Source of the DNA: Marmoricola sp. OAE513
GTDB lineage: Bacteria; Actinomycetota; Actinomycetes; Propionibacteriales; Nocardioidaceae
Reading direction: 5' to 3'
Length of the DNA stretch: 64,000 bases
NCBI RefSeq assembly: GCF_040546585.1
Contig: NZ_JBEPOC010000001.1
Span: 434,001-498,000, forward strand
Shown: piece by piece, positions 1-64,000 of the stretch
Position numbering within the stretch: the stretch's first letter is position 1
Layout: every line of letters starts with the position of its first letter
Notes under the pieces: generated by a model
Seen by the model: only the letters and a program-made list of their open reading frames with translations
Database searches by the model: none
Told to the model about the DNA's origin: nothing
Made by a program: the position numbers and the translations under genes

Positions 1-1367
1 CCGTTCTCGTCGAGCACCTTGAGGTCGAGCGCCTCGGCGTACAGGCGGCCGAGCTGGAAGATGTGGCCCATCTCGATGCCGCGCTCGGATTCCAGGGTCC
101 CGTCACGTCCCTCGACCGCGCACACCGGGCAGGCGTCGCCGTCGCGCACGTCGGCGGCCTCGATGGTGCCGTCCGGGGTGAAGTCGCGCCCGACGACGAG
201 GTCGATCACGTGCTTGCCGGCCTCGTTCGCACCGGTGACCCAGCGGGTGCCCGCCGACACCCTGGGGTCGACGAGGTAGCGGATGCCCGACGTCGACTCC
301 TCACCGAGGACGCCGGGGCCGATGTAGCCCTTGACCAGGGCGGCGTGCTTGGCGAGCTCGGCCTCCCCCATCGGCTCGACCTCGATCGGCTCGAGCTGGC
401 CCTCCAGACGCTTCTGGTCGACCTCGCGGTCGCCAGGCAGACCGATCGCCAGCGGCTCCCGGGTGCCGTCGGGGTGCTTGAGCACGACGAGGACGTTCTT
501 GAGGGTGTCGCCGGCAGCCCAGGGCCGGTCCTCGCGCGGGTGCTTCTCGTTGAGCAGCGCGACGAGCGTGTCGATGGTGGGCGTGTCCGGCGTGTCCTCC
601 GCGTGCGCGGCCGGTACGTCGTCGTACCCGACAGCGGCGGGAGCGGGCACCTCGACGGCCTCGACGTTGGCCGCGTAGTCGCAGGTGGTGCAGGCGACGT
701 AGGTGTCCTCACCGACGGCAGCCTTCGCGAGGAACTCCTCCGACTTCGAGCCACCCATCGCCCCGGCCGTGGCCTTGACGATCACGTAGTCGAACCCGAG
801 CCGGTCGAAGGTCTTGACGTACGCGGCGCGGTGCGCGGCGTAGGAGGCGTCCAGGCCCTCGTCGGTGGTGTCGAAGGAGTAGGAGTCCTTCATGACGAAC
901 TCGCGTCCGCGCAGGATGCCCGCCCTGGGACGCGCCTCGTCGCGGTACTTCGTCTGGATCTGGTAGAGCCAGACGGGCAGGTCCTTGTAGGAGGAGTACA
1001 GGTCCTTCACGACGAGCGTGAACATCTCCTCGTGCGTGGGGCCGAGGAGGTAGTCGCCGTCCCTGCGGTCCTTGAGCCGGAAGATGCCGTCGCCGTAGTC
1101 GGTCCACCGACCCGTCGCCTCGTAGGGCTCCCGGGGCAGCAGCGCCGGGAACTGCAGCTCCTGGGCGCCCATCGCGTCCATCTCCTCGCGGATGATGTCC
1201 TCGACGTTGCGCAGCACCCGCAGCCCCAGCGGCAGCCAGGTGTAGATGCCCGGCGCGGCCCGCCGGATGTAGCCGGCCCGCACCAGCAACCGGTGACTGG
1301 GAACCTCCGCGTCGGCGGGGTCATCGCGCAGCGTCCGGACGAACAGGGACGACATCCTCAAGATCAT
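1..1367 (-). CDS. proS: Prolyl-tRNA synthetase, bacterial type (3' end beyond window)
   Basis: Charges tRNA-Pro with proline in the cytoplasm. About 455 residues are visible. The class II motif 2 region is at residues 139-163 ([16 protein letters not shown]), with GPTHEE at 109-114. From about residue 224 there is the editing insertion typical of bacterial-type ProRS, which hydrolyses Ala-tRNA-Pro. Motif 3 and the anticodon-binding domain lie outside the window. The start MILRM is chosen because TAGCCT (1374-1379) sits exactly 6 bases upstream of the ATG, a leaderless promoter. The gene is divergent from a small membrane-protein gene at 1444. Identity is near certain from the N-terminal family sequence. 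Confidence 0.97.
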
Positions 1368-1373
1368 GGGGAG

Positions 1374-1379
1374 AGGCTA
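1374..1379 (-). promoter_or_regulatory. -10 element of leaderless proS promoter
   Basis: TAGCCT on the minus strand with 6 bases to the proS ATG. It fits the TANNNT-N6-start pattern found before many genes here and supports the upstream start. Confidence 0.55.
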
Positions 1380-1431
1380 TCTGCGGGGGTGCCGGGGCAA
1401 CTAGGCGGTTCCGCCCGTGCTCGTCGTTCTC

Positions 1432-1437
1432 TAGGCT
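1432..1437 (+). promoter_or_regulatory. -10 element of leaderless promoter
   Basis: TAGGCT followed by six bases and the ATG at 1444. No Shine-Dalgarno sequence precedes that ATG, so the mRNA is probably leaderless. Confidence 0.55.
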
Positions 1438-1443
1438 TCCGCC

Positions 1444-1827
1444 ATGGCTCTCAGGGACAAGCTCGCGACCGCAGTACAGCCGTACCTCCAGCCGGGCGAA
1501 CAGCTTCAGGTCGTCTTCATCGGGCAGTCGCACAGCCAGTGGCTGGCGCCACTCGTGGGATTCATCCCGTTCCTCTTCATCAACCGGTACCGCCAGGTCG
1601 CGGTCACCGACCGCCGCGTCCTGGTGCTCGACGGCGGCCACTGGAGCTCGATGAAGCCCCAGGCCGTCGCCTTCGAGCTCCCCCGGACCACCCGGCTCGG
1701 GCCGGGCTCGGGCATCTGGCACCGGATCGAGGCCGGCCCGGAGAAGATCCGGGTCGCGTACCGGTTCTTCAAGGACCTGCGCGAGGCCGACCGGCTCTCC
1801 GGGGCCGGCGCGACGCCGGTCGGCTGA
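1444..1827 (+). CDS. Small membrane-associated protein, PH-like fold possible
   Basis: A 127-residue protein of unknown function. A hydrophobic hairpin (about residues 33-46, WLAPLVGFIPFLFI) is followed by a beta-rich part containing AVTDRRVLVLDGG, which resembles the core of bacterial PH-like (bPH) domains where 'VTDRRV' is common. No signal peptide or catalytic motif was seen. It starts at an ATG six bases after a TAGGCT -10 box, divergent from proS. It ends one base before the convergent DoxX gene, so any terminator must lie inside a coding region. The PH-like assignment is inference. Confidence 0.75.
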   Translation: MALRDKLATAVQPYLQPGEQLQVVFIGQSHSQWLAPLVGFIPFLFINRYRQVAVTDRRVLVLDGGHWSSMKPQAVAFELPRTTRLGPGSGIWHRIEAGPEKIRVAYRFFKDLREADRLSGAGATPVG

Positions 1828-1828
1828 G

Positions 1829-2197
1829 TCAGCTCCGGCCCGCGCGCAAGGCGGCCCGGATCATCGGGAACTGCAGCGGCAGCCGCCCGTACGCCGCTGC
1901 CTTGAGCGGCAGGCTCTTCGACTTCGAGGCGTCGACGGCCATCTTCACGTTGCCGACGTACACCCCGGCGAGGAGCGCGGCGCTGGCGAGACCCGCGACC
2001 TTGCGGGTCGGCGGGAACAGCAGGCCCGCGGCGCAGGCGATCTCGGCGACACCCGACCAGATGATCACCTCGCGGTGCGCCGGGACCCAGTCCGGCATCA
2101 GCGGTTCCCACACGTCCGGCTTGACGAGGTGCACCGTGCCCGAGGCGAGGAATCCGGTAGCGAGGAGCTTGGCGTCACGGCGCAGGGGTGCAGTCAT
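1829..2197 (-). CDS. DoxX-family integral membrane protein
   Basis: 122 residues with about four hydrophobic segments. The pattern of the DoxX/DoxD-like family is visible: HLVKPDVWEPLMPDWVPAHRE, then IIWSGVAEIACAAGLLFPPTRKVAG, and VYVGNVKMAVD towards the C-terminus. Members are small four-helix membrane proteins, some linked to redox chemistry. The substrate here cannot be told. A TAGGGT element (2204-2209) six bases before the ATG marks a leaderless start. The gene is convergent with the 1444 gene with a one-base gap. Confidence 0.85.
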   Translation of the reverse strand: MTAPLRRDAKLLATGFLASGTVHLVKPDVWEPLMPDWVPAHREVIIWSGVAEIACAAGLLFPPTRKVAGLASAALLAGVYVGNVKMAVDASKSKSLPLKAAAYGRLPLQFPMIRAALRAGRS

Positions 2198-2203
2198 GGC
2201 GCC

Positions 2204-2209
2204 ACCCTA
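2204..2209 (-). promoter_or_regulatory. -10 element of leaderless DoxX gene
   Basis: TAGGGT on the minus strand, six bases upstream of the ATG at 2197. Confidence 0.5.
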
Positions 2210-2228
2210 GCCATGTGGGCGAACCGGC

Positions 2229-3107
2229 TCAGAACATCAAGGTCGAGAACGTCGCCGTCTGCTGGAACCCGACCTTCGCGTACGCCGCCCTCGCCGGAGC
2301 GTTGTGCGCATTGACGTACAGCGCCACCGTCGGGGCGATCTCGGCCCGCGCGATCTCCGCGACGGCGGCCATGCCGCTGGTGCACAGGCCCTCCCCGCGG
2401 CGGGACGGATCGACGTACACGCCCTGCACCTGGCACGCGTACGGCGTCGCGCAGGCGATCTCGGCCTTGAAGAGCACCTTGCCGTTCTCGATCCGCGAGA
2501 ACGACCAACCCCGGTTCACCAGCTGCGAGACCCGCGCGCGGTAGAGGTTGCGACCGCCGTCGCTCTCCGGGGAGACGCCGACCTCCTCGGTGTACATCGC
2601 CACGCACGACGGGTAGAGCTCGTCGACCTGGTGCGGCTCGGTCCGTCGTACGCCGGGGTCGGGCGCCACCTCGGCGGCACCGCTGATCTCCAGGTGCGGC
2701 TGGTCCCAGCGCTCGTCCCGGGCCGGCCCCCAGGACGGCTCGAGTGCCTCCCACAGGTCGGAGACGGCATCGCGCGGGCCGACGATCGTCGAGCTCTGCC
2801 GGCGCTGCTTCAGCGCCCGCTCGGCGTACGCCGCACAGGCCTCGGGCGATGCCTGGACCGGGACCATGTTGGCGCCGACGTGGCACAGCGAGAGCAGCTC
2901 GCCCTCCTGCTCGTAGCCCCACATCTGGCCGCCGAGCCAGCGCTGGTCGAGCTGGGTGATCCGGCTGCGGTACTCCGCGAAGACATTGGTGACCGGATCC
3001 GCCTCCAGGACCACCAGCGCAGCGGAGAGGTCAGCCGGGCCGAGGACGCGCACGGTACCGGGGCGGCCGTCGGGCCGCTCGGCGTCCGGTTCCGAAGCGA
3101 CGATCAC
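2229..3107 (-). CDS. GNAT N-acetyltransferase with N-terminal DUF4081-like domain
   Basis: 292 residues. The N-terminal half resembles DUF4081, which is found fused to GNAT domains next to ispG in actinobacteria. The C-terminal half carries GNAT motif A (GVYVDPSRRGEGLCT), which binds the acetyl-CoA pyrophosphate, and motif B (ALYVNAHNAPARAAYAKVGF). The acceptor is unknown. Two GTG codons compete, at 3113 and 3107. TAGGGT (3114-3119) abuts the first but lies six bases from the second, matching the leaderless spacing used elsewhere in this window, so 3107 is preferred. The gene is divergent from a lipoprotein gene, and neighbour ispG is on the same strand further downstream in the sequence. Confidence 0.88.
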   Translation of the reverse strand: MIVASEPDAERPDGRPGTVRVLGPADLSAALVVLEADPVTNVFAEYRSRITQLDQRWLGGQMWGYEQEGELLSLCHVGANMVPVQASPEACAAYAERALKQRRQSSTIVGPRDAVSDLWEALEPSWGPARDERWDQPHLEISGAAEVAPDPGVRRTEPHQVDELYPSCVAMYTEEVGVSPESDGGRNLYRARVSQLVNRGWSFSRIENGKVLFKAEIACATPYACQVQGVYVDPSRRGEGLCTSGMAAVAEIARAEIAPTVALYVNAHNAPARAAYAKVGFQQTATFSTLMF

Positions 3108-3113
3108 GGCCAC

Positions 3114-3119
3114 ACCCTA
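3114..3119 (-). promoter_or_regulatory. -10 element deciding the GNAT start
   Basis: TAGGGT directly abuts the GTG at 3113 and is six bases from the in-frame GTG at 3107. The usual N6 spacing argues for initiation at 3107. Confidence 0.5.
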
Positions 3120-3129
3120 GAGGAACCGC

Positions 3130-3135
3130 TACCTT
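3130..3135 (+). promoter_or_regulatory. -10 element of leaderless lipoprotein gene
   Basis: TACCTT, then six bases (GAGAAC), then the ATG at 3142. The identical TACCTT-N6 arrangement precedes the tetR gene at 51857. Confidence 0.55.
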
Positions 3136-3141
3136 GAGAAC

Positions 3142-3978
3142 ATGGTCAACCACGCTGCCAGGGTCGTCTTGGCCACGACCCTCGTGCTCGGCCTCGGGTC
3201 GGCCGGGTGCAGCGAGGAGAAGAAGGCCACCGCGGCGAAGACCCCGGGACTCAGCGAGTGCCGCAAGCAGTGGGGCGACGTCGCGGACGCGATCGTCGGT
3301 CTGGACGAGGACAAGCACCCCTCCGCACTGGCCAGCCGCTGGACGAGCGTGGTGGCGACGGTGGACTACTACGAGAACACCGACACCGCGACCGACTGCC
3401 AGCAGAAGATCGCCGCCCAGCTCGACGCGATCACCGCCCTGCGCCAGTTCAGCACCCGTCTCCAGCCCTACGACATGGAGTTCCAGGCCGACGAGCGCGC
3501 CGCCGACGTCGGTCGCTACCTGGCAGACCCGTTGCCGGCTCCGACGAAGGGCAAGGGCGGCAAGAAGAGCAGACCGCCGAAGAAGGCTGCGGTCGCCGCT
3601 GCCCTCAAGACGCTCGAGGACAACGCCGCGGCGGCGAACGCCGAGCTCGCGCCCGGCTGGGGTCAGCTCGCGTCGGTCGAGCTCACCGACGAGGCTGCCG
3701 TGAAGGCGGCCCTCCAGGACCTCGAATTCCTGGCGAAGGACAGCCCGACGTGGGTGCGGTGCAACGCGGCGCTCGCGGTCATCGAGAAGGCGGTGCGAGC
3801 ACAGCTGGGGCTCGGCCCGAACGACCCGCTGCCGGTAGCGCCGACGGCCACGAGCAGCCCGACGAGCACGCCGTCGAGCACCCCCGGTGGAACGCCGTCG
3901 GGAACGCCCGCCACGACACCGACGGGGACCCCCTCGGGCACGCCGACCAGCTCTGCCTCGGTCACCCCGACGCGGTAG
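3142..3978 (+). CDS. Secreted lipoprotein with Thr/Pro/Gly/Ser-rich tail
   Basis: 278 residues, function not recognised. The N-terminus is a lipoprotein signal peptide ending in GSAGC with the lipidated cysteine at residue 23. A mainly helical charged domain follows, with a lysine-rich insert (KGKGGKKSRPPKK). The last 45 or so residues are a repetitive Thr/Pro/Ser/Gly tail (repeats like GTPSGTPATTPTGTP), typical of a flexible wall-spanning or glycosylated stalk. It is probably anchored on the outer face of the membrane. It stands alone on the plus strand and ends three bases before the convergent ispG stop. Confidence 0.85.
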   Translation: MVNHAARVVLATTLVLGLGSAGCSEEKKATAAKTPGLSECRKQWGDVADAIVGLDEDKHPSALASRWTSVVATVDYYENTDTATDCQQKIAAQLDAITALRQFSTRLQPYDMEFQADERAADVGRYLADPLPAPTKGKGGKKSRPPKKAAVAAALKTLEDNAAAANAELAPGWGQLASVELTDEAAVKAALQDLEFLAKDSPTWVRCNAALAVIEKAVRAQLGLGPNDPLPVAPTATSSPTSTPSSTPGGTPSGTPATTPTGTPSGTPTSSASVTPTR

Positions 3979-3981
3979 CGC

Positions 3982-5133
3982 TCAGGAGACGGTGACCTCC
4001 GCGGAGGCGCCCTCGACGGGCTCCATCTCCTCGGCCAGCCGCATGGCCTCCTCGATGAGGGTCTCGACAATCATCGCCTCGGGCACGGTCTTGATGACTT
4101 CGCCCTTGACGAAGATCTGACCCTTGCCGTTGCCGGACGCGACGCCGAGGTCGGCCTCGCGGGCCTCCCCCGGACCGTTGACGACGCAGCCCATGACGGC
4201 CACCCGCAGCGGCACCTCCATCCCCTCGAGCCCGGCGGTGACCCGCTCGGCGAGGGTGTAGACGTCGACCTGGGCGCGGCCGCAGGACGGGCAGGAGACG
4301 ATCTCGAGCTTGCGCGGGCGCAGGTTCAGCGACTGCAGGATCTGGATGCCGACCTTGACCTCCTCGACCGGCGGGGCGGACAGCGAGACCCGGATCGTGT
4401 CCCCGATGCCCTGGGAGAGCAGCGCGCCGAACGCGGTCGCCGACTTGATGGTGCCCTGGAACGCCGGCCCGGCCTCGGTGACCCCGAGGTGCAGCGGCCA
4501 GTCCCCCGCCTCGGCGAGCAGCTCGTAGGCGCGCACCATCACGACGGGGTCGTTGTGCTTGACCGAGATCTTGAAGTCGCGGAAGCCGTGCTCCTCGAAG
4601 AGCGACGCCTCCCACTTCGCCGACTCGACGAGAGCCTCCGGGGTGGCCTTGCCGTACTTGGCCAGGAGTCGCGGGTCCAACGACCCGGCGTTGACGCCGA
4701 TACGGATGGAGGTCCCGTGGTCGGTGGCCGCTCGGGCGATCTCCTTGATCTGGTCGTCGAACTTCTTGATGTTGCCCGGGTTCACCCGCACCGCCGCACA
4801 GCCGGCCTCGATCGCGGCGAAGACGTACTTGGGCTGGAAGTGGATGTCCGCGATCACGGGGATCTGCGAGTGCTTCGCGATCTCGGGCAGCGCGTCGGCG
4901 TCGTCCTGCGAGGGACACGCCACCCGGACGATGTCGCAGCCTGTCGCGGTCAGCTCGGCGATCTGCTGAAGGGTCGCGTTGACGTCCGAGGTGAGCGTCG
5001 TGGTCATCGACTGCACCGAGACGGGCGACTCGCTCCCGACCCCGACCTTGCCGACCTTGATCTGGCGGGTGGGGCGGCGGGGGTTCAGCACCGGCGGCGG
5101 GGCCGCGGGCATGCCGAGCGAAACCGAAGTCAT
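3982..5133 (-). CDS. ispG: 4-hydroxy-3-methylbut-2-enyl diphosphate synthase
   Basis: Penultimate enzyme of the MEP isoprenoid pathway. It reductively opens the MEcPP ring to HMBPP with a [4Fe-4S] cluster. 383 residues: an N-terminal TIM-barrel domain and a C-terminal cluster domain. The three cluster cysteines are visible at 281 and 284 (CPSCGR) and 316 ([10 protein letters not shown]), and the cluster-ligating Glu is in NGPGE (about 323). It is preceded by a leaderless-type TAGCCT-N6-ATG promoter. It lies downstream of dxr and rip1 on the same strand, the conserved actinobacterial dxr-rip1-ispG-GNAT order. Its own promoter means it need not depend on dxr transcription. Confidence 0.97.
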
Positions 5134-5139
5134 GCCCTC

Positions 5140-5145
5140 AGGCTA
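5140..5145 (-). promoter_or_regulatory. -10 element of leaderless ispG
   Basis: TAGCCT on the minus strand, six bases before the ispG ATG at 5133. Confidence 0.55.
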
Positions 5146-5176
5146 CCGGTCTGACCTGCACCGGGACCCATCAGCG

Positions 5177-6472
5177 TCAGGTGATCGGGACCGCGAGATC
5201 GGCGTAGACCAGCAGGACGGTCATCACCAGCAGGACACCTGCGGTGACGTAGGCCACGGGGAGCAGCTTCGCGACGTCGAAGTGGCCCGGGTCCGGGCGG
5301 CCGAACAGCTTGGCCCAGCCCCGCCGCAGCGCCTCGTACAGGGCACCGGCGATGTGTCCGCCGTCCAGGGGCAGCAGCGGAACGAAGTTGAACATCCCGA
5401 CGAACAGGTTCACGCCCGCGAGCAGGGTGATGATGAACGCGACCTTGTTGCCGCCGGCGATCGAGTCGTCCGCGCTGACCTCTCCGGCGACACGTCCGAT
5501 GCCGACGACGCTCATCGGGCCCTCGGGGTCGCGGTCCTGCAGACCGAGCACCGCGCGACCGACGTCCCAGATCCGCGCAGGCATGTGGCCGAGCGACTTG
5601 ACCGTCTCCACGGTCATGTCCCCCATCTGCTCCACGGTGTAGAGCGGGCCCTTCGAGACGTTCTCGGTACGGGGGCTGATGCCGAGGTAGCCGACCTTGA
5701 CCGACTTCAGGTCGTCGTCCATCGAGGGCAGCGTGTTGACCTGGGTGGTGACCGACTTCTTCAGCGTCTCGCCGTCGCGCAGCACGGTGATGGTGACGCT
5801 GGCGTCCGGGTGCGACCGGATCAGCTTCTGGAGCTGGGTGTAGCTGGTGATCCTGGTGTCGTCGAAAGCGACGATCTTGTCCCCGGGGCGGATGTCCGCG
5901 GTCTTGCTCGGCGCCTCAGGGTCGGTCGGCAGGCAGGTGTCGCGCGCCGCCTGCTCCCCCTTCGGGACGGCGATCACGCAGTCCGCGCGGGTCGCCACGG
6001 TCGTCGTGGCCTCGCTGACGCCGTGGAAGTAGAACAATCCGCCGAACAGGAAGAACGCGATGACCAGGTTCACCGTGGGGCCGCCGGCCATCACGATGAC
6101 CTTCTTCCACCACGGCAGCTGGTAGAACATCCGGTTCTCGTCACCGGGCTGGAGCAGGGCGGCCTCGGCCTCGCGGGCGTCGGAGATCAGGCGGGAGAAG
6201 CCGCTCTGCGGCTTGCCCGACGGCTTGTCGGGGTGCGGCGGGAGCATCCCGATGATCTTCACGAAGCCGCCGAGCGGGAACGCCTTGATGCCGTACTCGG
6301 TGCCGTTGCGCTTGGTCGACCAGAGCGTGGTGCCGAAACCGACGAACCACTGCGGGACCCGGATGCCGAATTTCTTCGCCGGGATCATGTGCCCGAACTC
6401 GTGCAGCCCGATGGAGACCGCCAGGCCCACGACGATCGCAAGCACACCAGCGATGTAGAGCAGTACGGTCAT
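5177..6472 (-). CDS. rip1: Site-2 intramembrane metalloprotease (Rip1/RseP type)
   Basis: Zinc protease that cuts anti-sigma factors or other substrates inside the membrane. 431 residues. The HEFGH zinc motif is at 24-28 in the first transmembrane helix. A PDZ domain occupies the middle ([15 protein letters not shown], about residues 195-275). The second active-site motif, PLDGGH, is near residue 370, followed by C-terminal helices. Its ATG overlaps the dxr stop by four bases, so the two are translationally coupled, as in mycobacteria (Rv2869c-dxr). The anti-sigma targets cannot be told from this window. Confidence 0.95.
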
Positions 6473-7590
6473 CGGTCCTTCTCCAGCAGACGTTTCACCT
6501 CGGTGCGAGCCCAGGCGTCGGCGTCGAGGACGTCGTCCAGGGAGAGGTTCGTTCGGTTCGAGCCTACGTCGGTACGGGTGGAACCGTGCGACAACAGGAC
6601 ATCTCCGACAGTGTCGACGATCCCGGTGAACGGCAGCCTCCCCTCACGGAACGCCGCCACGCACTCCTCGTTCGCCGCGTTGTAGACCGCCGGAGCGGTG
6701 CCACCGGCAGCTCCTGCCTCGCGGGCCAGCCGTACGGCGGGGAAGGCCTCGTCGTCCAGCGGGAAGAATTGCCAGGTCTGGGCCGTCGTCCAGTCGACCG
6801 CCGGCGCCACCGCTGGCACCCGGTCCGGCCACGCCATCCCGAGGGCGATCGGGATCAGCATCGTCGGCGGTGAGGCCTGCGCGATCGTGGAGCCGTCGGT
6901 GAACTCGACCATCGAGTGCACCACCGAGGTCGGGTGCACCACGACGTCGATGCGGTCGAACGGGATGTCGAAGAGCAGGTGTGCCTCGATCACCTCGAGA
7001 CCCTTGTTGACCAGCGTCGCGGAGTTGATCGTCACGACCGGGCCCATGTCCCAGGTCGGGTGCGCCAGCGCCTCGTCGACGGTGACTTCGGCGAGCTCGT
7101 CGCGGCTGCGGCCCCGGAACGGTCCCCCGCTCGCGGTCAGCACCAGCTTGGCGACCTCGGCCTCCGAGCCGCTGCGCAGGCACTGGGCCAAAGCGCTGTG
7201 CTCGCTGTCGACCGGCACGATCTGGCCGGGGCGGGCCCGCGAGGTGACCACCGAGCCGCCCATGATCAGCGACTCCTTGTTCGCCAGCGCGAGCGTGTTG
7301 CCCGCCTCCAGCGCTGCGACGGTCGGACGCAGGCCGACAGCGCCGGTGATGCCGTTGAGGACCACGTCGCAGTCCAGGGCGGCGGCGTCGACCGAGGCGC
7401 TCTCCCCCAGCCCGGAGAACGCCGGAGCGAATTCGGCGACCTGGGCGTCGTACAGGTCGCGCTGGGACCCGCCTGCAGTCAGACCGACCACCCGGAACCG
7501 GTCCGGGTTCGCACGGACCACGTCCAGCGCCTGGGTGCCGATCGATCCGGTCGAGCCGAGGATGACGACGTCGCGCCGCTCAGTGGTCAT
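6469..7590 (-). CDS. dxr: 1-deoxy-D-xylulose-5-phosphate reductoisomerase
   Basis: Second step of the MEP pathway: DXP to MEP with NADPH. 373 residues. The N-terminal Rossmann motif is GSTGSIGTQ (residues 11-19). [10 protein letters not shown] and VPVDSEHSA supply the NADPH and metal/substrate sites, with ASGGPFRG in the flexible loop. The promoter TAGGCT-N6-ATG overlaps the stop codon of the upstream gabD gene, so dxr is transcribed independently from inside the end of gabD. It is translationally coupled to rip1 downstream. Confidence 0.97.
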
Positions 7591-7596
7591 GCGCGG

Positions 7597-7602
7597 AGCC
7601 TA
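7597..7602 (-). promoter_or_regulatory. -10 element of leaderless dxr, overlapping the gabD stop codon
   Basis: TAGGCT on the minus strand; its TAG is the gabD stop codon. Six bases separate it from the dxr ATG at 7590. Confidence 0.55.
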
Positions 7603-9066
7603 GATGTTGAGCGCGACGTACTTCGTCTCGAGGTACTCCGCGATCCCCTCGTTGCCACCCTCGCGCCCGGTGCCGGACTGCTTCACGCCACCAAACGGGG
7701 CGCCGGCGTTCGAGACGATGCCCTGGTTCAGACCGATCATCCCGGTCTCGAGCGCCTCGCAGACCTTGAAGGCCCGGGTCAGGTCCTTGGTGAAGACGTA
7801 GGACACCAGGCCGTACTCGGTGCGGTTGGCGGCCTCGATCGCCTCGGCGTCGGTCTTGAACGTCGCGATCGGGGCGACGGGGCCGAAGATCTCCTCGCTG
7901 AGCACCCGGGCGTCGTGCGGGACGTCGACGAGCACCGTCGGCTCGTAGAAGTAGCCGCGGTCCTCACCCTTCTTACCGCCGGTGACCACGGTGGCGCCCT
8001 TGGTGACCGCGTCGGTGACGAGCTCGGCGACCTTGCCCTGCTGGGCGGCGTCGATCAGCGGCCCGACGTCGATGCCCGCGTCGGTACCGCGGCCGACCTT
8101 GAGCGCGCCCATCCGCGCCGCCAGCTTGTCGCCGAACTCCTTGGCCACCGACTCGTGCACGTGGAACCGGTTCGCCGAGGTGCACGCCTCGCCCATGTTC
8201 CGCATCTTCGCGAGCATCGCGCCGTCGACGGCCGCGTCGATGTCGGCGTCAGCGAAGACCAGGAACGGGGCATTGCCACCGAGCTCCATCGAGACCTTGA
8301 GGACCTGGTCGGAGGCCTGGGCGATCAGCTTCTTGCCGACCTCGGTCGAGCCGGTGAACGACAGCTTGCGCAGCCGCGGGTCCTCGATGATCGGCGACGA
8401 GACCTCACCGGAACGGGTCGCGGTGATCACGTTGAGCACGCCGGGCGGCAGACCGCACTCCTCGAGCACCTTCGCCAGGGCGAGCATCGACAGCGGGGTC
8501 TGCTGGGCGGGCTTGACGACCATCGTGCAGCCAGCGGCGATGGCCGGACCGATCTTGCGGGTGCCCATCGCGTTCGGGAAGTTCCACGGGGTGATGAAGT
8601 AGCAGGGGCCGACCGGCTGACGCATCACCAGCACCCGGCTCGCGCCGTTGCCCGAGGTCTTGTAGTAGCCGTCGAGGCGCAGGGCCTCCCCGGAGAACCA
8701 GCGGAAGAACTCGGCGGCGTAGGCGAGCTCGCCCTTGGACTCCGAGACGGCTTTGCCCATCTCCAGCGTCATCAGCAGCGCCAGCTCCTCGGCCTGCTCG
8801 CCGAGCGCCAGGAAGGCGCGGTGCAGGATCTCCGAGCGCTCGTTGGGCGGCGTGGCGGCCCAGCCGGCCTGGGCTGCGACGGCTGCGTCCAGGGCTGCCC
8901 GGGCGTCGCCGGCAGTCGCGTCGGCGACCTCGCACAAGGCCTTGCCGGTGGCCGGATCCTCCACCTCGAAGGTCGCGCCGCCGGTCGCGTCGCGCCACTC
9001 CCCGCCGATGTAGAGCTGCTTGGGTACGGCGGACAGAACGGACTGCTCGGTGGGTTCGCTGCTCAT
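7600..9066 (-). CDS. gabD: NAD(P)-dependent succinate-semialdehyde dehydrogenase family
   Basis: 488-residue aldehyde dehydrogenase superfamily member. It matches the GabD-like group that oxidises succinate semialdehyde to succinate (GABA shunt or polyamine breakdown). Catalytic residues are Glu261 (MELGGNAPF) and Cys295 (GEACTSANR), and the cofactor segment is ITPWNFPNAM (about 158-167). The exact aldehyde is inferred from overall similarity, and other semialdehydes are possible. A TAAGGT-N6-ATG promoter overlaps the divergent promoter of the 9089 gene. No aminotransferase partner (gabT) is adjacent. Confidence 0.9.
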   Translation of the reverse strand: MSSEPTEQSVLSAVPKQLYIGGEWRDATGGATFEVEDPATGKALCEVADATAGDARAALDAAVAAQAGWAATPPNERSEILHRAFLALGEQAEELALLMTLEMGKAVSESKGELAYAAEFFRWFSGEALRLDGYYKTSGNGASRVLVMRQPVGPCYFITPWNFPNAMGTRKIGPAIAAGCTMVVKPAQQTPLSMLALAKVLEECGLPPGVLNVITATRSGEVSSPIIEDPRLRKLSFTGSTEVGKKLIAQASDQVLKVSMELGGNAPFLVFADADIDAAVDGAMLAKMRNMGEACTSANRFHVHESVAKEFGDKLAARMGALKVGRGTDAGIDVGPLIDAAQQGKVAELVTDAVTKGATVVTGGKKGEDRGYFYEPTVLVDVPHDARVLSEEIFGPVAPIATFKTDAEAIEAANRTEYGLVSYVFTKDLTRAFKVCEALETGMIGLNQGIVSNAGAPFGGVKQSGTGREGGNEGIAEYLETKYVALNI

Positions 9067-9072
9067 GCGTCC

Positions 9073-9082
9073 ACCTTAGAGT
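9073..9082. promoter_or_regulatory. Overlapping divergent -10 elements (gabD / 9089 gene)
   Basis: On the minus strand TAAGGT (9073-9078) is six bases from the gabD ATG. On the plus strand TAGAGT (9077-9082) is six bases from the GTG at 9089. The hexamers share two base pairs, so the two leaderless promoters should exclude each other. Confidence 0.5.
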
Positions 9083-9088
9083 TCACGT

Positions 9089-9952
9089 GTGCGGATCGTC
9101 AGCCTGCTCCCCTCCACCACCGAGATCCTGTTCGCCATCGGCGCCGGGGACGACGTCGTCGGCGTGACCTTCGAGTGCGACTACCCCGAACAGGCGCGCA
9201 GCCGGACGATCGTGTCCACCTCGGCCATGCCCGAGGGCCTGACCCCCGCACAGATCGACACCTTCGTCGTCGAGGCGATGGCCGCTGGCGAGGACCTGTA
9301 CCACCTCGACGAGGGCGCCCTGGCGGGCCTGGACGCCGACCTGGTCGTCACCCAGGACCTCTGCGCCGTCTGCGCCGTGGACGTCTCGGTGGTCGACGAC
9401 GCGCTCGCACACCTCGGCTGCACCGCCGAGGTCCTGACCATCGACCCGCACACGCTGGACGAGGTGCTCGGCTCGATCGAGACCCTCGGCGCCGCGACCG
9501 GCCATCTCGACGAGGCCCGCACGCTCGTCGCCGCACAGCGCGAACGGCTCGCGGAGGTCGCTGCGCGGGTCGCAGGGAGGCCCCGCCCGCGCGTGATGTT
9601 CCTGGAGTGGACCGACCCGCCGTTCGCTCCGGGGCACTGGATCCCGGAGATGATCCGGCTCGCCGGCGGCGATCCGCTGCTCGCGACGCCGGGCGCCAAG
9701 TCCGAGCGCGTCACCTGGGAGCAGGTGCACGCCGCCGCTCCCGAGGTCGTCGTGGTGGCTCCCTGCGGCTACGACCGGGACGGTTCGTCGGCGCTCGCCG
9801 CGGAGCTGGTGGCGGCCGGGGTGCTGCCTGTCGGCGTACCGGTGCACGCGGTGGACGCGAACGCCTCCTGGGCCCGCCCCGGCACCCGGCTGGTCGACGG
9901 TGTCGAAGAGCTCGCGGCCCTGCTGCACCCCGCCGAGGCGTCTGACGAATAA
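9089..9952 (+). CDS. Cobalamin-binding-like (BtuF-type) protein lacking a signal peptide
   Basis: 287 residues with the fold of type III periplasmic substrate-binding proteins. MRIVSLLPSTTEILFAIGA at the very N-terminus is the first strand of the BtuF/FepB-like domain, followed by VVGVTFECDYP and VTQDLCAVCAV. There is no signal peptide or lipobox, because the family core begins at residue 1, so the protein is probably cytoplasmic. Such solitary cytoplasmic homologues occur widely. Cobalamin binding is inferred from family, not shown. The GTG start lies six bases after TAGAGT. No ABC permease or ATPase is nearby. Confidence 0.85.
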   Translation: MRIVSLLPSTTEILFAIGAGDDVVGVTFECDYPEQARSRTIVSTSAMPEGLTPAQIDTFVVEAMAAGEDLYHLDEGALAGLDADLVVTQDLCAVCAVDVSVVDDALAHLGCTAEVLTIDPHTLDEVLGSIETLGAATGHLDEARTLVAAQRERLAEVAARVAGRPRPRVMFLEWTDPPFAPGHWIPEMIRLAGGDPLLATPGAKSERVTWEQVHAAAPEVVVVAPCGYDRDGSSALAAELVAAGVLPVGVPVHAVDANASWARPGTRLVDGVEELAALLHPAEASDE

Positions 9953-9997
9953 CCCGTTGCGGCCGCCGCGCCGCCTGGTTCACACTCGATCCCGTGC

Positions 9998-10014
9998 GTG
10001 ACCGCTCTGGTCAC
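9998..10014. promoter_or_regulatory. Inverted repeat upstream of the RIO kinase
   Basis: GTGACC, five bases, GGTCAC: a perfect 6-bp dyad about 90 bases before the RIO start. It could be an operator. Evidence is only the symmetry. Confidence 0.25.
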
Positions 10015-10044
10015 CGTGAGCTCCGAAGCGAAGGGAGAAGTGAC

Positions 10045-10128
10045 ATGTACGTCGCTGTCGTCGGCCTGCCCGCCGCCCCTTCCACTTCTTTCCGGAGTTC
10101 TCATGACTACGCACGACCAGGCGCCTGA
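10045..10128 (+). CDS. Possible 27-residue leader peptide overlapping the RIO kinase start
   Basis: A 27-codon frame starts at an ATG with a strong Shine-Dalgarno sequence (AAGGGAG, about seven bases upstream) and ends 26 bases inside the RIO gene in another frame. The product (MYVAVVGLPAAPSTSFRSS...) has no known family. Position and strong ribosome site suggest translational coupling or attenuation. It may equally be chance, since short frames are common in GC-rich DNA. Confidence 0.3.
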   Translation: MYVAVVGLPAAPSTSFRSSHDYARPGA

Positions 10129-10963
10129 CGGCGCCGACTTCTTCACCGTCGACGCTGCGTTCGAATTCGAGTACATCGCGATCGACGACCCCGAGGACGG
10201 TGCCCGGTTCAGCCGGTACTGGGACCTCGAACCGCTGCAGCGCGGACCGCAGCCCGTCCCCGACTGGCTGGTGACCGACCGCGCCGCGGTCGAGCACGAG
10301 CTCGGCATCCTCAAGACCGGCAAGGAAGCCGAGGTCTACCTGCTCGAGCGCTCGGTCCCGGGCTCCGAGGAGTCCTGCCAGCTGGCCGCCAAGCGGTATC
10401 GGGGCGAGGACCGCCGCGACTTCCACCGCAACGGCGGCTACACCGAGGGCCGTCGGGTCCGCGACAGCCGCGTCACCCGCGCGATGGCCAAGAAGAGCTC
10501 CTTCGGTCGCGAGGTCGCGGCAGGACAGTGGGCCGGCGCCGAGTGGGACTCGCTGCAGCGGTGCTGGGAGCTCGGCGTCCCGGTACCGTACCCGGTGCAG
10601 ATCGACGGGACCGAGATCCTGATGGAGCTCGTGACGGTCGACGGCGAACCTGCCCCGCGGTTGGCCGCGACCAGGCCCGGGGCGGACCTGCTCCGCGACT
10701 GGTTCGAGCAGCTGCGGACCGCGATGACGGTGCTGGCGAGCAACGGGTTCGTCCACGGCGACCTGTCGCCGTACAACATCCTCGCCGCGGGCGAACGGCT
10801 CGTGATCATCGACCTGCCCCAGATGGTCGACCTGGTAGCCAACCCGAACGGCAGCGACTTCCTGCTGCGCGACTGCCACAACGTCTGCACCTGGTTCGCC
10901 CGGCGCGGGCTGGACGTCGACGAGCAGGAGCTGTTCGGGGAGCTGATGGCCTCCGCCTGGTGA
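10103..10963 (+). CDS. RIO1-family serine protein kinase
   Basis: 286 residues. RIO kinases are atypical protein kinases; the archaeal and eukaryotic ones act in ribosome maturation, while the bacterial role is little known. The glycine loop is KTGKEAEVYL (71-80) and the ATP lysine is probably Lys97 (AAKRYR). The catalytic loop is HGDLSPYN with Asp220 and Asn225, and the metal loop is IIDLPQMVD with Asp237. All catalytic residues are intact. The ATG at 10103 is chosen over an in-frame GTG at 9998 because CCGGAG lies five bases upstream and the RIO core begins soon after. Confidence 0.93.
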   Translation: MTTHDQAPDGADFFTVDAAFEFEYIAIDDPEDGARFSRYWDLEPLQRGPQPVPDWLVTDRAAVEHELGILKTGKEAEVYLLERSVPGSEESCQLAAKRYRGEDRRDFHRNGGYTEGRRVRDSRVTRAMAKKSSFGREVAAGQWAGAEWDSLQRCWELGVPVPYPVQIDGTEILMELVTVDGEPAPRLAATRPGADLLRDWFEQLRTAMTVLASNGFVHGDLSPYNILAAGERLVIIDLPQMVDLVANPNGSDFLLRDCHNVCTWFARRGLDVDEQELFGELMASAW

Positions 10964-11029
10964 ACCATCCAGGTTCGCGGGCGTCGACTGCCCGTTCCTG
11001 GCAGATCAGACCGTTGCAACGTGCTGGTT

Positions 11030-11063
11030 CGCCGGTTTCACGCCAGCTGGTGTGAAACCGGCG
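11030..11063. terminator. 34-bp palindrome between convergent RIO and glycosyltransferase genes
   Basis: Arms CGCCGGTTTCAC (11030-11041) and GTGAAACCGGCG (11052-11063) are perfect. The intervening ten bases contain CCAGCTGG, so the hairpin continues almost to the centre with one G.T pair. It lies between two convergent genes, 7 bases beyond the glycosyltransferase stop, where a bidirectional terminator is expected. No T-run follows. Confidence 0.55.
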
Positions 11064-11069
11064 GCCACC

Positions 11070-12251
11070 TCACCCCACCAGCCGGACCCCGGCCGGCGTC
11101 ACCACCACCTCGGACCAGTAGTCCAGCAGGGTCGTGGTGACCTGCGCCCAGGACCGGTCCCGGGTTCCGAGGAACGCCGCCCGGCCCATCCGCGCGCGCA
11201 GCGCCGGGTTCGCGACGAGCTCGTCGAGGCAGGCGAACAGCTCGCCGCCGTCGCCCGGCGCGAACAGCAGGCCGTTCTCGCCGTTGCGGACCAGGTCCCG
11301 CGGACCACCGGCGTCCGGGGCCACCACCGGTACGCCGGACGCGAGCGCCTCCTGCGCGGCCTGGCAGAAGGTCTCGGTGCTGCCGGTGTGCACGAAGACG
11401 TCGAACGAGGCGACGATCCGACCGAGGTCCTCGCCGTGCAGGACGCCCAGGAAGTGCGCGTCGGGCAGCATCCCGCGCAGCCGACCCTCCTCCGGGCCGC
11501 CTCCGACGACCACCAGGCGGTGGTTCGGCAGGTGCTGGATCGAGCGGAGCAGGTCCAGCTCCTTCTCCGGGGCCAGCCGGCCGACGTAGCCGAGGATGAC
11601 CTCGTCGTCCTGCGTCCCGATCTCGGCACGCAGCTGGTCGGTACGACGAGCCGGTGTGAACTGGACGTCGTCGACGCCCCGCGGCCACAGTGCGACGTTG
11701 CGCATCCCCAGACCGCCGAGCTGGTCGGCGCTCGCGCTGGACGGCACCAGGTTGAGGTCGGCCGCGCCGTGGATGCTCGTGGTCAGCTTGCGCATCATCG
11801 CCACCGCACCCGGGAAGCGGTAGCGAGCTGCGAAGCCGATCAGGTCGGTCTGGTAGACCGCGACCACCGGGATGCCGAGGCTCCGCGCCATCGCGCCGGC
11901 GGCGCGACCGAGCAGCGCCGGCGAGGCGAGGTGGACGACGTCGGGCTGGAACTCGGCGAAGATGCGCCGCAGCGTGTGTGCGGAGGCGAGCCCGATCGGG
12001 AAGTCGCGGTACGTCGGCATCGCCACCGAGGTGACCCGGCGCACGCGCGTGCCGGCGTACTCCTCGGGCCCCGTCGGCGCGACGAGCAGCGCCTGGTGCG
12101 CCGTCCCCTCCAGGTTCTCGAGGACCCGGCGCACGGAGTTGGTCACGCCGTTGACCTGCGGGAGGAAGGACTCGGTCACGATCAGTACCCGGAGCCCGGG
12201 GGCCGCCTGCGGCGGAACGGGCAGTCGGTGGAGCAGGCCAGGTGTGCTCAT
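11070..12251 (-). CDS. GT4-family glycosyltransferase (mannosyltransferase-like)
   Basis: 393 residues, GT-B fold. The N-terminal acceptor domain opens with RVLIVTESFLPQVNGVTNSV, typical of the PimB'/MgtA-like GT4 mannosyltransferases. The C-terminal donor domain has GYVGRLAPEKELDLL (about 225-239) and the nucleotide-sugar motif STETFCQAAQEALASGVPVVAPDAGG with the E-x7-E pair. It probably transfers a hexose, perhaps mannose from GDP-mannose, to a glycolipid or glycan on the cytoplasmic face. Donor and acceptor are inferred. The start is set by TAGCGT-N7-ATG. Confidence 0.87.
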   Translation of the reverse strand: MSTPGLLHRLPVPPQAAPGLRVLIVTESFLPQVNGVTNSVRRVLENLEGTAHQALLVAPTGPEEYAGTRVRRVTSVAMPTYRDFPIGLASAHTLRRIFAEFQPDVVHLASPALLGRAAGAMARSLGIPVVAVYQTDLIGFAARYRFPGAVAMMRKLTTSIHGAADLNLVPSSASADQLGGLGMRNVALWPRGVDDVQFTPARRTDQLRAEIGTQDDEVILGYVGRLAPEKELDLLRSIQHLPNHRLVVVGGGPEEGRLRGMLPDAHFLGVLHGEDLGRIVASFDVFVHTGSTETFCQAAQEALASGVPVVAPDAGGPRDLVRNGENGLLFAPGDGGELFACLDELVANPALRARMGRAAFLGTRDRSWAQVTTTLLDYWSEVVVTPAGVRLVG

Positions 12252-12258
12252 GGCCCTG

Positions 12259-12264
12259 ACGCTA
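12259..12264 (-). promoter_or_regulatory. -10 element of glycosyltransferase gene
   Basis: TAGCGT on the minus strand, seven bases before the ATG at 12251. Confidence 0.45.
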
Positions 12265-12331
12265 GGAATCGGGCCATAACGGACAGCAAGCCTGCGGCTT
12301 CGGTCACGTGAACAGAAGATGAGGCCTCGGC

Positions 12332-12337
12332 TAGGTT
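12332..12337 (+). promoter_or_regulatory. -10 element of LOG-family gene
   Basis: TAGGTT followed by six bases and the GTG at 12344. Confidence 0.5.
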
Positions 12338-12343
12338 CCCCTT

Positions 12344-13444
12344 GTGCACATCCACGAGCTCGAGACGCTGGAGGACTTCGACCAGGCGCTCGACGACGGC
12401 CTGAGCCGGCTCCGCGGCTGGCACCTGCAGTCACTCGACCTCACCGAGCGGGCGCACGAGCTGTCCCGCATCTCGGTGGCCGGCGGGGTGTTCCTCGGTT
12501 GCCGGTTCGCTCCCGGGGACGGCCCCGGGGCGGAGGGCGACGTCCACCGCCGCGGCGGGCTCGTCTTCCCCACCGTGCCGGACGTGCCGTTCGACCCCTA
12601 CCGGGGCTCTCTCTACTCCCCCGACACCCTGTACGCCGACCTGGCCGACGGGTACGCCGCGACGCCGGACGCGGTCGCCTACGCGTGGTCCCGGGGCGAG
12701 CGCTCGCTGGACCGGACCCTGGCCGCGGCGCTGCACGACCACGCCATCGACGACGCGCTCGAGGAGTTCACGACCGGGCGCTCGCTCGTCGGGGTCCTCG
12801 GCGGCCACGCGCTGCGGCGCGACGACCCCGGCTACCGCGGCGCCGCCGCGCTCGGGCGCTCGCTCGCCGCGCACTACACGGTCGCGACCGGCGGCGGCCC
12901 GGGTGCGATGGAAGCGGCGAACCTCGGTGCGTGGCTGTCCACGGCTCCGGAAGAAGCCCTGGACGAGGCCATCGCCGTACTGGCGGACGCGCCCGACTTC
13001 ACCGAGGTGACAGCCTGGGCCCGGGCAGCATTCGAGGTCCGGGAGCGCTGGCCCGCAGGCGCGGAGTCCCTCGGCATCCCGACCTGGTTCTACGGGCACG
13101 AGCCGCCGAACGCACTCGCCTCGGCCATCGCGAAGTACTTCAGCAACGCGACGCGGGAGGACGTGCTGCTCAAGGTGTGCCGCGGAGGGCTGGTGTTCCT
13201 CCCCGGCGCAGCCGGCACGGTGCAGGAGATCTTCCAGGCGGCGTGCGCGAACTACTACGCCGGCGAGGCCGGGGTGATCCCGATGGTGCTCGTCGGACGT
13301 GAGCACTGGACCCGCGAGATCGCGGTGTGGGACCTAGTCGAGCGGCTCGGGCGGGGTCGGGCGTTCGGCGCGCGCCTGGAGCTCGTCGACGACCCGGAGG
13401 ATGTCCTGCCCGCGCTCGTGCAGCACGGCGGCGACCGGGGGTAG
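12344..13444 (+). CDS. LOG-family Rossmann protein (TIGR00730-like) with long N-terminal extension
   Basis: 366 residues. The C-terminal two-thirds hold the two signature motifs of the LOG/'lysine decarboxylase-like' family: GGGPGAMEAAN (183-193) and PGAAGTVQEIF (287-297, the PGGxGTxxE equivalent with the second Gly replaced by Ala). Family members are nucleotide 5'-monophosphate phosphoribohydrolases, and lysine decarboxylation is a historic mis-annotation. The first 140 or so residues are an extra domain absent from short LOG proteins. Start GTG six bases after TAGGTT. The 3' end overlaps the convergent cyclase gene by 111 bases. Confidence 0.87.
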   Translation: MHIHELETLEDFDQALDDGLSRLRGWHLQSLDLTERAHELSRISVAGGVFLGCRFAPGDGPGAEGDVHRRGGLVFPTVPDVPFDPYRGSLYSPDTLYADLADGYAATPDAVAYAWSRGERSLDRTLAAALHDHAIDDALEEFTTGRSLVGVLGGHALRRDDPGYRGAAALGRSLAAHYTVATGGGPGAMEAANLGAWLSTAPEEALDEAIAVLADAPDFTEVTAWARAAFEVRERWPAGAESLGIPTWFYGHEPPNALASAIAKYFSNATREDVLLKVCRGGLVFLPGAAGTVQEIFQAACANYYAGEAGVIPMVLVGREHWTREIAVWDLVERLGRGRAFGARLELVDDPEDVLPALVQHGGDRG

Positions 13445-14437
13445 GTCCCCCTCGTCGAGCGGCCGGCGCAGCGCCCAGGGCTCCAGGCGCCGGTAGCCCT
13501 TCACCGACGTACGCCGCATCCGGCGGAGCTTGAAGCGCTCGTCGCCCTCGATCGCCTCGGCCAGCTCCTTGTCGATCAGCACGCGGCCGGGCCGCGCGAT
13601 CGAGGTGAGCCGGGAGGCGATGTTGACCGTCGGCCCGAAGACGTCACCGAGGCGGTGCAGGACGGGCCCCCAGGCGACGCCGACGCGCAGCTGCGGGAAG
13701 TCCTCGTCCTCGACGTGCTCCTCGACCAGGTCCAGCGCGATCGCAGCCGCGTCGGCGGCGGAGTCCGCGGCGAACAGGATCTCGTCGCCGATCGTCTTGA
13801 TGATCCGACCGTTGTGACCGGTGATGATCGTCTGCGCCAGCGCCTCGAAGTGCTCGACGAGTGAGGCCAGCTCCCCCTGGGTGAGCGACCGGGTCTGCCG
13901 GGTGTACCCGACGATGTCCGCGAAGCCGATCGCCGTCGGGACCTCCTCGGAGACGCCCTCCTCGACCGGTGGTGCGAGCAGCAACCGGGACGCCGCGCTG
14001 AGCGTGTGTCGCCGCCAGATGTAGTTCTGGACGCCCTCGATGACCGGGGTGACCTCGTCCATCAGGTCCACCAGGCCCTCGACGCCGTCGAGCTGGCTGG
14101 GGTCGACCGAGCGGGCGAGCATGGTGATCTGCCACTCCGCCAGCCGCGCGAAGCTGCGCCCGAGGGTGCGGATCAGGGCGGCCTCGTCGTCGGGGTCGAT
14201 CAGGCCGAGGTCGTGCATCTTCTGGGTGAGCCGCAGCGCCTGGAGGTCCAGCTCGGTGAAGGCGACCACGTCGTCGCCGACCGCGGTGAAGCCGAGGGAC
14301 CGCCAGCGGGCGCGGGCGAGCTCGAGCGGGATGCCGATCTGCTCGGCGAGCTGCTGGCCGGTGAGCGTCGGGTGGCTCCCGAGCAGGTGCAGCTCGAGGG
14401 CGTCGAAGATCGCCTGCGGGTCGAAATCTTCCGCCAC
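13334..14437 (-). CDS. Class III adenylate cyclase with N-terminal regulatory domain
   Basis: 367 residues. The C-terminal cyclase homology domain (about 165-330) has both metal aspartates, Asp174 (FADIVGYT) and Asp218 (TIGDEI). The adenine-specifying pair is Lys214 and Asp265 (GDVFGPTVN), and the transition-state residues are Asn272 and Arg276, so it should be an active adenylate cyclase. The first 150 residues resemble the autoinhibitory domain of the pH-responsive mycobacterial Rv1264 type (inference). No transmembrane helix. A GTG start lies three bases after the stop of the cyclic-nucleotide-binding gene, so the two are co-translated. Confidence 0.92.
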   Translation of the reverse strand: MAEDFDPQAIFDALELHLLGSHPTLTGQQLAEQIGIPLELARARWRSLGFTAVGDDVVAFTELDLQALRLTQKMHDLGLIDPDDEAALIRTLGRSFARLAEWQITMLARSVDPSQLDGVEGLVDLMDEVTPVIEGVQNYIWRRHTLSAASRLLLAPPVEEGVSEEVPTAIGFADIVGYTRQTRSLTQGELASLVEHFEALAQTIITGHNGRIIKTIGDEILFAADSAADAAAIALDLVEEHVEDEDFPQLRVGVAWGPVLHRLGDVFGPTVNIASRLTSIARPGRVLIDKELAEAIEGDERFKLRRMRRTSVKGYRRLEPWALRRPLDEGDLPPVAAVLHERGQDILRVVDELQARAERPTPPEPLD

Positions 14438-14440
14438 AGC

Positions 14441-14854
14441 TCAGGCCTGCTGGTCGGCCTCGAGGCGGTCGGCCGTGGTGCCGCGCAGGGCATCCCCGAA
14501 CGCCGGCACCGCGACGAGCAGCTCCTCGAGGGACTCGCGGGTGAAGTGGATGACCTCGAGCGGAGTCAGGCTCACCACGCTGGCCGAACGCAGCTTGTGG
14601 TTGATGATCGCGATCTCACCGATGACGTCGCCGGGTCCGAGCCGGGCGATCTCGACGCCGCCCTTGCGGACCGACACCTCGCCGTCGACGATCAGGTACG
14701 CCTTGTCGGCCGGAGTCTTCTCCCAGATCACCGACCAGTTCGCGGGGAGGGTGACGTAGCGGCCGGCCCGGACGACGGTCGCCAGGTCGGCATCGCTGAG
14801 CGCGTCGAGACGGTTCAGCTTCTCGAGCTTGCTGGGGTCGGGCGCGTCCGCCAT
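14441..14854 (-). CDS. Stand-alone cyclic-nucleotide-binding protein
   Basis: 137 residues, one cNMP-binding beta-roll and no DNA-binding helix-turn-helix, so it is not a CRP-type regulator. The phosphate-binding cassette is GEIAIINHKLRSAS, with Glu80 (ribose 2'-OH) and Arg89 (cyclic phosphate) both present, predicting real cAMP binding. The ATG is preceded by AAGGAG. It is the first gene of a pair with the adenylate cyclase at 14437, three bases apart. It probably senses the cAMP made by its partner and signals through protein contact (inference). Confidence 0.9.
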   Translation of the reverse strand: MADAPDPSKLEKLNRLDALSDADLATVVRAGRYVTLPANWSVIWEKTPADKAYLIVDGEVSVRKGGVEIARLGPGDVIGEIAIINHKLRSASVVSLTPLEVIHFTRESLEELLVAVPAFGDALRGTTADRLEADQQA

Positions 14855-15055
14855 CGAGTACTCCTTGCTGGCCGGCGGTGCCGCCGGATCACGGATGCCA
14901 ATCCTCGCCGACGCCGACAACACGTGTCCACCGGGGCGGCCCGCGCTGGGACGTCCAACCGGACATCTCGGGCGGTGGTCTACTTCCGCCCGCCGAACTG
15001 CCCGACCAGCTGTCCCGGAACGTGACCTGAACCACGCCCGCTCGTTGTGCGACAC
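14855..15055. other. 200-bp divergent intergenic region
   Basis: Lies between the cAMP-pair operon and the metallophosphoesterase gene. It should contain both promoters. I see no leaderless -10 pattern; the only dyad noted is TGTG-CGA-CACA at 15046-15056, next to the phosphoesterase start. Confidence 0.4.
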
Positions 15056-16915
15056 ATGGAGATGTCCCGACGCAACGTCCTGCGCTCAGCCGCACTCGTG
15101 GGCGGCACTGCCGCCGCTGTCCCCCTCGTCACCTCGCTGGCCGGGTCCGCCGTCGCCGGCGTGGTCAGCCCCGCCGGCACCACGCTCGCGAAGACCTACG
15201 GCCTCGGCCCCGTCAACGCGGCCGGCTACGGCAAGATCGTCGAGCTGGCGGGTGAGGCGCACGTGGTCCGCGAGGACCTCCTCACCACCCCCGCCGACCC
15301 GGACCGCGAGAACGCCCGCAGCCCGCTCGCGGCGTTCGTGCAGTTCAGCGACATCCACGTCGTCGACCACCAGTCGCCGGGCCGCGTCGAGTGGCTGGAC
15401 CGCTTCGAGGACCCCAACGACCTCGGCCTCGTGCCGGGCCTGCTGTCCTCGTCGTACCGGGCGTGGGAGATGCTCAGCGCCCAGGTCGCCGACGCGATGG
15501 TGCAGGCGGTCAACGACATCAAGGACTCCTCCCCGGTCACCGGCCAGCCGTTGTCGTTCATGATCGAGACCGGAGACAACTCCGACAACTGCCAGAAGAA
15601 CGAGATCCGCTGGAACATCGACATCCTCGACGGCAAGTCGGTCCGCCCGGACAGCGGCAGCCACTCCAAGTACGAGGGCGTGATGGACAAGAACGTCATC
15701 TACTACGACACCCACTACTGGCACCCCGACGGTCAGCCGGGTGGCAAGCAGCCGGACAAGCTGCGCAAGGACCACGGCTACCCGACCGTCCCGGGCCTGC
15801 TCGACACCGCGCGCCAGCCGTTCACCGCCGAGGGCCTGGACCTCCCCTGGTACACCGTCTTCGGCAACCACGACGGCCTGATCCAGGGCAACTTCCCGAA
15901 CTCGACCACCCAGCTCGACCTGCTCTCCCGGGGCGCCGTCAAGGTGATCACCGTGCCGCCGGGCATCACCCAGAGCGACATCTTGAACTCCCTCAAGAAG
16001 CTCGACCTGCTGGGACTGCTGAGCAGCATCAACCTGCTGCCCGGCGCCCGTCTGGTCACGCCGGACCCGGCGCGCAAGAACCTCTCGCGCAAGGAGGTCA
16101 TCAACGAGTACTTCAACACCACCAGCAGCCCGGTCGGCCACGGGTACACGGCGGCCAACAAGACCAACGGCACCGCGTACTACTACTTCGACGAGGGCAG
16201 CTTCCGACACATCGCGATGGACACGGTCAACCCCAACGGGTACGCCGACGGCTCCCTGGACCAGGCGCAGTTCGCCTGGCTCAAGTCGACCATCGCCTCG
16301 GCCGGCGACAAGGCGGTCATCGTCTACAGCCACCACACCAGCGGCAGCATGGCGAACCCGCTCGTGCTGACCGGCCTGGACCCGAGCCTGCGGGTGCTCG
16401 GTGACGCGGTCACCAGCTACCTGCTCACCCAGCCCCGGGTGATCGCCTGGGTCAACGGTCACACCCACCGCAACGAGATCATCGCCCACAAGCGCGCCGA
16501 CAACACCGGTGGCTTCTGGGAGATCAACACCGCCTCGCACATCGACTTCCCGCAGCAGGCCAGGGTCATCGAGATCACCGACAACGCCGACGGCACCCTG
16601 TCGATCTTCACCACGATCATCGACCACGCCGGGCCGGCCGACCCCGGCACCAACCCGACCAGCACGCTGGCTCTGGCCTCGCTGTCGCGAGAGCTCTCGG
16701 CCAACGACCCGCAGTCGAACCTGGCGTCGTTGTCGGGCACCGCTGCCTCGCGGAACGCCGAGCTGCTGCTGCCGGTGCCGGTGGGGGTGAACCTGGCTCA
16801 GGCGCCCACCCTGTCCGCGAGCAGCATCAACCCGGTGGCTGTCGCCGCGCTCGCGGGCGGCGCGGTCGCCGCGAAGGTGATCGCACGGCGCGACGAGGCG
16901 ATGGTCGACGCCTGA
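15056..16915 (+). CDS. Tat-exported metallophosphoesterase (TIGR03767/PPA1498-like)
   Basis: About 619 residues. The Tat signal is at the start (MSRRNVLRSAALVGG, then AVPLVTSLAGSAVAG). Calcineurin-like metal motifs follow in order, separated by long inserts: FSDIHVVDH, IETGDNSDN, FGNHDG, YSHHTS and VNGHTHRN, giving a dinuclear metal site. It hydrolyses an unidentified phosphoester outside the cytoplasm. The arrangement fits the actinobacterial PPA1498 family. The exact start is uncertain: GTG at 15047 and ATGs at 15056 and 15062 are in frame and none has a good ribosome site. Gene ends at a strong hairpin. Confidence 0.88.
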   Translation: MEMSRRNVLRSAALVGGTAAAVPLVTSLAGSAVAGVVSPAGTTLAKTYGLGPVNAAGYGKIVELAGEAHVVREDLLTTPADPDRENARSPLAAFVQFSDIHVVDHQSPGRVEWLDRFEDPNDLGLVPGLLSSSYRAWEMLSAQVADAMVQAVNDIKDSSPVTGQPLSFMIETGDNSDNCQKNEIRWNIDILDGKSVRPDSGSHSKYEGVMDKNVIYYDTHYWHPDGQPGGKQPDKLRKDHGYPTVPGLLDTARQPFTAEGLDLPWYTVFGNHDGLIQGNFPNSTTQLDLLSRGAVKVITVPPGITQSDILNSLKKLDLLGLLSSINLLPGARLVTPDPARKNLSRKEVINEYFNTTSSPVGHGYTAANKTNGTAYYYFDEGSFRHIAMDTVNPNGYADGSLDQAQFAWLKSTIASAGDKAVIVYSHHTSGSMANPLVLTGLDPSLRVLGDAVTSYLLTQPRVIAWVNGHTHRNEIIAHKRADNTGGFWEINTASHIDFPQQARVIEITDNADGTLSIFTTIIDHAGPADPGTNPTSTLALASLSRELSANDPQSNLASLSGTAASRNAELLLPVPVGVNLAQAPTLSASSINPVAVAALAGGAVAAKVIARRDEAMVDA

Positions 16916-16938
16916 TCAGCGAGTGATCGAACGACGAA

Positions 16939-16967
16939 GCCGCCCGGACGCTGAGCGTCCGGGCGGC
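16939..16967. terminator. Bidirectional terminator between phosphoesterase and rlmN
   Basis: A perfect 13-bp stem, GCCGCCCGGACGC / GCGTCCGGGCGGC, with a three-base loop, then TGTCTAATTCT on the plus strand. It lies between two convergent genes. Confidence 0.85.
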
Positions 16968-16977
16968 TGTCTAATTC

Positions 16978-18105
16978 TCAGGGCTCGACCGCCGCGAGCT
17001 GCCCGCAGGCCCCGTCGATCTCGCTGCCGCGGGTGTCGCGGACCGTCGTCGGGACGCCCTTGGCCTCGAGGCGGCGTACGAACTCGCGCTCGTCGGCCGG
17101 GTCGCTCGCGGTCCACTTGGAGCCAGGAGTCGGGTTGAGCGGGATCAGGTTCACGTGCACCCAGCCCCAGTCCCCGTAGGAGTTCAGCACGTCGGCAAGC
17201 AGGTCGGCGCGCCAGGCCTGGTCGTTGATCCCGCGCATCATCGCGTACTCGATCGAGACGCGACGCTTGGTCTTCCGCGCGTAGTCCCAGGCGGCCTCGA
17301 CCGTTTCCGCGACCGAGAAGCGGGTGTTGATCGGGACCAGCTCGTTGCGCAGCTCGTCGTCCGGCGCGTGCAGGCTCAGCGCGAGCGTCACCGGGATGCC
17401 CTCGTCGGCCAGCTGCTTCATCCGTGGGACCAGACCGACCGTGCTCACGGTGATGCCCCGCGCCGACATGCCGAGACCGTCCGGGGTCTTGTCGGTCAGC
17501 CGGCGTACGGCGCCGATCACGGCTTTGTAGTTGGCCATCGGCTCGCCCATGCCCATGAACACGACGTTGGAGACCCGACCGGGCCCGCCGGGCACCTCGC
17601 CCCGGTCCAGGGACCGGGCGCCGGCCACGACCTGCTCGACGATCTCGGCGGTGGACATGTTGCGCTGGAGGCCACCCTGACCGGTCGCGCAGAACGGGCA
17701 CGCCATCCCGCAGCCGGCCTGGGAGGAGACGCACATCGTCACGCGACCCGGGTAGCGCATCAGCACCGACTCGACCAACGAGCCGTCGAAGAGCTTCCAG
17801 AGTGTCTTGCGGGTGGTGCCCTTGTCGGCCTCCATCACCCGCAGGGGGGTCATCAGGTTCGGCAGCAAGCCGGAGACGATCGCATCGCGGGTGCCCAACG
17901 GAAGATCAGTCATCTGATCAGGACTGTCGACCAGCCGGTCGAAGTAGTGCACCGAGAGCTGCTTGGCGCGGAACCCGGGCAGCCCCAGCTCCTCCAGGCG
18001 CGCCTTGCGCTCGGCAGGCGTGAGGTCGGCGAGGTGCGTCGGCGGCTTTCCTCGACCCTTCGGCTCCTCGAAGACGAGCGGGAGGGTCTTGATGGGCTCA
18101 GTCAT
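16978..18105 (-). CDS. rlmN: 23S rRNA A2503 / tRNA A37 C2-methyltransferase
   Basis: Radical-SAM enzyme that methylates C2 of A2503 in 23S rRNA and A37 in some tRNAs. 375 residues. The 4Fe-4S cysteines are 132, 136 and 139 (CGMACPFC). The conserved C-terminal methyl-carrier cysteine is near 367 (DGACGQL). The SAM-binding GMGEPMANY segment follows the cluster by about 60 residues. The ATG at MTEPIKTL is preferred to an upstream in-frame ATG because the latter overlaps the spacer after the META gene. It is last in the row cdsA-META-rlmN. Confidence 0.95.
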
Positions 18106-18144
18106 GACCTGAGGATTCTCCCACCTCGCGAGCGAGGCGACCAA

Positions 18145-18981
18145 TCAGTCGTGGACGGGGACCTCATCCTCGGCCCGGAAACCGAGCACGACGTCGCCGT
18201 GGGTGAGCGTGAGCCGCTTCTCCTTGATCGAGTACGACGCCGTGCCGGCGAAGACCTCGGCGTACGCCTCGTGGAGCCGGGCGAGGTCGTCGGCCTGCGG
18301 ACCGGTGCAACCCCGCAGGTCGGTGGTCAGGTCGCCGAAGACCAACCGGTCACCCTTCCGCTCGTACGGCGCTCCCCCGCCGTTGCAGCCGTCGTAGGTC
18401 AGCGCCTCCCCGTCCTCGAGGCGCAGGTACGCGACCAGGCCCTCGGGGACCGAGCTGACCGGGCTGTCAGGCTTCGACTCCCCGACGGAGTCGAGCACCC
18501 ACACCGTCCCCGCGAGTGGCTCGTCCGGGTGGAGGTCGGCGCGGTCAGCCAGACCGAGAACGACGTCGCCCGAGATGATCGCGGCGTCCTTCCCGGTGCT
18601 GAGCTGGACCGGACGGGTGAAGAGCCCCGCCACCCAGGCGTCCTGGTCCATCAACGGCTTCTCGCAGCCCATGTCCGTGGTCGCGAGCCCGCCGACGACC
18701 TCCAGGCGGGTGCCGGTCAGCGTGTAGGCACCGTTCATGGCGTTGCAGCCTGCCGAGATCGAGATCCGCCCGTCGGCGATGCTGATCCGGATCTCGCTGC
18801 CACGCACCAGCGGGCGCGGCTTGCCGCCTGAGGTCGCCCCGGTGACGACGTACTCGGCGGTCAGCCCGGGGCCGTCGACGCCGTTGCGCGCCGCAGGTCG
18901 TTGTTCCACCCCCGTGCTGCCGCAGCCGGTGAGCAGGAGACCGACCAGGACGCACGTGCCGAGCAGATGTCGGGGAGTCAT
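18145..18981 (-). CDS. Lipoprotein with two META domains
   Basis: 278 residues. The signal peptide ends at LLLTGC with the lipidated Cys20. Two META-type repeats follow, each containing the tell-tale CNxxxG: AGCNAMNGAYTL (first) and DGCNGGGAPYE (second), with downstream cysteines (TTDMGCEKP, DLRGCTGP) suited to disulfides. META proteins such as HslJ are linked to heat-shock/novobiocin resistance and, in parasites, to secretion. The role here is unknown. It sits between cdsA and rlmN on the same strand and may be co-transcribed with both. Confidence 0.88.
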   Translation of the reverse strand: MTPRHLLGTCVLVGLLLTGCGSTGVEQRPAARNGVDGPGLTAEYVVTGATSGGKPRPLVRGSEIRISIADGRISISAGCNAMNGAYTLTGTRLEVVGGLATTDMGCEKPLMDQDAWVAGLFTRPVQLSTGKDAAIISGDVVLGLADRADLHPDEPLAGTVWVLDSVGESKPDSPVSSVPEGLVAYLRLEDGEALTYDGCNGGGAPYERKGDRLVFGDLTTDLRGCTGPQADDLARLHEAYAEVFAGTASYSIKEKRLTLTHGDVVLGFRAEDEVPVHD

Positions 18982-19018
18982 GCGGGTGGGACGCGCACCG
19001 CTCCGTCGCGGTTCCCGA

Positions 19019-19897
19019 TCAGCTGAAGACGCAGTAGTGCAGCAGCAGCCAGATCGGTGCGATCGTGGCGAGCAGCGAGTCCAACCGGTCCATCAGGCCG
19101 CCGTGGCCCGGGATGATCTGGCTCATGTCCTTGATGCCGAGGTCGCGCTTCATCACCGACTCGCAGAGGTCGCCGAGGGTGGCCATCACCACGGCGATCA
19201 GCCCCAGGGCCACGCCGATCCACCAGTCGCCGTCGAGCCAGTCCATCAGGCCGACGCCGGCCCCGACGCAGAAGAGCAGCGAGCCCGCGAAGCCCTCCCA
19301 GGACTTCTTCGGGGAGATGACCGGTGCCATCGGGTGCTTGCCGAACAGCACGCCCGCGACGTACCCGCCGATGTCCGACGCGATGGTCAGCAGGATGAAG
19401 GCGACGATGCCTTTGACGCCGTCGTCGAAGTGCTCGGTGGTCCTCCAGTCGCCGCCCTCGGCCAGCATCAGCGCGACGAACGACCCCAGGAACGGGACGT
19501 AGATGAGCGTGAAGACCGCCGCAGTGGCGTTCTGCACGAACCCGTCGACGCCGCGACGCAGCAGCCACAGCATGATCACCAGCGCGGAGACCGCCGTGGC
19601 GGTGACCAGCGCGGGGGCACCCCAGAAGTAGGCGACCGCCACCATCACGACGCCGCCGACCATCAGCGGCTGCTCCGGGATGTCGATCTGCTTCGCGAGC
19701 AGCCCGCGGTGCAGCTCCCAGATCGCCACGACGACCGCGGTGCAGACGACGACGATGAAGGCGGTCTTGAAGAAGAACAGCGAGCCGGCGATCACGCTCA
19801 GCAGCACCACGGCTGAGCCGACGGCTGCAGGCAGGTCGCGACCGGCGCGGCCGTGGTCCTTCTGCGGGGCAGGAGTTCCTGCGTCAGTGGTGCTCAT
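19019..19897 (-). CDS. cdsA: Phosphatidate cytidylyltransferase
   Basis: Makes CDP-diacylglycerol from phosphatidic acid and CTP, the branch-point of phospholipid synthesis, in the membrane. 292 residues with about eight hydrophobic helices. The CDP-diglyceride synthase signature is near the C-terminus (KRDLGIKDMSQIIPGHGG, then MDRLDS). The ATG at 19897 follows frr by 17 bases, the usual frr-cdsA pairing. The first 20 or so residues are hydrophilic and cytoplasmic. Confidence 0.95.
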   Translation of the reverse strand: MSTTDAGTPAPQKDHGRAGRDLPAAVGSAVVLLSVIAGSLFFFKTAFIVVVCTAVVVAIWELHRGLLAKQIDIPEQPLMVGGVVMVAVAYFWGAPALVTATAVSALVIMLWLLRRGVDGFVQNATAAVFTLIYVPFLGSFVALMLAEGGDWRTTEHFDDGVKGIVAFILLTIASDIGGYVAGVLFGKHPMAPVISPKKSWEGFAGSLLFCVGAGVGLMDWLDGDWWIGVALGLIAVVMATLGDLCESVMKRDLGIKDMSQIIPGHGGLMDRLDSLLATIAPIWLLLHYCVFS

Positions 19898-19914
19898 GGC
19901 GTGGGTCGGGGTCC

Positions 19915-20472
19915 TCAGACCTCGAGCAGCTCGGCTTCCTTCTTCTTGAGCAGCTCGTCGATCTCGTCGGTGTGCTTCTTGGTGAGCCCGTCCAGGCGCT
20001 TCTCGGCACCGGTGACGTCGTCCTTGCCGACCTCGCCGTCCTTCTCGAGCTTGTCGAGCGCCTGCTTGGCGTTGCGGCGGATGTTGCGCACGCTGACCTT
20101 GCCGTCCTCGGTCTTCGCCTTCGCGATCTTGATGTACTCCTTGCGGCGTTCCTCGGTGAGCTCGGGGAACACGCAGCGGATCGTCTTGCCGTCGTTGGAC
20201 GGGTTGACGCCGAGGTCGGAGTCGCGGATGGAGCGCTCGATCGCGTCGAGGGCGCCCACGTCGAAGGGGGTCACCAGGATCGTGCGAGCGTCCTGGGAGG
20301 CGAACGACGCGAGCTGCTGCAGCGGGGTCAGCGAGCCGTAGTACTCGGCGACGAGCTTGGAGAACATCGCCGGGTTCGCACGTCCGGCCCGGATCGCAGC
20401 GAACTCCTCGCGGGTCGCGTCGACCGACTTGCCCATCTTCTGATCGGCCTCGTTGAGGGTTTCGTTGATCAC
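19915..20472 (-). CDS. frr: Ribosome recycling factor
   Basis: 185-residue factor that, with EF-G, splits post-termination ribosomes. Typical length and sequence: [22 protein letters not shown] at the start (with the L-shaped helical domain), [10 protein letters not shown], and the three-helix bundle ([19 protein letters not shown]). Its start overlaps the pyrH stop by four bases, giving translational coupling. Part of pyrH-frr-cdsA. Confidence 0.97.
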
Positions 20473-21191
20473 TGTGACTCCTTCTCTCCGCTGACGAGCG
20501 TCCCGATCTTCTCACCCTGCACGACCTTGAGGATGTTGCCCTCCGGCTCCATCCCGAAAACGATCATCGGCAGGTCGTTCTCCATGCACATCGCGAACGC
20601 TGCGGCGTCGGCGACCTTGAGGCCCTTGGTCAGGACCTCCTGGTAGGTCACGTGGTCGTACTTCACGGCGTCCGGGACCTTGCGCGGGTCGGCGTCGTAC
20701 ACGCCGTCGACCCCGTTCTTGCCCATCAGGACCACCTCGCACTTGGTCTCCAGCGCGCGCTGCGCGGCGACCGTGTCCGTGGTGAAGAACGGCATGCCGG
20801 CGCCCGCGCCGAAGATGACGACGCGACCCTTCTCCATGTGCCGGATGGCACGGCGCGGGATGTACGGCTCGGCGACCTGACCCATCGTGATCGCGGTCTG
20901 CACGCGCGTCTCGATGCCCTCCTTCTCCAGGAAGTCCTGGAGGGCGAGGCAGTTCATCACGATGCCGAGCATGCCCATGTAGTCGGCCCGGGCGCGGTCC
21001 ATGCCGCGCTGCTGGAGCTCTGCCCCGCGGAAGAAGTTGCCGCCGCCGGTGACGACCGCGACCTGGAAACCGGCCCGCTGCACCGAGGCGATCTCGCGCG
21101 CGATGGTCTGGACGACGTCCGGGTCGACACCGACCTCGCCGCCCCCGAAGACCTCGCCGGACAGCTTGAGCAGCACCCGCTTGTACGTCAT
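20469..21191 (-). CDS. pyrH: UMP kinase
   Basis: 240-residue amino-acid-kinase-fold enzyme that converts UMP to UDP and is usually allosterically regulated by GTP and UTP. Visible motifs: KLSGEVFGG at the N-terminus, [10 protein letters not shown] for the phosphate site, [12 protein letters not shown] and GVYDADPR. It is preceded by a terminator-like hairpin that separates it from tsf, so it is either expressed by read-through or from its own promoter. Coupled to frr by a four-base overlap. Confidence 0.97.
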
Positions 21192-21228
21192 TGGTTTCCC
21201 CTCGCCGAGTGGCCCTGGTGGTACGAGA

Positions 21229-21270
21229 AGGCCGGTCCGATGATCGTAGTGAACTTCATCGGACCGGCCT
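21229..21270 (-). terminator. Hairpin terminator after tsf, ahead of pyrH
   Basis: A perfect 15-bp stem, AGGCCGGTCCGATGA / TCATCGGACCGGCCT, with a 12-base loop. Followed on the minus strand by TCTCGT. It can end or attenuate the rpsB-tsf transcript before pyrH. Confidence 0.75.
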
Positions 21271-21310
21271 CCTCGGTGTTCGTGTCGTGTATCCCTGGAA
21301 CGGGAACGGA

Positions 21311-22123
21311 TCAGGCGCCTGCCTCGAACCGGGCGAACCGCTTGACGGTGATCCCGGCCTCGTCGAGGACGGCCTTGACCGACTTCTTCGAGTCGGTGAC
21401 CGACGCCTGGTCGAGCAGGGCGACGTCCTTGAAGAACCCGTTGAGGCGACCCTCGGCGATCTTCTCGATGGCGCCCTCGGGCTTGCCCTCCTCCCGCGCG
21501 ATGGCGGCACCGATCTCGCGCTCCTTGGCGACGACGTCCGCAGGGACGTCCTCACGGGAGAGGTAGGTCGGACGCATCGCGGCGACCTGCATGGCCGCGC
21601 CACGGGCGGCGGACTCGTCGTCACCGTCGTACTCGACGATGACGCCGACGGCCGGCGGCAGGTCGGCCGCACGCTGGTGCAGGTAGACGACCGACCGGCC
21701 ACCGAAGTAGGCGACCTGGCCGAGCTCGATCTTCTCGCCCAGGGTCACACCCAGGTCCGCGACGACCTCGGCGACGGTCTTGCCGTCGAGCGGCGCCGCC
21801 AGCAGGGCCTCGGTGTCGGCCGCCTGAGCCGCCTCGGCGGCCTCGACGATCTTCTGCGCGGCGGAGATGAACGCCTCGTTCTTGACGACGAAGTCGGTCT
21901 CGCTCTTGAGCTCGATGAGCGAACCGCCCTTGTTCGCGACGAGGCCGGCGCTGGTCTCGCGCTCGGCGCCACGCTCGGCGGCCTTCTTGCCCAGCTTGAT
22001 ACGAAGCAGCTCGGCAGCCTTGTCGAAGTCGCCGTCGGCTTCCTCGAGGGCCTTCTTGCAGTCCATCATCCCGGAGCCGGTGAGCTCGCGGAGCTTCTTG
22101 ACGTCAGCAGCGGAGATCGCCAC
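21311..22123 (-). CDS. tsf: Elongation factor Ts
   Basis: 270-residue nucleotide-exchange factor for EF-Tu. N-terminal UBA-like domain with [19 protein letters not shown], then the core [10 protein letters not shown] (the TDFV motif contacts EF-Tu) and C-terminal segments. GTG start three bases after the rpsB stop. Co-transcribed with rpsB. Confidence 0.97.
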
Positions 22124-22126
22124 GAC

Positions 22127-23080
22127 TCAGGCCTCCTTCGTGTCGTCGTTGTTCTCGACGGCCTCGACGGCGGCGACGGCCTCGGCGGCCTCCGACGCAG
22201 CACCGGTGGCCTCGACGGCCGGGGTGTCCTCGACGGCGGAGTCGCCACCGGTCGCCTCGACAGCAGCCTCGACGACGGCCTCGGCAACGGGCGCCTCGGC
22301 GGGCTTGTCGCCCTCGAGCAGGTCGCGCTCCCAGTCGGCCAGCGGCTCGTCGGCGCCGATCGCCTTCTCGTCACCCTCGGTCTTCAGACCGGAGCGGGCG
22401 ATGAGGCCCTCGGCGACGGCGTCGGCCACGACGCGGGTCAGCAGACCGACCGCGCGGATCGCGTCGTCGTTGCCCGGGATCGGGTAGTCGACGAGGTCCG
22501 GGTCGCAGTTGGAGTCCAAGATCGCGATGATCGGGATCCGCAGCTTGCGGGCCTCGTCGACGGCGAGGTGCTCCTTGTTGGTGTCGACGATCCACACGGC
22601 GGACGGGGTCCGGCCCATGGCCCGGATGCCACCGAGGGTCTTGTCGAGCTTGACGTGCTCCCGCTTCATCTGCAGGAGCTCCTTCTTCGTGCGACCCGAG
22701 CCGGCGACGGTGTCGAAGTCGACCTCGTCGAGCTCCTTGAGCCGGCTGATCCGCTGGCTCATGGTCGAGAAGTTGGTGAGCATGCCGCCGAGCCAACGCT
22801 GGTTGACGTAGGGCATGCCGACGCGGGTGGCCTGCTCGGCGATCGCTTCCTGGGCCTGCTTCTTGGTGCCCACGAACATGATCGTCCCGCCCTTGGCCAC
22901 GGTGTCCTTGATGAACGCGTAGCTGGTGTCGATGTACGACAGCGACTGCTGCAGGTCGATGATGTAGATGCCGTTGCGCTCGGTCATGATGAAGCGCTTC
23001 ATCTTCGGGTTCCAGCGACGGGTCTGGTGCCCGAAGTGGACGCCGCTCTCGAGGAGCTGGCGCATGGTGACGACTGCCAT
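22127..23080 (-). CDS. rpsB: Ribosomal protein uS2 with acidic alanine-rich tail
   Basis: 317 residues. The S2 core is residues 1-250 ([42 protein letters not shown]). It is followed by a tail of about 65 residues made almost entirely of Ala, Glu, Val and Thr, longer than in E. coli S2 (241 residues) but usual in actinobacteria. A GGAAGCAG sequence before the ATG is a plausible ribosome site. First gene of rpsB-tsf, with a strong promoter about 215 bases upstream. Confidence 0.97.
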
Positions 23081-23300
23081 TGTTCTGCTTCCTGTGGTGG
23101 AACGCGCGCATGCTGACGCACACGTTCCGGTTTTCAGTTGGACGCAAGCGGTGCTTGCCCTGGCGCCTGCGTGAGAACCTGACCTTCTCGACCGGGGTCG
23201 AGCGGGACTGAAGGCCCTCACCCGTGGGCGTTCCGGCTCCAGGAAGGAACCAGCACGGTCTGCGGGCGCGCGAAGTCAACCCAGGTGGGTTGCTGGGAAG
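23081..23300 (-). promoter_or_regulatory. Long structured 5' leader of rpsB
   Basis: About 215 bases between the predicted rpsB transcription start and its ATG, with no gene on either strand. Hairpins seen include GCAAGC-GGT-GCTTGC (23144-23158) nested in ACGCA/TGCGT (23142-23172), and CTCGAC-CGGG-GTCGAG (23187-23202). It is a candidate autoregulatory ribosomal-protein leader (inference). Confidence 0.45.
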
Positions 23301-23330
23301 ATCCTAGCCGCGGGCCGGGCCGGTTGTCGA
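23301..23330 (-). promoter_or_regulatory. rpsB promoter (-35 TCGACA, -10 TAGGAT)
   Basis: On the minus strand TCGACA (23325-23330) is separated by 18 bases from TAGGAT (23301-23306), a good match to actinobacterial housekeeping promoters. The transcript would start near 23294. Confidence 0.6.
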
Positions 23331-23427
23331 AACGGCGGACGCTCCCCAGATCCGGCTGGACGGCGGTTCTCCACAGCCACAGACGATCCGTGCCCTGATC
23401 GGGGGTGGCCGGAGCGAACCTCGACCC

Positions 23428-23955
23428 ATGCCCGCTCTTGCTCTCGCCCTGCACGCCGTCGTCGCCGCCGCGCTGGCGGCTGCCGCTCCCCCGACCGCCG
23501 AGGGCGCTGCCGGCCCCGGAACGACGCCTGTTCCGGTCTCGGCCGGCCGGTGGCCGCTGGACCCGGTCCCCGAGGTGGTCGCCGGTTTCGACCCGCCCGA
23601 GCAACGCTGGTCCGCCGGTCACCGGGGCGTCGACCTGCTGGCCACTGCCGGCGCTCCCGTGCGTGCGGCACTGGCCGGGACGGTCAGCTTCGCAGGGACC
23701 ATCGCGGGTCGGGGCGTCGTGGTCGTCGAGCACACGGACGGGCGCCGGACCACCTACGAACCGGTGGCGCCCTCGGTCGCGGTCGGGGATCACGTGGGCA
23801 GCGGCGCGACGCTCGGCACCGTGCAGGCCGGCGGCAGCCACTGCCCGCCGCGGGCGTGCCTGCACTGGGGACTGCGCGTCGGCGAGGAGTACCTCGATCC
23901 CCTCACGCTGGTACGCCGGGGCCCGGTCCGCCTGCTCCCGGTCGGGCCACCCTGA
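23428..23955 (+). CDS. Secreted M23/LytM-like protein with altered active site
   Basis: 175 residues. A signal peptide covers about residues 1-25. The M23 (lysostaphin-type) fold keeps the first zinc motif, His65-x3-Asp69 (HRGVD). The last motif reads CLHWGL: Cys144 replaces the first His of the usual HxH, while the zinc-ligand His146 remains. The lost His is the general base in LytM, so peptidase activity may be weak or absent, as in EnvC/NlpD-type activators. It is divergent from rpsB and near xerC, a common actinobacterial place for this family. Confidence 0.85.
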   Translation: MPALALALHAVVAAALAAAAPPTAEGAAGPGTTPVPVSAGRWPLDPVPEVVAGFDPPEQRWSAGHRGVDLLATAGAPVRAALAGTVSFAGTIAGRGVVVVEHTDGRRTTYEPVAPSVAVGDHVGSGATLGTVQAGGSHCPPRACLHWGLRVGEEYLDPLTLVRRGPVRLLPVGPP

Positions 23956-23964
23956 GACGTGCGA

Positions 23965-24882
23965 TCAGGCCCGTGGGTGCGCCATCAGGTAGGCGCTGCG
24001 CAAACGGTCGGTGGTCACGTGCGTGTAGATCTGGGTGGTGGCCAACGACGCGTGGCCGAGCATCTCCTGCACCGTCCGGAGGTCGGCTCCGCCCTCGAGC
24101 AGATGTGTCGCCGCGGTGTGCCGCAGCCCGTGCGGCCCCAGGTCCGGAGCGCCGGGGACGTCAGCCAGCCGTCGGTGGACCATCGAGCGGACTGCGCGCT
24201 GGTCGATGCGCCCCCCGCGCGCGCCGAGGAAGAGGGCGGCACCGCTCCCGGGCACGAACAGCCGCGGGCGCGCCTCGGTCAGCCAGCGCTCGAGCGCCTG
24301 GTCAGCCGGGAGGCCGTAGGGAACCATCCGCTCCTTGCGGCCCTTGCCGAAAACCCGGACGACACGGCGGGGACGGTCGACGTCGTCGACGTCGAGGCCG
24401 CAGAGCTCCCCCACCCGGGCACCGGTGGCGTAGAGCAGCTCGAGGATCGCGACGTCGCGCAACCCCACCGCGCTCCCGTCGTCCGCCTGGACGGCGGCCG
24501 CCTCGAGCAGCGCCCGGGCCTGGGCGACGTCGAGAGCGGGCGGCAGCGGCTTGTGCGCCTTGGGGCTTCCCAGCTGGGCGCCCGCGTCCTTGGTCGCGCG
24601 ACCGGTCCGCAGTGCCCACGCGGTGAAGACCCGGACGGCGGTCGCCCGGCGCGCCATCGTGGTCCGCGCCTTGCCGAGCGTCTGCTGGTTGGCCAACCAG
24701 CTGCGCAGGGTCCGGATGTCGAGGTCCTCCAGCGAGGTGTGGCTCATCGCCGCCGCATGACGCAGCATCCCGCTGACGTCACCGAGGTAGGCGCGCACGG
24801 TGTGCGGGGTCAGGTTGCGCTCGGAGACGAGGTGCCGCTCGTACGCCGCCAGCGCGGTCGCGAACTCCTCGGGCAGGTCCAT
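23965..24882 (-). CDS. xerC: Site-specific tyrosine recombinase XerC
   Basis: 305 residues. An N-terminal SAM-like core-binding domain is followed by the catalytic domain with all residues: Arg156 (TGARVGEL), Lys180 (GKGRKER), His251 and Arg254 (HGLRHTAA), His277 (LGHAS) and nucleophile Tyr286 (IYTHVT). With XerD it resolves chromosome dimers at dif. Chromosomal context near rpsB and dprA, and lack of phage or integron genes, argue for XerC rather than an integrase. TAGGCT-N6-ATG gives a leaderless start. Confidence 0.92.
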   Translation of the reverse strand: MDLPEEFATALAAYERHLVSERNLTPHTVRAYLGDVSGMLRHAAAMSHTSLEDLDIRTLRSWLANQQTLGKARTTMARRATAVRVFTAWALRTGRATKDAGAQLGSPKAHKPLPPALDVAQARALLEAAAVQADDGSAVGLRDVAILELLYATGARVGELCGLDVDDVDRPRRVVRVFGKGRKERMVPYGLPADQALERWLTEARPRLFVPGSGAALFLGARGGRIDQRAVRSMVHRRLADVPGAPDLGPHGLRHTAATHLLEGGADLRTVQEMLGHASLATTQIYTHVTTDRLRSAYLMAHPRA

Positions 24883-24888
24883 CGCGCC

Positions 24889-24894
24889 AGCCTA
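24889..24894 (-). promoter_or_regulatory. -10 element of leaderless xerC
   Basis: TAGGCT on the minus strand, six bases before the xerC ATG at 24882. Confidence 0.55.
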
Positions 24895-24911
24895 CGAAGC
24901 CGACCTGCCGC

Positions 24912-26159
24912 TCACCCGGAGGCGCGCTCGCGCAGGACGTCCTCGAGCTGGTCGAGGCCGCGGTGCAGCTGCTCCTCGCTGATCACGATCGGCGGCGCGA
25001 GCCGGATCGTCGACCCGTGGGTGTCCTTGGCGAGCACCCCGCGGCGCGCGAGGGCCTCGCACACGTCTCGGCCGGTGCCGAGAGACGGATCGATGTCGAT
25101 ACCGGCCCAGAGTCCGCGGGCGCGGAAGTCGACGACACCGTGCCCGACCATCGCGGCGATCCGGTCGGCCATCTGCACCCCGAGCCGGGCTGCCCGCTCC
25201 TGCGGGCCGCCTCCTGCCAGCAGCGCGACGACCGCCGACCCGACCGCACAGGCGAGCGGGTTCCCCCCGAAGGTGCTGCCGTGCTCACCGGGACGCAGCA
25301 CCCCGAGCACGTCGCGGTCGCCGACCACGGCGGAGACCGGCACGATGCCACCGCCGAGCGCCTTGCCGAGCAGGTAGAGGTCGGCCTCGACGCCCTCGTG
25401 CTGGCAGGCGAGCGTGCGTCCGGTGCGGCCGAGCCCGGACTGGATCTCGTCGGCGACCAGCAGCACGTCGTGCTCACGTGTCAACGCGCGGAGACCGGCG
25501 AGGTAGCCCGGCGGCGGGATCCGCACCCCCGCCTCGCCCTGGATCGGCTCGATGAGGACGGCCACGACGTTGCCTCCCTCGGGACCGCGGAGCTCGGCAC
25601 GCACGGCGTCGAGGTCGCCGTACGCGACGGCGGTGAACCCGGGGGTGTACGGGCCGAACCCGTCCCGCGCGGTCGGGTCGTCGGAGAAGCTGATGATGGT
25701 GGTGGTCCGGCCGTGGAAGTTGCCCCCCGCGACGATGATCCGGGCCTGGCCGTCGGGGACGCCCTTGACCTGGTAGCCCCACTTGCGGGCCACCTTGATC
25801 GCCGACTCGACCGCCTCGGCGCCGGTGTTCATCGGCAGGACCATGTCCTTGCCGACCAGGGCGCTGAGCGCAGCTGCGAACGGAGCCAGCTGGTCGTGGT
25901 GGAACGCGCGCGACGTCAGGGTGACGCGGTCGAGCTGCTCGCGGGCAGCGGCGAGGAGACCCGGGTGGCCGTGCCCGAAGTTCGTCGCCGAGTAGGCAGC
26001 CAGGAAGTCGAGGTACTCCCGCCCGTCGACGTCGGTCAGCACTGCTCCCTGACCGGAGGCCACGACGACGTCGAGCGGGTGGTAGTTGTGCGCGACGTGC
26101 TCGTCCTCCGACGCCACCAGGCGCCGGCCGAGCGAGGTGTTCTCCGCGATCGCGGTCAT
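24912..26159 (-). CDS. rocD: Ornithine aminotransferase
   Basis: 415-residue class III PLP aminotransferase. It moves the delta-amino group of ornithine to 2-oxoglutarate, giving glutamate semialdehyde. PLP lysine is Lys266 (LYLLGKALGG) and Asp237 (VADEIQSGLGRTG) pairs with the PLP nitrogen. FGHGHPG and EPIQGEAG are also typical of RocD. The ATG overlaps the stop of the dimethylargininase-like gene by one base (TGATG), so the pair is coupled: the upstream enzyme probably feeds arginine-derived product into this step. Confidence 0.93.
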   Translation of the reverse strand: MTAIAENTSLGRRLVASEDEHVAHNYHPLDVVVASGQGAVLTDVDGREYLDFLAAYSATNFGHGHPGLLAAAREQLDRVTLTSRAFHHDQLAPFAAALSALVGKDMVLPMNTGAEAVESAIKVARKWGYQVKGVPDGQARIIVAGGNFHGRTTTIISFSDDPTARDGFGPYTPGFTAVAYGDLDAVRAELRGPEGGNVVAVLIEPIQGEAGVRIPPPGYLAGLRALTREHDVLLVADEIQSGLGRTGRTLACQHEGVEADLYLLGKALGGGIVPVSAVVGDRDVLGVLRPGEHGSTFGGNPLACAVGSAVVALLAGGGPQERAARLGVQMADRIAAMVGHGVVDFRARGLWAGIDIDPSLGTGRDVCEALARRGVLAKDTHGSTIRLAPPIVISEEQLHRGLDQLEDVLRERASG

Positions 26160-27064
26160 CAGTTCTCCTGGGGGTCGTGGGTCGGGCGCAGGGCAACGGG
26201 ACGGACTTCCTGGGTGCAGCACTTGATGCTGCCGCCGGCGCGGGTGAGCTCGGAGAGGTCGAGCGGCACGGGCTGGTAGCCGGCGGCCTCGAGCGACGCG
26301 ACGAGGCCGGGCGCCTGCACGGGGACGAACACGTGGAACCCGTCGCTGACGCAGTTGAGTCCGAACGCGAGCGCGTCCGTCTCGCTGACCAGGAGCGCGT
26401 CGGGGAAGCGCTCGGCGAGCAGCTTCTGCGATCCCAGGCTGAACGCTTCCGGGTAGTAGGCGACGTGGTCGGTCCGGTCGTCCAGGACGGCGAGCGCGAC
26501 GTCGAGGTGGTAGAACCGCGGGTCCACCAGGCGCAGGCCGAGAACCTCGCGACCGGTCAGCGCCGCCAGCTCGCGGTGCGCGGCACGACTGGTGCGGAAC
26601 CCGTAGCCCGCGAGCACCGTGTCCGAGAGGACGGCGAAGTCGCCCTCGGCCTCGTTGACCGCCACGGGCCGCTGCACCTGGGTGCCGCCGTACAGGATGC
26701 CGTGGAGGCGGTGCCAGTCCTCGTGGATCCGGGCCTCGGCGCTCCGCTCGGAGTTCGCGAACCGGGCACGCAGGACGTGTCCGTCCACGACGGTGGCGCC
26801 GTTGGCGGTGAAGACGAGGTCCGGAAGGCCGGGCACCGGGTCGAGGAGGTCGACCCGGTGCCCGTGTGCCCGGTAGGCAGCGACGAGCGCGGACCACTGG
26901 GCCAGCGCACGGTCGCGGTCGACCGGTACCCGCGGGTCCATCCACGGGTTGATCGCGTACACCACGTCGAAGTAGGTCGGCGGACACATCAGGTAGTGCC
27001 GCGGTGCAGGGCGGCGGGCGCTGCCGTCCCCGGCGCCCTCCCGCGCAACCACCGTACTTGTCAT
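26159..27064 (-). CDS. Dimethylargininase/arginine-dihydrolase-like amidinotransferase-fold enzyme
   Basis: 301 residues of the guanidino-group-modifying superfamily. Key positions: FTANGA (85-90), acid near EAEGD (138-142), His186 (FYHLD) and the nucleophilic cysteine at 282 or 283 (GGSIKCCTQ). Family members remove dimethylamine from methylarginines (DDAH), deiminate arginine, or convert arginine straight to ornithine (ArgZ-like). The last would explain the coupling to rocD, but the sequence alone does not decide. The start is chosen at MTSTVV, six bases after TACGCT. Divergent from an Lrp-type regulator. Confidence 0.85.
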   Translation of the reverse strand: MTSTVVAREGAGDGSARRPAPRHYLMCPPTYFDVVYAINPWMDPRVPVDRDRALAQWSALVAAYRAHGHRVDLLDPVPGLPDLVFTANGATVVDGHVLRARFANSERSAEARIHEDWHRLHGILYGGTQVQRPVAVNEAEGDFAVLSDTVLAGYGFRTSRAAHRELAALTGREVLGLRLVDPRFYHLDVALAVLDDRTDHVAYYPEAFSLGSQKLLAERFPDALLVSETDALAFGLNCVSDGFHVFVPVQAPGLVASLEAAGYQPVPLDLSELTRAGGSIKCCTQEVRPVALRPTHDPQEN

Positions 27065-27070
27065 GCTCCG

Positions 27071-27076
27071 AGCGTA
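27071..27076 (-). promoter_or_regulatory. -10 element of leaderless arginine-catabolic operon
   Basis: TACGCT on the minus strand, six bases before the ATG at 27064. It lies in the 63-bp region shared with the divergent Lrp gene and so is open to control by it. Confidence 0.5.
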
Positions 27077-27127
27077 GGATGACCGGAACACAATAAAGAG
27101 CCCCGAATGTTCGAAGATGGAGTCCAT

Positions 27128-27556
27128 ATGTTGCGTCTTGATGCGATTGACCACAATCTTCTTGCGGCTCTCGTGGAGAACAGCCGCGAGTCCTTCGCCA
27201 CCCTCGGCCAGCGGGTCGGGCTGTCCACGGCGGCCACGAAGCGGCGGGTCGACCGGCTGCGCAGCGAGGGCGTGATCCGCCGGTTCAGCGCCGAGGTGGA
27301 GCCGACCGCCCTCGGCTGGACCATCGAGGCCTTCGTGGAGCTCTACTGCGAGGGTCGGGTTCCTCCTGACCGGATGCGCGACCTGGTGCGCGCCATCCCC
27401 GAGGTGGTCGAGGCCTACACGGTCACCGGGGAGTCCGACGGCATCCTGCGGGTGCGGGCGGCCGACACCCAGGACTTCGAGAAGGTGCTCGGCGTCATCC
27501 GCAACCACCCTGGCGTCAACCGGACCCGCTCGGCCTTGGTGCTGTCCCGGCTCTGA
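27128..27556 (+). CDS. Lrp/AsnC-family transcriptional regulator
   Basis: 142 residues. N-terminal winged helix-turn-helix (DHNLLAALVENSRESFATLGQRVGLSTAATKRRVDRLRSEGVI in pattern, about residues 8-50) and a C-terminal RAM ligand/oligomer domain (YTVTGESDGILRV). Divergent from the arginine/ornithine operon, so it probably senses an amino acid and controls it. ATG at 27128 is preferred to ATG at 27107 because GGAG lies five bases upstream. Its 3' end overlaps the convergent dprA gene by 41 bases. Confidence 0.92.
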   Translation: MLRLDAIDHNLLAALVENSRESFATLGQRVGLSTAATKRRVDRLRSEGVIRRFSAEVEPTALGWTIEAFVELYCEGRVPPDRMRDLVRAIPEVVEAYTVTGESDGILRVRAADTQDFEKVLGVIRNHPGVNRTRSALVLSRL

Positions 27557-28691
27557 GCCGCCACAACCGGGGCACCCCGTCTCCCTGGTCGACCAGCTCC
27601 TGGGCGACCAGCACCCGGAGCGCGTCGCCGACCTCGCTCTGGTGGCGACCCGCCGTACGGGCGATCTGGGGCAGCGTGGCCCCGCGCACCACCGGCACCG
27701 CATCGAGAACCTGGCGCTGCAGGGGCGTCAACAGGTCGCGGACGCTGACCAGACCGGCCACCGGAACGACGGCCTGCTCCCCCGACTGCGAGACCGCCTC
27801 CAGCACGTCCCCGCCGTCGGTCACGAGCAGGGCGTTGCGGGCGCGGATCATCTGGTGGACGCCCTGGGAGGCGGCACTGGTCACCGGTCCCGGAACTCCC
27901 ATCACCACCCGGGACAGCTGATCGCCCCAGTTCGCCGTGTTCAGCGCACCGCTGCGCACCGCCGCCTCGACGACGACCACGCCGAAGGAGAGAGCTGCGA
28001 TCAGGCGGTTCCTTGCCAGGAACCTGATCCGGGTCGGCGCGCAGCCCGGTGCCGCCTCGGAGACCACCAACCCCTCGTCCGCGATCACCGCCAGGAGCTG
28101 CTGGTGCGCCTGGGGGTAGACCCGGTCGGCACCGCAGGCGAGCACCGCGACGGTCGGCCCGTCGACCGCCAGCGCACCCCGGTGGGCGGCCTGGTCGATG
28201 CCGAACGCGGCACCGGAGACCACAGCCGCACCCGACGCTGCCACGGCAGCACCCACCTCGCCGGCCACCCGGGCCCCGTAGCTCGTCGCCGACCTCGCGC
28301 CGACGACGGCGACGGCTCCCTGCACGACCTCGTCCAGACGGAGCGGTCCTCGGACCCAGAGCCCCAGCGGGACACCCCCACGCTGGTGCAGCGGCTCAGC
28401 GTGCGCGAGGTCCTCCAGCTGTTCCGGCCACTCGTCGTCGGCCGGGGTGACGAACCGGACCTTCTTGCGCAGCGCTGCCGCGTAGGTGTCCTCGGGCCGC
28501 GCGGTGCGGAGCCGCTCGGCCAGTGCCTCGGAGATCTCGCCGGCAGACTGCTGCTCCAGCGCCTCGAGCACGGCGACCGGGCCGATCTCGGCGACCAGGT
28601 CCAGCAGCCGAGGATCCCCCGGCTCCCCCACCACGCTCAGCACGAGCCGCGCGCGCCGCTCGGCGTCGAGCGGACCAGGCCGGGCGGTCAC
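27516..28691 (-). CDS. dprA: DNA-processing protein DprA
   Basis: 391 residues. DprA loads RecA onto incoming single-stranded DNA in transformation and is also widely conserved in non-competent bacteria. Rossmann core motifs: VVGARSATSYGARVA, SGAAFGIDQAAHRGAL and RNRLIAALS. The C-terminal 60 residues form a winged-helix domain (LPQIARTAGRHQSEVGDALRVL). A GTG start overlaps the comM stop by four bases. Part of yraN-comM-dprA, a conserved actinobacterial operon. Confidence 0.95.
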   Translation of the reverse strand: MTARPGPLDAERRARLVLSVVGEPGDPRLLDLVAEIGPVAVLEALEQQSAGEISEALAERLRTARPEDTYAAALRKKVRFVTPADDEWPEQLEDLAHAEPLHQRGGVPLGLWVRGPLRLDEVVQGAVAVVGARSATSYGARVAGEVGAAVAASGAAVVSGAAFGIDQAAHRGALAVDGPTVAVLACGADRVYPQAHQQLLAVIADEGLVVSEAAPGCAPTRIRFLARNRLIAALSFGVVVVEAAVRSGALNTANWGDQLSRVVMGVPGPVTSAASQGVHQMIRARNALLVTDGGDVLEAVSQSGEQAVVPVAGLVSVRDLLTPLQRQVLDAVPVVRGATLPQIARTAGRHQSEVGDALRVLVAQELVDQGDGVPRLWRLRAGTAPRPSGSG

Positions 28692-30274
28692 GGTTGCACC
28701 CGCGCGAGCATGCTCAGGTCGAGGTCGACCCCGGTCCGGAGCCTGAGCGCGATCTCGAGCTCGTCGGGACCGGGCACCTCCACACCCCGCAGGTCTGCCA
28801 CCGACCAGGCGACCCGGTGCACCCGGACGGCACCCCGCCGGGTCAGCGTCCCGCCGTAGACCTCGCGGTCGAGCAGCCGGGTGGCCTCCGCGGCCAACGG
28901 CCACCGTGAGCGCAGCTCCGGCCCGGGGACGTGCCCGTTGAGCCGCCACCCGGCGTCGCCGTACCGGTCCTGCTGCCGGCGGCGTGCAGCGGAGACGCGC
29001 GCGCGGACCACCGCGGAGGACTCCGGCTGCGAGAACCGGTCGTTCCGCTCGTGCTCCGGGACGGGTTCGATCGTCCGGGTGATGTCGATCCGGTCCGCGA
29101 TCGGCCCGGAGATCTTGCGTCGGTAGTTGCGCCGGTTCACCTCCGAGCAGAGGCAGGTGTTCTCCCGGACCCGGGTGGACCACTCCCCGCACGGGCACGG
29201 GTTGCACGCGAGCACCAGCATCCCCGAGGCCGGGAAGGTCGCGTCCTCGTCCCCGCGCGCGATGGTGATCTCGCCGCTCTCCAGCGGCTGCCGCAGCGCC
29301 TCGATGACGTCCGAGGGCAGCAGGGGGAACTCGTCGAGGAAGAGGATGCCGTGCGTGGCCTTGCTGACCTCGCCGGGATGGACCCGGCCTGTGCCGCCCC
29401 CGAGGATGCCGGTGCGCGACGTCGTGTGGTGCGGCGCCCGGAACGGTGGCCGCCTCAGAACGGTCGCTCCCACCGGAAGCCCGCCGGCCAGGGAGTGGAT
29501 CGCCGTGAGCTCCAGCGACTCCCGGGTGTCCAGGTCCGGGAGGATCGTCGGCAGTCGTTCGGCCAGCGTGGTCTTCCCGGTGCCCTTGGCGCCGGTGAGA
29601 AGCAGGTGGTGGCCTCCGACCGCGGCTACCTCGAGGGCGTAGCGGGCGTCCGCCATCCCGAGGACGTCGACCAGGTCGACCTGTTCCAGCCGTTCCTGGC
29701 CGCGCCAGGACAGCAGCGACTCCCCCGTGACCGGTGCGACCTCGGGCGCCTCGGGAACGTCCTCGCCGGTGAGCAGCGCGAGCGCCTGGGACAGCGAACG
29801 GACGCCGTACACCTCCACGTCCGGGACCAGGGAGGCCTCCCCGATCTGCGGCTCCGGTACGACCACGCGTCCGATGCCGGCCGCTGCCGCGGCCATCACC
29901 ATCGGCAGCACGCCCGGCACCGCCCGGAGACGTCCGTCGAGGCTCAGCTCCCCGATGAGCACCAGGTCCTCCAGCGCTCCGGCCGGCAACGGCTTCGTGG
30001 CGGCGACGACGCCGACCGCCATCGCGAGGTCGAAGTGCGGGCCTCGCTTGGGCAGGTCGGTGGGCGACAGCAGGATGGTGACCCGTTTGCTCGAGGGCCA
30101 GTCCAGGCCGCTGTTCTCGATCGCCGCACGGCACCGCGTGCGACCCTCGTTGATCGACGCGTCGGGACGGCCCACGATGCTGGTGATGATCAGCCCGCCC
30201 GTGACGTCGACCTGAACGTCGACCACGTGGCCGACCGCGCCGGCCAACGAGACCGTCTTCGTCGCGGCGTACAT
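28688..30274 (-). CDS. comM: ComM/YifB-family AAA+ ATPase (Mg chelatase-like)
   Basis: 528 residues. N-terminal Lon-protease-like/ChlI domain (residues 1-170), then the AAA+ module with Walker A GAKGTGKTT (228-236) and Walker B GILFLDEF, a cysteine-rich insert (CNPCPCGEW and CLC), and a C-terminal lid. In Vibrio ComM is a branch-migration helicase aiding integration of transforming DNA. Start overlaps yraN stop by one base. Operon with yraN and dprA. Confidence 0.94.
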   Translation of the reverse strand: MYAATKTVSLAGAVGHVVDVQVDVTGGLIITSIVGRPDASINEGRTRCRAAIENSGLDWPSSKRVTILLSPTDLPKRGPHFDLAMAVGVVAATKPLPAGALEDLVLIGELSLDGRLRAVPGVLPMVMAAAAAGIGRVVVPEPQIGEASLVPDVEVYGVRSLSQALALLTGEDVPEAPEVAPVTGESLLSWRGQERLEQVDLVDVLGMADARYALEVAAVGGHHLLLTGAKGTGKTTLAERLPTILPDLDTRESLELTAIHSLAGGLPVGATVLRRPPFRAPHHTTSRTGILGGGTGRVHPGEVSKATHGILFLDEFPLLPSDVIEALRQPLESGEITIARGDEDATFPASGMLVLACNPCPCGEWSTRVRENTCLCSEVNRRNYRRKISGPIADRIDITRTIEPVPEHERNDRFSQPESSAVVRARVSAARRRQQDRYGDAGWRLNGHVPGPELRSRWPLAAEATRLLDREVYGGTLTRRGAVRVHRVAWSVADLRGVEVPGPDELEIALRLRTGVDLDLSMLARVQP

Positions 30275-30639
30275 CAGCCCACCCCGCGGACGTGCTCGAT
30301 CACCGCGAGGCCGCGTCGCGGCAGCAGCACCCCGACCAGGTCGATCCGGATGCCTCCCGGGACGACCGCGTGCGCCTCGACCCAGAGCATGGCTGCCTGC
30401 CGCAGCCGACCGACCTTGACGTCGTCCACGGCTTCGAGCGGATGGCCGAAGCCGACCCCGCGACGTGCTTTCACCTCGCACACGACCAGGTCCTCGCCGT
30501 CGCGGAGCACCAGGTCCAGCTCACCGCCCGGGCAGCGCCAGTTCCGGTCGAGCACCGTCATGCCGAGCGCTGCCAGGTGTCGCGCGGCGAGCCGTTCGCC
30601 GTAGGCACCGAGCGCCTGCCGCTGTCCCGCTGTGGTCAT
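30274..30639 (-). CDS. yraN: UPF0102 nuclease-fold protein YraN
   Basis: 121 residues with the Holliday-resolvase/endonuclease-like core: [29 protein letters not shown] and VVCEVKAR carry the PD-(D/E)xK pattern (Asp and Glu-x-Lys). Function unproven, probably nucleic-acid cleavage. Heads the yraN-comM-dprA operon. No clear ribosome site or leaderless pattern before the ATG. Confidence 0.92.
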
Positions 30640-30681
30640 GTCCCCACCTCCGCGGCGAGGACAGCACGGATTCAGGCAGAC

Positions 30682-30756
30682 GCATCCTCCGGATCCCCGA
30701 GGTTGTGGAGACCAGCCCCCAGGACCGCTCTCGTGGACACCGGGTCCGGAGGATGC
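30682..30756. terminator. Long-loop inverted repeat between tadG-like and yraN genes
   Basis: Arms GCATCCTCCGGATCC (30682-30696) and GGGTCCGGAGGATGC (30742-30756) form 15 pairs, one of them a wobble, around a 45-base loop. Located just after the TadG-like stop; a terminator or an operator for yraN. Confidence 0.45.
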
Positions 30757-30760
30757 GAGC

Positions 30761-32587
30761 TCAGCCGACCAGCTTGGCGCCGTTGCAGGTCGGACGGGAG
30801 ACGCTGTAGACGTCCGCTCCGCCGGCGTTCAGACCGATGAGGTCACCGAGGTTCTTGATGACCGGGTCCAGCAGCGGCGGGAGCGTCGTGTTGACAGCGG
30901 TCTTGAGGATGTTGCTGACGCCGTCGAGCACGGCCGCGATCGCCGTTCCTGCTCCGGCGTTCTTGTCCAGGTTGATCTCAGTGGTGACGGCGATCGCGAA
31001 CAGCACCTTCGTGGTCATGGTGATCTTGCCGCTCACCACCGTCAGCGGGTCGTTGGTCAGGCTGGGCAGCAGACCGAGCTTGTCGAACCGGGTTCCTGCC
31101 GACAGCGGCGAGCCCTTCGGGGTGGAGTTGTACGAGTTCTGCGGCACCCGGAGGTTCTTCGTCGAGGAGGTCGCCGACGGCGCGGTGATCGCGTTCACCC
31201 CGAGCTTCACGTGATCGAACTTCACCTCGATCAACGTGCCGAGGACACCCTGCAGCAGCGTGCCCAGCAGGCCCAGCTGGGCGGTTCCCATCGTGCCGTT
31301 GAGCTCGAGGTTGCTGGTCGCGCTGAGGCCGAGCAGGCCCGGCGTGACCGCGACCGAGTAGGAGTCCGGGGCAGCCGCCGTTCCTGCCTGGCAGACGATC
31401 GGGTTCGGGCTGACGAGCTTGCCGGTCGCGTTGCCGATTCCGCCGGTGATCTTGACGCCACCGGTGATGTCGACCCCGAGGATCTTCGTGTTGGCCGGGA
31501 CCGAGTAACCCAGGTCGACCTTCACCTGCGACGACTTCGCCACCGCAGTCGGGCTCGGGTCGTTCGGCACGCCGCACCAGGTCTGGATGCCCTGGGTCAC
31601 CTTGATGCTGCCGGTGATCCCGGCCGCGTTGAGGCTGCTGACGTCGACGCCGTGCTCCCCGTTGGCGACCTGGATCGCGCCCGAGATCAGATCGAGCACG
31701 TTCACGTCGGAGTTCAGCGCGGCGCTGTCGGTGCTCTGCAGGCTGATCATGTCGAGTACGTGGACCGGCTTGCTCAGGTTGATCCCGCTCGCTTGAATGG
31801 CCTGCAGCGCGGTGATCGCCGCGGCGTTACCGGGCTTGTCCTGCTTCTGCAGCACGGCGATCGTCGCCGCGGTGAAGTTGCCGAGGGTGACGTTGTTGTT
31901 GAGCAGACCGTCGACCGAACCGATGTGCGAGTCGGCCGCCAGCGAAGCCAGGTTCAGGCTCGCGGCTGCCAGCCCTTGGTAGCTGACCAGGCCGAGGTTG
32001 AGACCGAGGAGATCGTTGAGCGGTCCGAGCAGCGTCGACCCCTTGGTGTCGATCGCGGCGGCGTACGACCCCAGCTTGAAGCAGGCCGAGGACTGCCGGA
32101 CGCCGATCGCGTACCGGGTCGCCGAGCCGCTGCCGAACCCGTCGCCGGGCAGCGCGTTGGCCAGACCGAAGCCGACCGTCGCGGTCGCTTTGACCCGTAC
32201 TGCGGTGGGGATCACGTTGGAGGCGGTGGTCGGGGTGAAGTAGTTCGCCGTGCCGTACGCCGCGTTGTCCACGGTGCCCAGCTCGTAGGAGATGTCCGCG
32301 CTCTTGCCGCCGCTGCCGGAGCCGATGTTGGTGGCGTTGCGGTCGCGGCTCTCCTCGGCGATGGTCTGCAGCGCAGCCTTCTTCGACGCCGTGTAGGAGC
32401 CGTAGGTGCCCCCGGTGAGCTGGCGCGACAGGTCGAGCGCGACGACGTCGGCGACCGCCTGCATGTCGCGCCGGGCGACCCGCTGGACACCGATGTCGAC
32501 GGCCAGTGCGGCCATCGGGATCAGCACGAAGCAGGTCACCAGCGCCATCATGACGGCGACTGCGCCCTGCTGGTCGCGGCGCCGCAT
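30761..32587 (-). CDS. TadG-like secreted/membrane protein
   Basis: 608 residues. Starts with [19 protein letters not shown], the charged start plus hydrophobic pseudopilin-like helix of Tad/TadG proteins, then [26 protein letters not shown], the conserved putative Flp-like N-terminal region. The remaining 500 or so residues are rich in Gly, Ala, Leu, Asn and Thr, with a beta-type pattern and no von Willebrand A metal motif that I can see. Probably envelope-exposed. Its ATG overlaps the TadE-like stop by one base. No tadA, tadB, tadC or flp gene is in the window. Confidence 0.8.
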
Positions 32588-33057
32588 CAGCCGACCTGCG
32601 CGGTGGCGCTGTAGGCGAGCGTGTCGGGCAGCAGGAAGCCGAATCCCGGAACGGTCGGCATCAGCGAGTGGTCGCGGTACGGGTAGCTGACCTTGACCGA
32701 CAGGCACTTGAGCGCGTTGCCGTTCACGTCGTTGCCGCAGCCCGTGGTCTTCCAGGTGAAGGTGCAGGTCAGGTTCGACGTGCCGCAGGCCAGGTTGCCG
32801 GCAACACCTTCCAGGGCGTCGTCGACGGCCGACTTGGCGACGGCCTCAGCGGCCGCCTGCGAGGTGCCGGCGGGCGCCACGGCTGCGGCGCGAGCACCCT
32901 CGGCGGCGGCCTGGGACAGCGACTGCCGGAAGCTCAGCATGTAGGCGTACGAGATCGTCGCGAACACCAGCGGCAGAACCAAGAAGCAGATGCACAGCGC
33001 GGTCTCGACCGCGGCTGCTCCGCGTTCGGTGCGCTTCCCTGAACCCCACGTCGACAT
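32587..33057 (-). CDS. TadE-like pseudopilin
   Basis: 156 residues. N-terminal RGAAAVETALCICFLVLPLV is the TadE signature: short basic leader, conserved Glu at position 5 of the mature helix, then a single membrane helix. The extracytoplasmic domain has four cysteines (GNLACGTSNLTC, TTGCG, LKCLSV), likely two disulfides. Coupled to the TadG-like gene. A hairpin covers its ribosome site, suggesting translational control. Confidence 0.85.
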   Translation of the reverse strand: MSTWGSGKRTERGAAAVETALCICFLVLPLVFATISYAYMLSFRQSLSQAAAEGARAAAVAPAGTSQAAAEAVAKSAVDDALEGVAGNLACGTSNLTCTFTWKTTGCGNDVNGNALKCLSVKVSYPYRDHSLMPTVPGFGFLLPDTLAYSATAQVG

Positions 33058-33062
33058 TGCGG

Positions 33063-33083
33063 CCCCCTATCCGTGATAGGAGG
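33063..33083 (-). promoter_or_regulatory. Hairpin masking the tadE-like ribosome-binding site
   Basis: In the minus-strand RNA CCUCCUAUC pairs with GAUAGGGGG (8 Watson-Crick pairs and one G.U) around a three-base loop. The GGGGG is the Shine-Dalgarno sequence seven bases before the ATG, so the hairpin would hide it. Confidence 0.45.
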
Positions 33084-33094
33084 TTAGCGCCCTT

Positions 33095-33112
33095 AAGGGA
33101 CCTTTGTCCCTT
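33095..33112. promoter_or_regulatory. 18-bp palindrome upstream of the tadE-like gene
   Basis: AAGGGAC, four bases, GTCCCTT. Read on the plus strand it is followed by TTAT and looks like a terminator, but no plus-strand gene precedes it. It more likely acts as an operator or leader structure for tadE. Confidence 0.4.
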
Positions 33113-33140
33113 TTATCGCATATTTCCCGAAGGGTTCGGT

Positions 33141-33449
33141 TCAGCCCTTCGGCGGCTCGAAGTCGGACTTGCTGAGCTCCTCGACGTTGACGTCCTTGAA
33201 GGTCAGCACCTTGACGTTCTTGGCGAAGCGGGCGGGCCGGTACATGTCCCAGACCCAGGCGTCGGTCATCGAGACCTCGAAGAACACGTCCCCCGCCTCG
33301 GTACGCGCCTTCACGTCGACGGAGTTGCACAGGTAGAAGCGCCGGTCGGTCTCGACGACGTACTTGAAGATGCCGACGACGTCGCGGTACTCCCGGTAGA
33401 GCGTCAGCTCCATCTCGGTCTCGTACTTCTCGAGGTCCTCGGCGCTCAT
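33141..33449 (-). CDS. DUF2469 protein
   Basis: 102 residues, matching the length and sequence of the conserved actinobacterial family next to rnhB (Rv2901c in M. tuberculosis): SAEDLEKYETEMELTLYREYRDVVGIFKYVVETDRRFY in pattern. It is acidic, without signal or membrane segment, and its function is unknown. Start overlaps the rnhB stop by four bases. Last gene of lepB-rnhB-DUF2469. Confidence 0.93.
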   Translation of the reverse strand: MSAEDLEKYETEMELTLYREYRDVVGIFKYVVETDRRFYLCNSVDVKARTEAGDVFFEVSMTDAWVWDMYRPARFAKNVKVLTFKDVNVEELSKSDFEPPKG

Positions 33450-34177
33450 CGGCTCGTCTCCTCCAACGTCTCCAGGTCGATCTCGAGCTGCGGCTCGAGA
33501 CTCAGGGGCTCCTCGTCGACGAGGCCCGCGGCGCGACGTACGTTCACGAACCTCATCCGGTGGATCGGACACGGTCCGTGCTCGGTCAGCGCCTCGGTGT
33601 GCTCGGCGGTGATGTATCCCTTGTGCGTGGCGAAATCGTAGTCCGGCCAGAGCTCGTGCTGCTGCATCATCAGCCGGTCGCGCGTCACCTTCGCGATCAC
33701 CGAGGCCGCAGAGATGCAGGCAGCCACCCGGTCCCCCTTCCACATGGCCAGCCCGGGCACCCCGAGGCCGTCCACCGGGAAACCGTCGGTGAGGACGTAC
33801 GCCGGCCGCACGTCCAACCGCGCGAGCGCCCGGCGCAGCGCTTCGATGTTGGCCACGTGCATGCCCATCCGGTCGCACTCGGCCGGCTCCACGACCACGA
33901 CCGACCACGCGAGTGCCCGCTTCACCACCTGGGCGTAGCAGCGTTCGCGCGCCTTGGCGGTGAGCAGCTTGGAGTCCGCCAGCTCGGGGATCAACCCGGC
34001 CTTGCCCTCGGGCAGGATCGCGGCGGCCGCCACGAGCGGACCCGCGCACGCACCCCGACCGGCCTCGTCGACCCCCGCGACCGGGGACAGCCCGGCGCGG
34101 CGCAGCGCGCGCTCGTACCCGTACAACCCGGCATCACGCCGGATCGTCGCGCCCCGCGGGCGGTCGGACAACGTCAT
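33446..34177 (-). CDS. rnhB: Ribonuclease HII
   Basis: 243 residues. Cleaves the RNA strand of RNA-DNA hybrids and single ribonucleotides in DNA. Active-site Asp-Glu in VDEAGRG (about 36-42), Asp in LTDGFP and in the DYDFATHKGY region. Starts 13 bases after the lepB stop and is coupled to DUF2469. Length is a little above the usual 200-215 because of an acidic C-terminal tail. Confidence 0.95.
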   Translation of the reverse strand: MTLSDRPRGATIRRDAGLYGYERALRRAGLSPVAGVDEAGRGACAGPLVAAAAILPEGKAGLIPELADSKLLTAKARERCYAQVVKRALAWSVVVVEPAECDRMGMHVANIEALRRALARLDVRPAYVLTDGFPVDGLGVPGLAMWKGDRVAACISAASVIAKVTRDRLMMQQHELWPDYDFATHKGYITAEHTEALTEHGPCPIHRMRFVNVRRAAGLVDEEPLSLEPQLEIDLETLEETSR

Positions 34178-34190
34178 GGCCGCGCCCCGC

Positions 34191-34970
34191 CTACGGGTTG
34201 GGGATGTCCTTGAACGTGTCGGGCGTGTGGATCCACTTCGCGCGCCCGGCCGGCCAGATCAGCGACCACACCTTGCCCACGACGAGGTCGTCGTCGACGA
34301 AGCCCCCGCCCGGGTCGCCGGTGTGCGCGCGCGAGTCGGCGGAGTCGCTGCGGTTGTCGCCCATCACCCAGAGGTGACCCTCGGGCACCTTGACGTGGAA
34401 CTCCGTGTCGCACGGCAGCACGTTCTTCTTCAGGTACGACTTCTCCTCCAGCGCCTTGCCGTTGACCGTCAGACGGCCCTTGGTCTTGGCGTCGGAGGGG
34501 TTGCAGTCGACGGAGTCGCCACCGACGCCGATCACCCGCTTCACCAGGTGGCCGCCCGAGGGGTAGAGGCCGATCGCCTCGAGCGTCTTGGTGAACGGGT
34601 TCTTCGCCGAGTTGCTCTCGATGTCGTTGAGCCAGTTGCCGGGGTCCTTGAACACGACGATGTCGCCGCGCTCGGGGTGCCCGCCGAACCAGTAGGAGAC
34701 CTTCTGCACCAGGATGCGGTCGTTCTTCACGAACGCGGGCTCCATCGAGGGCGACGGGATGTAGAACGCCTGGATGAAGAAGTACTTGATCCCGATCGCG
34801 AGTACCAGCGCGATGCCGAGCAGCAGGATGCTCTCCTGCCACACCGGCAGCGGCTTCTTCTCAGGCTTCGACCTGATGGCCTTGCGCGACTTGGGCCCCG
34901 GCGATGACGTGCCCGAATCCGAGTCTTTCGGAGCGTCGCCCGGGGCGAGCCCGGGGGAAGGTTCAGTCAC
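34191..34970 (-). CDS. lepB: Signal peptidase I
   Basis: 259 residues. Membrane protease that removes signal peptides after Sec or Tat export. Hydrophilic N-terminus of 40 residues, one membrane helix (46-66), catalytic Ser75 (SPSMEP) and Lys144 (VKRVIG), and the box E motif GDNRSDSADSR. It is leaderless: TAGGCT-N6-GTG. Downstream of rplS with its own promoter; upstream of rnhB. Confidence 0.96.
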   Translation of the reverse strand: MTEPSPGLAPGDAPKDSDSGTSSPGPKSRKAIRSKPEKKPLPVWQESILLLGIALVLAIGIKYFFIQAFYIPSPSMEPAFVKNDRILVQKVSYWFGGHPERGDIVVFKDPGNWLNDIESNSAKNPFTKTLEAIGLYPSGGHLVKRVIGVGGDSVDCNPSDAKTKGRLTVNGKALEEKSYLKKNVLPCDTEFHVKVPEGHLWVMGDNRSDSADSRAHTGDPGGGFVDDDLVVGKVWSLIWPAGRAKWIHTPDTFKDIPNP

Positions 34971-34976
34971 GTCCGG

Positions 34977-34982
34977 AGCCTA
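34977..34982 (-). promoter_or_regulatory. -10 element of leaderless lepB
   Basis: TAGGCT on the minus strand, six bases before the lepB GTG at 34970. Confidence 0.55.
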
Positions 34983-35029
34983 ACGTCGAGTCCCAACTCG
35001 CTGGTGGAAATCACAAACGAGGGTGGAGC

Positions 35030-35380
35030 TCAGAACTCGCGGCGCTCCTTGATCTTGGCAGCCTTGCCGCGCAGGTTGCGCAGGTAGTACAGCTTGGCGC
35101 GACGGACGTCACCGCGGGTGACGATCTCGATCTGCTCGAAGATCGGGGAGTTCAGCGGGAAGGTGCGCTCGACGCCGACACCGAAGGACACCTTGCGCAC
35201 CGTGAAGGTGCGGCCGATGCCGGAGCCCTGGACGCGGATCACGACGCCCTGGAACACCTGGACGCGGGAGCGGTTGCCCTCGACGACCTTCACGTGGACC
35301 TTGACGGTGTCGCCGGCGCGGAACTCGGGGACGTCGCTGCGCAGCGAGGCGGCAGCAAGGGTGTCGATGACGTTGGTCAT
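35030..35380 (-). CDS. rplS: Ribosomal protein bL19
   Basis: 116 residues, normal length. Contains [30 protein letters not shown] and [20 protein letters not shown]. Located at the 30S-50S interface. ATG preceded by AGGAGAT. In many actinobacteria it follows trmD directly; here a 3.6-kb envelope module separates the two, and rplS has its own promoter. Confidence 0.97.
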
Positions 35381-35545
35381 GGTGTATCTCCTCGCGATCG
35401 CCACAGGTCAGCCGCGGTACGTGTTTCTCGGTGGGATGACCCGGTGCTGCTGGCCGGTGCGCTGCGCCCCCTGTGGCAGGTGCTCGCGCAGATCCCTGGT
35501 CAGAAGTGCAACGCAGGCGATCGTGGCCGACTGGGCCGAGGGGAG

Positions 35546-35578
35546 ATTCTGCCAGAGACGGCCTGCCCGAGGGAAATC
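35546..35578 (-). promoter_or_regulatory. rplS promoter, shared motif with rpsP
   Basis: On the minus strand GATTTCCC, 12 bases, then TCTCTGGCAGAAT. The same 13-mer and the GATTTCCC box occur before rpsP (41946-41977). A plausible -35/-10 pair is TTTCCC and CAGAAT. It overlaps the stop codon of the upstream lipoprotein gene. Confidence 0.5.
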
Positions 35579-36284
35579 AGCCGCGGTTCGCGGGCTCGAA
35601 GGTCCCCTCGAGGTGCCAGGCCCCCGCGAACTTGTCGAACGGTCCGCCGACGACCCCGCTGACCCAGGTGAGCACGAAGCGGCCGGTCGCGGCGTCGTAG
35701 GTGCCCGAGACGGGCACCGTCAGGCCGGGGGTGCCGCCTCCCGGCTTCGGGGAGCCCTGGTTGAAGTACAGGTTGTTCCACGACGCGGTCCAGGCGGTGA
35801 TCTGGCCGGTGAGCTTGCCGTCCTCGACGAAGATCGCCGGCTCCGGGTTGCGCTTCTTGGTGCCGGGGTCGACCTTCTCGGTGGAGATCCCGAACTTGAT
35901 GGCGGTGAAGCTGCCCGGCTGCGCGATCCGGCGGGCGACCGCGTTGCCGCCCTTGTCGAACGGGACCTTCGGGTTCGGCTGGTAGGACCCCGTCACCAGT
36001 CCCCCGTCGCTCCCGGGCACCTGGACGTTGAACGACTTGTCCTTGCACGGCGAGTCCGGGTTGCCGAAGAACGGACCGTCGGCAACCGTGCCGCCGCGGT
36101 TGATCATCCGGAAGTACGAGCCCGCGGCGCCCTTCGCCGTGCACCGTCCCGGCTCGAGCCGGAAGGTCCCGACGAGCTCGGTGCCCTTGCCTGCCCGGGC
36201 AGGCGCCCTGTCGCCGTCGCTGCCGCAGCCAGGCAGCACCGAGAGGGCCAGTACGGCGGCGAGCGCGATCACGGTGCGGTTCAT
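35577..36284 (-). CDS. Lipoprotein of unknown family, paralogue of the 37256 protein
   Basis: 235 residues. Signal peptide with lipobox LPGC (Cys20). The mature domain (about 35-232) aligns over its whole length with residues 57-252 of the surface protein at 37256. Shared features: GTYxRM-type start region, a cysteine pair (48 and 80 here), PGSDGGL, a WNNxxFNQGxPKPxGxTPG block, GTYDAATG and VVGGPFDKFxGxW. No catalytic motif known to me. Coupled by a four-base overlap to the duplicated membrane protein upstream. Predicted on the outer face of the membrane. Family not recognised. Confidence 0.85.
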   Translation of the reverse strand: MNRTVIALAAVLALSVLPGCGSDGDRAPARAGKGTELVGTFRLEPGRCTAKGAAGSYFRMINRGGTVADGPFFGNPDSPCKDKSFNVQVPGSDGGLVTGSYQPNPKVPFDKGGNAVARRIAQPGSFTAIKFGISTEKVDPGTKKRNPEPAIFVEDGKLTGQITAWTASWNNLYFNQGSPKPGGGTPGLTVPVSGTYDAATGRFVLTWVSGVVGGPFDKFAGAWHLEGTFEPANRG

Positions 36285-37237
36285 GCGGGTTCTCCTTGCG
36301 GATGGGTCAACCGGACCGGGCGGCCGGCGAGGAGGGCGAGGCCGACGACGATCAGCCCGGGGACCAGGAAGGCCCACGGGAAGATCGCGAACGGCGGCAG
36401 CGACTTGAGGGCGTCGTAGTTGTCCACGTTGTCGCTCATCGCGCCGATCATCGGCGTCATGTCGTTGAGGATGTGGACCCAGCCGTCGTTGAGCGCGGTG
36501 GTCGCGGGGAATTGCCGTGCCACCTCTGCGGCGCTCAGCCCGGTCTCCTGCAGAGCCGGTACCACCTCGAGCCGGATCGAGCCCTGACCGACCGCCATCT
36601 GGGAGAAGTAGCCCTGGATCCGGCCGACGTTCTCGCTGGTCTCGAGGTCGGCAAAGGCGGACATCATCTCGCCACCCTTCGGCGCGCGGGCGAACATGCC
36701 AAAGGCGAACGGCACCACGACCAGCGCGATGCCCACGGCGGCGACGGCGACCTGGCTCCCCCGGGTCCAGCGACGCCGCAGCGCCACCACGGCGAGGACC
36801 GCGAGGAGCACCAGCCCGGGCGCGAGGAAGAACCACGGAAACAGCCGGAAGCTGGGCAGGTCCGCCATCGCCTGGTAGTTGTCGAGGTTGTCGGTGACGT
36901 CGCCCATCAGCCCCGACATGTCGTCCTCGATCGGCGGCCACTGCTCGCTGAACTCCGCGTACGTCGGGTTGGTCGCCCTCGCGTCCGTCGCGTCCAGCTC
37001 GGAGACGGCGTCATCGATCAGGTCGAGGTCGGCAATGAACCCGGCCAGGCGTTCGGAGCTCATGAAGGGTGTGAAGTCCTCGAGCATCGAGGCGCCCTGC
37101 GGGGCCTTCGTGAGCATGCCCATCGCCAAGGGCCCAGCCACCAGACCGAGTGCGAGCAGGCCAAGGACGAGCACCGAGGTCCGGGTGCGTCGGGACGCTG
37201 TCCGCCACTCGGTCGCTTTGTCATCCAAGTCGACCAT
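36281..37237 (-). CDS. Internally duplicated four-helix membrane protein of unknown family
   Basis: 318 residues made of two tandem repeats. Each has a membrane helix, an external loop of roughly 100 residues, and a second helix: TM 21-42, loop to 132, TM 133-153, then TM 162-182, loop to 283, TM 284-305. Repeat landmarks match: KAPQGASML / RAPKGGEMM, DNLDNYQAMADLPSF / DNVDNYDALKSLPPF, and FPWFFLAPGL / FPWAFLVPGL. Both termini should be cytoplasmic. No transport or enzyme motif seen. Divergent, 18 bases from the surface-protein gene, and coupled to the lipoprotein gene downstream. Confidence 0.85.
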   Translation of the reverse strand: MVDLDDKATEWRTASRRTRTSVLVLGLLALGLVAGPLAMGMLTKAPQGASMLEDFTPFMSSERLAGFIADLDLIDDAVSELDATDARATNPTYAEFSEQWPPIEDDMSGLMGDVTDNLDNYQAMADLPSFRLFPWFFLAPGLVLLAVLAVVALRRRWTRGSQVAVAAVGIALVVVPFAFGMFARAPKGGEMMSAFADLETSENVGRIQGYFSQMAVGQGSIRLEVVPALQETGLSAAEVARQFPATTALNDGWVHILNDMTPMIGAMSDNVDNYDALKSLPPFAIFPWAFLVPGLIVVGLALLAGRPVRLTHPQGEPA

Positions 37238-37242
37238 GTTGC

Positions 37243-37251
37243 TAGACTTTA
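37243..37251. promoter_or_regulatory. Overlapping divergent -10 elements of the envelope module
   Basis: Plus strand TAGACT (37243-37248) is seven bases from the ATG at 37256. Minus strand TAAAGT (37246-37251) is eight bases from the ATG at 37237. The hexamers share three base pairs, so one short A/T-rich patch would serve both leaderless transcripts. Confidence 0.5.
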
Positions 37252-37255
37252 GACC

Positions 37256-38380
37256 ATGAACTCCGTTGGATCCCTCCCGATTCCCACCGGTCGTCGCGTG
37301 CACAGGAACCAGGGCCGACACCTGGGCCTGTACGCCGCGGCGCCGCTCGCGGCCCTGCTCGCACTGGCCGCGGTCGTCGTCCCGCAGCCCTCGCAGGCCG
37401 CCCCCGGCGTCCCCGCTGCCAAGGCGACCCGGCTCGTCGGCACGCTGCAGCTGACCGCCGGCAAGTGCGCGGGCGGGAAGGTCACCGGCACCTACCTGCG
37501 GATGATTCTGCCCAGCGGCGGTCCCAACGGGCCCTACATGGCGAACAACGACTCCTCGTGCTCCGACCAGAGCATCACTCCCCTGGCCCCGGGAACCGAC
37601 GGCGGCCTCAAGGTCGGCGGCGCGTACCAGCCGCCGCCGAGTCCGGTCTTCGACTCCTCGGGCAACGCGAGGGCCAACCGGCTGACCGCGCCCGCCCCGT
37701 TCTACGGCACCAGCTTCGCCACCGGCACCACCAAGGTCGACCGGCAGACCAAGAAGGCCGTCCCGGCGCCCAGCGCCACCGTCACCGGCAGCACCCTCAC
37801 CGCTGACCTGCGTGCGTTCGCCGTCACCTGGAACAACCAGGACTTCAACCAGGGGGCACCGAAGCCGGACGGTTCCACGCCCGGCAACACCCGCTCCGCG
37901 ACCGGCACGTACGACGCCGCCACGGGAGCCTTCACGTTGCACTGGACCAGCCAGGTCGTCGGCGGGCCCTTCGACAAGTTCACCGGCTCCTGGTACTTCG
38001 TCGGCAAGTTCGTCCCGGCCGCCGGGACGAAGCCGCCAGCCGCGAGCGGCAACGGCGGCAGCGCCGGCGGAACGGCGAACCCCGGAACCACCGCGAACGG
38101 CGCGGGCACCGGAACCGCCGTGCCGAACGCCCCGACCTCCCCCGGCGCGATCCCGACCGGCGCCAACCCGGGCGACGTCCCCGGCGCCGCGCCGGTCGTC
38201 GCCGGTCAGCAGCCGGCAGCGACCGGCCCGGTGACCACGAAGACCGTGACCCAGGAGAAGTGGCGGGTCTCCAAGCCGGTCATCGGTCTGGCCGTCGGCA
38301 TCGCCGTCCTGGGGTTCGCCGCCCTGCTCGCCCTGAGCGTCCTGCGCAGGCGGGCCGAGGCACCGGGCGAGGCGTCGTGA
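37256..38380 (+). CDS. C-terminally membrane-anchored surface protein, paralogue of the 35577 lipoprotein
   Basis: 374 residues. A long N-terminal signal (basic start, hydrophobic 24-42, cleavage plausible near SQA at 46-48). The folded domain, about 57-252, is homologous to the lipoprotein at 35577, with the matching cysteine pair at 71 and 102. Then comes an 80-residue Gly/Thr/Pro/Ala linker, and a C-terminal membrane helix (about 340-360) followed by LRRRAE, the stop-transfer layout of an anchored surface protein, without an LPxTG motif. Leaderless start. Overlaps the next gene by four bases. Family not recognised. Confidence 0.85.
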   Translation: MNSVGSLPIPTGRRVHRNQGRHLGLYAAAPLAALLALAAVVVPQPSQAAPGVPAAKATRLVGTLQLTAGKCAGGKVTGTYLRMILPSGGPNGPYMANNDSSCSDQSITPLAPGTDGGLKVGGAYQPPPSPVFDSSGNARANRLTAPAPFYGTSFATGTTKVDRQTKKAVPAPSATVTGSTLTADLRAFAVTWNNQDFNQGAPKPDGSTPGNTRSATGTYDAATGAFTLHWTSQVVGGPFDKFTGSWYFVGKFVPAAGTKPPAASGNGGSAGGTANPGTTANGAGTGTAVPNAPTSPGAIPTGANPGDVPGAAPVVAGQQPAATGPVTTKTVTQEKWRVSKPVIGLAVGIAVLGFAALLALSVLRRRAEAPGEAS

Positions 38381-39168
38381 AGGTCCCCCACGTCCTCTCG
38401 GCCGCCGCGCTGAACCGCAACGCGCGGTTCATCAAGCCCGCGCTGATCGTCCTGATCGCGGTCGACCTGCTCGCCCTGGCTGCCTTCTCGGTGCGGCTGG
38501 ACTCGGTCACCACCACGACCAGCGTCCCCGGCCCGCCACCGGCAGCCGTGCTCGCGCCGGTCACCGCACCTCCCGCCGCGCCCGTTCCGCCGGCACTCCC
38601 GGCCGTCTCGGTCGGGGTCGGGGGCACGCCGATCAGCACTCCGGCCAAGCCGTCCCCGACGCCGAGCAAGCCTGCTGCGCCGGTCACCCCGGAGCCGACG
38701 GACCCGGCGGAGCCGACCGAACCCGGCTCGGTGAAGATCGCTCGCTGCGTCATCCCGATCAAGGAGCCGACCACCAGCGGTGGACTGCAGACCCTGATCG
38801 GGTTCGCCCCCGCGTTCGGTCCGTTCAAGGCCGAGGCGTTCGCCCCGGCGGCCGCCTACCAGCCGCTGCTCCAGCTGCTCGGCCCGATCCTGGCCAAGTA
38901 CCCCGAGATCGCCCCGAAGATCGAGCCGGCGCTGACGCCGCTGCTGGACACCTTCGCCGCGCTGCTCGACCAGGGCTTCAACCTGATCGCGCCGCTCTAC
39001 AGCCCCTACCGGCAGTCGTTCCTGGAGGCGGAGGGCAAGCTCGCCGCCGCCCTGGCGCCGTACTCGCAGAAGCTGGCGGCCTCGCCGCTGGGTGGCTGCA
39101 TCGTGGAGCTGCAGGCAGCGCTGCTCGAGGACAGCACCCCGACGGCCAGGACGGTGGCAGCGAAGTAG
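38377..39168 (+). CDS. Membrane-anchored extracytoplasmic helical protein of unknown family
   Basis: 263 residues. One membrane helix (20-38) near the N-terminus, a 75-residue Pro/Ala/Thr/Val-rich linker, then an alpha-helical domain (about 119-250) bounded by two cysteines, Cys124 and Cys241, which could close it with a disulfide. GTG start overlaps the upstream stop by four bases (GTGA), so it is translated with the anchored surface protein. Ends three bases before the convergent trmD. No recognised family. Confidence 0.82.
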   Translation: MKVPHVLSAAALNRNARFIKPALIVLIAVDLLALAAFSVRLDSVTTTTSVPGPPPAAVLAPVTAPPAAPVPPALPAVSVGVGGTPISTPAKPSPTPSKPAAPVTPEPTDPAEPTEPGSVKIARCVIPIKEPTTSGGLQTLIGFAPAFGPFKAEAFAPAAAYQPLLQLLGPILAKYPEIAPKIEPALTPLLDTFAALLDQGFNLIAPLYSPYRQSFLEAEGKLAAALAPYSQKLAASPLGGCIVELQAALLEDSTPTARTVAAK

Positions 39169-39171
39169 GGG

Positions 39172-40323
39172 TCAGGCCTTCTTCGTCAGACGGACGACAC
39201 CCGGCTCGATCTCGCCGCGGAGCCGGTAGCCGGCCTTGCGGTACATCCGCTGGTTGCGCACGCTGCCGGCCCCGGTGAAGAGCTCGTAGCCCTGCACGCC
39301 CTCGGGGGCGAGGGCCTCGATCTGCTCCAGCAGGGTGCGGCCCAGGCCGGTGCCCTGCACGTCGGGCGCGACCATCAACCGCCCGATGTCCCAGGTCGCC
39401 GCGCCGTCCTCGGCGTGCAGCCTGGCCCGGACCGCGCCCACCAGGCGACCACCGGAACGGGCGACGAGCACGGTGTCGGTGGCGATCCAGGAGACGACGT
39501 CGGCCAGCGACTCCTGCAGCGCCGGGATCTCGACCCCGGGGTTGGCCTGCTGCTCCTGGACCCAGCACGCGCGCTGCAGGGTGAACAGCTCGCCGGCATC
39601 GGCAGGCGCGACCAGGCGGATCTCCCCGTCGGCGAACCCGGCCGAGAGGTGGCGCAGGTCCGGTCGTCGCTCCGCCGTACGCCGCTCGGACTGCTCGCGC
39701 CGCCAGGCGGCGATCCGCCCGTGGTCCCCCGAGAGCAGGACCTCGGGGACAGCCAGCCCGCGCCAGACCGCAGGCTTCGTGTAGACGGGGTACTCCAGCA
39801 GGCCGTTCGCGTGCGACTCCTCGGCGAGCGACTCCGCGTTGCCCATGAAACCGGGGATCAGCCGCACCACCGCCTCGATGACGGCCAGGGCCGCCACCTC
39901 CCCGCCGTTGAGCACGTAGTCGCCCAGCGAGACCTCGCGGACCTCCATCCGGGTGGCGGCGTGGTCGAGCACGCGCTGGTCGATGCCCTCGTACCGCCCG
40001 CACGCGAAGACCAGGTGCTCGCGCTCGGAGAGCTCGGCCGCCAAGACCTGGGTGAACGGGCTCCCGGCCGGGGTCGGCACGACCAGGACGGCACCCTCCG
40101 CGCCGAGCGCGTCCAGGGCCTCACCCCACGGCTCGGGCTTCAGCACCATGCCGGCCCCGCCGCCGTACGGCGTGTCGTCGACGGTGCGGTGCTTGTCGGT
40201 CGTCCAGTCGCGCAGGTCGTGCACGACGATGTCGAGCAGACCCTTCTCGCGTGCCTTGCCGGGCAGCGAGAGCTCCAGCGGCGCGAGGTAGTCGGGGAAG
40301 ATCGAGACCACGTCGATGCGCAC
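39172..40323 (-). CDS. trmD: tRNA (guanine37-N1)-methyltransferase fused to a GNAT domain
   Basis: 383 residues, whereas TrmD alone is about 230-250. Residues 1-230 are Trm[23 protein letters not shown], and the knot GDYVLNGGE (134-142). The residue matching catalytic Asp169 of E. coli is Glu169 (AEESH). Residues 235-383 are a GNAT acetyltransferase domain with motif [17 protein letters not shown] (315-330) and [10 protein letters not shown]. The fusion is in frame with no stop between. Leaderless promoter TAGGCT-N6-GTG lies inside a 78-bp tandem repeat. Last gene of the rpsP operon direction. Confidence 0.95.
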
Positions 40324-40480
40324 GTGCGGAGCCTATCGAGCGTCCGAGCTTGCTCGTGACCGAGTGGGCGAACGCACGGTGCCGAGCGGAGCGAGAATCA
40401 CGTGCGGAGCCTATCGAGCGTCCGAGCTTGCTCGTGACCGAGTGGGCGAACGCACGGTGCCGAGCGGAGCGAGGATCACG
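40321..40480. repeat. 78-bp tandem direct repeat, two copies, between rimM and trmD
   Basis: Copy 1 is 40321-40398 and copy 2 40399-40476; they differ at one base. A further four bases of a third unit follow. Each unit holds a TAGGCT-N6-GTG promoter/start and small palindromes such as CGAGCTTGCTCG. Confidence 0.93.
40330..40335 (-). promoter_or_regulatory. -10 element of leaderless trmD
   Basis: TAGGCT on the minus strand, six bases before the trmD GTG. A copy of the same element with a GTG sits 78 bases upstream (40408-40413). Confidence 0.5.
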
Positions 40481-41032
40481 TCAGTCCTCCAGGTCGGTCA
40501 GCAGGCCGGGCCGGTCCGCCACGACGATCCGCCCGCCGGTGACGTCGACCTCCGGGACGAGCTCGGAGACGAACGGCACCAGCACGTCGCGCCCGTCGGC
40601 GTCGATGACCAGCAGGTCCTGCGCGGTACCGTGCACGATCTCGCGCACCTCGCCGATCTCGCGGCCCTCCGTGGTCACCACGGTGAGACCGACCAGCTGG
40701 TGGTCGTAGAACTCCTCGGGGTCCTCGGGGCGCTCGTCGGGGTCGAGCGGGATCACCAGGAGCGTGCCGCGGGCCTCCTCGGCCGCGTTGCGGTCGGCGA
40801 TCTCGGTGAACCGGACGAGCAGACGGCCCGAGTGCCAGCGGGTGCCTGCCACCGTGAGGTGGGCGGGACCCGCAGCACCGGGCCGTCTGCTGTCCGTCTT
40901 CAGTACTGCTCCCGTCGCGAAGCGACGGTCGGGCTCGTCGGTGCGGGGCTCCACGGAGACCTCGCCCTTGATGCCGTGCGGCTTGCCGATCCGACCGACG
41001 ACGATCGTCGCCGAGGGATCAGCAGCCGCCAT
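40481..41032 (-). CDS. rimM: Ribosome maturation factor RimM
   Basis: 183 residues, typical. Assists 30S head assembly by binding uS19. N-terminal RimM barrel (VVGRIGKPHGIKGEVSVEPRTDEPD in pattern) and C-terminal PRC barrel (FYDHQLVGLTV, GEVREIVHG, VLVPFVSE). Follows khpA by 14 bases. Confidence 0.96.
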   Translation of the reverse strand: MAAADPSATIVVGRIGKPHGIKGEVSVEPRTDEPDRRFATGAVLKTDSRRPGAAGPAHLTVAGTRWHSGRLLVRFTEIADRNAAEEARGTLLVIPLDPDERPEDPEEFYDHQLVGLTVVTTEGREIGEVREIVHGTAQDLLVIDADGRDVLVPFVSELVPEVDVTGGRIVVADRPGLLTDLED

Positions 41033-41046
41033 CGATCAAGCCTCGA

Positions 41047-41289
41047 TCAGCGACGACGGTCGACGTCCACGAAGTCGACACGCGCTCCGCCGCGACCCGC
41101 GAGGGCCGAGACGACGGTCCGGAAGGCGGTGGCGGTGCGACCGTTGCGGCCGATCACCTTGCCCAGGTCGGACGGGTGCACGCGGACCTCGAGGATCGAA
41201 CCCCGACGCAGCTGCTTGTCCCGGACCGAGACGTCGTCGGGGTTGTCGACGACGCCACGGACCAGGTGCTCGAGCGCTTCGGCCAGCAT
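41047..41289 (-). CDS. khpA: KH-domain RNA-binding protein KhpA
   Basis: 80 residues, a single KH domain with the GxxG loop IGRNGRT (about 46-52). KhpA binds RNA, often with KhpB, and influences cell division and elongation in Gram-positives. Five bases after the rpsP stop; conserved rpsP-khpA-rimM order. Confidence 0.95.
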   Translation of the reverse strand: MLAEALEHLVRGVVDNPDDVSVRDKQLRRGSILEVRVHPSDLGKVIGRNGRTATAFRTVVSALAGRGGARVDFVDVDRRR

Positions 41290-41294
41290 CGTGC

Positions 41295-41813
41295 TCAGGC
41301 CTCGGCGGTCTCGTCAGCAGCCGGAGCCTCGGCGGCCGGAGCCTCCTCAGCGGCGGCCTCGGCGGCCGGAGCCTCCTCAGCGGGAGCCTCCTCGGCCGGA
41401 GCCTCAGCAGCCGGCTCCTCGGCCTTCTTCTCGGCCTTCTTCTTCGTCACGGCCTCACGCTTCGGCTCGTTGGCCGCGTCCTTGAGCGCCTCGTTGAAGA
41501 TCTCGAGCTTGTCGCGCTTCGGCTCCTTGACCTTCAGGGTGCCCTCGGCGCCCGGAAGACCCTTGAACTTCTGCCAGTCACCGGTGATCTTGAGGATCGC
41601 CTCGACGGCCTCGCTCGGCTGCGCGCCGACGCCCAGCCAGTACTGCGCCCGGTCGGAGGTGACCTCGATGAACGAGGGCTCCTCCTTGGGGTGGTACTTG
41701 CCGATCTCCTCGATCACCTTTCCGTCACGCTTCTTCCGGCCGTCGACGACGACGACGCGGTAGTACGGCTGACGGATCTTGCCCATACGCTTCAAACGAA
41801 TCTTGACGGCCAC
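41295..41813 (-). CDS. rpsP: Ribosomal protein bS16 with long acidic-alanine tail
   Basis: 172 residues. The S16 core is 1-85 ([39 protein letters not shown]). A basic stretch follows and then about 45 residues of Ala/Glu/Pro repeats (units like EEAPAAEA) encoded by imperfect DNA repeats. GTG start with AAGGAG upstream. First gene of the operon; promoter about 130 bases upstream shares a motif with rplS. Confidence 0.96.
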
Positions 41814-41945
41814 GTTTGTGGTGTCTCCTTGCGAGTTCTGGAGTGGGTGAGCGGGCCTGCACCAGGTGGGGACCGGGTCGAACCGCTCGGGGGGCTCACA
41901 CGGTTCGGGATAGAGGGTCCGAAACCGCCTGAGACTCAGCGGGAC

Positions 41946-41977
41946 ATTCTGCCAGAGAAGGCGGAGCGCGGGAAATC
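41946..41977 (-). promoter_or_regulatory. rpsP promoter, shared motif with rplS
   Basis: Minus strand GATTTCCC, 11 bases, TCTCTGGCAGAAT. Identical blocks to the rplS upstream region, with spacing shorter by one. Confidence 0.5.
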
Positions 41978-41985
41978 GAGTCCGG

Positions 41986-41991
41986 CAGACT
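41986..41991 (+). promoter_or_regulatory. Weak leaderless -10 element
   Basis: CAGACT then six bases and the ATG at 41998; one mismatch to TANNNT. Confidence 0.35.
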
Positions 41992-41997
41992 GTCCCC

Positions 41998-42639
41998 ATG
42001 ACGACGCCCCCGCCGGAGCAGCCGCCGTACGGTTACCCGCCCCAGCAGCCGCCGTACGGATATCCGGCGCAGCCGCCGTACGGCGCGCCGGTCCCCTACG
42101 GTTACCCCGTGCCACCGTCGCCGGGCAAGAAGCGGCCCAGCGCCTGGTGGTTCCTGCCGGGCGCGCTGGGACTCGTGCTCGCCGTGGTCTGCGGCGTCCT
42201 CTTCGGGGTGACGGTGGTCCGGAGCCTCAGCACCGACGGCTACCTTCCTGCCGACGGTGAGGCGCACGCGATCAGCCTCGACGACTCGGGTGACCACATG
42301 CTCTACTTCCCGACCGAGGAGGGCGCGCCGCAGTGCGCCGTTACCGAGGACGGCGCAGCGGTCGCCGTCGAGCCGCTCACCGAGGACGTCGGCGACTACG
42401 ACGTCGGCACGGACGGCGAGACCTGGATCCCGTTCGCGGAGTTCAGCACCGACGGAACCAGCGTCGACATCACCTGCTCCGCGGCTGAGGAGGAGGTGCG
42501 GGTCGGCGCACCGTTCGGGGAGTCCCAGCTGATCACGATCGGCATCACCGCGATCGGCGCCCTCGCGTTCGGCATCCTCGGCCTGGTCGGAACGATCGTG
42601 GTGGCGGTGCTCTTCATCAGCCGGCGCCCCCGGCACTGA
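41998..42639 (+). CDS. Membrane protein with Pro/Tyr/Gly-rich N-terminus
   Basis: 213 residues, unknown function. Residues 1-42 are repeats of PPYGYP type, common in actinobacterial membrane proteins and prone to interact or phase-separate. Two membrane helices (about 50-72 and 178-203) enclose an acidic external domain with two cysteines ([14 protein letters not shown]). Divergent from rpsP. Its 3' end overlaps the convergent YjbR gene by 23 bases. Confidence 0.82.
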
Positions 42640-43048
42640 GCTGGGACACCAGCTTCTGCGGGGCCATCAGGCGCCAGCTGTCGGTGAGGAGCTCCGCGAC
42701 CTCGCTCCAGTCGACGCCGTCGGGTGAGCTGCCCGCACCGGCGAGGATCAGACCGCCGAGGTCGCGCCCCCACCTGGCCGCGAAGTGCGGGTGCCCCAGC
42801 CGGAGCAGGAGCTCGCGGTCCTCCTCAGTGACCCGGAAGGTCAGCACGACCGCCGGGCCGTCGATGCCCGCCGCCTCCGCATAGCTGGCCGGGCGGCCGT
42901 CGACCAGGGTGAGGACGTGGGCGAAGGTGCGTCCGCGCACCCGCCAGCGGACGCCGTGCCACGCGTTTTCCTCCACGACGCCGGGCAGGGTCAGGCAGAG
43001 GTCACCGAGACGCGCCACGGTCGCTGCATCCAGCTCCAGGTCGGTCAT
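42617..43048 (-). CDS. MmcQ/YjbR-family protein
   Basis: 143 residues. Matches the YjbR double-wing DNA-binding-like fold: LCLTLPGVVEENAWHGVRWRVRG near the start, and GHPHFAARWGRDLGGLILAG near the end, all typical. Function unknown. Leaderless TAAGGT-N6-ATG promoter overlaps the stop codon of the amidohydrolase gene. Confidence 0.85.
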   Translation of the reverse strand: MTDLELDAATVARLGDLCLTLPGVVEENAWHGVRWRVRGRTFAHVLTLVDGRPASYAEAAGIDGPAVVLTFRVTEEDRELLLRLGHPHFAARWGRDLGGLILAGAGSSPDGVDWSEVAELLTDSWRLMAPQKLVSQLSAGGAG

Positions 43049-43054
43049 GTCCCG

Positions 43055-43060
43055 ACCTTA
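43055..43060 (-). promoter_or_regulatory. -10 element of leaderless YjbR gene
   Basis: TAAGGT on the minus strand six bases before the ATG at 43048; its TAA is the amidohydrolase stop. Confidence 0.5.
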
Positions 43061-44140
43061 GGACCGCCCGCCGACAACGGCGCCGCGCAGCACGATCGCG
43101 GTGGGCTCGCGCAGCACGGTGAGGTCCAGGAGGGGGTTGCGCGGGTAGACCAGGAAGTCGGCGGGCGCCCCTTCGACCAGCGTGGCGTTCCAGCCGAGCC
43201 AGGACCGGGCGCGCCAGGAGGCGGCCCCGAGCGCGTACTCGGCCGGGAGACCCAGCTCTGCCATCGCGAGGACCTCGCCGGCCAGGTTGCCGTGCTTGCT
43301 GATCCCGCCGCCGTCCGAGCCGGCGTACAGAGCCACCCCGGCGTCGTACGCCGACATCAGGGTCTCGCGACGCCGCGCGTAGAGGTCGGTCATCGTCGCG
43401 GCGTACGCCGGGAACTTCTCCCGCCCTCCGGCCGCGTGCTCGGGGAACTTGTCGACCTGCATCACCGTCGGAACCAGCGCCGTCCCGGCGGCGGCCATCG
43501 CCTCGACCAGGTCGGTGGTCAGGCCGGTCCCGTGCTCGATGCAGTCGATGCCGGCGGCGATCAGGCCCGGCAGGACGTCGTACCCGAAGCAGTGCGCGGT
43601 CACCTTGGCCCCGTGCTCGTGCGCGGTGCTGATCGCCGCGGCGAACGCGTCGGCCGGGAAGGACGGTGCCAGGTCGCCCTCCTCGCGGGAGATCCAGTCC
43701 CCCACGAGCTTCACCCAGCCGTCACCGCGCCGGGCCTGGACGGCCACGGCCGCGGCCAGGTCGGCCGGCTCGACCTCCTCGGCGTAGTTGCGGATGTAGC
43801 GGCGGGTCCGACCGACGTGCCTTCCGGCACGGATCAGTCGCGGCAGGTCCGCGCGCTCCTGGACCCACCGGGTGTCCATCGCTGAGCCGCAGTCGCGGAT
43901 GAGCAGCGCCCCTCCGTCGCGATCGGCGATCGCCTGGGCCTCCGCGGTCTCGAGGTCGGTGGCGCCGTGGTCGTCGAGGCCGATGTGGCAGTGCGCGTCG
44001 ACCAGTCCCGGGACGATCCAGCCCTCGGCAACGGTTTCGGCGCCGGGCTGCGCGTCGTAGGACACGACACCGTCGACCACGTAGAGGTCGGCGGCCTCGC
44101 CGTCGGGCAGGACCGGACCCCGGAATCGCATCACTGGCAC
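43058..44140 (-). CDS. Amidohydrolase-superfamily metal-dependent hydrolase
   Basis: 360 residues, TIM-barrel with the HxH metal motif VDAHCHIG (about 50-57), Lys at VKLVGDW, His residues in TAHCFGYD and CIEHGTG, and the Asp of AGSDGGG. Resembles imidazolonepropionase/prolidase-like members; the substrate cannot be told. No signal peptide, so cytoplasmic. Leaderless TAGGTT-N6-GTG start. Confidence 0.88.
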   Translation of the reverse strand: MPVMRFRGPVLPDGEAADLYVVDGVVSYDAQPGAETVAEGWIVPGLVDAHCHIGLDDHGATDLETAEAQAIADRDGGALLIRDCGSAMDTRWVQERADLPRLIRAGRHVGRTRRYIRNYAEEVEPADLAAAVAVQARRGDGWVKLVGDWISREEGDLAPSFPADAFAAAISTAHEHGAKVTAHCFGYDVLPGLIAAGIDCIEHGTGLTTDLVEAMAAAGTALVPTVMQVDKFPEHAAGGREKFPAYAATMTDLYARRRETLMSAYDAGVALYAGSDGGGISKHGNLAGEVLAMAELGLPAEYALGAASWRARSWLGWNATLVEGAPADFLVYPRNPLLDLTVLREPTAIVLRGAVVGGRS

Positions 44141-44146
44141 CCGGCG

Positions 44147-44152
44147 AACCTA
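44147..44152 (-). promoter_or_regulatory. -10 element of leaderless amidohydrolase gene
   Basis: TAGGTT on the minus strand, six bases before the GTG at 44140. Confidence 0.5.
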
Positions 44153-44189
44153 TCGCGCGCCGCTCGCGGCGACCCGTCGGCCGCGGGAG

Positions 44190-45731
<1,542 letters not shown>

Positions 45732-45769
45732 GGCGATCCTCGAGGTCGGACGTCAGAGCTGCGCTGACC

Positions 45770-45775
45770 AGCCTA
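45770..45775 (-). promoter_or_regulatory. -10 element of ffh
   Basis: TAGGCT on the minus strand about 38 bases before the TTG start, giving a leadered transcript with GAGG ribosome site. Confidence 0.4.
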
Positions 45776-45818
45776 GTTCACCGCCCGCGGGGGCTCGTCG
45801 GTCAGGATCAGCGAAGGT

Positions 45819-48041
45819 TCAGCCGGAGGGGCTGAGGGCCGTCCGGACCGCGTCGGCGGCCGCCGCCGCCCGTTCGGCGCTCAACGCCTCGGCGTCGGCG
45901 TCCTGGACGTAGAACACGTCGACGGCCTGCGGGCCGAGGGTGTCGACGTGGGCCGAGCGGACCGTGAGACCCAGCCCCGCCAGTGCGGCGCAGACCAGGT
46001 GCACGACCCCGGGACGGTCGGCGGCACGGACCTCGAGCACGGTCGCACGCTCCGAGGCCTCGGGGTGGAGCACGACGATCGGGGCGAGACCGTCGGCGTC
46101 GGCCGGCCGGAGCCGGGTCCCTGCGTCCAGGCGGCCCTCCGCGATGGCCTCCAACCGTTCGCGCAGCACCTTGGCGTCGATGCCGGTCCGCGAGACCTGC
46201 CACCGGGAGATCCCGATGCCGTCCTCGGTCCAGACGCGGGCGGCGCGGATGGAGACCCGCTGCAGGGCGATCGCCGCCGCCGTGTCGGCGAGCAGGCCGA
46301 CACGGTCGCGCGACATGACGGTGATCGTCGAACCGTCCCCGTCCTCGGTCACCGTCACCGCGACCGCGTTCGGCACCGAGCGCACCGATGCGGGTACGTC
46401 GACCGTGCGCGGCTCCTCCTCGAAGGTGAGGTGCTCGGAGAGCTCGACCGACGCGCGCCGTACCAGGCTGCGGATCAACGAGGCACGCCACGTCGTCCAG
46501 GCCTTCTCCGAGGTCGCCTTCGCATCCGCCTCGGTGAGCGCGGCGAGCAGCTCGAGCTCCTCGCGGTCGTGGATCCGGGTGGTCACCAGCTCGACGGTCT
46601 GCGGGTCCTCCGGGTCACGGGTGGTCGCCGTCTGGGGCAGCAGCAGGTGCCAGCGGACGAGAGCGGCGACCAGCTCGGTCTCCCGGGCGTCGAACCCGAC
46701 CCGCGCAGCGATCTCGCGGGCGATCGGCTCGCCGGCGATGCTGTGCTCCACGGTGCCGCCCTTGCCGATGTCGTGCAGCAGGGCGGAGATCATCAGCACG
46801 TCCGGGCGGGAGACCCGCCGGATCAGCGCCGAGGCCTCGATGCAGGTCTCGACCAGGTGCCGGTCGACGGTGAACCGGTGCACGACCGAGGCGTGCGGCA
46901 GCAACCGCACCCGCTCCCACTCCGGCAGGATGGTGGCCAGGGCCCCGGTCTCCTCCAGGGTCTCCCAGACCGGCAGCAGCCCGCGCCCGGCAGCCAGGAG
47001 CCGAACCAGCAGGTCGCGCGCCTCGGCCGGCCACGGCTCGGGGATCGGAGGCACCTCAGCGATCAGGCGGGCCGTGGTCGACGGCTCCAGGACGACGTCG
47101 CGCTCGGCCGCCTCGGCGGCGGCGCGCAGCAGCAGGAGCGGATCCCCGGACGGCTTGGCGTCCCGGTCCAGCACGATCTCCTCGTAGGCGATCGCCAGTC
47201 CGTTCCCGAGCGAGGTCAGCTGCGGCCTGCGCGTGGTCGCCGACCTCGCCGGACGCCGTACGACGGCGTCCGCGCGACGCCAGACCAGCCGGGACAGGTG
47301 GGTGATGCGCTTGCCGAGCCGGCGCACGTGCAGCTGGACCGCCGCAGCGTCGGGGAGCTCCAGCAGCGGAGCCATGTCGGCCCAGAGCTCGGGGGCGATC
47401 CGATCGGTTCCACGCCCGGCCACCTGGTGCACGACGTCGCGGACGTCGAGCAGCGCCTGCCTGCACGACTCGAGCTCACCGTGCGGGACGTCGACGAGCC
47501 AGGTGGCCGTCAGCGCCTTGAGAACCGTGGCGTCGCGCAGCCCACCGGTGGCCTCCTTGATGTCGGGGACCGAGAGGTGCGCGATCTCCCCGAGAAGACT
47601 GCCCCGGTCGCGCACCAGGTCGTGCAGCTGCGGCAACCGCTGCTTGGCGTCGCGGCGCCACGCAGCCAGGATGGCGGTCCGCAACCGCAGGGTCAGGTTC
47701 GGGTCGCCGGCCAGGTGCCGCAGGTCGAGCAGGCCGAGCGCGACCTTGAGGTCGGCGCCCGCCTGCTCGAGGACCTCGGGGAACGAGCGGACGGCGTGGT
47801 CGATGTTCGCGCCCGAGTCCCACAGCGGGTACCAGATCTTGCCGGCCCACTCCCCCGCCTCGACCTCCACGTCGTGCACCAGCACGACGTCGAGGTCGCT
47901 GTACGGCGCCAGCTCCTCCCGGCCGTAGCCGCCGACGGCGACCAGGGCCACCCCGGTCTCGGGGCAGCCCACCGACGCGAAGGCCTCCTGGCACAGGGCG
48001 TCGGCGGCCCGGGCTCGCTCCGCCCGGTCGGCAGCTGTCAT
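45819..48041 (-). CDS. glnD: PII nucleotidyltransferase GlnD
   Basis: 740 residues. Modifies and demodifies PII at its T-loop tyrosine in response to glutamine; in actinobacteria the group added is usually AMP. Nucleotidyltransferase motif GGYGREELAPYSDLD (37-51, metal Asp49 and Asp51). HD phosphohydrolase domain with LLHDIGKGG and RWHLLLP. Two C-terminal ACT domains (MSRDRVGLLADTAAAI, VRAADRPGVVHLVCAAL) that sense glutamine. Starts 11 bases after glnB in the amt-glnB-glnD operon. Confidence 0.95.
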   Translation of the reverse strand: MTAADRAERARAADALCQEAFASVGCPETGVALVAVGGYGREELAPYSDLDVVLVHDVEVEAGEWAGKIWYPLWDSGANIDHAVRSFPEVLEQAGADLKVALGLLDLRHLAGDPNLTLRLRTAILAAWRRDAKQRLPQLHDLVRDRGSLLGEIAHLSVPDIKEATGGLRDATVLKALTATWLVDVPHGELESCRQALLDVRDVVHQVAGRGTDRIAPELWADMAPLLELPDAAAVQLHVRRLGKRITHLSRLVWRRADAVVRRPARSATTRRPQLTSLGNGLAIAYEEIVLDRDAKPSGDPLLLLRAAAEAAERDVVLEPSTTARLIAEVPPIPEPWPAEARDLLVRLLAAGRGLLPVWETLEETGALATILPEWERVRLLPHASVVHRFTVDRHLVETCIEASALIRRVSRPDVLMISALLHDIGKGGTVEHSIAGEPIAREIAARVGFDARETELVAALVRWHLLLPQTATTRDPEDPQTVELVTTRIHDREELELLAALTEADAKATSEKAWTTWRASLIRSLVRRASVELSEHLTFEEEPRTVDVPASVRSVPNAVAVTVTEDGDGSTITVMSRDRVGLLADTAAAIALQRVSIRAARVWTEDGIGISRWQVSRTGIDAKVLRERLEAIAEGRLDAGTRLRPADADGLAPIVVLHPEASERATVLEVRAADRPGVVHLVCAALAGLGLTVRSAHVDTLGPQAVDVFYVQDADAEALSAERAAAAADAVRTALSPSG

Positions 48042-48052
48042 GAGCGGTCGGG

Positions 48053-49734
<1,682 letters not shown>

Positions 49735-49759
49735 GGATCCACACCCTCACGCGCACAGG

Positions 49760-49810
49760 TTTCCGGCAGGCGCGCCCCGTGTTTCCACGAAGTTGCACGC
49801 CTGCCGGAAA
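49760..49810. repeat. 13-bp inverted repeat upstream of amt
   Basis: TTTCCGGCAGGCG (49760-49772) and CGCCTGCCGGAAA (49798-49810), perfect, 25-base loop containing one GlnR-like box. May end the upstream amt-glnB transcript or form an operator loop. Confidence 0.6.
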
Positions 49811-49827
49811 TGTTACGGCCGTGTTAA
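49781..49827 (-). promoter_or_regulatory. GlnR-like double operator of amt-glnB-glnD
   Basis: Minus strand: TTAAC-N6-GTAAC (49812-49827), 15 bases, GCAAC-N6-GAAAC (49781-49796). Matches the GlnR pattern gTnAC-N6-GaAAC with one or two mismatches per box. Same geometry as at 51604-51650. Confidence 0.55.
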
Positions 49828-49860
49828 CGGACGCTCACTGCTGTGCGGTTCTCGGACCGG

Positions 49861-51687
<1,827 letters not shown>

Positions 51688-51780
51688 TTACCGAGCAGAG
51701 GATCTGAAAACCGGCGGCGCCGCGGCCCTTCTCCGCTGCGGCGGGCTAGCGGGGCCACGGATCACGGGGAGCGACGCCCG

Positions 51781-51805
51781 GGAATTGATTTGTTGAACTC
51801 ATTCC
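51781..51805. promoter_or_regulatory. Candidate TetR operator
   Basis: GGAAT, 15 A/T-rich bases, ATTCC, with inner TT/AA symmetry; about 50 bases before the tetR start and unusually A/T-rich for this DNA. Confidence 0.3.
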
Positions 51806-51844
51806 AATGTCGGCGTTTCGCTTCCCGCGGACCGTCTAGGGTCC

Positions 51845-51850
51845 TACCTT
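51845..51850 (+). promoter_or_regulatory. -10 element deciding the tetR start
   Basis: TACCTT then six bases to GTG at 51857. This favours that GTG over the in-frame TTG at 51851. Confidence 0.5.
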
Positions 51851-51856
51851 TTGTCC

Positions 51857-52474
51857 GTGCCCGAGTCTGTATCCAGCCCCGAAGCGACCGAGCCGCCGGC
51901 TCCGCGGCGCAAGGGCCGTCCGCGCGACGCCAGCGCCGACGAACGCATCCTGGCGGCCGCTGCTGAGCTCATCCTCCAGCACGGCTACGACAACATGACC
52001 GTCGACGAGGTGGCCGCGAAGGCCAAGGCCGGCAAGGCGACCGTCTACCGGCGCTGGTCGGGCAAGGAAGACCTGGCGTTCGCTGCGCTCGAGCAGCTGT
52101 ACACCACCGAGCTGCCCATCCCCGACACCGGCAGCATCCGCGAGGACCTGCGCCAGTCCTACCGCTCGGCGCTGGAGTTCGTGTCCACCGAGAGCGGCAA
52201 GGCGTACCTGCGGATGACGATCGCGGAGTCCCTGCGCGACGACCGCCTCGGCGCCCTCTACACCGCGGCCCACACCGCCCAGGAGGCCGCCGCTCGCGTC
52301 ATGTTCGAGCGCGGCATCGCCCGTGGCGAGCTGCGCGCCGACATGCGCGTCGACTTCGCGGTGGCGTGGATCTCCGGACTGCTGGTCCTCAACGCCGCCA
52401 TCGACAAGGCGCAGCCGACGCTCGACGAGGTGGACGAGATGATCGATTTCGTGCTCCGCGGCTGCGGGGCGTAA
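51857..52474 (+). CDS. TetR-family transcriptional regulator
   Basis: 205 residues. N-terminal helix-turn-helix: DERILAAAAELILQHGYDNM, VDEVAAKAKAGKATVYRRW (about 25-65). The C-terminal part looks like a TetR_C ligand domain (FEFVSTESGKAYLRMTIAES pattern). Target and ligand unknown; no divergent efflux gene, since the neighbour amtB is under GlnR-like sites. GTG start chosen by the leaderless spacing. Convergent with ftsY. Confidence 0.9.
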   Translation: MPESVSSPEATEPPAPRRKGRPRDASADERILAAAAELILQHGYDNMTVDEVAAKAKAGKATVYRRWSGKEDLAFAALEQLYTTELPIPDTGSIREDLRQSYRSALEFVSTESGKAYLRMTIAESLRDDRLGALYTAAHTAQEAAARVMFERGIARGELRADMRVDFAVAWISGLLVLNAAIDKAQPTLDEVDEMIDFVLRGCGA

Positions 52475-52490
52475 CTCAGGACAGCGCGCT

Positions 52491-52518
52491 CTGAGCGTGC
52501 GTGCAGGGCGGCGCTCAG
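52491..52518. terminator. Hairpin between tetR and ftsY
   Basis: CTGAGCG / CGCTCAG with a 14-base loop, overlapping the ftsY stop codon; convergent genes. Confidence 0.4.
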
Positions 52519-53642
52519 CCCAGGATGGCGTCGACGAACGTCTCCGGGTCGAACGGTGCCAGGTCGTCGGGCCCCTCGCCCAGGCCGACCAGCTTGACCG
52601 GCACGCCCAGCTCGCGCTGGACCGCCACGACGATGCCGCCCTTGGCCGACCCGTCCAGCTTGGTGAGCACGATGCCGGTGACGTCCACGACCTCGCTGAA
52701 GACCCGCGCCTGCACCAGCCCGTTCTGACCGGTGGTCGCGTCCAGCACCAGCAGGACCTCGGTGACCGGGGTCTGCTTCTCGATGACGCGCTTGACCTTG
52801 CCGAGCTCGTCCATCAGACCGGCCTTGTTCTGCAGGCGCCCGGCGGTGTCGACCAGCACGACGTCCACGGCGCGCTCGACACCCGTGCGGACCGCCTCGA
52901 ACGCCACACTGGCGGGATCACTCCCCTCGGGACCGGACACGACGTCGACACCGACCCGCTCCCCCCAGGTGCTCAGCTGCTCGGTGGCAGCGGCACGGAA
53001 CGTGTCGGCCGCACCCATCACGACGCTGTGCTCCTCGGCGACCAGTACCCGGGCGATCTTGCCCACCGAGGTGGTCTTGCCGGCGCCGTTGACGCCGACG
53101 ACCAGGATCACCGAGGGCGCCCCGTCGGGCCCGGTGAGGTTCAGGGACCGGTCCATGCTCGGGTCGACCAGACCGAGGAGCTCCTCGCGCAGCACCGTGC
53201 GAGCGTCCTCGGCGCTGCCGCCCTCGACGCGCAGACGGGTACGGAGCCGCCCGACCACCTCGGTCGTCGGGCCGACGCCCATGTCCGCGGTCAGGAGCGT
53301 GTCCTCGAGCTCCTCCCAGGTGTCCTCGTCGAGACGGTCGCGGGACAGCAGCGACAGCAGGCCGCGACCGAGGCCGCCCTGGGATCCGGCAAGGCGCTGA
53401 CGTAGCCGGACGAGCCGGCTGGCGGGTGCTTCCGGGCGGTCGAGGACCGCTGTCGGCGCGGCGGACTCGGTGGTGGCGGCCGGGGAGTCCTCCTCGCCAG
53501 GAGCCGGAGCGGTCGGAGCGACCTCGGCGGGCGCCGGCGCCGGGGAGGCGCTTTCCCGCCCGCGGACGACGAGACCGACGACGAGCGCGATCGCGAGCAG
53601 CGCGACGACCGCGCCGATGATCAGGTATTCGGTGGCACCCAT
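52515..53642 (-). CDS. ftsY: Signal recognition particle receptor FtsY
   Basis: 375 residues. Unlike the E. coli form it begins with a membrane helix (about 5-27, [21 protein letters not shown]), then an acidic Ala/Pro linker, the N domain and the G domain: [30 protein letters not shown] and the closing [10 protein letters not shown]. Partner of Ffh (44190). Downstream of smc on the same strand, a conserved smc-ftsY arrangement, here with two small genes between. Confidence 0.96.
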
Positions 53643-53675
53643 GGGGTCAATCCAACCAGAGCACCGCAGACCTGC

Positions 53676-53852
53676 TCAGCGGCGGGTGAACTCGTCCTCC
53701 AACGTCGGCATCGCGTCGACACCGCGCTTCATCGCGTCACCCAGCCAGGGTGCTCCCGGGACCTCCTGGTCGCGGTGCGGGTACGCGACGTACACGACGA
53801 CGACGGCCGCCGCGACGAGGATCGCCAGCATCACCACGATGATCGAGAGCAC
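53676..53852 (-). CDS. 58-residue single-pass membrane protein
   Basis: One helix (about 2-24, LSIIVVMLAILVAAAVVVVYVAYP) followed by a 33-residue soluble tail (HRDQEVPGAP, LEDEF). Function unknown. GTG at 53852 preferred, because the upstream ATG at 53927 would add a charged stretch in front of the helix. GGAAGGA lies about nine bases before the GTG. Between ftsY and the thioesterase. Confidence 0.7.
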   Translation of the reverse strand: MLSIIVVMLAILVAAAVVVVYVAYPHRDQEVPGAPWLGDAMKRGVDAMPTLEDEFTRR

Positions 53853-53878
53853 AGGGTCGTCCTTCCGAGAGAGCAGCA

Positions 53879-53893
53879 GGGGCTTGCAGCCCC
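53879..53893. other. Small hairpin between the thioesterase and 58-residue genes
   Basis: GGGGCT-TGC-AGCCCC, 6-bp stem, in the gap after the thioesterase stop. Confidence 0.4.
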
Positions 53894-53923
53894 ATCCTTC
53901 TACCCCCGGGCAAGGCCCGGTAC

Positions 53924-54400
53924 TCACTCCCCCGCGGGCTGTGAGGAAACCAACAGCTTCGAGACCGCAGCGCGGATCGGGTCCGGCATCGGGGTCGAGG
54001 GTCGTGCGGGGTCGGTGTTGTCGACGTACACGTGGACGAAACGGCCCTCGGCGGCGGCGACCTCCTCCGGTGATCCGTCACCTCCCTGGAACAGGCCGAT
54101 CCGGTAGATGATCGAGGAGGTGCCGACCTTGTCCACGACCAGGCCCATGTCGATCGGGGCCGGGAAGCCGATCTCGCGGAAGTACCGGCAGCTGGTCTCG
54201 GCGACGACGCCGATCTGCGGGAGGAGCCGGACCTGGAGCCCGGTGGCCTCGTACAGGTAGGCGTTCACCGCGGTGTCGAAGAGCTCGTAGTAGGTGGCGT
54301 TGTTCAGGTGGCCGTAGGCGTCGTCGTCGCGCCACCGGGTGGTCGCACGGCGCCACTCGACGTAGTCCGCCCGCGTCGGGCGGTCCTGCGCGGGGCTCAT
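53924..54400 (-). CDS. Acyl-CoA thioesterase, 4HBT hot-dog fold
   Basis: 158 residues. RWRDDDAYGHLNNATYYELFDTAVN (residues 22-46 in pattern) is the 4-hydroxybenzoyl-CoA thioesterase signature with the catalytic Asp/His region. Probably hydrolyses an acyl-CoA; substrate unknown. ATG overlaps the smc stop by four bases, so it is translated with smc, an unusual pairing whose meaning is unclear. Confidence 0.9.
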   Translation of the reverse strand: MSPAQDRPTRADYVEWRRATTRWRDDDAYGHLNNATYYELFDTAVNAYLYEATGLQVRLLPQIGVVAETSCRYFREIGFPAPIDMGLVVDKVGTSSIIYRIGLFQGGDGSPEEVAAAEGRFVHVYVDNTDPARPSTPMPDPIRAAVSKLLVSSQPAGE

Positions 54401-57400
54401 GCGCTCTCGGTCTCGCGCAGGCGCTGGCTGATCACGGCGGAGACGCCGTCACCCCGCATCGAGACGCCGTACAGAGCGTCACCGACCTCCATGGTCCGCT
54501 TCTGGTGGGTGATCACCAGCAGCTGGCTGTTCTCGCGCAGCTCCTCGTAGATCTCCAGCAGGCGGCCGAGGTTGGTGTCGTCCAGCGCGGCCTCGACCTC
54601 GTCGAGGATGTAGAACGGCGACGGCCGGGCCTTGAAGAGGGCGACCAGGAAGGCCACCGCCACCAGCGAGCGCTCGCCTCCCGACAGCAGCGAGAGCCGC
54701 TTGACCTTCTTGCCCGGCGGGCGGGCCTCGACCTCGATGCCGGTGGTGAGCATGTCGCTCGGGTCGGTGAGCACCAGCTGGCCCTCACCCCCGGGGAAGA
54801 GCCGCGCGAACGTCGCGTCGAACGCCGTGACCACGTCGGCGTACGCCTCGGTGAAGACCTGCTCGACGCGCTCGTCGACCTCCTTGACGATGTCCAGCAG
54901 GTCGCGCCGGGTACGCCGGAGGTCCTCGAGCTGCTCGGTGAGGAACTTGTGCCGCTCCTCGAGCGCCGAGAACTCCTCGAGCGCCAACGGGTTGATCCGA
55001 CCGAGCTGCGCCAGCGCCCGCTCGGCGGACCGGAGTCGCTTGGTCTGCTCGTCCCGGTCGTACGACGCCGGCTCGGGGACCTCCTGGCCCTCCTCGACCT
55101 CGCCCGTGAAGGGGATCAGCTGGTCCGGTCCGTACTCGGCGACCAGGGCGTCGGCATCCAGGCCGAGGTCCTCCAGCGCCTTCTCCGCGAGCTGCTCGAT
55201 CCGCATGCGCTGCTCGGTGCGCGCCATCTCGTCGCGGTGCACCGAGTTGACCAGCTCGTCCAACGTGGTGGCCAGGCCGCGCAGCTTCTCGCGGGCGTCC
55301 ACGAGCTCCTGCTCACGTCCGACGCGACCCTGCTCGACGCGGGTGCGCTGGACCGACGCGAGCTCGACGGACTCCTCCAGACGGGCCAGGACGACCGCGA
55401 CACCGCGGGTGACCGCCTCGGCGACGGCGCCCTCACGGATCAGCCGCTCGCGACGCTCGATCGCCTTCGCCCGGGCATCGCGCTCGGCCTGCGCCTGGGC
55501 GACCAGGCTGTCGGCCCGGCCGTGCAGCGCGCGGGCGCGCTCCTCGGCGGTGCGCAGCGCCAGGCGCGACTCCATCTCGTGGGCCCGGGCGGCGCGCGCG
55601 GCGTCGCCCAGCGCTTCGCGGGTCTCGGTGTCCGGCTCCTCCTCGGGAGCCTCCTCGGCGGCCGCGAGCCGTGCTTCGAGCTCGGCGAGGCCGGAGAGGT
55701 CCTTGGCGTGCGACTCCTGCGCGGCGATGATCGCCTGCTCGAGGCGGCTGGCCTCAGCCTTGGCCGACCGTGCCTGCGACCCGTACTGACCGAGCTCCTC
55801 GGCCACCGCGGCGAGCGCGGCGTCCGACTCGTGCAGCTTGGCGAGCGCGACGTCCACACGGTGCGAGGCCTCCTCGCGCTCGGACTCCAGCGCGCTCAGC
55901 GCGAAGGTGAGCCGGTCCAGCTCGTGACCGGCGCGGTTCAGCGACTCGGTCGCCTCGTCCACGGCGGCCTGGACCTCGAGGAGGCTCGGCTGGCTCGAGG
56001 AGCCGCCGGCGGCGAAGTGGGCACCGAGCACGTCGCCCTCGCGGGTGACCGCCGTGACGTCGCGGGCCTCGGCGACCAGGGCCTTGGCCGCGGCGAGGTC
56101 GTCGACCACGGCGACCTTGAACAGCAGCCGCGACAGCGCCGGACGCAGGTCCGCGGGACACTCGATCACGTCGAGCGCGTAGACGGCTCCGGCACCGAGG
56201 CCGGGCCAGGACGCGTCGTCGACGTCGGCACCCCCGAGCAGGATGCCGGCCCGTCCGAGGTCGGAGTCCTTGAGGTGTCCGATGGCCGTGATCGCCGCGT
56301 CGACATCGGTCACGGCGACCGCGTCAGCAGCGCCGCCGAGCGCGGCGGCGACCGCGGCCTCGTAACCCGGGCGCACGGTCAGCAGCGCGGCGACCGAACC
56401 CAGCAGGCCGGAGACCGACTCGGTAGCAGCCAGCAGGGCGCCTGCCCCGTCCTTGCGGTTGAGACCGATCTCGAGGGCTTCCTTGCGGGCGCCCAGGGCG
56501 CTCTTCTCGCGCTCGGCGGCCTGGGCCTCCTCGCGCAGCTTGGTCAGGCGTTCCTCGATGTCGGCCAGCTGGCTGCTGGCACCCTCGTGCTCGGCGTCCA
56601 GTCCCTCCTCGCCGGCGTCGAGGCCGGCGATCCGGGTCTCCAGGGAGGTGAAGCTCTGCTCGGACTTCTCGGCGCGGGCGACGGCCTCGGCGCGGGCGTT
56701 CTCGAGCCGCGCGACCTCCTCCTCGGCCGCGGCGGCACGGCTCCGCAAGCCGTTGACCTGGCCGTGCAGGCGCGCCATGCCCTCGCGACGGTCGGCGGCA
56801 GCGCGCTGGAGGCCGGCGATCCGACGCTCCTCCTCGCCGAACGCCTGCTCGGCAGCGGTCCGGGCGGTGACGGCCTCCTCCAGGGCTCCGCGGTTCTGCT
56901 CGACCTCGGCGAGGATCGCTGCCTCCTCGACGCGCACCTGCTCGGCGGCAGCCTCGAGCTCGGCCGGGTCCCGACCGGCGGGGATCTCGGGCTCCACGGC
57001 GGCGTTGCGCACCCGCTCAGCGGCGAGGCTCGCCGTACCGCGCAAGCGCTCACGGAGGCCGGAGAGCCCGAACCAGGTCTCCTGGGCGCGCGCGAGCGCG
57101 GGCAGGTCCTCGCGCAGGGCCGCCTCGAGCGCCGCCTCGATCTCGCGGGTCGCGGCGATGTCCGCCTCGACCTCGGCGCGCCTGGCGACCAGCACCGTCT
57201 CGTCGGCGAGCTCCTGCTCGAGCGACGCGCGGGCCGCGGCCAGGTCGTCGGCCATCAGGCGGGCGCGGGCGTCGCGCAGGTCGGCCTGGACCGTCTGCGC
57301 ACGACGGGCCACCTCGGCCTGCCGACCGAGCGGCTTGAGCTGACGACGGATCTCGCTGAGCAGGTCGGAGAGCCGGGTCAGGTTCCCCTCCGTGGACTCC

Positions 57401-57942
57401 AGCTTGCGCAGCGCCTTCTCCTTGCGCTTGCGGTGCTTGAGGACGCCGGCCGCCTCCTCGATGAACCCGCGCCGCTCCTCCGGGGTGGCGCGCAGGATCG
57501 TGTCGAGCTGACCCTGCCCGACGATGACGTGCATCTCGCGGCCGATGCCGGAGTCCGAGAGCAGCTCCTGGACGTCGAGCAGCCGGCACGGGGTGCCGTT
57601 GATCGCGTACTCCGAACCACCCGTGCGGAACATCGTCCGGCTGATGGTGACCTCGGCGTACTCGATCGGCAGGGCACCGTCGGAGTTGTCGATGGTGAGC
57701 ACGACCTCGGCGCGACCCAGGGGCGGGCGTCCCGCCGTGCCGGCGAAGATGACGTCGTCCATCTTGCCGCCGCGCAGGCTCTTCGCGCTGGCCTCACCCA
57801 TCACCCAGGCGAGGGCGTCGACGACGTTGGACTTGCCGGAGCCGTTCGGGCCGACGATGCAGGTGATGCCCGGTTCGAGCTGGAGCGTCGTCGCGGAGGC
57901 GAAGGACTTGAACCCCTTCAGGGTCAGGCTCTTCAGGTACAA
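54397..57942 (-). CDS. smc: Chromosome segregation protein SMC
   Basis: 1181 residues, standard. Walker A GPNGSGKSN (31-39), long coiled coils, hinge in the middle (about 510-660, with LLGGADVDDASWPGLG), second coil, then signature LLSGGERSL and Walker B FYILDEVEAALDD near 1085-1130. With ScpA/ScpB (not here) it condenses and separates chromosomes. TTG start with GAGGAG upstream; promoter TAGGAT near 57996. Confidence 0.97.
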   Translation of the reverse strand: MYLKSLTLKGFKSFASATTLQLEPGITCIVGPNGSGKSNVVDALAWVMGEASAKSLRGGKMDDVIFAGTAGRPPLGRAEVVLTIDNSDGALPIEYAEVTISRTMFRTGGSEYAINGTPCRLLDVQELLSDSGIGREMHVIVGQGQLDTILRATPEERRGFIEEAAGVLKHRKRKEKALRKLESTEGNLTRLSDLLSEIRRQLKPLGRQAEVARRAQTVQADLRDARARLMADDLAAARASLEQELADETVLVARRAEVEADIAATREIEAALEAALREDLPALARAQETWFGLSGLRERLRGTASLAAERVRNAAVEPEIPAGRDPAELEAAAEQVRVEEAAILAEVEQNRGALEEAVTARTAAEQAFGEEERRIAGLQRAAADRREGMARLHGQVNGLRSRAAAAEEEVARLENARAEAVARAEKSEQSFTSLETRIAGLDAGEEGLDAEHEGASSQLADIEERLTKLREEAQAAEREKSALGARKEALEIGLNRKDGAGALLAATESVSGLLGSVAALLTVRPGYEAAVAAALGGAADAVAVTDVDAAITAIGHLKDSDLGRAGILLGGADVDDASWPGLGAGAVYALDVIECPADLRPALSRLLFKVAVVDDLAAAKALVAEARDVTAVTREGDVLGAHFAAGGSSSQPSLLEVQAAVDEATESLNRAGHELDRLTFALSALESEREEASHRVDVALAKLHESDAALAAVAEELGQYGSQARSAKAEASRLEQAIIAAQESHAKDLSGLAELEARLAAAEEAPEEEPDTETREALGDAARAARAHEMESRLALRTAEERARALHGRADSLVAQAQAERDARAKAIERRERLIREGAVAEAVTRGVAVVLARLEESVELASVQRTRVEQGRVGREQELVDAREKLRGLATTLDELVNSVHRDEMARTEQRMRIEQLAEKALEDLGLDADALVAEYGPDQLIPFTGEVEEGQEVPEPASYDRDEQTKRLRSAERALAQLGRINPLALEEFSALEERHKFLTEQLEDLRRTRRDLLDIVKEVDERVEQVFTEAYADVVTAFDATFARLFPGGEGQLVLTDPSDMLTTGIEVEARPPGKKVKRLSLLSGGERSLVAVAFLVALFKARPSPFYILDEVEAALDDTNLGRLLEIYEELRENSQLLVITHQKRTMEVGDALYGVSMRGDGVSAVISQRLRETESA

Positions 57943-57995
57943 CGTCAGCTCCTCGTTCCGGCAGGGGGCGCGATCATGTGAGTGCGCGAACAGGA

Positions 57996-58001
57996 ATCCT
58001 A
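57996..58001 (-). promoter_or_regulatory. -10 element of smc
   Basis: TAGGAT on the minus strand, about 55 bases before the TTG start. Confidence 0.4.
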
Positions 58002-58157
58002 TGCAGAACTCCTGCCGGGGGAAGCGGCACGTCGAGACTACGTGGCTGCGGACCGCTCCGGGAGAGGCCGACCGCGTGTCGGACGGCCACCGTGGCGCCG
58101 GCCCGGGGACGGGGTCGGTGACTCCTCAGGGCCTGCGGGACGCGGGCTCACGAGGAG

Positions 58158-58180
58158 TCCTCGGCGGTGAGGGCCGAGGA
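58158..58180 (-). terminator. Terminator hairpin after the 62-residue coiled-coil gene
   Basis: TCCTCGGC / GCCGAGGA, 8-bp stem, 7-base loop, starting two bases after the stop codon. A larger repeat GACTCCTC / GAGGAGTC (58120-58159) lies beyond it. Confidence 0.6.
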
Positions 58181-58182
58181 GG

Positions 58183-58371
58183 TCAGGCGGGTTCGAGAAC
58201 CTCGTCGTTGGTGCCCACCAGGGCGCCGAGCGTGTCGTTCTCCATCTGGAGACGAAGCGTGACGGCTTCCAGGTCAGCGATGCGCTGACGCAGAAGCTGG
58301 TTCTCACGAGCGAGGCGGGCGGTCACGCGGGGGTCGGTGCCTCCCAGGTAGCCGTGCAGTGCCTTGGCCAT
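58183..58371 (-). CDS. 62-residue coiled-coil protein
   Basis: Starts MAKALHGYLGG, then a leucine-rich heptad coil (LARENQLLRQRIADLEAVTLRL, residues 21-42), then a short acidic tail. Short proteins of this type, beginning MAKAL, occur in actinobacteria; function unknown. GGAGGAAAC precedes the ATG. Between mutM and smc. Confidence 0.85.
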   Translation of the reverse strand: MAKALHGYLGGTDPRVTARLARENQLLRQRIADLEAVTLRLQMENDTLGALVGTNDEVLEPA

Positions 58372-58457
58372 GAAAGTTTCCTCCGGGGAACTGAGGCGGT
58401 GGTCGGACCCGTTCGGGCCGTCTACAAGAATCGCACGAGGAGCGCTCAGGAGCAAGA

Positions 58458-59330
58458 TCAGCGCGGGCGCACCGAACCTGCCCGGCCCCGGGGAGCGGGC
58501 TGGCACCGCGGGCAGAAGAAGGACGACCGGTTCATGAAGTGCACCCGGGTGATGGCGGTGCCGCAGCGCGAGCAGGGCCGGCCCTCCTGCCCGTAGACCT
58601 CCAGCGACCGGTCGAAGTACCCGCTCTCGCCGTTCACGTTCACGTACAGCGCGTCGAAGGAGGTGCCCCCCTGCCCCAGGGCGGCCAGCATGACGGTGCG
58701 CGCGCCGGCGAGCACGCGCTCGACGTCGACGACGCGCAGCCGGTCGCCGCGGCGTTCGCCGTGCAGCCCGGCCAGCCAGAGCGCCTCGTCGGCGTAGATG
58801 TTCCCGACGCCCGAGATCACCGTCTGGTTGAGCAGGATCCGCTTGATGCCCGAGGCGCTGCGCCGGGCGCGGGCCACGAACGCCGCGTCGTCGAACAGCT
58901 CGTCGAGCGGGTCCCGGGCGATGTGCTCGAGCTCGACCGGGAGCTCGGCTCCCCCGGGAGCGAACGACAGACCGCCGAACATCCGCTGGTCGACGAACCG
59001 CAGCTCCGGCGCGTCCCGACCCTCGAAGCTGAACCGGACCCGAAGGTGCCGCTCGTCCTCGGCGCCTCGGGGCTGGACCAGCATCTGACCGCTCATGCCG
59101 AGATGGCCGAGGAGCGCGTCACCGGAGTCCAGGGGCAACCAGAGGTACTTGCCCCGCCGCCGAGCCGCGGTGAAGGTCCGACCGGTCAGGGTCGCGGCGA
59201 AGTCCGCTGGGCCGGGCAGGTGCCGGCGTACCGGGCGTGGGTGCAGCACCTCGACCGCGGAGATCCGGCGGTCCAGCACGTGCGCCTCGAGGCCACGGCG
59301 GACGACCTCGACCTCGGGCAGCTCGGGCAC
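58458..59330 (-). CDS. mutM: Formamidopyrimidine-DNA glycosylase
   Basis: 290 residues. Removes 8-oxoguanine and opens the strand. Catalytic Pro2 and Glu3 (MPELPEVE), Lys of RRGKYLWL, His-x2-Met-Ser-Gly in HLGMSGQ, helix-two-turn-helix [11 protein letters not shown], and zinc finger cysteines 253, 256, 273, 276. GTG start nine bases after rnc stop. Part of rnc-mutM. Confidence 0.97.
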
Positions 59331-59339
59331 GGGGGCCGA

Positions 59340-60092
59340 TCAGGCGTCGGCGCCGTCGGTCGCCGGCACGTCGGCCGACGACTCGGCAGGCAGCTCGGAG
59401 ACGAGCGTCGCGTACGCCGACTCGGCAGCCTGCTGCTCGGCTTCCTTCTTCGACCGGCCGACACCGTGGCCGTGCAGCCGGTTGGCCACGCGGACCTGGG
59501 CCGTGAAGGTCTTCATGTGGTCGGGACCGTCGTCCTCGATCAGGTACATCGGAACACCGAGGTCGTGCTCGGCGCAGAACTCCTGGAGGCTGGTCTTCCA
59601 GTCGAGGCCGGCGCCGAGCGCAGCAGCCGCTTCCAGGAGCGGGTCGAAGAGCAGGTGCACGAGCTTCTCGGCGGCGTCGTGGCCGCCGGACAGGAAGGTC
59701 GCCCCGATGACCGCCTCGACGGTGTCCGCCAGGATCGAGGCCTTGTCGTGCCCGCCGGTCGACTCCTCACCCTTGCCGAGGCGCACGTAGGGGCCCAACC
59801 CGATGGTGCGGGCCACGTCGGCCAGTGCGCGGGCGTTGACCACGGCTGCGCGCAACTTGGCCAGCCGGCCCTCGGAGAGGTCCGGGTGGGTGCGGTAGAG
59901 GGTCTCGGTGATGACGACGCCGAGCACGGAGTCCCCCAGGAACTCCAGGCGCTCGTTGGTCGGCAAGCCACCGTTCTCGTACGCGAACGAGCGGTGCGTG
60001 AGGGCGAGCTCCAGCAGCTCGGGACTCAGTACGGGGTCACCGAGCGAACTGCGCAGGTCCTTGAACGCCTCCGCGTCGTGCGTCTGCGTCAC
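59340..60092 (-). CDS. rnc: Ribonuclease III
   Basis: 250 residues. Cleaves double-stranded RNA in rRNA and mRNA processing. Signature [11 protein letters not shown] (46-56) with catalytic Glu/Asp, second acid pair in DTVEAVIGA, then a dsRNA-binding domain ([28 protein letters not shown]). GTG start chosen, 14 bases after the rpmF stop; no strong ribosome site, so possibly coupled. Confidence 0.96.
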
Positions 60093-60106
60093 GCCGACGT
60101 CAGGTG

Positions 60107-60292
60107 TCAGAGGACCTGGCGGCGGTCGGCCTTGGCGCCGTACTGACCGCACTCGGGGCACGCGCGGTGCGGCAGGTGCTTCGAGCCGCAGGCCGGGTTG
60201 CTGCACGTCACCAGCGACGGGGCGACGGTCTTCCAGGCCGAACGACGGTGGCGCGTGTTGCTGCGCGACATCTTCCGCTTCGGAACAGCCAC
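60107..60292 (-). CDS. rpmF: Ribosomal protein bL32, zinc-ribbon type
   Basis: 61 residues. [19 protein letters not shown] at the start and two cysteine pairs (CSNPAC and CPEC), so a zinc-binding C+ form. GTG start with AGGAG upstream. Downstream of yceD, as in most bacteria. Confidence 0.96.
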
Positions 60293-60350
60293 GATGTACT
60301 CCTTGTCAGCGGCCGGGTTCCCCCGGCCAGTTTCAACGTCTGGGGTGGTG

Positions 60351-60932
60351 CTACTTCTCGTCGGACTCCCCGTCGGGAAGCACTGCGTCCTGCAGGGCCG
60401 CCCACCGGATGTCGACCGGCTCCTCGTGCCGGTGGTCCGGGTCGTCCGCCAGGCGAGCACCGCACTCGGCGCACAGTCCCGGACAGTCGTCCTGGCACAA
60501 CGGCTGGAACGGCAGTGCGAGCACCACCGCGTCCCGCAGGAGCGGCTCGAGGTCGATCAGATCGCCCTCGGTCCGACGGACATCGGTCTCCTCGTCGGCT
60601 TCCTCGTCGCTCGACGAGTGACCGTCTTGGGAGTCGTCGTAGAGGAACAGCTCCTGGATGTCGATCGTGACCTCGTCCTCGATCGGTTCCAGGCACCGTG
60701 CGCACTCACCCTCGAGCTCGGCTGACGCCGTCCCGCTGACGAGCACTCCCTCCATGACCGCCTCGAGCCGCAGGTCAAAGCTGACCTCCGAACCCTCGGG
60801 CACGCCCAGGATTTCGATACCCAGCTCTGCAGGAGCCTCCGCGGTGAGAGTCACCGTGCGCTGGGACCCCGGGCGGCGGCCGAGCTCGCGTGTATCGAGC
60901 ACGAGCGGCGCTCTCGGGTCGAGATTGCGCAA
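60351..60932 (-). CDS. yceD: YceD/DUF177 protein
   Basis: 193 residues. Needed in some species for 23S rRNA processing; linked to rpmF. Core [25 protein letters not shown], then [13 protein letters not shown]. An acidic insert ([18 protein letters not shown], about 113-130) is a local extra. TTG start chosen: GGAAG upstream and [16 protein letters not shown] follows as in the family. Confidence 0.9.
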
Positions 60933-61015
60933 GATGTCACTTCCGTTTAAGCCTCTGCAGAACCTCCGGGAGTCTAGCCGGACTCGGTCCCGAGGGGCTA
61001 ATCGGACATCTCGGC

Positions 61016-61664
61016 TCAGCGGTCGAGGTGCTCGGGCAGGCTGATCGCGCCGACATCGGTGTCGTCGGCCAGCCCGTGCACGTGTCCCCCGGTCAGCTGG
61101 GCGCGACCCTTGCGGAGCACCTGCACGGCCTCGACGAGCATGTTCTCGAACTCGGTGAGCTTCTCGGTGACGTACTGGTCGGTCTCGACCTTGAGGTCCT
61201 CGAGCTCCTCGGGCGCCAGCTTGGCGATCTGCGAGCGACCCAGCACCATCCGGTCGGCCGTCTTGGTGAGGGTGTGCTCGAAGTTGGCCAGCTTCGCCTC
61301 GACGTACTCCTCGGCCTCGGAACGCAGACGGGCAGCGTCCCGCTCCGCGTCCGCGACGACCTCCTCGGCGCGCAGCTGGGCGAGCTTGAACACGTCGGTG
61401 TCGGAGACCATGTCCTGGCTGCGGCGCTCGGCCTCCCGGAGCAGCTCGATGGCCTCGATCCGGCCGGTGTCGACGAACGCGTCCCGCTCCCCGAGGACCT
61501 CGGGTCGCGTGCGAGAGCGACTGGTCGATCGTCATCTCCAGCTCACCGAGCAGCTCGTGCAGCTCGTGGCGGTTGATCATCACCGACGCCGACATCGGCA
61601 CCGAGCGTGCGGCGTCGACCGCGCTGCGGAGCGCGTCCAGGCGTCGGGTGATGTCCTCCTTCAC
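61016..61664 (-). pseudogene. DivIVA-like cell-division protein gene with a frameshift
   Basis: Actinobacterial DivIVA-like family next to coaD (Rv2927c/SepIVA relatives). Reading from the GTG at 61664 gives MKEDITRRLDALRSAVDAAR, PMSASVMINRHELHELL and DQSLSHAT in one frame. From the CCC run (plus 61502-61504) the family sequence continues in another frame: EVLGERDAFVDTGRI, EAERRSQDM, VSDTDVFKLAQLRAEEV, EYVEAKLANFEHTL. Removing one C restores a 215-residue protein. Either a sequencing error, a real loss, or a slip site. The downstream part could still start at an internal ATG (61411). Confidence 0.8.
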
Positions 61665-61667
61665 CGG

Positions 61668-62177
<510 letters not shown>

Positions 62178-62180
62178 GTG

Positions 62181-62753
62181 CTACTCCTCCGTTGCTTCGG
62201 GGCGGCGAAGGTACCAAAGCACCGTCTCGCCGTACTTCTTCTGCCTCGCGGTCCCGAGTCCGTCCGGCCACGCAGGCTCAACGCTACGCCGGGACCGCTC
62301 CACCACGACAGCGGCGCCCTCCGAGAGCCAGCCTCCGGTCGCCAGCAGACCGAGCGCCTCGGTCACGGCCTCCGCGGGCAGCGGGTACGGCGGGTCGAGG
62401 AACACGACGTCGAACGGTTCTCGGGCCGGAGCGGTCAGCACCCGCTCGACGGGATGCGCGCTGACCTCGACGGCGAGCCCGAGGGTGCGGGCGTTCTCGG
62501 CGATCAGGGCCGCGGTGCGCCGGTCCGACTCCACCGCCAGCACGGCGGTCGCCCCGCGGGAAGCCGCCTCCAGCCCGACGGCGCCGGAGCCGGCGTACAG
62601 GTCGAGGACGCGCAGTCCGTGCAGCGAACCGAACTGGGCCTCCAGCGCGGAGAACAGCGCCTCCCGGACCCGGTCCGAGGTCGGGCGGGTGACGTCCCCC
62701 GCAGGCGTCCGGACCCGGCGACCCTTCGCCGTGCCCGCGATGATGCGTGTCAT
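62181..62753 (-). CDS. rsmD: 16S rRNA (guanine966-N2)-methyltransferase
   Basis: 190 residues. RIIAGTAKGRRVRTP and TRPTSDRVREALF at the start, SAM motif LDLYAGSGAVGLEA, and catalytic FLDPPYP. Starts seven bases after the recG stop; coupled to coaD. Confidence 0.96.
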   Translation of the reverse strand: MTRIIAGTAKGRRVRTPAGDVTRPTSDRVREALFSALEAQFGSLHGLRVLDLYAGSGAVGLEAASRGATAVLAVESDRRTAALIAENARTLGLAVEVSAHPVERVLTAPAREPFDVVFLDPPYPLPAEAVTEALGLLATGGWLSEGAAVVVERSRRSVEPAWPDGLGTARQKKYGETVLWYLRRPEATEE

Positions 62754-62760
62754 CCGGACC

Positions 62761-64000
62761 TCACCCCTTGTCCAGGAACTCGGCGCGCTCGGAGAACTCC
62801 AGGATCTCCACGGCGCGCTTCAGCGCCGGCGTACCGTCCAGGTCGGGGTCGGAGGCCAGGTACGCCGTCGCGGCCTCGCGCGCCGCCACGATCACGTCCT
62901 CGTCGGTGAGGACCGACAGCAGCCGCAGCGCTGAGCGTCGGCCGCTCTGCTCGACACCGAGGACGTTGCCCTCGCGCCGCTGCTCCAGATCGATCCGGGA
63001 GAGCTCGAAACCGTCGCGGGTGCCGGCGACCGCGGTGAGGCGTTCCATGCTCGGCGAGTCCGGCGCCGCGCTGGTGACGAGGAGGCAGAGACCGGAGTGG
63101 CCTCCGCGGCCGATCCGGCCGCGGAGCTGGTGCAGCTGTGAGACGCCGAAGCGCTCGGCGTCGAGGATCACCATGACCGTGGAGTTCGGGACGTCGACGC
63201 CGACCTCGATCACCGTCGTGGAGACCAGGACGTCGACCAGGCCCGAGGCGAAGGACTGCATGACACGGTCCTTGTCCTCCGGGGTCATCCGGCCGTGCAG
63301 CATCTCCACCCGCAGGCCCGCGAGCGGTCCGCTCGCCAGGTCGGGGGCGAGGTCCTCCACGGCGAACAGGTCCGGACCGTCCTCGGGCGGCGGCTCGTCA
63401 CCGATCCGGGCACAGACCACGTAGGCCTGCCGTCCCTGGGCCACCTCCTCGCGGATCCGGCTCCAGGCGCGGTCGAGCCAGGCCGGTTGCACCTGCACCG
63501 GAACCACGCTGGTCTGCACCTCGCCACGACCGGCCGGCAGCTCGGAGAGCGTGGAGGTGTCGAGGTCACCGAAGACCGTCATCGCCACGGTCCGCGGGAT
63601 CGGCGTCGCGGTCATCACCAGGACGTGCGGCGGGGTCCCCGCCTTACCGGTCAGGGCCGCACGCTGCTCGACGCCGAAGCGGTGCTGCTCGTCGACGACG
63701 ACGAGGCCGAGGTCGAAGAACTGGACCTTCTCCTCGAGCAGCGCGTGCGTCCCGATCACGATGCCGGCCTCCCCGCTGGCCGCGTCGAGCATCGCCTGGC
63801 GGCGCGCGGCCGTGCTCATCGACCCGGTGAGCAGTGCCAGCCGGGTCGCCTGCTCGGCACCGCCCAGAAGACTGCCGAGCGTGCCGCCCTCGGCGAGGTC
63901 GCCGAGCATCGAGGCCATCGAGCGGAAGTGCTGCTGGGCCAGGACCTCGGTGGGCGCGAGCAGGGCTGCCTGTCCTCCGGCATCGACGACCTGCAGCATC
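62761..64000 (-). CDS. recG: ATP-dependent DNA helicase RecG (5' end beyond window)
   Basis: Last 413 residues or so. Replication-fork regression helicase. Motifs present: LAPTEVLAQQH (Ia), VVDEQHRFGV (II, DEQH), MTATPIPRT (III), LHGRM (IV-V), STTVIEVGVDVPN and QLRGRIGRG (VI). The wedge domain and Walker A lie outside. The C-terminal EFLDKG region is short. Confidence 0.97.
   Translation of the reverse strand, partial: MLQVVDAGGQAALLAPTEVLAQQHFRSMASMLGDLAEGGTLGSLLGGAEQATRLALLTGSMSTAARRQAMLDAASGEAGIVIGTHALLEEKVQFFDLGLVVVDEQHRFGVEQRAALTGKAGTPPHVLVMTATPIPRTVAMTVFGDLDTSTLSELPAGRGEVQTSVVPVQVQPAWLDRAWSRIREEVAQGRQAYVVCARIGDEPPPEDGPDLFAVEDLAPDLASGPLAGLRVEMLHGRMTPEDKDRVMQSFASGLVDVLVSTTVIEVGVDVPNSTVMVILDAERFGVSQLHQLRGRIGRGGHSGLCLLVTSAAPDSPSMERLTAVAGTRDGFELSRIDLEQRREGNVLGVEQSGRRSALRLLSVLTDEDVIVAAREAATAYLASDPDLDGTPALKRAVEILEFSERAEFLDKG

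Follow-up and report, generated by a model that had tools for sequence, protein, structure and literature searches.

A conserved four-gene actinobacterial module between rplS and trmD and its possible role as an ABC-linked system that relays a hydrophobic compound

Four genes at the rplS-trmD site

In the window (the whole 64,000-nt stretch of Marmoricola sp. OAE513 DNA analysed), four genes, here termed A to D, were located between rplS (35030..35380, minus strand) and a trmD fused to a GNAT domain (39172..40323, minus strand), both of which lie outside the module. A (35577..36284, 235 aa) and B (36281..37237, 318 aa) are encoded on the minus strand and C (37256..38380, 374 aa) and D (38377..39168, 263 aa) on the plus strand, such that the pairs are divergent, with a 4-nt overlap within each pair. 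All four open reading frames were also called by a home-made codon-usage caller, and the two divergent coupled pairs of the original prediction were confirmed in position and arrangement.

Genomes of the same genus were used to examine the site. Among 12 searched, rplS was found in 11, and trmD was only 189-335 nt away in 8 of these 11. As rplS lies directly beside trmD in most of these genomes, the module is an insertion between the two genes, as had been predicted, but this location is one of several at which the module resides. A mobile element was considered and rejected, with no phage match, a match in one plasmid record, and a GC content of 71.3% compared to 70.4% for the window.

An 18-nt spacer (37238..37255) separates the start codons (ATG) of B and C and contains TAGACT facing C and TAAAGT facing B. 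Judged from the letters, the two motifs could be -10 elements of leaderless promoters that overlap, a reading that would be void if C starts at 37298. The codon-usage caller placed the start of C at 37298 instead of 37256, and the 18-nt spacing is therefore uncertain. Elements of the TAAAGT type also precede B in L025, L030 (by eye), L032 and L039, taking the form TAAAGT-TAG in L025 and L039. They are not general, and a single shared operator is a lead at most. A scan for consensus promoters and terminators revealed nothing above chance.

Protein families and predicted folds

No match of the four window proteins to Pfam or NCBIfam passed a curated cut-off, in agreement with the earlier statement that they have no recognised domain. 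Homologue sets were scanned likewise, with 73 A/C members compared to Pfam and NCBIfam, and 52 D and 58 B members compared to Pfam; for members beyond the first, the resulting tables hold E-values only. NCBIfam scans of B and D covered the window proteins and one Nocardia D. By this approach, no named family was found for A or C (n = 73) nor, in Pfam, for D (n = 52). Sequence searches of the PDB with the module proteins gave a best match of E 0.049, and the one annotated record examined labels the module proteins hypothetical.

A is a predicted lipoprotein with the motif LPGC at Cys20, which we take to be lipobox-like, followed by an all-beta domain with further cysteines at positions 48 and 80. 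C has an N-terminal hydrophobic segment (a signal peptide or anchor), the same domain, a Pro/Gly/Ala-rich linker, a C-terminal transmembrane (TM) segment and a basic tail. The homology of the A and C domains, proposed at the outset, was borne out by 50% identity across 203 alignment columns (E 2e-61). Among 73 rows of A/C sequences, Met60 is invariant, His224 is kept in 95% and the cysteine pair is found in 60%. The predicted structure of A is confidently all-beta (pLDDT 91.3), with no significant match in the PDB or BFVD; the BFVD fold matches were no better than those from the PDB. Lipocalins, LbpB/TbpB, BcnA and LolA were among the top folds, yet with E >= 0.3 and TM-scores <= 0.34, and a lipocalin assignment was rejected. 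A match of the LppX/LprG type was likewise absent from Pfam, NCBIfam and PDB sequences.

B was expected to be a duplicated four-helix membrane protein, and this was upheld by four hydrophobic segments in the hydropathy profile and by halves that are 31% identical (E 4e-25), each half having the order TM-helical part-TM. The predicted structure is confident (pLDDT 94.9). When this model was compared to the PDB by Foldseek, the best nine matches, among the 50 best of 759, were all TTYH entries (TTYH1-3), with E-values of 7.6e-4 to 0.065 and probabilities of 1.00 to 0.82. The best of these had E 7.6e-4 and probability 1.00, but a query TM-score of 0.30 and an rmsd of 14.7. As TM-scores were low overall (0.19-0.32), rmsd was 11-16 Å and only 2 matches had E <= 0.001, the models may agree in helix order alone.

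In the parts of the literature available, two papers term the TTYH family eukaryotic, and one describes a hydrophobic extracellular pocket together with the topology used for comparison here (PMC8361169). Two helical parts of TTYH proteins lie outside the membrane, each flanked by two TM helices (TM2-3 and TM4-5); the modelled helical parts of B fall between TM1-2 and TM3-4 and would occupy a similar side. B differs from TTYH proteins in having four TM segments instead of five, an internal duplication and low TM-scores, with no detectable sequence kinship. The Pfam Tweety model (PF04906) scored over its cut-off in 0 of 10 cassette genomes, with all weak matches off the cassettes; it was absent among the families listed for window B and 20 further B proteins, and profile A5 did not find TTYH among PDB sequences. 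The strongest Pfam match of B was SPW (16 of 58 members, best E 4.3e-6), which covers the membrane segments and was rejected as the family of B; the 20 of 58 B proteins scanned singly fell below every Pfam cut-off.

D has an N-terminal TM segment, a Pro-rich linker and a conserved domain in which Cys124 and Cys241 are invariant among 52 homologues.

Conservation, gene order and ABC transporter linkage

Strong matches to A were detected in 6 of 197 genomes of the bacterial family, with strong B matches in the identical six and D in five of them. Four weak A matches (G087, G111, G114 and G134) were excluded from this count, and no open reading frame in their neighbourhoods (L033-L036) matched a profile of A, B or D at an E-value of 1; four weak B matches (G047, G102, G158 and G180) were excluded by E-value alone. 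The spread is patchy, reaching 3 of 396 genomes across the phylum and 30 of 251 in one family. A contig scan gave 73 actinobacterial loci, with A, B and D in 49, A and B in 9, A and D in 2, and A only in 13, of which 9 sit at a contig end. Homologues scattered singly, which would have spoken against a module, were thus mostly not what was found. A follows B in the same direction in all 58 loci with B, and the order C-B-A-D is present in 38 of the 73, B or C being divided between two frames in two of these. Taken together, the co-occurrence in family genomes and the fixed order elsewhere supported the prediction that the four genes belong together, and the module is conserved in actinobacteria far beyond chance.

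Some loci also encode an ABC transporter, a partner that the original prediction did not mention. A permease model matched 10 of the 73 loci and an ATPase query 9, all among the permease loci, such that an ABC ATPase paired with an ABC-2-like permease is present in 9. In L108 the ABC pair was found and the contig ends before any B-A. No ABC genes lie beside window A. In the same genome, an ABC pair follows a second B-A pair (B'-A') at ~1.437 Mb, its permease gene reading in two frames. The Tsukamurella locus joins C-B-A-D to a gene for an ABC protein in a single run of overlapping genes. The permease scored 23.1 against the ABC2_membrane_4 model of Pfam (cut-off 27). Among 42 loci with C-B-A-D or a cut-off B-A-D, the pair occurs in only 2, and a permease profile searched against 23 cassette genomes gave strong matches in 3 (all beside the cassette), moderate in 2, weak in 13 and none in 5. 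The ABC pair was therefore rejected as an obligate partner. In a tree of A proteins, those of ABC-linked operons cluster with those of Mycobacteriales cassettes in a single group (49 rows, 100/99). Window A is a separate lineage, and the A protein orthologous to that of the usual cassette is encoded with the ABC genes ~1 Mb away in the same genome.

A candidate relay and its alternatives

The reading we tentatively favour, at somewhat less than even chance, is that the module forms an ABC-linked relay that, on the outer side of the cytoplasmic membrane, moves or passes on a hydrophobic, lipid-like compound. An ABC-2-type exporter, whose genes adjoin B-A in some genomes and lie at ~1.437 Mb in this one, would deliver the compound to the outer leaflet. 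The two repeats of B, with TTYH-like helix order, might provide a path from the leaflet to the part outside the membrane, where the beta domains of lipoprotein A and long-armed C would take the compound up. D, held by its own TM segment and Pro-rich arm, might assist C. We infer such a relay, including its cargo, the hydrophobicity of that cargo, its direction, which way B faces and any contact between the proteins, from the co-occurrence of the genes, the invariant B-to-A order, the ABC linkage, the group in the A tree and the TTYH matches of B. Counted against it were the low TM-scores, the lack of a sequence link to TTYH or of a PDB match for A, and the scarcity of the ABC pair among C-B-A-D loci.

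The recurrence of the ABC pair beside the module points to transport more than to adhesion or sensing. A role in surface adhesion, envelope sensing or substrate binding, part of the original prediction, would fit the anchoring and the long Pro-rich arms of these proteins; scans of the window proteins gave no adhesin or sensor domain above a cut-off and no recurring signalling gene was recognised by eye in 17 neighbourhoods, leaving adhesion or sensing unsupported and this group of roles rather improbable. Immunity or detoxification, in which A would intercept an amphiphilic antimicrobial and an ABC-2 pump expel it, with B, C and D as accessories in the manner of LanI/LanFEG, is unlikely, if less so. 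Its attraction lies in the patchy distribution, a TetR-type gene located after the ABC genes of the B'-A' locus, and the best NCBIfam match of the ATPase, the lantibiotic protection ATP-binding subunit TIGR03740 (E 3.9e-44). The score of this match, 151 bits, is far below the curated cut-off of 309.75, the GldA and DrrA models scored nearly as well, most C-B-A-D loci have no ABC pair, and no lantibiotic-type biosynthetic genes were recognised by eye in the 17 neighbourhoods. A Tsukamurella record has an AMP-binding protein and a monooxygenase nearby.

Quite improbable is a function outside the membrane in the metabolism of copper or of sulfur compounds of the methanethiol type, with A and C binding metal or assisting an extracellular copper enzyme. 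An oxidase-like gene and a CopC-CopD fusion follow A in two Nocardioides genomes (L039 and L040) and lie near A in one Acidimicrobiaceae MAG (L043), and a DUF4395 gene follows in both Nocardioides and, in L044 and L108, is located between C and D. The oxidase-like P0011 is distantly like methanethiol oxidase (NCBIfam MtoX, E 3e-8, 32.5 bits, cut-off 650) and homologous to P0010 (E 1e-96), which itself has no NCBIfam match, and the conserved Met60 and His224 would suit metal binding. However, such genes (MTO-like, CopCD or DUF4395) occur in only 5 of 73 loci, with none in the window or in the fetched flanks of any Mycobacteriales cassette; in the genome of the window a CopCD-like match lies elsewhere, and the A/C cysteine pair is far from universal. 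Very improbable is that B shapes the membrane in prominin/TTYH manner and that the module makes or loads extracellular vesicles. TTYH1 and Prominin 1 are reported to induce vesicle formation (PMC11405016) and TTYH entries head the fold matches of B, but the structural similarity is weak and A, C and the ABC pair would be left unexplained.

The favoured relay was compared to known systems. In HtaA/HmuTUV heme uptake, secreted and TM-tailed copies of one domain adjoin an ABC system, as do A and C in some loci; by contrast, Pfam scans revealed no HtaA domain and the module-linked pair is ABC-2-like, not an importer. LanFEG-LanI, as described in the part of the literature available, likewise combines an ABC transporter with a surface lipoprotein and shares the best NCBIfam model of the ATPase, which scores about half of the cut-off, and the module has B, C and D in addition. 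An ABC exporter with a lipoprotein outside the membrane is also found in mycobacterial DrrABC-LppX(-MmpL7), and the module-linked ATPase scored 131 bits with the drrA model (E 5.5e-38, cut-off 312). We know of no counterpart of B, C and D in DrrABC-LppX; A matched neither a PDB chain nor any named family of lipoproteins, and no MmpL gene was seen by eye in the printed module neighbourhoods (n = 17). DrrABC, LppX and MmpL7 are reported to take part in PDIM export (PMC11539658).

In a search of few terms and top-ranked results, which leaves absence from print unproven, no literature on the cassette was found. The three families (A/C, B and D), for which no curated name was found, are tightly linked in environmental and some patient-derived actinobacteria, and a relay for a lipid or lipophile, if true, would add a further route of envelope trafficking to those known in mycobacteria. 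A more specific version is doubtful, in which the module would be a bacterial counterpart of TTYH and apolipoprotein, with B as lipid portal and A, C and D as dedicated carriers, ABC-2-loaded where the pair is present, shared by Nocardioides, Acidimicrobiia and mycolic-acid actinobacteria. TTYH2 was reported in 2025 to accelerate lipid transfer, and a bacterial TTYH-like protein, if true, would be a simple model for this eukaryotic class (PMC12328215).

Layout of the four genes and their site

The window (G000:C1:434001-498000) belongs to a single-contig genome of 3.89 Mb; in it, the four genes are bracketed by rplS (35030-35380, minus strand) and trmD (39172-40323, minus strand). As described in the original prediction, they form two divergent coupled pairs, with lipoprotein gene A (35577-36284) and membrane protein gene B (36281-37237) on the minus strand, C (37256-38380) and D (38377-39168) on the plus strand, and a 4-nt overlap in each pair (B/A and C/D). 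The ATGs of B and C are spaced by 18 nt, a value that is void if C starts at 37298, the start preferred by a home-made codon-usage caller.

The two homologous domains proposed for the module were recovered in A and C, which were 50% identical across 203 alignment columns. B proved to be the duplicated four-helix membrane protein anticipated, with halves 31% identical (E 4e-25) and four hydrophobic segments, two per half; about 95-105 residues separate the two segments of each half, and these stretches are presumably placed outside the cell. D was found to have a single N-terminal transmembrane segment followed by a Pro-rich linker, with two Cys residues invariant across 52 homologues. The claim that all four lack a recognised domain also held, as A, B, C and D gave no match above cut-off in Pfam or NCBIfam. 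When homologues were scanned (73 A/C against Pfam and NCBIfam; 52 D and 58 B against Pfam alone), all listed matches were weak, the strongest being SPW (16 of 58 B, best 4.3e-6), which covers membrane segments; 20 B proteins scanned singly fell under every cut-off. The protein families of the module are unnamed in the libraries used.

A search for rplS in 12 genomes of the same genus gave a match in 11, with trmD 189-335 nt away in eight and the trmD end at about 1.3 kb in two; in the remaining one, trmD was not detected within the fetched 1.5 kb. C and D alone occupy the site in two other genomes (loci L029 and L031), and elsewhere the C-B-A-D gene set (the cassette) adjoins other genes. AT-rich, operator-like palindromes were observed upstream of B genes at L032:642-663 and L041:639-663.

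Several further features of this region were recorded. The trmD gene (39172-40323) carries a fused C-terminal GNAT acetyltransferase domain, and genes of like length and start stand in its place at L029 and L031. Directly upstream of trmD is a 58-bp stretch in two exact copies with starts 78 nt apart (40338-40473), for which no further copies were detected within the window. Amid housekeeping genes lie two others (30761-33057), one TadE-like and one large, the latter with a Tad (TadE/G-like) domain; look-alikes, by appearance only, occur nearby in L029 and L031. Two P-II genes (48053-50199) stand on both sides of one gene, which, from its sequence, we take to resemble an ammonium transporter.

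Co-occurrence and distribution

Scanning of genome_contigs with the A/C alignment gave 86 relatives, of which 80 were kept, in 73 loci. Since some assemblies supply two or three loci, these correspond, by title, to about 65 assemblies. All loci were actinobacterial as judged by record titles, and included Nocardioides, Aeromicrobium, Nocardia, Gordonia, Williamsia, Mycobacteroides, Segniliparus, Antrihabitans, Acidimicrobiia, Thermoleophilaceae, Frankiaceae and others. A, B and D occurred together in 49 loci, A and B in nine and A and D in two. Homologues scattered singly were mostly not what was found, as A stood alone in 13 loci, nine of them at a contig end. The A gene followed B in the same direction for 58 of 58 B genes. 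The order C-B-A-D was read in 36 loci (plus two in which B or C is split between frames) and B-A-D, cut off before C, in four; four were divergent as in the window.

Within the bacterial family (197 genomes), A was matched in ten genomes (six strongly, E 6.1e-33 or better, and four weakly), B in ten (six strongly, E 3.1e-98 or better, and four weakly) and D in five, all strongly. The six strong-A and six strong-B genomes were the same, and the D genomes were five of these, each with at least one B-A pair. The sixth (G110), without a D match, has a completeness of 90%. No genome gave both a weak A and a weak B match, and nothing in the neighbourhoods of the weak A matches fit the profiles. The B and D profiles include sequences from some of the matched genomes, so matches there are strong by construction, and the informative part of this survey is absence from the remaining 191 genomes. 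In the family of class member G484, A matches were detected in 30 of 251 genomes, and 28 of these had a second match, at a distance of about 1.6-2.3 kb wherever the two were listed. At higher ranks the module was rare (3 of 396 genomes across the phylum, 5 of 394 in the class), although some may be missed, with 5-7 candidates scored per genome. Taken together, the module is real.

A lineages and the ABC pair

A tree of 122 A/C domains resolved three groups, with 11 rows outside them: 54 C rows (100/98); 49 A rows (100/99), in which Mycobacteriales A fell together with the ABC-linked second-locus copy A'; and eight rows comprising window A and kin from Nocardioides, Acidimicrobiia and Thermoleophilaceae, one labelled C. 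Five changes were needed for each label, A and C; deep forks were weak, and the tree program flagged long branches, window A included. Based on these groups, window C-D plus the B'-A'-ABC run at 1.437 Mb are the counterpart of the usual cassette, and the window A-B pair next to C-D is a second, parallel pair.

That run, the second locus of the same genome (L005, about 1.437 Mb), consists of B' and A' followed consecutively by genes for an ABC ATPase, a permease of ABC-2-like type and a regulator of the TetR type. The permease gene (L005:3905-4643, about 1.436 Mb) matched its family as two overlapping pieces in different frames, and is thus frameshifted or affected by sequencing error. Across the 73 loci, the permease model matched ten and the ATPase query nine. 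ABC genes follow B-A in Nocardioides, Marmoricola, Aeromicrobium, an Acidimicrobiia, a Frankiaceae MAG and a Nocardioidaceae MAG, follow C-B-A-D in one Gordonia and Jongsikchunia, and lie opposite C-D in one actinobacterial MAG, whose contig ends thereafter; in Gordonia araii (L109) the permease model alone matched, at a place following a C-like gene. In Tsukamurella tyrosinosolvens, C (without a transmembrane tail), B, A and D, all annotated as hypothetical, form one overlapping gene run with a 491-residue ABC protein, whose C-terminal half is hydrophobic in appearance and gave no match to the permease model or to Pfam membrane families. Both ABC genes were present in two of the 42 loci reading C-B-A-D or B-A-D. 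Of 23 cassette genomes, 18 matched the permease profile at E 1e-5: three strongly, all adjoining the cassette, two moderately (E about 1e-30) and 13 weakly. The ABC pump, overlooked in the original prediction, is a recurrent, non-obligate partner of the module.

Predicted structures and candidate functions

The A model (pLDDT 91.3, about 96-98 for most of the domain) contained strands only; none of its matches to PDB structures improved on E 0.3, and none in BFVD was significant. The B model (pLDDT 94.9) was all helical. The nine best of its 759 PDB matches were all TTYH1-3 entries (E 7.6e-4 to 0.065), human where the species was titled; among the 50 matches listed, two reached E <= 0.001 and those following TTYH were mixed, with E about 0.1. 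Given TM-scores of 0.19-0.32 and rmsd of 11-16 Å, the resemblance probably lies in helix order, with a common fold unproven. The Pfam Tweety model gave no match above cut-off in ten cassette genomes. TTYH2 speeds transfer of lipid from APOE particles (PMC12328215).

We tentatively read the module as a relay that would carry a hydrophobic compound across the envelope, at somewhat less than an even chance, on the grounds of the linkage to ABC-2 genes, the lipoprotein, the second domain copy with its long arm, and an order of helices in B that is like that of TTYH; cargo, direction and contacts are conjectural at every step. An ABC-2-type exporter with a lipoprotein is an already known plan, and to our knowledge the other parts of the module have no counterpart in such systems. 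A bolder reading, in which the module is a bacterial counterpart of TTYH and B would be a TTYH-like lipid portal, with A, C and D as its envelope lipid carriers and the ABC-2 pump loading where present, is doubtful. Immunity to an amphiphile is unlikely, and the adhesion or sensing role suggested originally is quite unlikely. A part in copper or sulfur metabolism, distinctly improbable overall, is favored by a distantly methanethiol oxidase-like protein and a CopC-CopD fusion after A in Nocardioides and an Acidimicrobiaceae MAG (near A at L043). Membrane shaping is very improbable. Set against these, the hydrophobic relay is the likeliest reading.

The copper- and sulfur-related genes lie at L025:9069-14750, L039:8967-14550 and L043:12421-16631, and the L025 fusion has a periplasmic-binding-protein-like tail. 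DUF4395 follows in Nocardioides, and in L044 and L108 it separates C from D.
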